From the NCBI GenBank assembly GCA_023264615.1, contig JAHFLU010000003.1:1-35970 (forward strand): a stretch of 35,970 nt of DNA, read 5' to 3'. Positions within the stretch are counted from its first letter, which is position 1, and the number at the start of each line of letters is the position of its first letter. A program made the translations under genes and the position numbers. This document shows positions 1 to 35,970 of this stretch, one piece after another. The notes under the pieces were generated by a model. That model made no database searches, was not told where the DNA came from, and saw only the letters and a list, made by a program, of their open reading frames with translations. Source of the DNA: a bacterium (lineage in GTDB: Bacteria; Patescibacteriota; Minisyncoccia; Phycocordibacterales; VMGT01).

Positions 1-850
1 TTTCCTTCAAAATATCTCCTTCACTGAGTGAAAATGCACTGTTCGAAAAATACGCTATTACTTTACGGGAAGGATCAAGTCCCATCGCCTTGAAATATTC
101 GTCACGCGGCATCACATACTTTTCCCGCGGCACATATTTGTCAAACTGCAGAAAACCAATGAGCTGTATCTGATCTTCCCGATACGCGTGATAGATGACC
201 GCTTCGCGCTTCATCGGCATATTCTGTACAAGAAGCGTATCCACATGTTGCGGAATATAGTACTTATTCAAATGGTCCCAGTTTGGCGACATCCCGAGCG
301 TTTGAATACCTCTGCGCTTCGCTTCAGCGACAACCTCAACGTCAGGAAAAAAAGCGAGTGCGGAAACAAAAACAAGGTTGGGATTATAACGCTCAAAAAT
401 CTTGCGGAAAGGGCGTTCGCGAAAAACAAGATTATACAACCAAGGAACAAGTTTTGTTTTAACCCATCGCGATTTTCCAAACGTTCTCGCGATAGCCTTT
501 TTGAAAAACGCCATGTGGCGATTCCCGCCAGCGGGAGTTATGTCTGCACGTGCGCCGACCGTCGCCAATACTTCCGTCGTTCCCGTGAAAATCAGGTACG
601 CATAAAAAAAATGAAATATCTTCTGAAGAAAACCTTTTGGAATATACTCATCAATATATTCAACAGAAATAAATTGGTTGGGAGGATTTCTCTCCAAATA
701 TCGATCAAGCCCTTTATTTGTTAAAAGCACAATGCGCAAATTTTCATTCGCCTGTGGCAATAGTTGTGACAACACAGAGTCGCCGATTTCGATGAATTTG
801 CCAATAGCAGCGCCCATGTACAGACACATGAAAAGTGTTTTTTTTTCCAT
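1..850 (-). CDS. GT-B-like surface carbohydrate / CDP-glycerol-transferase-like protein, C-terminus cut by window edge
   Basis: Open frame on the minus strand from ATG at 850 through position 1 (MEKKTLFMCLYMGAAIGKFIEIGDSVLSQLLPQ...); absent from the ORF track because it has no stop in the window. Shares the EAKRRGIQTLGMSPNWDHL-type motif with the 3371-4738 product (EAKKRGIATIGMVRSWDNLTTKG). Confidence 0.8.
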   Translation of the reverse strand, partial: MEKKTLFMCLYMGAAIGKFIEIGDSVLSQLLPQANENLRIVLLTNKGLDRYLERNPPNQFISVEYIDEYIPKGFLQKIFHFFYAYLIFTGTTEVLATVGARADITPAGGNRHMAFFKKAIARTFGKSRWVKTKLVPWLYNLVFRERPFRKIFERYNPNLVFVSALAFFPDVEVVAEAKRRGIQTLGMSPNWDHLNKYYIPQHVDTLLVQNMPMKREAVIYHAYREDQIQLIGFLQFDKYVPREKYVMPRDEYFKAMGLDPSRKVIAYFSNSAFSLSEGDILKE

Positions 851-945
851 ATACGAAAAGTCCTGCAATCAACAGGATTACTCTATACTACTACGAAACT
901 TTGCCTTTCGTTACAGGTTCTATAGGTGCTACACTTGGGAAATGT

Positions 946-2181
946 ATGAAAATAGGCATTATTCTCCACCAAAAAAAATTTTTCGGGGGTGGCCCACGCC
1001 TCGTTCTTGAGCTTGCCCATGCACTTAAACATATAGGACATGGTGTAACGCTCTATACGTTCGCCCACGTAGAGGACGATAGGGCCAGTTTTGGCGACCG
1101 CGCACAGGGCCTGCGTGTCGTCACGCTACCTTCTGGGACAGACCTTAAGCGCCGTCCTTTTTGGGGAATGTTCTTCATACCCGGAACAAATGCCATCCGG
1201 CAGTATCTACAAGAAAACAGACTCGCAAAAATGCTTGCTCGAAAGATCGAAAGAGACACCGATGCTCTTCTTCCACAAACGTCTCGAATTGATCTTATCA
1301 CTGCATATTATTTTAAACGTCTCCATAAAAAAGAGACGACGATCATATGGCAGATGAATGATATCATAACGCCTACCTTTAAAGCATGCTATACGGAATC
1401 ATGGACTAAAAATTCTTGCTCCTTTCCGCAAAAACTTTGGTACAGCTTTCTCGACAGGTTCGATCACCACTACCTTTCTGCCGCAGACGAAATCACCGTC
1501 CTTGCAGACATGATTGTCAAACAAGCACGCAAGAGTATCAAGCGACATACAACAATCGTACATCTCGGAGTGAATGCGGAACAATTCGCTTACAAAGAAA
1601 GAGGGCATCCGCAAGGAAAAATACGCCTCTTGACACACGCACAATTTTATCGCCACCGACGATTTGAAGATGCGGTTGAAGCGACAGCCCTTCTTGTCAA
1701 AAAAGGTTACGATGTTGACCTCACACTCTCCGGCGATTCCGAAACATACGAAGCCTATAGAAAGTATCGTGATGAAATACGAGAGAAAGCGCGTTTGCTC
1801 GGAATCGCCGATCGTGTTCACTTTCCTGGCAGACTAAGCGACACAGAATACCTTCAGACCCTCCATGCATCAGATATTTTTATCTTTCCGCACGTGCGCC
1901 AAAGCTGGGGACTTGTCCCCTTTGAGGCAATGGCTACAGGACTTCCCATCCTTGCAAGCGACCAAACGGGCGCAAGCGAGGTTCTCATAGATGGGGAAAC
2001 TGCCCTCATTGTCCCCGCAGAGAAACCCCAAGCAATTGCGAACGCAGTCGAACGCCTCATTCAAAACAAAGAACTCTATAGCAAATTAAGCAAAAATGGG
2101 GCAGTATGGGTAAGAAAGGAACTAACCTGGAATAATTATGCTCGTGCGCTCGTGCGCCTGATAGAGAAACATCGCCAATAA
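946..2181 (+). CDS. GT4-family glycosyltransferase
   Basis: MKIGIILHQKKFFGGGPRLVLELAHAL... with C-terminal PFEAMATGLPILASDQTGASEVL. ORF track starts at 835, but ATG at 946 aligns with paralog N-termini (MKIG/MKIA). Confidence 0.85.
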   Translation: MKIGIILHQKKFFGGGPRLVLELAHALKHIGHGVTLYTFAHVEDDRASFGDRAQGLRVVTLPSGTDLKRRPFWGMFFIPGTNAIRQYLQENRLAKMLARKIERDTDALLPQTSRIDLITAYYFKRLHKKETTIIWQMNDIITPTFKACYTESWTKNSCSFPQKLWYSFLDRFDHHYLSAADEITVLADMIVKQARKSIKRHTTIVHLGVNAEQFAYKERGHPQGKIRLLTHAQFYRHRRFEDAVEATALLVKKGYDVDLTLSGDSETYEAYRKYRDEIREKARLLGIADRVHFPGRLSDTEYLQTLHASDIFIFPHVRQSWGLVPFEAMATGLPILASDQTGASEVLIDGETALIVPAEKPQAIANAVERLIQNKELYSKLSKNGAVWVRKELTWNNYARALVRLIEKHRQ

Positions 2182-2183
2182 CT

Positions 2184-3125
2184 ATGCTCAACAGAATCAA
2201 ACAAACCATTCGTTTCAAATACTACCGTGTTCGTATGAGCGAACCCGTTTGGCTTCGTGTTATCAATCGCACAGGCTACAACCTCTTCAAAAAAGACCGG
2301 AACAGAAATCTCGACGAAATGCAAAAAAGAATCCTTGCAGACCTGCGCGACAATGGTATCGCTTTTGCTCGGGTCACAGATATTCTCTCGCAACAGGAGT
2401 GGGAGGAGCTTCGTTCATATGTACTCGGGCGAGTAAACGACCCAGCCATTCAGACGCGTATGCAAGAACAGCGCAGCGCAGAATATAAGCAAGAAGAAAA
2501 ATATTTCAATATTGACCTCGTCAATAGCCGGATACTCGATCTTAAACACCCGATGTACCGTTTTGCACTCAATGAAAAAATTCTTGGGATCGCGAACGAG
2601 TACATGGGCATGTATACTAAATTCCGTGGCATACGCCTATGGGCATCGCTCCCCGTTCCCAAAGGCGTACCGGAAACTGCATCACAGCGCTGGCATCGCG
2701 ATCTCGATGACCGCCAACTCATGAAAACGTTTGTCTATTTCAACGATGTCGATGAAACAGGGGGGCCGTTTAACTATATTCGTCAGTCGCATGGCGGCGG
2801 AGGCAAGTGGAACAATATTTTTCCGACACCATTCCCCGTCGGTTCATATCCTCCCCATGGAGCGGTTGAAAAAGCAATACCGCAGGAATATATCGTAAAA
2901 GCAACTGGCAAAGCAGGGACCCTCATTTTTTGCGATACAAGCGGCTTTCACAAAGGGGGCTACTGCACCGAGAAGAACCGTTATATGCTCTTTTGCCTTT
3001 ACGCCTCTGCAGCAACCATCGACCCGCTTGGATACACCTATCCTTCGAAGCTTGATGTAGCAAACCTCTCTCCCCGTGCACATTTTGCACTTCAAAATGA
3101 AGGTGTGGACAGTGTCACTATATAA
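2184..3125 (+). CDS. Phytanoyl-CoA dioxygenase (PhyH)-like Fe(II)/2-oxoglutarate oxygenase
   Basis: HxD motif in WHRDLDDRQLMKTFVYFNDVDETGGPFNYIRQSH and distal His in GTLIFCDTSGFHKGGYCTEKNRYML; starts 2 nt after the upstream GT stop. Confidence 0.8.
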   Translation: MLNRIKQTIRFKYYRVRMSEPVWLRVINRTGYNLFKKDRNRNLDEMQKRILADLRDNGIAFARVTDILSQQEWEELRSYVLGRVNDPAIQTRMQEQRSAEYKQEEKYFNIDLVNSRILDLKHPMYRFALNEKILGIANEYMGMYTKFRGIRLWASLPVPKGVPETASQRWHRDLDDRQLMKTFVYFNDVDETGGPFNYIRQSHGGGGKWNNIFPTPFPVGSYPPHGAVEKAIPQEYIVKATGKAGTLIFCDTSGFHKGGYCTEKNRYMLFCLYASAATIDPLGYTYPSKLDVANLSPRAHFALQNEGVDSVTI

Positions 3126-3366
3126 GAACCTGTCTACGATCTCCATTTCGACTACAATTTTCCAAATTTTGGCTAAAAAATGTGCAATTCTCTTCGATGA
3201 ATCTCGATTCACCTCATCAAATTGCCCATTTTTTATAACGTCGAGCGAGGATGACAAATGAGAGGTACTCCTTTCATTTGGGCCGAGCGATGGCGTTATA
3301 TAGGTTCCAGCCTCTATCTCAAAATTTGAAAAATTCGTCTGGAAAGCGAGATCGCAGACAGGCTCT
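3125..3366. repeat. 242-bp imperfect palindromic (MITE-like) element
   Basis: Left arm AGAACCTGTCTACGATCTCCATTTC.. versus reverse complement of right arm AGAGCCTGTCTGCGATCTCGCTTTC..; internal hairpin CAAATGAGAGGTACTCCTTTCATTTG. Fills the gap between convergent genes. Confidence 0.75.
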
Positions 3367-3370
3367 AACG

Positions 3371-4738
3371 TCACGCGAGCATCTTTCGCACAACCGCAAG
3401 GAGACGCTCGCTCGCGTGACCATCGTACATATACGCCTGTTCCGTACGAACGCGCATTCGCCCCTCATGATCATGTGCCGGATTTTTTATGTATTCAAAA
3501 AGAGCAAAACGGAGCTCGTCCGGCGTTTTCGCTACGAACACACCGCCGCTTTTGAGGAATGCCTCCATGTGGATATATTCGAGTACACGTGACGCGCTTC
3601 CAGCCTTCCATACCTTGTCTTCAAAATCGAAATTGACTGCAATCGTCGGACGATCACAGAGTACTGCGTCCAACAGAAGTGTTGTCGTAACACTGATTAC
3701 AACATCGCTATAATAAATTGTGTCGATCAGATGGTCGTCGTCTTCGGGCCCAAGCTCGTTCTTCGTAAAGACATTTTGTTTTTCCGAAAACTGTACACCT
3801 GCACGCTCGAACAGCACATTCTTCTTTTTGAGATCTAAATCGGTAAGGTCGACACTGTCCGCAGGAGGATAGCGCACCAACAAATGGTGTGTGTCTGGAA
3901 GCATCGAAGAAAGCATTGCGATACAATCACGATCAAACGTACTATTTTTTCTATTGCCCTTGAAAAAGCGGTCTCCCATGGCCGCATACAGAATAATTTT
4001 CTTCTGCGGATCTGCATGGATCAAACGCATAAATTCTTCGCGCGAATGTTTCGCGCCTCCGATATACCGATCGTGGAAAGGAATTCCCACAGCAACAACA
4101 CGATCGGGTGGCAGATGGTGTTCCCGTACGGCTTGCTCTTTCATAATGTTGTTGCTCACGAGAAGACGGTCAGGAACAACCCGAAGCGGCCCTTTCGTCG
4201 TCAGATTGTCCCATGAGCGCACCATTCCTATCGTCGCAATGCCACGCTTTTTCGCTTCATGTAGAAGTCTGTTGTCAACCGGATGAAAAGCGTCAGACGC
4301 AAATACAAGTGCTGGCGCGTAGGCCTCAAAGATGTCGCTATATTTTCTACGCCCGACAAAGAGCGAGTAGAGACAGGGAATACACCGCCGGATCAGAGGC
4401 GCCCAAAAAAGGAGTTTTTGTGAAAACGGACGTTCGAGTCCAATCCTATATTTCCGCATCAGATTTATTGAGTGCGTCCGCATGGAAGCCGAAGCAAGGT
4501 CTTTGAAAAAAGAGTCTATCCGACGCAGACGCCCCGGTACGCCATGAACAATGATATTTCCCCTGCCTTGCCCATCGAGCGCGCACGCGAATGTTTTCTC
4601 ATAAAAAGTCTTTTTCCCTTCCGGCACGACAAGCACGATGCGGACATCTTTTTCACGCGCAAGCATCCGAAAAAAAGGAGCAACGAGAACGTTGCGAGCG
4701 GTAAAATTATGAAAACTCGTAATAATAACCGTTTTCAT
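3371..4738 (-). CDS. GT-B-like surface carbohydrate biosynthesis / CDP-glycerol-transferase-like protein
   Basis: Full-length ORF MKTVIITSFHNFTARNVLVAPFF...; SWDNLTTKG motif; 4-nt overlap with the upstream gene. Confidence 0.75.
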   Translation of the reverse strand: MKTVIITSFHNFTARNVLVAPFFRMLAREKDVRIVLVVPEGKKTFYEKTFACALDGQGRGNIIVHGVPGRLRRIDSFFKDLASASMRTHSINLMRKYRIGLERPFSQKLLFWAPLIRRCIPCLYSLFVGRRKYSDIFEAYAPALVFASDAFHPVDNRLLHEAKKRGIATIGMVRSWDNLTTKGPLRVVPDRLLVSNNIMKEQAVREHHLPPDRVVAVGIPFHDRYIGGAKHSREEFMRLIHADPQKKIILYAAMGDRFFKGNRKNSTFDRDCIAMLSSMLPDTHHLLVRYPPADSVDLTDLDLKKKNVLFERAGVQFSEKQNVFTKNELGPEDDDHLIDTIYYSDVVISVTTTLLLDAVLCDRPTIAVNFDFEDKVWKAGSASRVLEYIHMEAFLKSGGVFVAKTPDELRFALFEYIKNPAHDHEGRMRVRTEQAYMYDGHASERLLAVVRKMLA

Positions 4739-5976
4739 TTCTTCTTATCATGTATTTCTTTCGCCTCCGCGAAAAAGCGCAGAAAATCATCGGCCCACCG
4801 TTGCCAGGTAATCTTCGTACGCGCAAATTCGCTCCCCCGTTTCGAGATCCTCATGTAGAGATCAGGTTCATTGATCAAACGTTCGATATTTGCCGCTATC
4901 TCTTCGGGATGCAAGGCCTCGAATATAAGAGCATTCTCCCCGTGGGTAAGCACTTCGCTTGCACCAATCGTATTTGAAATGACGATCGGAAGACCTGTCG
5001 AAAGCGCTTCAAACGGCGCGATGCCCCATGTCTGTAAATGGTTTGCGTTCACAAATATTTGAGCCTTGTGATGTTCTTTGAGCAAGTCTTCTGCACTCAC
5101 CTCTCCCCGAAAGGTGACCCGGTCTTCCAAATGAAGTTTGCGTACCAAACCCTGCAGCCGTTCATAATATGCCCGGGCTGTATCTTTAAACGAATGATTG
5201 CCTACAATCGTCAAATCAACGTCATAGCCGCGGTCTCGCAGCATCGCCACTGCCTCTAATGTATCTTCGTAACGGCGATGAATATAGAAAAAATTATGAC
5301 TGAATAGTTTAATCTTTTTCGTCTTATCGATCGGCTGCCGTTCTATGTATGGAAAATCATCTATATCAACGCCCGGCCGGACTACCTTTATCCACCGGTG
5401 CAGAAAAGCGCCCGCAATGTGTGCCGTTCGATCGTTGAGTACCGCAATCACTTCCTGTGCAGCAAGATACTTATTGATGAGATGTTCATCGCGGAACCAA
5501 TTGATGAGCCGCTGCAAAAATGTGCGGTGGGGCGGGCGTAATGCAGGATCATCCGCATACGACCAGTTTGCAAGAAAAAGATCGCTGATGAGACCCGCCG
5601 AAGGAATGTCTCTGATGAGCTTTTTGTAAAAATAGGCGACGCGCATGGACATCTGGTCGTGTGGACTCAATATGTCAAAATCGGGATCCATGCGCAATGC
5701 AAGCTCGCGGCAACGCCTGCTTTCAAACCACTGGTGGACAAAAGTCCCGATAAAGCGCAGACGGAAGAAGCGTGCAAGGAACGGGGAATATTTCTGGTCG
5801 AGTGCAATGATAGAGAGACCCCCTGTCAGCTCGGGAAATGAAATTTTTGGCAAATATATAAAGGTAAAAAGCTTCACCTCATGGCCCCGTTTTACAAGTT
5901 CTCTCGCAAGCATAATGATCTGGCGCTGTGTGCCTCCCGGGATATCTAGTGTATGTATAATCAGTCCTATTTTCAT
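4735..5976 (-). CDS. GT4-family glycosyltransferase
   Basis: MKIGLIIHTLDIPGGTQRQIIMLAREL...; PFEALSTGLPIVISNTIGASEVL. Confidence 0.88.
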   Translation of the reverse strand: MKIGLIIHTLDIPGGTQRQIIMLARELVKRGHEVKLFTFIYLPKISFPELTGGLSIIALDQKYSPFLARFFRLRFIGTFVHQWFESRRCRELALRMDPDFDILSPHDQMSMRVAYFYKKLIRDIPSAGLISDLFLANWSYADDPALRPPHRTFLQRLINWFRDEHLINKYLAAQEVIAVLNDRTAHIAGAFLHRWIKVVRPGVDIDDFPYIERQPIDKTKKIKLFSHNFFYIHRRYEDTLEAVAMLRDRGYDVDLTIVGNHSFKDTARAYYERLQGLVRKLHLEDRVTFRGEVSAEDLLKEHHKAQIFVNANHLQTWGIAPFEALSTGLPIVISNTIGASEVLTHGENALIFEALHPEEIAANIERLINEPDLYMRISKRGSEFARTKITWQRWADDFLRFFAEAKEIHDKKK

Positions 5977-5983
5977 AAAATTT

Positions 5984-7192
5984 TCATGTTTGATGCATTA
6001 CTCTCTCCATGAGAGCAACAACCTCTCCTGCTTGTCGCTTCCAGGAAAAATGTTCTTTCATGTGTTTCGATCCTTCACTGCTTATCAACTGATATAATTC
6101 CGGAGCATCAACCAAACGCACAACCGCTAAAGCGATCGATATCGGATCGCGCGGGAGAGCAAAGAGAACATGTTTGCCGTCTTCAACTGTTTCGTAGGTA
6201 CCCGAAAGCGGCGTCACGATTGTTGGAAGGCCGCTTGCAACGGTTTCGTTTACAGCAATTCCCTGTGACTGCAAGTGCGGATAGATAAAGATATGACTTT
6301 CTGCTAAATATTTCTGCAATTGTTCATCGGAATATCGTCCAAAAAACACCACTCGTTGCTCAACCTTCTTCTCCACGCATAATGCTTTCAGTGCGCGGTG
6401 ATACTTTACATCCGTATTGTAATCTCCAAGTATCGTAAGACAGGGATCAAGCCCTTTTTCGATCAAATGCGGCATCGCCTCAATGATATCCTCGAATCGT
6501 CGGTATGATAGAAAGATTCCGCTTGAAAGTAGGTTGAGACGCGCTCCATGACGCGGTGGTTGTCGTAGCCTGTAGTGAAATGCTTCCACATCAACTCCCG
6601 ACGGGATTACCACACTCTCCACACCTGCATACCTTTTAAGCATGTTCTGATGAAACTTGTCAAAAACAACGATTGCATTTTGTGCCCTGATAAATCCCCG
6701 CTCGTAACGCGTCTTGCTGCGGATCAAAAATTTCTTCAGAAACAATGGCCGCCATGGTATATCATGATACGCTCTATTCTCCATAATAGAGAGCAATTCG
6801 AGCGGCCAGCGCATTGTCGGAAGCTCATTCATATTCCATACAGAGGGGATATTCCGTATGTATTTTTTGTAGTAGTACGCAACGTGATGCGCGGGGCCAT
6901 CATCAGGATATAAGAGTTCTGTATTTCTATCAATCATATACGCCATAGCACGCGCCATGCGATTCTCGGAAAGAATACCGAGCAATCCAAACGTCCTATG
7001 ATGCTGACTCCTCGGCATCGTAACAACCGTAAAATTCTTAAGAAGTTCAGGGAAACACTTTTCAGCATCATAGAAAAATGTATAGAGCGTGATCAAATGA
7101 CCCTGTTTTTGTAATTCGTATGCAACATTAAGCGCAATCCTTTGCGCCCCGCCAGATACATTTAGTTTTCGCATAATCACTGCAATCTTCAT
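5984..7192 (-). CDS. GT4-family glycosyltransferase
   Basis: MKIAVIMRKLNVSGGAQRIALNVAYEL...; NETVASGLPTIVTPLSGTYETV. Confidence 0.87.
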   Translation of the reverse strand: MKIAVIMRKLNVSGGAQRIALNVAYELQKQGHLITLYTFFYDAEKCFPELLKNFTVVTMPRSQHHRTFGLLGILSENRMARAMAYMIDRNTELLYPDDGPAHHVAYYYKKYIRNIPSVWNMNELPTMRWPLELLSIMENRAYHDIPWRPLFLKKFLIRSKTRYERGFIRAQNAIVVFDKFHQNMLKRYAGVESVVIPSGVDVEAFHYRLRQPPRHGARLNLLSSGIFLSYRRFEDIIEAMPHLIEKGLDPCLTILGDYNTDVKYHRALKALCVEKKVEQRVVFFGRYSDEQLQKYLAESHIFIYPHLQSQGIAVNETVASGLPTIVTPLSGTYETVEDGKHVLFALPRDPISIALAVVRLVDAPELYQLISSEGSKHMKEHFSWKRQAGEVVALMERVMHQT

Positions 7193-7232
7193 ACTCCACA
7201 GTATAAACTAAACAATAATTCAACAGGTATCA

Positions 7233-7261
7233 TTGACCCTATTAAAAAAACGTGCTATAGC
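7233..7261 (+). promoter_or_regulatory. Sigma70-like promoter TTGACC-N17-TATAGC
   Basis: -35 TTGACC 7233-7238, 17-nt spacer, -10 TATAGC 7256-7261, about 47 nt upstream of GTG at 7308, which has GGAG upstream. Confidence 0.65.
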
Positions 7262-7307
7262 AGTCCCAGAGGCTCTTTCTCTACACTCACTCTATAGGAG
7301 AAAGTTC

Positions 7308-7934
7308 GTGGATCTAACTACCATTCCGACCCGGGATTTACTCGGGGCTCTCCTCTACAGAACAGACATCATTGATGAACGGGGTATGACAGTGCACCCC
7401 GCAGGATACCAACTCTTAACCAGCATGAACACTCTTCCCTGTACCGATATTGTTGGTGTCCGTTTGAACAAAGGTATTGTCGAAGGGTGTCTCACCATCC
7501 GCGAAGCTGGGTATTATAGCGGACATTTTACGATGATTGGGGGACGCGTCCCCTATGGGATGCACTTTGAAGATAGCCTTCGCAACCATATACGCGAAGA
7601 CCTAGGCGTTGAAATCCAAATTCTCTCTGGAATCAATCGTCCTGACTATGTATGGCCCTACACTCGTATCCACGCACGAAACAGTAAGTACTGGGGTCAC
7701 GATCCCTCAAAGTTTGCGATCGGACTCACGTATCTTGCCACATTTGACTGGACAGTCGTCTCTTTTCGAGAAAAATCGCATAGCGGCCCCGAAGCGCGTG
7801 CACTGCACTGGTTCTCACTCAATACGTTACCGACAGAAGAAAAATTCGGATACGGACACTATACGCCGTTTACCGAATGTCTCAATAAGGCAGCTACGGT
7901 TCCCGAAATTTTACTTCGGTTACCGTGCGTATAA
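7308..7934 (+). CDS. Nudix-fold protein resembling GDP-mannose mannosyl hydrolase, degenerate Nudix box
   Basis: GGRVPYGMHFEDSLRNHIREDLGVEI aligns with the GGRV...AELG region of Gmm-type Nudix proteins. ORF track starts at a TTG (7233) that is likely the -35 box; GTG at 7308 has SD TAGGAGAAA. Confidence 0.6.
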   Translation: MDLTTIPTRDLLGALLYRTDIIDERGMTVHPAGYQLLTSMNTLPCTDIVGVRLNKGIVEGCLTIREAGYYSGHFTMIGGRVPYGMHFEDSLRNHIREDLGVEIQILSGINRPDYVWPYTRIHARNSKYWGHDPSKFAIGLTYLATFDWTVVSFREKSHSGPEARALHWFSLNTLPTEEKFGYGHYTPFTECLNKAATVPEILLRLPCV

Positions 7935-7947
7935 TTCCCCTATCATA

Positions 7948-7971
7948 CAGGCGTTCCTTCCGGAACGCCTG
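7948..7971. terminator. Probable bidirectional rho-independent terminator
   Basis: Perfect 10-bp stem CAGGCGTTCC-TTCC-GGAACGCCTG followed by TTCCTCTTATTTTT, between convergent gene ends. Confidence 0.8.
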
Positions 7972-7977
7972 TTCCTC

Positions 7978-9315
7978 TTATTTTTCAAGAGAAAAAACGA
8001 TGGTGTCGGGATTCGCTGGCATGTTGTCGCGACCGATGATCTGAAATTCCGGCAACGGCACAATAAACTTCCCCCCGTTTTCTATATACTCACCCTCGCG
8101 CTTGAGAAATTCCGGCATAAAGTGCCATGGCAGCACGAGAAAATAATCCGGCTTATCCGCGCGCGCCTGTTCTTCAGAAATCACCGGTATACCGGTGCCA
8201 ATGGTATACTTGCCCCATTTCATAGGGTTCCTTTCCGCAGCAGCTATAACCCTTGTACGATCAAGACCAAAGTACTGCAAGAGCGTGTTGCCTTTTGTGG
8301 AGGCACCATACGCATAGACAACTTCTCCATTTTTTTGCACTTCATCAATAAACCTATTGAGCTCATTTTTGATTCGCTCCACACGGATAGCAAACTGATC
8401 GTAGACGGCGCGGGACTGCAAACCGAGAGCTTCTTCACTTTTCCGCAGTGCGAGAACCCTCTCTTTCGCTCCGCTTCGACTGCTTCCGACCAAGTTTCCC
8501 TTGTGTCGAATATAGGTACGGAAACTGCCACCGTTGACTTCATTCAATTCGAGATCGAACACCTCAAGGTTGTGGCGATCAAGCAATCCTTCGAGTGAGT
8601 ACAAAGAGTAATATTCGATATGCTCGTGGATAATGTTGTCAAAATTGTTTTGCTTCAGCATGAGCGGAAGATACGCCTGTTGAATCACAAAAACTCCGTC
8701 TGGATCGAGTGCTTTTTCTACATCTGCAACAAATGTATTTGGATCATCGAGGTCATAGAACATCGCAATTGCTGTTATAATCTTCGCTTTCGTAGTACCA
8801 AATTCCCTTGCAAACAGTTCATATCCAAAAAAGTCATTGAATATCTTCGTTGTCCCTTTCTCCGCGAGCTCCATCAGATTGTTTGCAGGCTCGAAACCCA
8901 CGAGACAAAGTCCCCGTGTTTTATATGCACGAAGCATCGTCGAGTCATTGCTTCCGATATCGACGACAATATCGCCAGCCGAAAGTTTCGGCATTGATTC
9001 GGTCGTATTCGCAAGCTCCGTCAATGCATCGGTCATTGATGTATTCACACCAGAGCGATACCAATAATTTCGATACATCTTTTTCGGTGAAACTGTGTGC
9101 CGCAGCTGAAGCAGCCCGCAACCCCGTTTCGCTGCATCGCAGAGCACCAATTGAAGAGGGTAGGCCTCTTCGTTTCGAAGCGTCTTTGTATCGGGGCTAT
9201 CGATAAAATTAGAAATATACAAATTACCCAAAGAAAGAATGTCGGAGAGTTCGGAATTGCCGCACACGCGACACCCCGAAGCTCTCCGACAATGTTGTTC
9301 TGAATTGTTACTCAT
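7978..9315 (-). CDS. Sugar C-methyltransferase-like class I SAM methyltransferase with N-terminal zinc-binding domain
   Basis: N-terminal CRVCGNSELSDILSLG..., GDIVVDIGSNDSTMLRAYK SAM motif, C-terminal YAYGASTKGNTLLQYFGLD domain as in NovU/TylCIII-type C-methyltransferases. Confidence 0.85.
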   Translation of the reverse strand: MSNNSEQHCRRASGCRVCGNSELSDILSLGNLYISNFIDSPDTKTLRNEEAYPLQLVLCDAAKRGCGLLQLRHTVSPKKMYRNYWYRSGVNTSMTDALTELANTTESMPKLSAGDIVVDIGSNDSTMLRAYKTRGLCLVGFEPANNLMELAEKGTTKIFNDFFGYELFAREFGTTKAKIITAIAMFYDLDDPNTFVADVEKALDPDGVFVIQQAYLPLMLKQNNFDNIIHEHIEYYSLYSLEGLLDRHNLEVFDLELNEVNGGSFRTYIRHKGNLVGSSRSGAKERVLALRKSEEALGLQSRAVYDQFAIRVERIKNELNRFIDEVQKNGEVVYAYGASTKGNTLLQYFGLDRTRVIAAAERNPMKWGKYTIGTGIPVISEEQARADKPDYFLVLPWHFMPEFLKREGEYIENGGKFIVPLPEFQIIGRDNMPANPDTIVFSLEK

Positions 9316-10307
9316 GAAAGTGGTTGCAAAACAGTTGTCTGCAAAGACCGCACACTGCGCATATCTGCTTCAACCATAATCTGCACAAGGTTACTAAAGC
9401 TGACGTTCGGCTCCCAGTGAAGTTTTTCTTTTGCTTTCCTCGAATCGCCTAAAATTCGCACTTTATCCGGGTGACGCTTAAAACGGTCATCAATTTTTAC
9501 ATGCTCGCGCCAATCGAGTCCAACGTATGAAAATGCCGTGTCAACGAATTCTTCGACTGAATGAGAAATGCCCGTCGCGATTACATAATCTTCAGGCGTG
9601 TCCTGCTGAAGCATTCGCCACATCGCTTCGACATATTCCGGAGCATACCCCCAGTCACGCTGTGCCCCCATATCCCCAAGAATGAGTTTCTCTTCACTCC
9701 CATTTTTAATCTTCGCTACACCATTTGTAATCTTTCGTGTTACAAAACCGGGCCCGCGGCGAGGACTTTCGTGATTATACAGAATTCCTGAAACGGCATA
9801 CATGTCAAACTGCTTCCGAAAAACATGCACCATGTTATGTGCATACAGCTTTGCAGCCCCGTATGGATTTCTTGGCCTGCATAATGCACTTTCAGACTGC
9901 GGCGAGATATTTGTATCACCAAATATTTCCGCACTCGATGCCTGAAAGAAATGGGCATTCGACTTTGCATCTCGGAGCACTTCGAGAATATGCACTGGTC
10001 CAAGTGCTGTCGCATTGCTTGTCATTGCCGGATGTTCAAGCGAAGTCACCACAGACGACGGAGAGGCAAGATTGTATACCTCGTCCGGAACTACAGAGCG
10101 AACCGCGCGTGCAATCGATGCATACTCGCACACGTCTCCCTCATAGAGCTTTACCTGCTCATACGCATACTGAAAATCAGGATTGACCCGGTCTTCCGGA
10201 CGAACGAGGCCAAACACCTCGTATCCCTTTGAGAGGAGTAGTTCCGTAAGATACGACCCGTCCTGGCCGAAAATTCCTGTGATTAATGCTCGTTTTTTTT
10301 CTATCAT
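9312..10307 (-). CDS. GMD-like NAD(P)-dependent dehydratase (second GMD paralog)
   Basis: [63 protein letters not shown]. Confidence 0.8.
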   Translation of the reverse strand: MIEKKRALITGIFGQDGSYLTELLLSKGYEVFGLVRPEDRVNPDFQYAYEQVKLYEGDVCEYASIARAVRSVVPDEVYNLASPSSVVTSLEHPAMTSNATALGPVHILEVLRDAKSNAHFFQASSAEIFGDTNISPQSESALCRPRNPYGAAKLYAHNMVHVFRKQFDMYAVSGILYNHESPRRGPGFVTRKITNGVAKIKNGSEEKLILGDMGAQRDWGYAPEYVEAMWRMLQQDTPEDYVIATGISHSVEEFVDTAFSYVGLDWREHVKIDDRFKRHPDKVRILGDSRKAKEKLHWEPNVSFSNLVQIMVEADMRSVRSLQTTVLQPLS

Positions 10308-11335
10308 ACAAATACCTTAATTCTCTCGTTTTTCATTTTAGTATCCGGATGCGTAGCATACCAGGCAAATGTACTCTTGAGCCCGTCGCGCAATGACACA
10401 TCTGCGGCCCATCCTACCAATTTCTTTATCTTCTGTACATCTCCGCGGCGACGTGCGACTGAACCTTTTGGCGCTTCGTGTATATCCAGTTTTTTCGGCC
10501 GCCACTCTGCAACGTCAAAAAGTGTCTCGACCAGTACGCGAATCGGCGTTTCCTCTGCAACACCAATATGTACTGTCTCGATTGGTTGCCCATCCGTTTT
10601 TCCAGACTCCATAAGAAGCACCATCGCAGCAACCGCATCATCGATGTAGCAAAACGAGCGTGTATCAGTCGCGCCGTAAATTGGAAATGGGTCGATACGC
10701 GCTGCGATGCGTAATGAGAGTTCCGGGATGACATGATTATAGCCCGCCCGTGGCCCATAGAAATTATGCGGACGCACAATGACACCGCGAAACTTGTAGT
10801 GCTCCGCATAGTGAATAAGAAACAGTTCACCGAGAAGTTTTGTACCGGCATACGTCCATCGCGGGTTATATGTATCCGCAATCACGAGCGGCACATTTTC
10901 TGGCGTTGGGATCGGCAGCTGGCCAAATGAGGAGAGCCCTCCCGCATACGCTTCGTTTGAAGACGTGAAAAGAATCTTGCCGCGAGCATTCTTTTTCCGA
11001 AACCATTCGAGAAAAAGAAGGATTGTCGCCGTATTGATCCGCATAACCTCATGCGGCATGTCATAGAAAATACCCGTCCCGTTCACTGCAGCAAGATGAT
11101 ATACATGATCATATTGAGAACCCAGCCGCAGGTACGCACGCGGATCAGTGAGGTCAAGATTCAAAAATGTCACGCGGGAATTCTTGAGTACTGTTTTAAG
11201 CTCAGCATCCATACGTCCACGAAAAAGGTTGTCAACCAAAACAAGTTTGGCGGTTGACGTACTAAGCAGGTGACGTGCGAGATGATATCCGACAAAGCCC
11301 GCACCGCCCGTTATAAGTATTTTTTTTCTCTCCAT
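10304..11335 (-). CDS. NAD-dependent epimerase/dehydratase (extended SDR)
   Basis: [51 protein letters not shown]. Confidence 0.85.
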   Translation of the reverse strand: MERKKILITGGAGFVGYHLARHLLSTSTAKLVLVDNLFRGRMDAELKTVLKNSRVTFLNLDLTDPRAYLRLGSQYDHVYHLAAVNGTGIFYDMPHEVMRINTATILLFLEWFRKKNARGKILFTSSNEAYAGGLSSFGQLPIPTPENVPLVIADTYNPRWTYAGTKLLGELFLIHYAEHYKFRGVIVRPHNFYGPRAGYNHVIPELSLRIAARIDPFPIYGATDTRSFCYIDDAVAAMVLLMESGKTDGQPIETVHIGVAEETPIRVLVETLFDVAEWRPKKLDIHEAPKGSVARRRGDVQKIKKLVGWAADVSLRDGLKSTFAWYATHPDTKMKNERIKVFV

Positions 11336-11342
11336 AATAATT

Positions 11343-12392
11343 TTATATCATCTGCACCAAAGATGTTCCTTTGTTCGCTTCTGGAACAATAGGAACTTCC
11401 TTGATACCAAGTTTAACGAGTTCGGCATCCATCATTATCGCCACTAAATCATGAAATTTCACCATCGGCTTCCATCCAAGCTTACGTTGTGCTTTATGCG
11501 CATCTCCTACAAGAAGATTGACCTCTGCAGGACGATAAAGCCGGGGATCAATAACAAGATATTTCTTCCAGTGCGGTAAGCCAACATATGAAAAACAAGC
11601 TTCGAGAAATTCCTTGACTGTATGCGTTTCCCCCGTTGCTATAACGTAATCGTCCGGTTTCTCCTGTTGTAACATGCGCCACATCGCATCCACATATTCG
11701 GGTGCATAACCCCAATCTCTTTTTGCATGCAGATTACCGAGGAATAATTTGTCACGTTTTCCCGCCGCAATCTCAGCAACCCCCTGTGTTATTTTTCTCG
11801 TAACAAAGTTCTCTCCACGGCGAGGACTTTCGTGGTTAAATAAAATACCATTACATGCAAACAGTTTATAGCTATCCCGATACAGCGCCACACTATTATG
11901 GGCAAACACCTTTGCGATTCCATATGGACTTTTGGGATTAAATGGTGTCTTTTCACTCTGGGGTGTATCAAGTACTGCGCCGTACATTTCGGATGAGGAT
12001 GCCTGATAGAGTCTCGTTTGAATTCCCGAGTGACGTATCGCCTCAAGCAACCGTACTGTCCCCAACCCAACAACATCCATAGTATATTCCGGCAAATCAA
12101 AACTTATCCGCACATGACTCTGTGCGCCAAGATTGTATATTTCATCAGGCCGAACAAGTTCAAAAGCACGTAGCAGGCTACTACCATCTGAAAGATCGCC
12201 ATAGTGAAGATGGAAGGCATCCTTGTACTCACCACGAGTATAAAGCGGCAACAACCGCTCACGATTAAGAGAACTCGACCGCCGAACAATGCCGTGCACT
12301 TCGTATCCTTTTGCAAGCAAAAGTTCCGCAAGATATGATCCATCCTGTCCCGTTACGCCAGTAATAAGCGCTTTTTTTCTGACATGTACCAT
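11343..12392 (-). CDS. gmd: GDP-mannose 4,6-dehydratase
   Basis: [88 protein letters not shown]. Start set to ATG (MVHVRKK) rather than TTG at 12407. Confidence 0.9.
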
Positions 12393-12463
12393 ATGATATA
12401 TATTCAAGCAACTCGTAGCTTTATGTTACTCTACCTCAAAAACTAACATGCGACGACGGTCAC

Positions 12464-12498
12464 TTTGACAAAGAAACGCGTCAAGCGAGTAAGTCCTA
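12464..12498 (-). repeat. Half-copy of the 28622-28744 palindromic element
   Basis: TTTGACAAAGAAACGCGTCAAGCGAGTAAGTCCTA matches 28710-28744 at 30/35 positions and, like it, lies at the stop codon of a minus-strand gene. Confidence 0.7.
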
Positions 12499-14772
12499 CA
12501 TTGAATAATTTTTCAATACATACCCCGCAGCGTATAGTACATCTTCCACACTGCACGCATCAAGGGCCTTCTTATGCTCACTATCTTCCCCGCGCGCTTT
12601 AAACACAAAACTCGATGGATAAAATGGCGCAGGAGGAGTGACACATATGCTTTTCTTATCATGGGGAGGCTGCTCCCATGGATCGACGGGTCCCGTAATA
12701 TCAACAACCGGTACTCCCAAAGCATGTGCAATATAGACTGGACCGGTGTCAACTGCAATATACAGCGTGAGGGATTTGATCAATGCAGACAGCTCTTCGA
12801 GGGTAAAATGGGTGGCAATACTGTGTTGTTCTCCCGAGTTTGGAAGTGTCGCAACAAGTGCTTCAATCCGGCTCCGATCCTTCGCTCCGCCAATCCAAAC
12901 AATTTTTCCACCATGTCTTTCAACAAGCTGTTTCCCAACCTCGCCAAATCGGGCATCTCCCCATTCCTTAATCTTGTTCCCTGCCGTAATGCTTATCCCA
13001 ATGATAACATCAGTGGGACGTACGCCCTGTTCTTCTAGAAACACGCGTATTTGTTCTTTGGTTTCAGGCTTCATGTATACTTCTTTTGCAGGATATATGC
13101 TCTGAATGCCAGCATATTTGAGCATTTCGAGGTAAAACGCGGGAGCAAATGTATGGTGTTCGTACAGAACGGGAACGTTGTTAAGCCAGTCTGTTGTACG
13201 CTCCGCGAGAAAGCGCGGAAAATAGACAAGCTTAATCCGCGTCGGTATAAAACTCCAAAAAAAGAGTGAGCTCGAAAAGGCTGTTCCCGAAAACGAAAGA
13301 CCAACATCAAAAGACTTTTTCTGCAACATTCGCACAAACCGAAAAAGATGAAACTTATAGTCCTCGAGTACAATGAGCTCATCAATATACGGATTCCCCG
13401 CAAGTACCCCACCGGCTTTGCGAGATACAAGAACCGCAATAAAACTGTCGGGGTATGTTTTCTTGATTGTATGAAACACCGGCGTCGTGCATACAATATC
13501 GCCAATACGCGTAAGCTGCGGCATAATAAAAAAACGCTGCGGCCCTTTCCTCTTTCTCCTCCCTGAACGAATTTTTGAAAATACAAACGGTGCAAAGAAA
13601 AATGATATGCAAGTAAGAAACCATGTAAGAAAGCGTATCCGGAAATCCATTGTTATTGACTTTCGTTTACGTATCGGTGTTCGCGCCACCCTTGTAAGAA
13701 TCTCAAGTGTTTCCTTGCCACAGGTATCCCATGAAAAACGTTGGAGCTGGGCGGGACCTTTTGTCACAATTCCCCTCCGAAATATTTCATCGGTTGTAAG
13801 CCTCTCCATCGCACCTGCGATTTCCTCCGCATGATACGGATCAACAAGGACAGCAGCACCGTTCCCCCCAAGTTCAGCAGGACCAAAAATATTGGATGTA
13901 ATAGCGGGGATACCGCACGAGAGCGCTTCAAGAATAGGAAATCCTGTACCTTCTACAATACTCGGAAAGACTAATGCTTCTGCACGCTTATATACATACG
14001 AAAGCTCCGGTTCGTTGAGATGTCCCAAGAAATGAACTCTGTCTTCAATTCTTTCTTTGTCGATATATTTCTTCAATGTTGCATAATATTCGCCTTCACT
14101 CTTCCCGCCAATAACAAGATCGTGTACGAAGTCAGTATTTGCCTTTACGCATAGATTGAACGCCTGCACAATACGCAAGACATTTTTTCGTTCTTTAAGA
14201 GTCCCCGCAAAAAAGAAATACTTTTGCGGAAGAGGGAGTGAGGGTGCACGTTCCAAAACTTCGCATATTTTTTTGTACCCGTGATACACGACAGAAATTT
14301 TTTCTGCGGGAATATCGAAAAACCGCACTGTGTCGTTCTTTGTCGAATTTGACACCGCAATAATTTGATCGGCTCGGTGCATCGAATACCCGTGGTACCA
14401 GCCAATAAGAATACGTTTCAGGCGTTCGGAAAAATTCCGTGGTGCAAGATATTTATACGGATAATCAAGCGCTATGATGACGGACCGGCGTGGCTTAAAA
14501 AAGAGCGGTAGAACAGGCGTATTAAAAAGATATACATCGCAGGGGGTGGCGTACTTGAGGCGTGTCAGCCAGAGTCTTCCTGTTCCAAGTATTTCAGTAT
14601 GCCAATTTTTGCCTGGTAAATCCGGTTCTTGTTCCGGTTTTTCCTTAAGAAAAATCACGTACTCATTCTCCCTATCATTTTGCATCAGTGACTCCGCCCA
14701 ACCAAAAATAATCCTCGGAAGGCCACCGGGCTTTTTCTCACCGTACGGATGCATGATGATCCCTATTTTCAT
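12496..14772 (-). CDS. Bifunctional GT4-GT9 fusion: N-terminal GT4 glycosyltransferase, C-terminal heptosyltransferase-like GT9
   Basis: N-terminal MKIGIIMHPYGEKKPGGLPRI...VFPSIVEGTGFPILEALSCGIPAITS; linker FLTWFLTCISFFFAPFVF; C-terminal RIGDIVCTTPVFHTIKKTYPDS...VDTGPVYIAHALGVPVVDITGPVDP. ATG at 14772 overlaps the upstream TGA (ATGA). Confidence 0.88.
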   Translation of the reverse strand: MKIGIIMHPYGEKKPGGLPRIIFGWAESLMQNDRENEYVIFLKEKPEQEPDLPGKNWHTEILGTGRLWLTRLKYATPCDVYLFNTPVLPLFFKPRRSVIIALDYPYKYLAPRNFSERLKRILIGWYHGYSMHRADQIIAVSNSTKNDTVRFFDIPAEKISVVYHGYKKICEVLERAPSLPLPQKYFFFAGTLKERKNVLRIVQAFNLCVKANTDFVHDLVIGGKSEGEYYATLKKYIDKERIEDRVHFLGHLNEPELSYVYKRAEALVFPSIVEGTGFPILEALSCGIPAITSNIFGPAELGGNGAAVLVDPYHAEEIAGAMERLTTDEIFRRGIVTKGPAQLQRFSWDTCGKETLEILTRVARTPIRKRKSITMDFRIRFLTWFLTCISFFFAPFVFSKIRSGRRKRKGPQRFFIMPQLTRIGDIVCTTPVFHTIKKTYPDSFIAVLVSRKAGGVLAGNPYIDELIVLEDYKFHLFRFVRMLQKKSFDVGLSFSGTAFSSSLFFWSFIPTRIKLVYFPRFLAERTTDWLNNVPVLYEHHTFAPAFYLEMLKYAGIQSIYPAKEVYMKPETKEQIRVFLEEQGVRPTDVIIGISITAGNKIKEWGDARFGEVGKQLVERHGGKIVWIGGAKDRSRIEALVATLPNSGEQHSIATHFTLEELSALIKSLTLYIAVDTGPVYIAHALGVPVVDITGPVDPWEQPPHDKKSICVTPPAPFYPSSFVFKARGEDSEHKKALDACSVEDVLYAAGYVLKNYSM

Positions 14773-15899
14773 GAGCGTGTTGAGATGAATTGAATGATAC
14801 TTTTCGTTCTTTCCTCCCATGTATACTCTTTTGCTTTTTCTTTCCCGTACACAATTCGCTTCCGCACAGCATCTCCCTCCATCGATTCTTTAATTGCAAA
14901 AGCGAGCGCATGCGGATCGTCCGGTTCATAAAAGCACACTTCCCGCTCCGTAACGACCTCACGATTCGCGAGTGTACTACTCACAACCATCGGACGTAGA
15001 GATGCAAGAAATTCAAATATCTTCATCGGCGATGTCTCGGTATATGAATACTGATTCGATTTTGTCCCCAGTACAAGCACGACATCCGCAGCCGAAACCC
15101 ACGACGGAACATCTCGGAAAGGTTTATGTCCGACACAGACAACATTTTCAGGTATTTTTTGTACCCCCGTTGCCATGCGGAATCCTTCCTCTGTCCCGCC
15201 CACCATATAAAACAATATCTCCGGGAGCATCGCTGCCGTTTGAGCGATAATCCCTAAACCTTTCCAGTCATAAAACTGTCCTGTATGTACGGCAACCACG
15301 CGCTCTAGAGAAAGTCCGAGGGCCATGCGGGCTTCCCTTTTCGACAAACGAGAAGGAAACAATTTTGGATCGATACCATTCGGTGCCGTTATACTCTTTT
15401 CTTGCGGAATACGAAAATCTGCACGAAACCGCGCAGCAACAGCGCGGCTGTTCGTTATAATGCCCCGCACACGTCTGACAAAAAAAGAGAGCATGGGACT
15501 TTTCCTCTTGCTCCCATGTACTTCAAAAAATACAGGCACAGAAAGAAGCGGGAGAAGAAAAAAAGAAAATTGATCAAGATCAATCGTATATACTATTGCT
15601 TTTTCTCTACGAACTTTGAAAAAAAGATACAGAAACGATGTGATGCAAAAAGAGAGAGACTTCAGGTTGAACGCAATGCCGCTCTTTCCACAGAGAAGAA
15701 CCGGTACTCGGCGAATGGGTATATTTTCCTCAAGCGCATAGAAATCTTCGATGGAGTCGCAGAGCGGATTATGCTGTCGGGGCAGAATCAATTCAAGATC
15801 AATACCTGCTGCAACAAAAGCCTCGCATTGTTTTGCGAGTTGGATTCCATGTGCTTTTTCGTTCGGCATCCGTGCGTTGGCAACGTAGTACATCTTCAT
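14769..15899 (-). CDS. GT4-family glycosyltransferase
   Basis: MKMYYVANARMPNEKAHGIQLAKQCEAF...; C-terminal SYTETSPMKIFEFLASLRPMVVSS. Start chosen at MKMYYV; the ORF track uses TTG at 15920. Confidence 0.82.
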   Translation of the reverse strand: MKMYYVANARMPNEKAHGIQLAKQCEAFVAAGIDLELILPRQHNPLCDSIEDFYALEENIPIRRVPVLLCGKSGIAFNLKSLSFCITSFLYLFFKVRREKAIVYTIDLDQFSFFLLPLLSVPVFFEVHGSKRKSPMLSFFVRRVRGIITNSRAVAARFRADFRIPQEKSITAPNGIDPKLFPSRLSKREARMALGLSLERVVAVHTGQFYDWKGLGIIAQTAAMLPEILFYMVGGTEEGFRMATGVQKIPENVVCVGHKPFRDVPSWVSAADVVLVLGTKSNQYSYTETSPMKIFEFLASLRPMVVSSTLANREVVTEREVCFYEPDDPHALAFAIKESMEGDAVRKRIVYGKEKAKEYTWEERTKSIIQFISTRS

Positions 15900-15978
15900 A
15901 TGCCTTGTTTCTTGCAACACTATATCATAGCAAAAAGTGACCCCAGAGAGAGCTCCAAGTACCTACGTTATCAATATT

Positions 15979-16071
15979 GCGATCATGGTAGCATAGTGGC
16001 TTTTTAGACAGTAAGGCTTGGCCTAGCCGCCTCGAGCGCTGTCTAAAAAGCCACTATGCTACCATGATCGC
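15979..16071. repeat. Perfect 33-bp inverted repeat with 27-bp spacer
   Basis: GCGATCATGGTAGCATAGTGGCTTTTTAGACAG (15979-16011) is exactly the reverse complement of CTGTCTAAAAAGCCACTATGCTACCATGATCGC (16039-16071). Confidence 0.95.
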
Positions 16072-16104
16072 TTCCATTTTGGTGCATGAAGGAAGGAATG
16101 ATAA

Positions 16105-17196
16105 CTAGAAGAGACCCATAAATTCCTCCAAAATAAGGGTCTGGTCATATTTTCTTACATGGGTGCGCACAATTTCAGATACCTCTCTTCGCTTCTCATC
16201 TCTGTCGAGAAGCTCGCGAACACGTTCTGAAAAACCTGCAATGTCCGCGCTTGTAACACAATATTGCTGCAGCACAAACGGCACAATATCACGAACACCA
16301 CCGACAGAAAATGCCACAAACGGCACGCCCGCAGCCATCGCTTCGAGGAGCACATGAGGGAAACCCTCCTCTTCTGAAGGCATGATAAAAACATCAGCAG
16401 CAAAAAAATACGATGCGATATCGCGATGCGAAATTCCGCCGAGCATGAGAATTCTCTCCGTTAATCCATGTTTTTCTATGTCATTCCGAATATTCTGAGA
16501 GAGGGGGCCGTCACCAATGATAACGAAAAGTGCAGTCGGGTCAGATACTGTTTCTGCAATCTCTACTATTTTGTCGACACCTTTCCTCTCCGAAAGATGG
16601 TGTACAAAAAGAACAATTTTTTTATCATACGGAAGGTTGAGTTTTTCCCGCACCTCTCGCTTTGTGCCATCATTCTTCCATGCAGAAATATCAATCCAAT
16701 TTGGCACCACGGTAATCTTCATCGGTGAGATCGAATACTCCTCTGCATACAATTGCCGCATCGTTTCAGTACCCGTCACCAACGTATTCACCATGTGCAA
16801 AACAAAACGCAAGGAAATTTGTTTTCCATACAGCCACGGCATGCCACAGTTCCAGTAATATGCTCTACCTTTCGTAAGACGCGCAACCAAAGACGATGTC
16901 AGTGCTCCTGTATAGGAATAGTGGGTATAGAAAATACGATACCCACGTCTTCGCGCCTCTACCAACACCATCAGTTCGCGAAGAATGCGCAACGGAAGAA
17001 AACGGACGCGCAACCTTTTTATGTACGCTACCCCCGGAAACCGGCTTTGAGAAGGATTTCCCTTTTCAACGACAAGAAAAACTTCGCTTTCTTTAGAAAG
17101 CGCATTAATGAAATCATATAGATACGCAAAATGCGTGTCAGTTCCCTCACGAAATTCCGGCAGGATGTAGCAGATTTTTTTCCTACTTTTTGACAT
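16105..17196 (-). CDS. GT4-family glycosyltransferase
   Basis: MSKSRKKICYILPEFREGTDTHFAYL...; HHLSERKGVDKIVEIAE; MPSEEEGFPHVLLEAMAAGVPFVAFSVGG. ORF track extends to 17409; internal ATG at 17196 fits operon spacing. Confidence 0.87.
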   Translation of the reverse strand: MSKSRKKICYILPEFREGTDTHFAYLYDFINALSKESEVFLVVEKGNPSQSRFPGVAYIKRLRVRFLPLRILRELMVLVEARRRGYRIFYTHYSYTGALTSSLVARLTKGRAYYWNCGMPWLYGKQISLRFVLHMVNTLVTGTETMRQLYAEEYSISPMKITVVPNWIDISAWKNDGTKREVREKLNLPYDKKIVLFVHHLSERKGVDKIVEIAETVSDPTALFVIIGDGPLSQNIRNDIEKHGLTERILMLGGISHRDIASYFFAADVFIMPSEEEGFPHVLLEAMAAGVPFVAFSVGGVRDIVPFVLQQYCVTSADIAGFSERVRELLDRDEKRREVSEIVRTHVRKYDQTLILEEFMGLF

Positions 17197-18043
17197 GTGC
17201 TTTAATCCGCTCTCCGTATGTCTCGCGAAGCAAATCGAGATCTTTGCTGCTCTCGAGGAGAAGTTCGATATTTTTCTCACGCAGACTCTTGAGAACAGCC
17301 TGTCCAAGCGGATCGGCAACGACACTCTTATATATCTCCTCAAATGCGGCAAAATCTTTAATGAAACAGTGTCCCCCTGCTCCCCGCCCGCTTTTGTGTA
17401 CTGGATCAAGGTGTGTCCTCCCTATACGCGGATCTGCCGCCATTGCATCGCGAACCACTTCAAAGCTGCAGCCAAGTTCCTGCGAAAGATCATACAGCAA
17501 GTTTACAAAAACGACTTTTGTAAAGAACCAACAGTTGCCGGAATATTTGATCACCTCTGCTTCCCGTGCAGAGCAAATTTTTTCAAACGGTGCTTTTGGT
17601 AATACATCAATTACCTCTTGTGCACGCATACGCGCCTCTCCCGTATCGTTTGGAATGCCAACAATATTACGATCCGGATGTGCTGCATCGTGTGCAGCAG
17701 TAACTTCAGTCAGAAACTCGGGAGAATGAAAAACAAAAACACTGGGAAACTCTTTCTGAATTGATTCTGTTGTTCCCGGAAGAATCGTTGATTTGATAAC
17801 CGCAGTACTCTCTTTTCTAATAAGCGGTATCACAGAACGAACAATGGAGTCGTCAAATCCCTTTTGTGTTGTCGGTGTCGGCACCGCAATGAAAACAATA
17901 TCGCACTCGCTTATGCGCTCTTTGTTTCCAGAGTATGCATTCTCTCGAGAATAGCGGACGACAGAAAAACCACGCTTTTCAAAATCATCCGCGTAATTCT
18001 TCCCAATCCATCCTTGTCCGATGAAACCAATTTTTTTTGCCAT
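17183..18043 (-). CDS. UDP-glucose/GDP-mannose dehydrogenase family protein lacking the C-terminal domain
   Basis: KKIGFIGQGWIGKNYADDFEKRGF Rossmann motif; FHSPEFLTEVTA; SGRGAGGHCFIKDF with catalytic-type Cys; ends at 286 aa. Confidence 0.82.
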   Translation of the reverse strand: MAKKIGFIGQGWIGKNYADDFEKRGFSVVRYSRENAYSGNKERISECDIVFIAVPTPTTQKGFDDSIVRSVIPLIRKESTAVIKSTILPGTTESIQKEFPSVFVFHSPEFLTEVTAAHDAAHPDRNIVGIPNDTGEARMRAQEVIDVLPKAPFEKICSAREAEVIKYSGNCWFFTKVVFVNLLYDLSQELGCSFEVVRDAMAADPRIGRTHLDPVHKSGRGAGGHCFIKDFAAFEEIYKSVVADPLGQAVLKSLREKNIELLLESSKDLDLLRETYGERIKAHVKK

Positions 18044-18057
18044 ATATTTAAAAAATA

Positions 18058-19251
18058 CTATCCACCAGCAGACTTAGCGGAAGCCTCGCAACACATCTGC
18101 CACGAGTTCTCATATAGAGTAAGGTACTCTTTCTTATTGTGTAAACTTTCTGAAACCTCTTGTCTCGCCTTTACTGTAAGCACCTGCCCCAGACTCTGCT
18201 CGGAAACCAGACGGCCCACCTTTTCTGCAAGGCAGAAAACATCTCCGACCGGACAGACAAAACCTGTAACACCATTCCTGATATACATATCCGTCACACC
18301 AACCGACGTTGCGACGACAGGACATGAGGACAGCATCGCCTCAATCAGAACCATGCTGTACCCTTCGTAATCCGATGTCAAGAGAAACATATTCGCAGCC
18401 TTATAGTAAGGGGCAATGCGTTCTGTCCACGGCTCAAAAACAACCTTATCCTCTAATCCCAGACGATGCACTATTTTTTCAAGTTCTCTTTTTTCCGGCC
18501 CATCCCCGACGATGACCATTCCGACACCAGGGTGTTTTTTACATACCTCGTCAAGCACATGCAGAGCAACCGGGATATTTTTCTCTTTTGTCAACCGTGC
18601 CACAACCAAGATGACAAATTGAAATTGTTTATATTTCTCACGCAGTGTGATTATTTCAGAATCAAATGCATTTGTATCACCATATCTATCTTTATCTACA
18701 AAAACTGGCAGGAGCAGAATATTTTGGGCACTACGCCACTTCGATGCAATGAGAGAATCTTGTATTCTCTTGCTCACGACACGAATGCAGCTTGCTGCCT
18801 TAAGCGTACGCTTAGCCATTACAACCCGCACCCGATTCAAAAGTGACTTTTTCTGAAATTCTTTGCTCAAGAAATCTGTATGTATCTGAATCTGCAGGCA
18901 GCCGCCATATTTTTTCTTGAGTTTGTATCCTACCCACCCTGTCTCGAACGGATCTTGGCATGTCGTCACGTCTGGTACTACCAACTCCTCGTTTCGCAGG
19001 GAACGGGCAATTCTCATCGCATCCCAGATATACCCCCACCTACTCGATGAATTTGTCGGATATACGAACACATTGCTACCAATGTGTATATTTTCCAGTT
19101 TTCGCTTCTTTTCCGCAAAAACAATGATGTGCAGTTCGCGAGCAAATTCCGCATATTCTATGATGCGCCCGCGAATTGACGTACCTTCTTCAAACATGCC
19201 CCTGTCGCTCGAGATCATGAGCACACGATTTACTTTTTGTCCCTCCACCAT
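18058..19251 (-). CDS. GT4-family glycosyltransferase
   Basis: VARLTKEKNIPVALHVLDEV; VIVGDGPEKRELEKIV; LTSDYEGYSMVLIEAMLSSCPVVATSVG. Confidence 0.88.
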   Translation of the reverse strand: MVEGQKVNRVLMISSDRGMFEEGTSIRGRIIEYAEFARELHIIVFAEKKRKLENIHIGSNVFVYPTNSSSRWGYIWDAMRIARSLRNEELVVPDVTTCQDPFETGWVGYKLKKKYGGCLQIQIHTDFLSKEFQKKSLLNRVRVVMAKRTLKAASCIRVVSKRIQDSLIASKWRSAQNILLLPVFVDKDRYGDTNAFDSEIITLREKYKQFQFVILVVARLTKEKNIPVALHVLDEVCKKHPGVGMVIVGDGPEKRELEKIVHRLGLEDKVVFEPWTERIAPYYKAANMFLLTSDYEGYSMVLIEAMLSSCPVVATSVGVTDMYIRNGVTGFVCPVGDVFCLAEKVGRLVSEQSLGQVLTVKARQEVSESLHNKKEYLTLYENSWQMCCEASAKSAGG

Positions 19252-19258
19252 ATCGGTA

Positions 19259-20374
19259 TTATTCGTACTTTTGTTTCAAAATCTGTGCCAGTTGTTCAAA
19301 CATACGCACCTCATTAAACCGTTCAACACTGTTCTTTGCCGAGAAGGCTACCTGTACCGCCTCATCAGGATGTTCAAAGATATATGAAAGTACGCGCATA
19401 TATCCATCCGTATCGTCAACAAAGACAAGATACCCATTCTCGCCATGTGTAATAACCTCTTTGTTACCACCAGCAGGTGTTGTCACGATAGGTGTCCCGA
19501 GCGCCATCACTTCGAGCAGCTGATGCGAGAGGCCTTCGTAGCTTGTATTAAGAACAAACACGTCAGCGGCAACAATATATTCAAAGAGTTCTTTTTGCTC
19601 CATCTTGCCAGGCAGACTGATGTACGATTCCGCTTTGCGCGCGCGCACCAATTTTGAAAGTTTCTCTGCATCGGGACCTTCCCCAATGATAAAAAGCTGT
19701 ACGTCGCCATAGGTACTGCGCAGTGTCGGCATAAGCGAAATCAGTCCCTCAAAACCTTTCCAAGGAACGAGCCTGCCCACACTCACGAGTATTTTGCCGG
19801 ACAATCCAAGTTTTGTACGCAAACTCGCTTTATCTCCTGCCGCTCGCGGAGGTGTGAATGCATTGTATACAACAGAGACCTTCTCTTCATGTACTCCCCA
19901 GTTTGTAACAATTTCTTTTAAATAGTTACTCGGAACAATCACGTGCTCCGCCCCGCCGCACACAATCTTTTGAACCAATTTAAAGACTAGGATCGAAGGA
20001 ACATATCTATATTTCTTTGAAAAAACATCAAGTGTATCGTGCACTGCATACGACTGTACTGCAATTTCCCATGCGCGGTCGCCAACAACTTTAAGAAAAA
20101 ATTTTTTACGGGTTGCAATCGCTGCAAGAAGTGCAGGAAAACCGGTCCCTAAAGGATCTTGCGCATAAATCGCATCAACTCCTTTACTCTTGCGCATAAC
20201 CATATAGAAATAGGCAAAATGCCGTATGATTTTTGGCAAGTAGCGCACTTCTCCGAACCACGCAATATCTACCTGCACGTCGTACGTGTAGAGCTTATCA
20301 AAAAGAAGCTTCGAGTATGTAGCCGGCCCTCCAATGTCCGGTGGATATAATCCTGTGGCGATAAGAATCCGCAT
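19259..20374 (-). CDS. GT4-family glycosyltransferase
   Basis: MRILIATGLYPPDIGGPATYSKLL; VSVGRLVPWKGFEGL; LNTSYEGLSHQLLEVMALGTPIVTTPAGG. ATG 20374 overlaps the upstream TGA (TGATG). Confidence 0.88.
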   Translation of the reverse strand: MRILIATGLYPPDIGGPATYSKLLFDKLYTYDVQVDIAWFGEVRYLPKIIRHFAYFYMVMRKSKGVDAIYAQDPLGTGFPALLAAIATRKKFFLKVVGDRAWEIAVQSYAVHDTLDVFSKKYRYVPSILVFKLVQKIVCGGAEHVIVPSNYLKEIVTNWGVHEEKVSVVYNAFTPPRAAGDKASLRTKLGLSGKILVSVGRLVPWKGFEGLISLMPTLRSTYGDVQLFIIGEGPDAEKLSKLVRARKAESYISLPGKMEQKELFEYIVAADVFVLNTSYEGLSHQLLEVMALGTPIVTTPAGGNKEVITHGENGYLVFVDDTDGYMRVLSYIFEHPDEAVQVAFSAKNSVERFNEVRMFEQLAQILKQKYE

Positions 20375-21555
20375 CAAATTTTAAATACGTGTGCTTTCAT
20401 CTGCTTAACGATCGTCGACCAGTCATACCGCAAAATAACATAACTTCGTGCGGTAGCGATAATATGCAGACGAACTGCATCATTCTCAAGAAGCATCTGA
20501 ATTTTCTCTGCCAAATCTTTCGGATCGTTCACCTTACATAATACCCCTGTTTCACCGTCCTTCAAAAAATCAGTGATTCCGCCAACACCCGTCGTAATGA
20601 CCGGCACGCCCGCAGCCATCGCTTCAATAAACGACGAACCCATGCCTTCTGAACGGGACGGTCTGATAAAAATGTCAGAAACAGCAAGATATCGAGGAAC
20701 TTCGGAAATATCTTTGTGTCCGACAAAATGTACGCGCTTTGCTACCTCTTCACTTTCTGTCAAACCGAGAAGCATCTTTTTATCCGGACCATCCCCCACA
20801 ACAATAAGCTCAATATTTTCGGGAACATATTTGAGTGCCATAATGAGAATATCCACTGCGTTTTTGGGTACCAGACGCGATGTCGTCACCAAATAGCGCG
20901 TTTCATGCCGCGCACCAAGAGATTCCGCAAGAGAAATAAGGTCGCCGTCGCTGTACTCTCGAGTAAATTGTTCGAGAGCAACACCATTCGGAATAATCAC
21001 AATAGGACGAGTTGCACCCATACCCCGCGCGAACGATGCCAAAAAACGTGAGATCGTTTGAATAATATCGGCTTTTTTAAAAATAAGCGCGTAAAGCGGA
21101 AAAATGAGCCGGATACGCCATCGCTGCGTAATATGCCCGATCGAATCTCCTTCTTGAAGTGTCAGGATATACGGTATTCCCCGCAGAAAACGCAGAAAGA
21201 GTGCCGGAAACCCGGCATACGACATGATCGCCCACGAAGCCTCATACCTATTTTTCATAGAAAGCCCGAAAGCTTTGAAAAACGCAAGGACCGGATATAT
21301 TACTTTTATAAGGTACACTGGAAACGAAACCAACTCTTCGGGAGTTGGGTCTTTTTTTGAAAGGCCAACACGATAGACGGTCACATTCCCAATACGTTCT
21401 ACTTTCGGCAGATTTCGATCGTGCCGAAGCGTTACCATGTCAAATTCTATCTCACCCCTGCTCACCCGATCCGTTATTTCTTTTACAGCAATTTCGGCCC
21501 CGCCAACGAGCGGGTAGTACATGAGAGAGAATATAAGCACCCGTTTTTTTGCCAT
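20374..21555 (-). CDS. GT4-family glycosyltransferase
   Basis: VLIFSLMYYPLVGGAEIAVKEI; VTTSRLVPKNAVDILI; RPSRSEGMGSSFIEAMAAGVPVITTGVGG. Confidence 0.88.
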   Translation of the reverse strand: MAKKRVLIFSLMYYPLVGGAEIAVKEITDRVSRGEIEFDMVTLRHDRNLPKVERIGNVTVYRVGLSKKDPTPEELVSFPVYLIKVIYPVLAFFKAFGLSMKNRYEASWAIMSYAGFPALFLRFLRGIPYILTLQEGDSIGHITQRWRIRLIFPLYALIFKKADIIQTISRFLASFARGMGATRPIVIIPNGVALEQFTREYSDGDLISLAESLGARHETRYLVTTSRLVPKNAVDILIMALKYVPENIELIVVGDGPDKKMLLGLTESEEVAKRVHFVGHKDISEVPRYLAVSDIFIRPSRSEGMGSSFIEAMAAGVPVITTGVGGITDFLKDGETGVLCKVNDPKDLAEKIQMLLENDAVRLHIIATARSYVILRYDWSTIVKQMKAHVFKI

Positions 21556-21630
21556 TTCCCTATTGTAACACCTGCCGAAAGGCCGCAGTAACCTCTACAA
21601 GAGTGCAGTATTTTTAATCAGACGAGATGC

Positions 21631-22572
21631 CTATATCAGCATTTCCTTGAAATACGTGATTGTTTTACCTAAACCCTCATCAAGCGAAATGACCGGCTTC
21701 CAGCCGAGATTCTTTTTTGCAAGAGAAATATTGGGGCAACGCTTGCGCGGATCGTCTTCGGGAAGTGGTCTAAAAACGATACTGCTCTTCGTACCCGTCA
21801 TCTGCTGGACTTTCTCTGCAAGCTCATTCATCGTATATTCGCCCGGGTTGCCGAGATTTACCGGGCCGACAAAATCTTCTTTTTTCATCATCGCAACGAG
21901 TCCGTTGAGAAGATCGTCTATGTATTGAAAACTTCTCGTCTGCGCCCCGTCTCCGTAAACCACAATATCTTCTCCCTTGAGTGCAGAAACAACGAAGTTC
22001 GAAACAACGCGACCATCGTCAGGCGCCATCCGCGGACCATACGTATTAAAAATCCGCACGATCTTTACATCGGTGCCGTGCTGTCGATGATAGTCCATGC
22101 AGAGCGTCTCCGCGCAGCGTTTGCCCTCGTCGTAGCAAGCGCGCGGCCCAAGCGTATTAACATGCCCTCGATAGTTTTCAGTTTGCGGATGTTCGAGAGG
22201 GTCGCCATACACTTCGGAAGTCGATGCCTGCAAGATTCGCGCGCCTTTATTCCGAGCAAACTCGAGCATATTGATCATGCCGAGCACATTCGTACGAACC
22301 GTTTTCACTGGATCTCTCTGGTATGCCACAGGAGACGCGGGACAAGCAAGATGGTAGATGTGTGCTATTGGCCCATCAAGAGAAAGAGAATACTCCACAT
22401 CCGCTTCGATGCTTTCAAAATCGGGATTGGAAAGTAAATGTGCAATATGTTCCTTTCGCCCTGTATAGAAATTATCAATACTCACCACTCTATATCCATC
22501 ATGAAGCAATCGTTCACAGAGATGAGAACCGACAAATCCAGCTCCACCCGTTACGACGGCTGTTTTTTTCAT
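21631..22572 (-). CDS. UDP-glucuronate decarboxylase (UDP-xylose synthase-like)
   Basis: [109 protein letters not shown]. Confidence 0.9.
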
Positions 22573-22584
22573 TTGGAAAAAATT

Positions 22585-23127
22585 TTATGTATCTCTAAAA
22601 TCGCCCCCATCTTTTTCAAATCCCATTTGGAGCTCATAACATCTCGCATAATACGCACGCTGAAGCCCATGCCATAACTCATTCGCATCTGGAATTATTT
22701 CCCTTGTAAAATAAGGGTTATAGTCCAACTCCCACTTTGCGGAAAAGTCACTGACCGCCTTTATCGCACGCGCGACATTTTCTCTGTGTTTGTCTTCATA
22801 TTCTTTCATATCATGGTCTAAAGGTTCTATTATTTCTCTCGGATCTGAAATTGCCAAAGGATGACGAATGGTATTTTTATCGTATCGAGGAAGTGTGTCC
22901 ATCTTTGCTCCTGTCATATCGGAAATTGCTTTTTTAATTTTTTCTAATTCTTGATTTCTCCTAGAAAAAATAGTATGCGCCTCTAAAAGAGAATCTTGGG
23001 ATCGTATCAATTCTAATTGTACTTCTTTTTGGTCATTAAAAAATTCTTCGCTTCGTAGCTTCTTTAATTTTTCAGACGACAAAGATTCTGAATTCGCATT
23101 CGATACTTTTTTTTCTTGTCCTTCCAT
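22585..23127 (-). CDS. Hypothetical charged/coiled-coil protein
   Basis: 180-aa ORF, no antisense competitor of similar quality, promoter directly upstream. Confidence 0.6.
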   Translation of the reverse strand: MEGQEKKVSNANSESLSSEKLKKLRSEEFFNDQKEVQLELIRSQDSLLEAHTIFSRRNQELEKIKKAISDMTGAKMDTLPRYDKNTIRHPLAISDPREIIEPLDHDMKEYEDKHRENVARAIKAVSDFSAKWELDYNPYFTREIIPDANELWHGLQRAYYARCYELQMGFEKDGGDFRDT

Positions 23128-23173
23128 AATAAATAGATTAAATACGATAAAAACCCATTCCTTCTATGGATTT

Positions 23174-23202
23174 AGAATAGAGTTTTTATATAATTTTGAC
23201 AA
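23174..23202 (-). promoter_or_regulatory. Sigma70-like promoter TTGTCA-N17-TATTCT
   Basis: -35 at 23202-23197, -10 at 23179-23174, 17-nt spacer, about 47 nt upstream of ATG at 23127. Confidence 0.6.
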
Positions 23203-23265
23203 CAGGCCTAACGGCTGTGTGTTGTTTTTTGTTTTCATATATCACCATATATCACTGATAGCAAA

Positions 23266-24747
23266 TTATTCGATAATCGTAATTTTGTCACTTTCCTTCT
23301 TTCTCAAAAATACTGCCGCGGAAGACGCGCCACCGAGCAATACGACAAGCCCCGCAATCCATGCCCAAAGATCGCTTCCTTCTTTCGTGTTTGATTCTGT
23401 AACTGTTGCACTCTGCGTCGTACTGCTCACACTTTCTTCAATTATCGTCAGATCAGTATGTATCGCCTTTTCACTATCTTTTTTCACAAGATGTTTTGCC
23501 TCAGCGGAAATACTTTTCGGTTTCTCTTTTTTTACAACCGAGCTTTCGACAGCAGAGTTCCTTGATACCTCAAGAGCTACCGCTGTTTGTAAACCTATAG
23601 TCGCAGGTCGCCCCTCAATAGAGCGATCTTTTGCCACTCCTTGAGAAACAACTGCTCCATTTGGATACAACAATACAAACGGCACAAGCGTTGAAAGTCC
23701 TGTCGTTTCCTCTGAAAAAAAGACCGTGCTCTCTGGAAGTATAAAAGTTCTCTCGGGAATAATAAACATTTTCTCTCCTTCAACAAGTCGCCAAAGAGAA
23801 ATGTTCAAATGCTCCGATTGGTTATTATAGAGAGCAAATGCTCGCACATTATTTTGCACTACAGAAGAAATGTGAACATCCGCTGTGTGTGCTTCAATAG
23901 TCACTTGGGCAGTTGCTGAAAATTCTCCCGATGCAACAGAGAGAACAACAACATATTTCCCGGGAAAAGAATAGGTGTGCAGAACATGCTCTCCTTCCGC
24001 AGTCGAACCATCGCCAAAATTCCACAGATACCGAACATTTTCAAGCGGCTTATTCTCAAACCCGAACGCCGATCCGCGCAAATCAATCCCTGCACCGACA
24101 ATCGCCACAGCGTGAGTATCTATGACAGCACGAATACTCTTCTCGGGCGGCAGTATGGGAGAGCTCTTGCTTTCGGTGCTTGTCGAAGGTGCTGGAGGAT
24201 GAGAAGTTCCCGATCCTGCATTTGGTGCAGGCGGAGTCGCTTGAGAGGGTGGAACGGAAGCAGTATTTACCGCTCCCGGTGTCGGAAGGCCTGCGCGCCA
24301 CGTACCGGCGACAAGCTGAAGCGACATTCCATCACCTGCACCGCCCATGTCAGTGCTGTACGCCACCGTATCGACATCAGCAAGATCCGTGTTCCGTAGA
24401 GCAAGTGTTTCTCCTGTTTGCTTCAACGAAAACGAGCTGTCAAAAATGCTCCCTGAAAACTGTGGCCAGTCTGCTTTAAATTTTGCAAAGTTTTCGACAA
24501 TGACCGCATATCCGCCCGGAGAAATTACCGCATTCCCCTCTACTGTCTCTACTTTGTGATTCACGCCCTCTTCCACAAAACGCCACAAAGAAAAATCAAC
24601 GCTGTCCGATGATGTATTTTCCACCTCAACCCACTCGCGATCAGTATCAGAACCTTCAAGGTCGTACATGATTTCCGTTATTGCCATTTGTGCATGCGCC
24701 AAAGAAACACTGCCCAAAAATAGTAAAAGTAAAAATATGAATTTCAT
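23266..24747 (-). CDS. Secreted/anchored protein with lamin-tail domain(s), PKD-like domain and C-terminal TM anchor
   Basis: Signal peptide MKFIFLLLLFLGSVSLAHA; LTD ITEIMYDLEGSDTDREWVEVENTSSDSVDFSLWRF; PKD YLWNFGDGSTAEGEHVLHTYSFPGKYVVVLSV; C-terminal WAWIAGLVVLLGGASSAAVFLRKKE. Confidence 0.85.
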   Translation of the reverse strand: MKFIFLLLLFLGSVSLAHAQMAITEIMYDLEGSDTDREWVEVENTSSDSVDFSLWRFVEEGVNHKVETVEGNAVISPGGYAVIVENFAKFKADWPQFSGSIFDSSFSLKQTGETLALRNTDLADVDTVAYSTDMGGAGDGMSLQLVAGTWRAGLPTPGAVNTASVPPSQATPPAPNAGSGTSHPPAPSTSTESKSSPILPPEKSIRAVIDTHAVAIVGAGIDLRGSAFGFENKPLENVRYLWNFGDGSTAEGEHVLHTYSFPGKYVVVLSVASGEFSATAQVTIEAHTADVHISSVVQNNVRAFALYNNQSEHLNISLWRLVEGEKMFIIPERTFILPESTVFFSEETTGLSTLVPFVLLYPNGAVVSQGVAKDRSIEGRPATIGLQTAVALEVSRNSAVESSVVKKEKPKSISAEAKHLVKKDSEKAIHTDLTIIEESVSSTTQSATVTESNTKEGSDLWAWIAGLVVLLGGASSAAVFLRKKESDKITIIE

Positions 24748-24800
24748 GAAAGATAGAATGGTAGGATTGTAGCATAGAGCGCCGCGTGAAAACAAAAAAA

Positions 24801-24827
24801 GGGGTCTGCACACGCTGTGCAGACCCC
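24801..24827 (-). terminator. Strong rho-independent terminator
   Basis: Perfect 12-bp stem GGGGTCTGCACA-CGC-TGTGCAGACCCC with A7 on the + side (T7 in the minus transcript). Confidence 0.9.
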
Positions 24828-24949
24828 CCGAAGATACAAGAATCGCTTTCGGGCAGCGATCCAGGAGATAAAAGGATCACCCCCTCTCTATACGCTTAGG
24901 TTAGAAAGAGACACCTTTTTCTCCTTTCATGAGTGGAAGGTTACGAAAA

Positions 24950-25075
24950 TTATTGCTTTACCTGCCTCTCTGGCAGGCAGACCCGCGGAACTGGCGTGAG
25001 GGCCACCCAAAGTTGAAACATTTTGGCATGTGCCTGGCTTGCGCGCTTACGCTCTTCATCTGTACCTTTTCGCAT
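24950..25075 (-). CDS. Small ORF, 41 aa, unknown
   Basis: ATG at 25075 preceded by GGGAGGAATAGT; MRKGTDEERKRASQAHAKMFQLWVALTPVPRVCLPERQVKQ; own promoter (25135-25163) and terminator. Confidence 0.55.
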   Translation of the reverse strand: MRKGTDEERKRASQAHAKMFQLWVALTPVPRVCLPERQVKQ

Positions 25076-25134
25076 ACTATTCCTCCCTCACAAGTGTAGC
25101 GTCTCGTGTCAAACGCAGGAAAAACTCTGGCTCT

Positions 25135-25163
25135 AACATACTATGGTTTATCTACTTTGTCAA
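25135..25163 (-). promoter_or_regulatory. Sigma70-like promoter TTGACA-N17-TATGTT
   Basis: -35 TTGACA 25163-25158 overlaps the nagZ-like 3' end; -10 TATGTT 25140-25135; 17-nt spacer. Confidence 0.7.
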
Positions 25164-26291
25164 ATTATGCTTGAGTGAGAGTATCCGCGTCACGCTTTCA
25201 TCAATACGGTCTTCGCTCACGATCCCCCTCTCCACTGCGTCTTCGATCGCAAGGAACATTTTTTGATAGGTTGCTGGAGAGTGTATGATAAGGAGTATAT
25301 CTGTTCCTGCTGCAACCGCTTGCACAGCTATTTCAGAGAAAGCATAGTTTTTGGTAAGTGCTCCCATGCCGAGATCATCACTTACAATCACACCCTTGAA
25401 ACCGAGACCGTTTCGCAAAACATCAGTAAGAATCACGTTTGAAAGACTGGCAGGAAATTTTTTGTCTATGAAAGGCACCTTAAGGTGTGCGGACATGATG
25501 ACCGGAACGCCTGCTTGTATTGCACTCTCAAACGGAGCAAGGTGCATTTTCCAGCTTTCAGCAGTACGCACAGTGACTGGTAATGTGACGTGTGAATCAA
25601 TGGGCGTATCGCCGTGGCCCGGGAAATGTTTTGCAACACTTGCGACACCGCCATCGCGGTATCCTTCGATCATACGCTTTCCATAGAGAGCCACCGTTCC
25701 CGCATCTCCTTCAAATGTACGGTCATGAATAAAATCTTTCGTCGATGAAGATACGTCAAGAACGGGAGAAAAATTCATCGTAACGCCAAGCTCCCGCAAT
25801 TCTTTCCCACGCGAGAGAGCAATATCATACGCCAGAGCAGCATTTGTGACTTCACGCTCCGATCGCATTTCGTAGCCACTAAATTTAAAACGTGAAATTT
25901 CGCCACCTTCTTGGTCTACTGCAATAAACAGGGGAGCTGCAACATGTGAACCAACTTCTTTTTGTAAAGCATTAATTAATTTTTTCGTCTGCTCTTTTGA
26001 AACCACGTTATCACCAAGCAGAACGACACCGCCAATCTTAAGCTCGCGCATCCATAAAACCATTTCTTCTGTAAGTTCTGTACCCGCAAAGCTCACGAGA
26101 AACATCTGTCCAATTTTTTCGCGCAGTGTCATCGATGCAATCTGATACTTCACCGTAAACGGTTCAGGTGCAGGAAGAGAAAATGTCACAGCCGAGGGAA
26201 GAGAGGATTTCTTCCCTCTCAATTCCCCTCCAGCAAAAACAGCCATTACGACCAAGGCCGTAGCGCAGAAAATTTGAATTCGATAGGACAT
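25152..26291 (-). CDS. nagZ: GH3 family beta-N-acetylhexosaminidase-like protein
   Basis: IGQMFLVSFAGTELTEEM, FIAVDQEGGEISRF, GVASVAKHFPGHGDTPIDSHVTLP, GVIVSDDLGMGAL; N-terminal hydrophobic segment. Confidence 0.9.
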   Translation of the reverse strand: MSYRIQIFCATALVVMAVFAGGELRGKKSSLPSAVTFSLPAPEPFTVKYQIASMTLREKIGQMFLVSFAGTELTEEMVLWMRELKIGGVVLLGDNVVSKEQTKKLINALQKEVGSHVAAPLFIAVDQEGGEISRFKFSGYEMRSEREVTNAALAYDIALSRGKELRELGVTMNFSPVLDVSSSTKDFIHDRTFEGDAGTVALYGKRMIEGYRDGGVASVAKHFPGHGDTPIDSHVTLPVTVRTAESWKMHLAPFESAIQAGVPVIMSAHLKVPFIDKKFPASLSNVILTDVLRNGLGFKGVIVSDDLGMGALTKNYAFSEIAVQAVAAGTDILLIIHSPATYQKMFLAIEDAVERGIVSEDRIDESVTRILSLKHNLTK

Positions 26292-26318
26292 GTATTCTGA
26301 ATGTGGAAATAGATACTG

Positions 26319-28514
26319 TTATTTCGGTGGTTCGCCACGAAGAACGCGCTTGAGTACATCTTCCGGAATTTCCTCTGGTCCTTGCTTTGGCATTTCTTTT
26401 TTAATCGAAGACTGATCGACAGGTGTATCTTTCTTCTCTTCACTCCGCGTCTCCTCTCGCACAGGTGCAGGCGCTTGTTGTTTTGGCGTGGGAGCTATTT
26501 GATCTGCAGAAATATTTTCTTTCTTTTCCTCTCGAATAGATACTGACGTCCTTTCAAAACCCTGTTCCTTTCTCTCTGGAATAGCTTCCTTTTTCGTTTC
26601 TGTCACATGTGAAGCATTTTTAAGAACAGCAGAAAGAGCCGCTTTAAGACCTGTCAGGTTTTTCTCGGATGGTCCTTTGTCTTTCGTCGTGTTACTGTGC
26701 ATCTGCGTCTGTGGAACTTTTCTCTCTTCCTTTTGAGCTTGAGCGGGAGGTTCTATTTCTCTTTTCTCATGCTCTTTTTGCGGAACATTTGAAACAACAT
26801 GGGGCTCTGAAACATTTGAAAGCGCCTGTGCAAACGGCGTATGTACATTCGGGGGACGCACTGGGCTTGGTGCGGCGCGTTCATCACTTTTTTCTCTGTG
26901 CTCGGAAGAATGCGGGGCAGATTCCGCATGCGGGCGATTGGATTCCTCGTGCAGCACGCGCATCGGGGGTCGCTCGTGACGCGGCGAGTGAATATGCTCG
27001 CTTGGCTGATACCGTGAATGTTCACTCGGAGCACGGTAGGAATTTTCTCTCGCTCCGCCACGAAAATCGTCTCCTCTTCGCACAACCGGTCCCTCTGTCG
27101 GACGAGCCGGACGACGAAAATCTTCGCTTGGGGAAGCACTCGACGTTCTCCGCTCCTGCCGTTCTTGCCACTCCTGTTGCCGCTTTTCCACTTTCTCACC
27201 CATTTCAACTTGCCGCTGTGATGTATACTCTTCTTTTACCGCAGCCTCAATCGCATCGCGCGGATTCGAAAACATTTTCCTCGAATATTCAATAACTGCA
27301 TCTTTTGAAGAAATACTAGGCTGCTTGATCGGCGGCAATGTTTCCGCAGAAAACGGTTTCGAACCGATCCCATTAATCATCAGTTTCAGATAAATCTGGG
27401 CAAAACCAAGATTGACAAGATCTTGCGCAGTAAATTGGGGCGCAAACTCTTTTTCGAGCACCTCTGCGTCGTACGCACCCACACGAAATGTAATCATCGT
27501 ACCGACATTTCCAAAAACGGCATTGCGCACCTCCTCTGACATCTGCTCGATGTATTGATGTGCCATCGTCAGATTAAGTTTGTATTTCCGAGCTTCCGAG
27601 AGAATGTCCGCAAACGACTCGTTCGCAAACGACTGAAACTCATCAACATAAAAATAGAAGTTGGGCAGACGTTCAAGCGCTCCCGGAGAAACATCAGCGC
27701 GTGACATCGCGGCAAGATAAATCTTCGTAATAAGCATGCTTCCGAGAAGATTGGCATTCTGTTCGCCCACCTTTCCCTTTGACAGGTTCACAATGAGTAT
27801 TTTGCGATTATCAACAATTTTGCGAAGATCAAATGTCGATTTCGCCTGTCCAACAATATTTCTGATGAGCGGATTTCCCGTGAACTGCCCGATTTTATTC
27901 TGTATAGCAGGAGTCGCCTCTTGTGTGTATCGGTCAGTATAGGTAGCAAACTCATCTACCCAAAATGATTTCACGAGCGGATCTTTAATATTTTCAACTA
28001 CCTTTTTTCGGTAGTTTTTATCTGTATACATTTTATTGACACCAAGCATCGTCGCATCCGGATATTCAAGAAGTGCAAGCAGCGTATTCGTCAGAATATA
28101 TTCCATTCGGGCAGACCATGCATCAAGCCAAATCTTTTTGAATGCGCTCATAAGCCCACTCACCACGAGATGTCGCTTGTCATACCCAACATCTTCCATC
28201 ACATTAAACGAAATGGGGTGGTCGAGATCGAATGGGGCAAAATACAAAACATCCTCTATTCGTTCTTCCGGAATATACTCGAGAAGCAGCTCGGCAGTCT
28301 TGCCGTGGGGATCAACAAAACAAAATCCTTCACCGTTCTTAATATCTTGCACCGCCATATTTTCAAGAAGCGTTGATTTCCCCATTCCTGTTTTTCCGAT
28401 CACATACACATGTCGTGTTCGATCGTTTGCTTTAATACCAAAAGGAACGAGCTTGTTCCGTGCATCGGTCTTTGCAAAGTAGGTAACCCGTTCAGGATCC
28501 GAGATATATTCCAT
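26319..28514 (-). CDS. HerA/TraD-like (type IV secretion DNA-binding domain) ATPase with about 300-aa disordered C-terminal tail
   Basis: Walker A VIGKTGMGKSTLLENMAVQDI, FCFVDPHGKTAELLLEYIP, Walker B-like FYFYVDEFQSFANESFADILSEARKYKLNLTMAHQY; low-complexity P/E/K/R-rich tail. Confidence 0.87.
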   Translation of the reverse strand: MEYISDPERVTYFAKTDARNKLVPFGIKANDRTRHVYVIGKTGMGKSTLLENMAVQDIKNGEGFCFVDPHGKTAELLLEYIPEERIEDVLYFAPFDLDHPISFNVMEDVGYDKRHLVVSGLMSAFKKIWLDAWSARMEYILTNTLLALLEYPDATMLGVNKMYTDKNYRKKVVENIKDPLVKSFWVDEFATYTDRYTQEATPAIQNKIGQFTGNPLIRNIVGQAKSTFDLRKIVDNRKILIVNLSKGKVGEQNANLLGSMLITKIYLAAMSRADVSPGALERLPNFYFYVDEFQSFANESFADILSEARKYKLNLTMAHQYIEQMSEEVRNAVFGNVGTMITFRVGAYDAEVLEKEFAPQFTAQDLVNLGFAQIYLKLMINGIGSKPFSAETLPPIKQPSISSKDAVIEYSRKMFSNPRDAIEAAVKEEYTSQRQVEMGEKVEKRQQEWQERQERRTSSASPSEDFRRPARPTEGPVVRRGDDFRGGARENSYRAPSEHSRYQPSEHIHSPRHERPPMRVLHEESNRPHAESAPHSSEHREKSDERAAPSPVRPPNVHTPFAQALSNVSEPHVVSNVPQKEHEKREIEPPAQAQKEERKVPQTQMHSNTTKDKGPSEKNLTGLKAALSAVLKNASHVTETKKEAIPERKEQGFERTSVSIREEKKENISADQIAPTPKQQAPAPVREETRSEEKKDTPVDQSSIKKEMPKQGPEEIPEDVLKRVLRGEPPK

Positions 28515-28621
28515 ACGCGTTTAGTATACCATTTGCACTTTTTTACAAGTGCACAAAAATGTGAACAGTACCTGTGGCTTCCAGTGCAAAAGAGCGCACA
28601 GATGTATTTTTTTAAAACCTA

Positions 28622-28744
28622 TAGGACGTACGCACTTGGATGCAGTTCGAGGAAAAACGAGAAGCGGAGCAAGCCGTATTCCTTATACGGCGATGCGAGC
28701 ATCGCACGTTTTGACAAAGAAATGCGCCAAGTGTGTACGTCCTA
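28622..28744. repeat. 123-bp palindromic element with nested hairpins
   Basis: TIRs TAGGACGTACGCACTTGG / CCAAGTGTGTACGTCCTA (17/18 complementary); internal hairpins GCCGTATTCCTTATACGGC and GCGATGCGAGCATCGC. Confidence 0.8.
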
Positions 28745-28746
28745 AC

Positions 28747-29961
28747 CTATTCAGGCAGCAACGCTCCTGCTGTGTACTTGTTCGCTGCATTCCAGAGCAT
28801 CCAAGATGTCAGACCAGCATCATACGCGGCTTGCATCTGCGCCCGCACCATCTCAGCCGTGTAGTCTGCACCAAGGTCGAAATCTTGGAGCCATGGGCGA
28901 ATCTGCCCGAAATGCACCTTCGCTTCCCGCGACTCCGGCGTCGTAGAAGCGCTCCACGCAAGCGCTTTCACTTTTTCATGCGCACGATCCATCGAAAACT
29001 TCACCACATCATAGGGTACTTTCGCAGGAGCCGGATATCCGTTGAAACCTGCCGGGTAATGCGATGGATACACCATCGGACCGATATAATCAAAATATGG
29101 CAGTGCATATTCAAGTTTCTGTCCGATGTTAAGATCATCTGCATTGGTTGTCACCATGCCAAAAAGATCCGCAGAAAGGATCGCGCCGGAACTACCGAGT
29201 TCCTGCCGCAGATATGCATAAAATTCCTTCATCACAAGCGCTTTTGTTTTTCCCTCACTAAACGGATACGCGATGTTGTACATATCACCATCCGACGGAA
29301 AACGAATATAGTCAAAATTGAGTTCGTCGAATCCGTATGCATACGCCTGCTTGCCGATCGCCACATCGTAATCCCAAGCCTCTTTGGCACCGGCATCGAT
29401 CCAGCTGATGCCTTTACGGTCTTTCCACACAGCACCATCACTTGACCGTTTGACCGCAAGATCAGGGCGCAATTTCACCAAGCGCGGATCCTGAAAAACG
29501 GAAATTCTTCCGATAACATAAATACCTTTGCTATGCAGATATTCAATAAATTCCTTAATATCAGGGATGCGTTCTTCAACAGAATCAAACTTCTTTAGAT
29601 ATGGGTCATCAACGGCAAACGCAATCATGCCCGTATAATCTTTTATATCGATTACGAGCGCATTTGCCTCGGTCGTGTTTACCAGGTTTACAACGCGATT
29701 TCGAATATCCCTCGTTCCCGCAACCCAGCTTGTCATATAGAGTGCCTTCACCGAAGGTGGTGTTGTGACGTGCGTCGCTTTCCAAACCGGTGGCAAAGGG
29801 ACAGCAGAAACAGCCGCAACTGTTTCTGCTGTACTAGCCACCGGCAGTACAGAAACTCCTGCATCGTATGAAACAATTGAAAACATCGGCAAAATAAAAT
29901 ACGCGATCGGCAAAAAACCGATCAAAGATGCGACAAACATCAGGCACTGTTTTAATTTCAT
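28747..29961 (-). CDS. Putative glycoside hydrolase (DUF4015-like)
   Basis: VKALYMTSWVAGTRDIRNRVVNLVNTTEANALVIDIKDYTG; GFDELNFDYIRFPSDG; LSADLFGMVTTNADDLNIGQ; N-terminal membrane anchor. Confidence 0.85.
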   Translation of the reverse strand: MKLKQCLMFVASLIGFLPIAYFILPMFSIVSYDAGVSVLPVASTAETVAAVSAVPLPPVWKATHVTTPPSVKALYMTSWVAGTRDIRNRVVNLVNTTEANALVIDIKDYTGMIAFAVDDPYLKKFDSVEERIPDIKEFIEYLHSKGIYVIGRISVFQDPRLVKLRPDLAVKRSSDGAVWKDRKGISWIDAGAKEAWDYDVAIGKQAYAYGFDELNFDYIRFPSDGDMYNIAYPFSEGKTKALVMKEFYAYLRQELGSSGAILSADLFGMVTTNADDLNIGQKLEYALPYFDYIGPMVYPSHYPAGFNGYPAPAKVPYDVVKFSMDRAHEKVKALAWSASTTPESREAKVHFGQIRPWLQDFDLGADYTAEMVRAQMQAAYDAGLTSWMLWNAANKYTAGALLPE

Positions 29962-29973
29962 GGGTACTCCAGT

Positions 29974-30306
29974 TTATTCTGCCATATTTACCGGAGGCGT
30001 CTGTGCACTAGAGTATGGCGGCAAAACAACATCGCTTTGTGGATCTACTTTTGGGACTTTTGGACGCGGCCCTCGTGAACGACGGGGACGTTCCCGAGGG
30101 GTACTCTCAACATACACTGGCTGCTTTTCAACAATAGCTACCTCTGCAGCCCCATTTTTAAATTGTTTGCGCGCAAAAACCGAGACAACGGTAATACAAA
30201 CCCCTATAACCGTATACATGAACGTATCCCATGCCGAAGGGAACCCAAGGTGGGGGAGCAATGCAATCAAGAGGCCGGCAAAGATAAGAAATTTATACTT
30301 CGACAT
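29974..30306 (-). CDS. Small membrane protein, unknown function
   Basis: MSKYKFLIFAGLLIALLPHLGFPSAWDTFMYTVIGVCITVVSVFARKQF; two hydrophobic segments then charged tail. Confidence 0.65.
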   Translation of the reverse strand: MSKYKFLIFAGLLIALLPHLGFPSAWDTFMYTVIGVCITVVSVFARKQFKNGAAEVAIVEKQPVYVESTPRERPRRSRGPRPKVPKVDPQSDVVLPPYSSAQTPPVNMAE

Positions 30307-30329
30307 GTATAAGTTATAGCATAGAAACT

Positions 30330-31031
30330 CTAAAAACCCCCAACAATAACAACAAATTCGCCTTTCACATGATCGGGGTTATTTAAAAAATATGCCGCGA
30401 CTTCGTCGGCAGAACCGGATACAATCTCTTCAAATTTTTTTGTTAATTCACGACCAATCACAATTTTTCGACTCGGACTTTCTTTTAAATATTCTGCAAG
30501 TGTTGTCAATGTTTTTTCTATTCTGTGCGGTGATTCGTACAAAACAACCGTGCGCTCACATGCCGTAATTTCTTTAAAAAGAGTTTCCCTTCCCTTTTTG
30601 TGTGGTAGAAATCCCAAAAAAAGAAAACTTGAGCTTGGAATACCACTGGCAGAAAGTGCTGCAAGTGCGGCACTTGCACCCGGTATAGGCACCACCCGCA
30701 CTTCCCCATTCGGAGGATTGCCGAACCTCGCATAAATTTGTTCGATGAGAAGCGACCCGGGATCAGAAATAGTCGGCGTACCAGCGTCACAGACAAGTGC
30801 CACAGTATTGCCTTCTCCAAGAAAATCGAGAATTTTCTCTGCTTTTCTTGTAGTGCTCTGCGCATGATATGAATCAACGCGGGTATGAATGTCGTATGCA
30901 GAAAGCAACTTGCGCGTCTCTCGTGTATCTTCACAGAGAATAAGATCAACCTCCTTAAGAATACGAATTGCTCGAAGCGTTATATCTTCGAGATTTCCAA
31001 TTGGTGTTGCTACCACATAGATAATTGACAT
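30330..31031 (-). CDS. rsmI: 16S rRNA (cytidine(1402)-2'-O)-methyltransferase
   Basis: MSIIYVVATPIGNLEDITLRAIRILKEVDLILCEDTRETRKLL; VSDAGTP-like VCDAGTPTISDPGSLL; VPIPGASAALAALSASGIP. Confidence 0.92.
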   Translation of the reverse strand: MSIIYVVATPIGNLEDITLRAIRILKEVDLILCEDTRETRKLLSAYDIHTRVDSYHAQSTTRKAEKILDFLGEGNTVALVCDAGTPTISDPGSLLIEQIYARFGNPPNGEVRVVPIPGASAALAALSASGIPSSSFLFLGFLPHKKGRETLFKEITACERTVVLYESPHRIEKTLTTLAEYLKESPSRKIVIGRELTKKFEEIVSGSADEVAAYFLNNPDHVKGEFVVIVGGF

Positions 31032-31082
31032 ATCAGAAATTTTATACTGTAATATACAAAAAGTCAACGCTGCCTCGCTCGT

Positions 31083-31112
31083 TTGTAACGCACCCTAATT
31101 TTGTGATATACT
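31083..31112 (+). promoter_or_regulatory. Sigma70-like promoter TTGTAA-N18-TATACT with extended -10 (TG)
   Basis: -35 at 31083-31088, -10 at 31107-31112, TG just upstream of -10. Confidence 0.6.
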
Positions 31113-31148
31113 TTTTTGTTAGTCTCAACACATAGGGAGGTGTCAGCC

Positions 31149-31334
31149 GTGGAAACGCTCTGTGGTCTTGGTTTGTTCACTGTGATAATTGCGAGCGGAC
31201 TGTACTTCATTGGAAAACAAGTGCCAGTTCCAACGGATCAGCCAACATCAGAAACAATTCTCTCCCCTCCTCGTTCTTCAATGCTTTCCTTGCATAAGGC
31301 TATGTTATGCAAACGTGGAATCGATACACTCTAA
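31149..31334 (+). CDS. 61-aa single-TM small protein, GTG start
   Basis: Strong SD AGGGAGGTG 8-9 nt before GTG; (M)ETLCGLGLFTVIIASGLYFIGKQVPVPTDQPTSETILSPPRSSMLSLHKAMLCKRGIDTL; promoter upstream. Confidence 0.6.
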   Translation: METLCGLGLFTVIIASGLYFIGKQVPVPTDQPTSETILSPPRSSMLSLHKAMLCKRGIDTL

Positions 31335-31342
31335 GAGCCTGT

Positions 31343-32677
31343 CTAAGCCTCCACCGGTCCCATGCCTTTCGCATGGGACTTCTTCCTTTTCAACAGCGCA
31401 TCACCAACTTTGAATATGTCTCCCGCGCCCATCGTGATAACAATATCAGTTTCTCCCGTACCGTTTTCTAAATATGAAATAACCTCTTCAAATCCACCCA
31501 TATACATCGTTTCACCGCAAACATTTGCGATTGCATCTGCTACTATCTCTCCGGAAATTTCCGGATCAGGATCCTCTCGCGCAGCATAAATCGGTGTGAT
31601 GATCACAGTATCCGCATCTTTAAATGCCCCCGTGAATCCCTCGAAGAGTAATTTCGTTCTGCTGTAGAGATGCGGCTGAAACACTACGGTAATACGTTTT
31701 TCAGGAAATATCTCTCGCGCACCCTGGAGAGCAGCTCTTACTTTCTGCGGATTATGAGCGTAGTCGTCGTACACAACCGCACCATTCTCCATCGTTCCTT
31801 TGTATTCAAATCTGCGCCATGTACCTTCAAACTCTGCGAGCGATTTTTTAAGAACGACATCGGCAATATCCAAAATCTTTCCAACAGCGTATGCAGCAGA
31901 AGCATTCATACGATTATGTTCGCCAGCAACCTTGAGCTGCATGCCATCTTGTCGATACTGCGTATAGTCAACAACGCTTGCAGAAAGACCCTGCACAACG
32001 GGAGACACGTGCTTATCCCGAGCATTGCATATCACGTAGCCATCTTTCGGCACACGCTCTGCCAATTCTCGAAACGTAGCTTGTATCTCTCCCAGATCTT
32101 TATAAAAATCCAGATGGTCTTCATCAATATTATTGATCACCAAAATATTCGGGTGCAGATGCAGAAATGATTTTTTGTACTCGTCTGCTTCTACAACAAA
32201 ATAATCACTCTTTCCTCCAATAAAATTACTGTTCTCTGCTTTCAAAAGACTCCCTACAACAACCGTCGGGTCAAGCCCGCCGTCCCGAAGGATTCCCGCA
32301 ATCATTGCTGTTGTTGTCGTTTTTCCATGAGTTCCCGATACCGCAATCGTATACTTTCCTTGCGAAACTATCCCAAGCATTTCGGGATATGAAAGCACAG
32401 GAATATTCCTCGCATACGCTGCACGTAATTCGGGATTATTCTGTGCGAGCGCATTCGTATACACAACACAGTCAGCATTATGCGGTATGTTCTCTCCTGC
32501 ATGGCCAAACCGCACTGCCACACCGAGTTTAATCAATTCATCCGTAACCTTCCCTGCGCTGCGATCAGACCCACTCACCCGTTTTCCTGACAACAGCATC
32601 ATGCGTGCAAGCGCCGAGACACCAATCCCACCAATGCCGATAAAATGCACTGCTTTGAACTTTTGAATATCTATCAT
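31343..32677 (-). CDS. murC: UDP-N-acetylmuramate--L-alanine ligase
   Basis: KAVHFIGIGGIGVSALARMML; TIAVSGTHGKTTTTAMIAGIL; YDDYAHNPQKVRAALQGAR. Confidence 0.95.
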   Translation of the reverse strand: MIDIQKFKAVHFIGIGGIGVSALARMMLLSGKRVSGSDRSAGKVTDELIKLGVAVRFGHAGENIPHNADCVVYTNALAQNNPELRAAYARNIPVLSYPEMLGIVSQGKYTIAVSGTHGKTTTTAMIAGILRDGGLDPTVVVGSLLKAENSNFIGGKSDYFVVEADEYKKSFLHLHPNILVINNIDEDHLDFYKDLGEIQATFRELAERVPKDGYVICNARDKHVSPVVQGLSASVVDYTQYRQDGMQLKVAGEHNRMNASAAYAVGKILDIADVVLKKSLAEFEGTWRRFEYKGTMENGAVVYDDYAHNPQKVRAALQGAREIFPEKRITVVFQPHLYSRTKLLFEGFTGAFKDADTVIITPIYAAREDPDPEISGEIVADAIANVCGETMYMGGFEEVISYLENGTGETDIVITMGAGDIFKVGDALLKRKKSHAKGMGPVEA

Positions 32678-34014
32678 GCTCGTAGTGATTGTATCATGGC
32701 TCTAAATTGGTCTCCGCGGTCATATTCATTTTTGAACATACCAAACGAGGCAAACGCCGGACTAAACAAAATAATATCTCCTTTCGCCGCTTTCCTGAAT
32801 GCAGCATCAACCGCATCTTTAAGCGTTCCCACTTCCACAATATCAAGCTTCTTGTATTTGTGTACCAAAGCGCTAATACGCTCCGTTCCGCTTCCAGGAA
32901 GAAGTACGACAGTTTTGCAAAAAAGTGGTAACTGGCTGATAAGTTTTTTCATATCAAGCTTTTTGTCGTGGCCACCAAGAATTAAAAGAACATTTTTTTT
33001 CTGACCAACAGCCTGTAGCGCAGCAAGCGTTGCATCGGGTGTTGTTGCACAGGTATCGTTATACACTAATTTTCCCCCCACATCTTTAAGCCGTTCCAGA
33101 CGACCAGGAACTCCGGGGAAATTTTCTACCGTTTTTTTCGCAACTGCAAGAGGTATACCCATCTTTTTTGCAACGGCAATCGCAAGTGCGACGTTGGCAC
33201 AAAAATGCGCCCCAGGAACCCGCAGCTTCCATGACCGCGGAACTGCACCTGCTCCAACCACAAGAGAGCGCTTCGCGTGAACACGATACTTCTTTTTAAT
33301 CACAGGAAAAACTTGTTCTCCCGTAATAAGTACATCCTCTTTCTTCTGAAACTTAAAAATGCATGCTTTGTCTTCAAAATACAGCTTTCGGTCATTGTGA
33401 TAATAATCAAGATGATCATCAAGAAAGTTTGTAAACACTGCGATATGCGGGGAAATCTTTGCATCACCAAATCCCTGCAGTTGCCATGAATCAAGCTCCA
33501 GAACAACAATGTCTCCTCTTTTTATTTTCTTGATAAGCGGCAGCGTCGCCATACCACGAATGTTGCCACCGAGATAGACGCGCTTCCCTGCAGCCTTGAG
33601 AATTTCGTAGATGAGATATGTTGTCGTTGTCTTTCCTCGCGTACCCGTAATGCCCACAATAGTCACCTCGTTTGCAAGACGTACAAAAAGAGATGCGTCC
33701 ATTTCAATCGGTATCCCACACTTTCGTGCATGCGCAATATACGGAGAATCGAGCGGCACACGTGCTGCTTTGAGCACCATGTCGCATTTTTCAAAATCTT
33801 CGAGACGGTGCTTTCCGAAAACATATTTGATCTTGCGATAGTGCTTAAGTTCTGCAACAGATGTCACCAAATCTTTCTTTGACTTCATATCTGTAATAAG
33901 GAGAGTAGCACCGCATTCTATCAAAAATTTGGCATCATGTAACCCGCGCCCAAGAAGACCAAGGCCGAGCATAGTGATTTTCTTTCCCCTAAAATGTTTC
34001 GCATAATCCGGCAT
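32674..34014 (-). CDS. murD: UDP-N-acetylmuramoylalanine--D-glutamate ligase
   Basis: KITMLGLGLLGRGLHDAKFLIECGA; TIVGITGTRGKTTTTYLIYEIL; YNDTCATTPDATLAALQA; LILGGHDKKLD. Confidence 0.92.
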   Translation of the reverse strand: MPDYAKHFRGKKITMLGLGLLGRGLHDAKFLIECGATLLITDMKSKKDLVTSVAELKHYRKIKYVFGKHRLEDFEKCDMVLKAARVPLDSPYIAHARKCGIPIEMDASLFVRLANEVTIVGITGTRGKTTTTYLIYEILKAAGKRVYLGGNIRGMATLPLIKKIKRGDIVVLELDSWQLQGFGDAKISPHIAVFTNFLDDHLDYYHNDRKLYFEDKACIFKFQKKEDVLITGEQVFPVIKKKYRVHAKRSLVVGAGAVPRSWKLRVPGAHFCANVALAIAVAKKMGIPLAVAKKTVENFPGVPGRLERLKDVGGKLVYNDTCATTPDATLAALQAVGQKKNVLLILGGHDKKLDMKKLISQLPLFCKTVVLLPGSGTERISALVHKYKKLDIVEVGTLKDAVDAAFRKAAKGDIILFSPAFASFGMFKNEYDRGDQFRAMIQSLRA

Positions 34015-34050
34015 GGCCGCAATTTTACGCGAACATCACATAAATGCAAA

Positions 34051-34077
34051 TGAGGCAACAGCATCGCTGTCGCCTCA
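34051..34077 (-). terminator. Hairpin, possible terminator of the 34075-34317 gene
   Basis: TGAGGC-aa-CAGC-atc-GCTG-tc-GCCTCA stem overlapping the stop codon; only a weak T tract follows. Confidence 0.4.
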
Positions 34078-34317
34078 TGTGTTCTCATGATGAAAAGTGG
34101 GACTAGCGACCATGAACACATTCTTATCTTCATCGGAGATGTAAACGATATGTCCTGCGTATAATCCGCCAACAACCCTCCATCGTGCAATACCAGAGGG
34201 TAAGATAATCTCAAACCGCACAACCGTCCATACAATCGCAACTCCCGTCGGAACAAGGTCATACTCCGTCCGAAACATCGACATCGGCTTCCAAAGGATT
34301 TCAAGAGCCATGGGCAT
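34075..34317 (-). CDS. Small protein (80 aa), unknown
   Basis: SD GGAAGGAG 6 nt before ATG and promoter TTGTCT-N18-TATAGT immediately upstream. Confidence 0.65.
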   Translation of the reverse strand: MPMALEILWKPMSMFRTEYDLVPTGVAIVWTVVRFEIILPSGIARWRVVGGLYAGHIVYISDEDKNVFMVASPTFHHENT

Positions 34318-34601
34318 CTCCTTCCAAAGGCACTATAACACTCTTCGAGCAAAGGAGACAATGTACCCCCGAGGAGGCCGTCGGCTTTCCCTATGTGGTG
34401 TATTTTTTGTCGATTATATCTAACGACTGTTCAATCTTTCAGAATTTTCGCTTCAAGTACAGGGAGCAATACCAGCCGGGATAAAATCCGTTCGAAAAAA
34501 TAACCACAAACATATATTGGACATACACAACCACTCATGTTACTTTTTTCGAAGTCGGTACATTTTGAAAAAATGCAGAAACCTCAAATCTCTCGCGTGC
34601 G

Positions 34602-34630
34602 TTGACCAAAAACTGCCCGAAAAATACTCT
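34602..34630 (+). promoter_or_regulatory. Sigma70-like promoter TTGACC-N17-TACTCT
   Basis: -35 TTGACC 34602-34607, -10 TACTCT 34625-34630; the ORF track uses this TTG as a start codon. Confidence 0.5.
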
Positions 34631-34688
34631 CACAACAGAGTCTCCATCCACCCACAAGTTGAAAACCTTCTCATTCAGCGAAAGAAAA

Positions 34689-35420
34689 ATGATGACAGAC
34701 AAGACGCTCGAATCAATCTCGCTTTGGTATAAATATAAAACGGCCGTATGGCTGAAAGAGTCTGCAGAAACTACTGTTGTACATAACATCATGCGTGTAC
34801 TACGTGCTATACACGGGTCAAGCGATCTTGCGTATGCAAGCATTCCAGTAACATCAGGAAGGTTTCTCTATGAACTCAAACAACGCAAACCGCTCGTGCT
34901 CGCAAATATCCAGATTGAAGAGGCGATCAAACACAATTATTCTTTCGGATGGAAATTCGTCGAAGATATTCGTGCACGCAGAACATGCCCTGTCATTTTT
35001 CCCGCAGATCTCATACCGGTGCACCAGAAGTGGGAGCAGGTACATTTCCAAAGTTTATGGTTAAGCATTATCGCTGAAAAATGTACCGAGGTTCACATGG
35101 CGCACGGATGGGAATACAGCAATGGAGCATCGGAAGAATTTACACATGTTATGCAACTCAAACTTGGTCTTCCAAAACACGATAATCTCGTCTTTTGGAA
35201 CACGAAAGGGCTCTGGGAAGTGGAGTGCGAAAGAATGCGAAATATCCTTGTATATGACGACACTGGCCGAGTGCTCTCACTCAGTCGCGGTTGCAAGCTC
35301 ATTGAGAAATCCCTTGCATGGATCAAGAAAAATAATTTCTCCGCACCTGTGATCAAGAACTGTCTCGATCTACTTCGACTCACCGAGAATATGCTCACAC
35401 AAAATTTCTATCAACAGTAA
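34689..35420 (+). CDS. Hypothetical protein, possibly DUF4406 / nucleoside-deoxyribosyltransferase-like
   Basis: CPVIFPADLIPVHQKWEQVHFQSLWLSIIAEKCTEVHMAHGWEYSNGASEEFTHVMQLKLGL resembles the GWE.S.GA..E motif of that fold. Confidence 0.6.
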   Translation: MMTDKTLESISLWYKYKTAVWLKESAETTVVHNIMRVLRAIHGSSDLAYASIPVTSGRFLYELKQRKPLVLANIQIEEAIKHNYSFGWKFVEDIRARRTCPVIFPADLIPVHQKWEQVHFQSLWLSIIAEKCTEVHMAHGWEYSNGASEEFTHVMQLKLGLPKHDNLVFWNTKGLWEVECERMRNILVYDDTGRVLSLSRGCKLIEKSLAWIKKNNFSAPVIKNCLDLLRLTENMLTQNFYQQ

Positions 35421-35496
35421 AAACTTAACCGCCCCCTTTCGGATTCGGATATCGAGGGGTAATGTTTTTTGAAACCACTTCGACTGCTCGACTTTG

Positions 35497-35578
35497 TGGG
35501 CGCGGAGAGATTTGAACTCTCAAGCCTTGCGGCATACGGTTCTGAACCGTACGCGTATACCAATTCCGCCACGCGCCC
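35497..35578 (-). tRNA. tRNA-Leu (CAG anticodon)
   Basis: GGGCGCGTGGCGGAATTGGTATACGCGTACGGTTCAGAACCGTATGCCGCAAGGCTTGAGAGTTCAAATCTCTCCGCGCCCA: 7-bp acceptor stem, anticodon loop TTCAGAA, long variable arm, TTCAAATC T-loop; no encoded CCA. Confidence 0.95.
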
Positions 35579-35621
35579 ATTTCACTGCGCCAAATATTTT
35601 TTGGCGCAGTATCTTTATATT

Positions 35622-35970
35622 TTACATATCCACAGCATACCACGCAGGTACGCAGAGAGATTTTGGATCTTTACCATCCCAGCTGATTTCTCCCGTTACA
35701 ACCAAATTCGATATATACGGTTGCCAAACGTGCTCTACTTCATTCACTCGATGTGCAAGAGTTACAATGGTATCTTCCGGTAGTATTGGCACACTTTTTC
35801 GAAAAAAAATGGGACCCTTGTCATACCGCGCCGTAACGAAATGCATACAAACCGCACTCTTTCTAATCTCTCCCCGTCGATATGCTTCGAGCACTGCCGC
35901 ATGTACACGTGCACCATAAAAGCCCCTTCCGCCAAATTTCGGCAAAGGACCAGGATGGATATTGATCGTT
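35622..35970 (-). CDS. PurN-like formyltransferase, N-terminus beyond window edge
   Basis: INIHPGPLPKFGGRGFYGARVHAAVLEAYRRGEIRKSAVCMHFVTARYDKGPIFFRKSVPILPEDTIVTLAHRVNEVEH; frame open to the window end. Confidence 0.8.
   Translation of the reverse strand, partial: TINIHPGPLPKFGGRGFYGARVHAAVLEAYRRGEIRKSAVCMHFVTARYDKGPIFFRKSVPILPEDTIVTLAHRVNEVEHVWQPYISNLVVTGEISWDGKDPKSLCVPAWYAVDM

Follow-up and report, generated by a model that had tools for sequence, protein, structure and literature searches.

A dispersed palindromic DNA element of Patescibacteria with a conserved core and arms that mirror flanking sequence

How does a bacterial genome come to hold two 33-nt arms that are complementary at every position, and what keeps them so? 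The question is raised by an inverted repeat between two glycosyltransferase genes in the stretch of Patescibacterial DNA analysed here (the window, 35,970 nt), which belongs to a genome of 1.03 Mb in 83 contigs that is 94% complete (G000). By following this repeat into other genomes, we define an apparently undescribed, dispersed and non-autonomous DNA element in a large and poorly known bacterial division, and show a route by which long perfect palindromes can arise in Patescibacteria.

A conserved core within a perfect hairpin

The initial annotation described a perfect 33-bp inverted repeat around a 27-bp spacer, placed between glycosyltransferase genes and with no T-tract on either side, and both descriptions hold at 15979–16071 (Table 1). 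The arms are 100% complementary over 33 nt without a mismatch, and no other inverted pair in the 36-kb window has arms that are both close together and perfect. A search of the repeat and its flanks found no T-tract after either arm, the mark expected of an intrinsic terminator. Both neighbouring genes lie on the minus strand and carry GT4-type Pfam domains. As RNA, the copy is predicted to fold at −73.9 kcal/mol (z = −11.6 relative to shuffled sequences), with a similar result for the other strand. The smaller hairpin proposed within the spacer does exist, but its assignment as GGCT..AGCC gives way to GGCC-TAGC-GGCC in the comparative fold, which in the window copy reads GGCC-TAGC-CGCC. Elsewhere in the window, a 24-nt exact direct repeat (16321–16344 and 20602–20625) occurs in two genes of the glycosyltransferase cluster, 4.3 kb apart, and represents either a conserved motif or gene conversion.

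Table 1 Features of the window copy and its neighbours (positions in the window)
Feature	Position	Strand	Remarks
Left arm	15979–16011	+	33 nt; from inverted-repeat search
Inner part of left arm, TTTTTAGACAG			like other copies in this genome; outer ~22 nt copy-specific
Conserved core, TAAGGCTTGGCCTAGCCGCCTCGAGCG	16012–16038	+	27 nt; diagnostic part of the family
Apical stem-loop, GGCC-TAGC-CGCC	16020–16031	+
Right arm	16039–16071	+	33 nt; exact reverse complement of left arm
Span under covariance model R1	16000–16050	+	65.3 bits, E = 7.6e-15; window copy itself among the model-building sequences
Upstream glycosyltransferase gene	16105–17409	−	stop 34 nt from the element
Downstream glycosyltransferase gene	14769–15920	−

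Searching the genome with the arms, as the initial annotation had advised, or with the whole element recovered just one further copy, the one with the closest core. Its layout is again 33-27-33, but its arms differ, and its spacer (TAAGACTTGGCCTAGCGGCCTGGAGCG) is similar to that of the window copy (TAAGGCTTGGCCTAGCCGCCTCGAGCG). Arm queries would miss the family, since the arms are specific to each copy; what is conserved is the spacer with about 6 bp of stem, arms excluded. A scan of 264 Gb of GTDB genomes with the pattern CTTGGCCTAGCNGCCTNGAGC, for which we estimate roughly 2 chance matches under uniform base composition, gave 16 contigs, every one of them Patescibacterial, which span Saccharibacteria to Kaiserbacteria and Adlerbacteria. 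A covariance model (R1) built from the core and 12 bp of stem matched 19 of 297 genomes from the window's order, in a search whose strict filters may undercount, and 6 of 382 genomes drawn across the phylum, three of which fall outside that order.

Copy numbers in these draft, mostly metagenomic genomes range from 1 to at least 38 (G075, 0.7 Mb), with 6 in the window genome, 7 in G204 and at least 19 in G051, and most copies lie in intergenic DNA close to the 3' ends of genes. There are two main versions of the core, with either GGCC...GGCC or GGGC...GCCC in the apical stem; the change between them is compensatory (columns 24–36: CG 39, GC 37), and the folded core is therefore under constraint. 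When the window was searched against Rfam 15, a tRNA was the sole match above the gathering threshold and none covered the element, whereas microRNA models matched the long hairpin of the second copy below threshold. The window copy had no match in phage records and the second copy none in plasmid records, and we found no account of such an element in the open-access literature.

Two further structures were seen in carrier genomes. A longer form of the element, of about 145 nt, is common to two unrelated genomic places in the sister species G079 (L050, near 1400–1655) and G140 (L049, near 430–690), and its foot, TGARTTRCGAAA, resembles a terminal inverted repeat. In the window genome, a 50-bp perfect palindrome with neither spacer nor core (L008:10445–10494, contig C49) lies about 2.2 kb from the second copy.

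Arms templated on native flanks

Over positions 7–30 from the core, arms are 44% identical between copies in the window genome and 36% in G075, as against 100% and 98.6% within a copy. Across 68 copies, 1,494 of the 1,549 arm pairs are Watson–Crick, 23 are G-U and 32 are of other kinds, so that G-U pairs (1.5%) do not exceed the remaining non-Watson–Crick pairs. G-U pairs should be frequent if RNA pairing were under selection, whereas a DNA arm copied from the other arm leaves none. Since the arms differ between copies, match within each copy and are almost without G-U, one arm has been templated on the other, and strong apparent covariation in a hairpin can stem from such DNA templating and not from RNA function. 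Outer ends are copy-specific in all three genomes compared (G000, G051 and G075). In G075, conserved bases are limited to the innermost stem, GAGA[C/G], and the left arm is A/C-rich regardless of the side on which the gene lies.

Where the arm sequence comes from is revealed by comparing G051 with the same-genus genome G120. Leaving out the query site L167, the element is absent from G120 at 2 sites of one locus and at 9 further sites that we recovered, and gene order is uninterrupted there at 10 of the 11 compared sites, for example between what we take, from the translated sequences, to be rpoC and dnaG and tpiA and pgk. At the counterpart of G051 C1:39058, G120 has a bidirectional terminator hairpin in place of the element. 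The A/T tracts of this terminator are also mirrored (GAAAAAATAAAAGGCCGGC ... GCCGGCCTTTTATTTTTTC), which suggests that arm templating acts on ordinary terminators too. Inspection of the G051/G120 sites by eye for the target-site duplications expected of a MITE showed no consistent direct repeat, in species rather too diverged for such a comparison.

A short way behind the unit in G051, the end of the gene on its other side recurs in inverted form. In two clear cases, AAATATT at the ...RKY* end and AATAAGTAA at the ...PNK* end, each the same in both genomes, are native in G120 and mirrored in G051. Left flanks in G051 match the inverted right flank of their own copy better than those of other copies (0 of 2,000 permutations reach the observed sum), and in G075 a comparison of own with swapped outer flanks beyond the first 30 bp gave 0 of 5,000. 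In G075, the C-terminal coding end of topoisomerase I (TopA), PNHNPHKL, is identical to that of G051; its mirror image in non-coding DNA extends over 71 nt, of which 61 are identical and the rest have decayed. Whereas TopA is a native gene left of the core, the genes ending in RVKAS* and AMGQFNQN* are native on its right; as all three ends are mirrored to the far side, copying runs from coding sequence to copy and the native side may be either. A rule by which the left arm is always native was therefore dropped.

At the family level, then, the outer arms are inverted copies of native adjacent DNA, as seen from these gene ends and from the permutations, and elements are gained or lost at orthologous sites. 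For the window copy, the matching intergenic region of G001 is rearranged and has an extra ORF, and the native arm is not identifiable from it. That the repeat might be a mobile palindromic element is borne out by its 6 copies in this genome, by at least 38 in another and by presence and absence at orthologous sites, and the argument from perfect identity to a recent origin or to active maintenance is likewise supported.

Orientation adds to this picture. In tandem gene pairs, the core runs along the genes in 28 cases and against them in 21, counts that rest on a simple longest-ORF gene choice and of which single entries may be wrong. Two Saccharibacteria share an orthologous site (L019 and L033, with flanks 72% identical) at which their cores point in opposite directions, and the arms, though different in sequence, stay paired. 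Both inversion of the spacer and homogenisation of the arms are known products of template switching between inverted repeats (PMC8604942). Of two further suggestions in the initial annotation, an inversion site is matched by this one case, although no recombinase was found, and an RNA processing signal that splits the glycosyltransferase operon is disfavoured by a core that faces either way and by arms almost without G-U.

How the palindromes may arise

We favour, with a probability of about 0.6, a non-autonomous mobile hairpin that enters DNA just 3' of genes and, either on insertion or afterwards, copies the flanking strand by a snap-back reaction. The inserting unit would be the 27-nt apical core with a short stem, entering intergenic DNA in either orientation and usually just behind a stop codon. 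Once linked to a 3' end of the flanking DNA, the unit would fold back on itself, and its own 3' end, held by the conserved inner stem, would prime DNA synthesis, such that a polymerase copies the unit's 5' arm and runs on into the flanking strand. The product would be flank, unit and reverse complement of flank. Downstream, the new strand would return to the original sequence, perhaps where the two share short homologies; at L186, copied sequence and pgk end join in a GAAAAA(A/T)TAA-like stretch. An enzyme that recognises the folded core would presumably be involved. We infer that copying takes place at insertion and not later, a one-step product that is read from species at roughly 65–80% identity. 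The inner arms of G075, which differ between copies while staying perfect, would be explained equally well by later arm correction. A more specific form of the proposal, in which a single-stranded hairpin joins the target's 3' end, primes itself and remakes perfect, target-derived arms at each insertion, with the folded core as the recognition site of a dedicated Patescibacterial enzyme, is possible but on the whole rather doubtful.

Two candidate mobilisers were considered, of which the first is disfavoured. Y1/RAYT transposases (PF01797) were not found in the multi-copy carriers G000 (6 copies), G075 (at least 38) and G204 (7), whereas they occur in many genomes without the element. A reverse transcriptase scored above cut-off in 8 of 14 carriers compared to 1 of 9 non-carriers, a weak and incomplete association, as none was found in the multi-copy carriers G000, G127 and G239, and the enzyme of G051 looks like that of a diversity-generating retroelement. 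Immediately upstream of secA, that locus (L131:13506–15998) encodes the reverse transcriptase, of 331 aa, and has an A-rich repeat that resembles a template as well as a variable region at a C-terminus (RGRGSRRNLDLRWFDHGW). No mobilising enzyme was identified in the genomes examined for these two activities. SbcD, part of a nuclease known to cut long hairpins, scored above cut-off in 1 of the 23 carrier and non-carrier genomes tested; its absence would let long palindromes persist and does not account for their origin.

In the main alternative, the same copying chemistry acts at another time. If a short unit inserted by an unrelated route and its stem were perfected and lengthened afterwards by replication template switching (quasipalindrome correction), timing alone would differ from copying linked to insertion. 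Arm homogenisation and spacer inversion, both signatures of template switching (PMC8604942), are seen, the perfect but divergent inner arms of G075 fit, and with SbcD below cut-off in 22 of 23 genomes long hairpins may persist. In G051, however, most copies have one and the same bulge and internal loop in their inner stem, whereas their outer arms are specific to each copy; this argues against a general later correction of that stem, and copied flanks of at most about 40 nt that begin beside the unit better fit one synthesis tract. We regard such later growth as unlikely, if still to be reckoned with. The idea that the unit inserts into the loop of older long hairpins, whose outer arms would predate it, takes its example from the bidirectional terminator at the G120 counterpart of C1:39058, but it is very improbable, as nearly all element-free G120 sites that were compared are without a long hairpin and the mirrored segments hold stop codons and conserved codons, unlike native terminators.

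A functional RNA (a terminator, a 3'-end stabiliser or a long double-stranded RNA), with arm pairing kept by selection on the transcript, would account for sites near gene 3' ends, for the very stable hairpins with strong apparent covariation and for a bidirectional terminator that replaces the element at one orthologous G120 site. It is nonetheless improbable given a core that faces both ways (28 versus 21) and is inverted between L019 and L033, G-U pairs at 1.5% of arm pairs, the missing T-tract, the absence of the element from most of the compared orthologous sites and the lack of an Rfam family at gathering score. Finally, whole-genome amplification makes inverted chimeras, and fold-back products of amplification or assembly could resemble single copies. 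For the family this explanation is already refuted and its likelihood negligible: the core is conserved over independent projects and lineages, an orthologous copy occurs in two same-genus genomes at about 90% identity, and native sequence carries on past the element.

Comparison with known systems

Several known systems resemble the element in part. Like REP/REPIN sequences mobilised by RAYTs, it is a short, extragenic, palindromic, dispersed and non-autonomous repeat, with many copies near gene 3' ends, but here the loop is conserved and the arms are copy-specific (between-copy identity 0.36–0.44), no Y1 transposase is consistently present and no GTAG/CGTC foot was seen outside the stem. G051 also carries a second repeat family (L132:12724–12786, L117:13636–13697, L137:5956–6017 and others) that resembles REPIN doublets: the palindrome TGCAGAGGTCAGACCTCTGCA or AATATCGAAGTCTGACTTCGATATT occurs in two inverted copies separated by a short spacer of variable sequence, and in some cases complementarity extends a further 3–6 nt into flanks that are specific to the copy.

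MITEs and Rickettsia palindromic elements are small, non-autonomous, interspersed and palindromic, features that the present element shares with them; it differs in that the copies of a genome have no terminal inverted repeat in common (none in G000, G051 or G075, with the longer shared form in G079/G140) and in that its ends are target-derived. Integron attC sites are recognised through a folded single strand and require R'/R'' boxes at the foot, a cassette array and an integrase. Arms of variable sequence and, as proposed here, recognition of a single-strand fold are common to both, whereas here the tip is conserved and the copies are dispersed.

Mutually templated perfect arms and spacer inversion are shared with quasipalindrome correction and template-switch hairpins in E. 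coli and yeast (PMC8604942), which act on existing sequence and have no conserved core recurring at dozens of sites. In a 2026 survey, Ca. Campbellbacteria and Kaiserbacteria are the richest in perfect inverted repeats, and the passages concerned give neither a family nor a mechanism for them (PMC13155455). A Kaiserbacteria genome of the window's order carries the element (nzgw458; L031, identical to L075 of G239), and the elements described here may be a small part of that inverted-repeat density. Should the unit insert and copy its flank in a single event, the element would move by a mechanism unlike the known classes of transposition.
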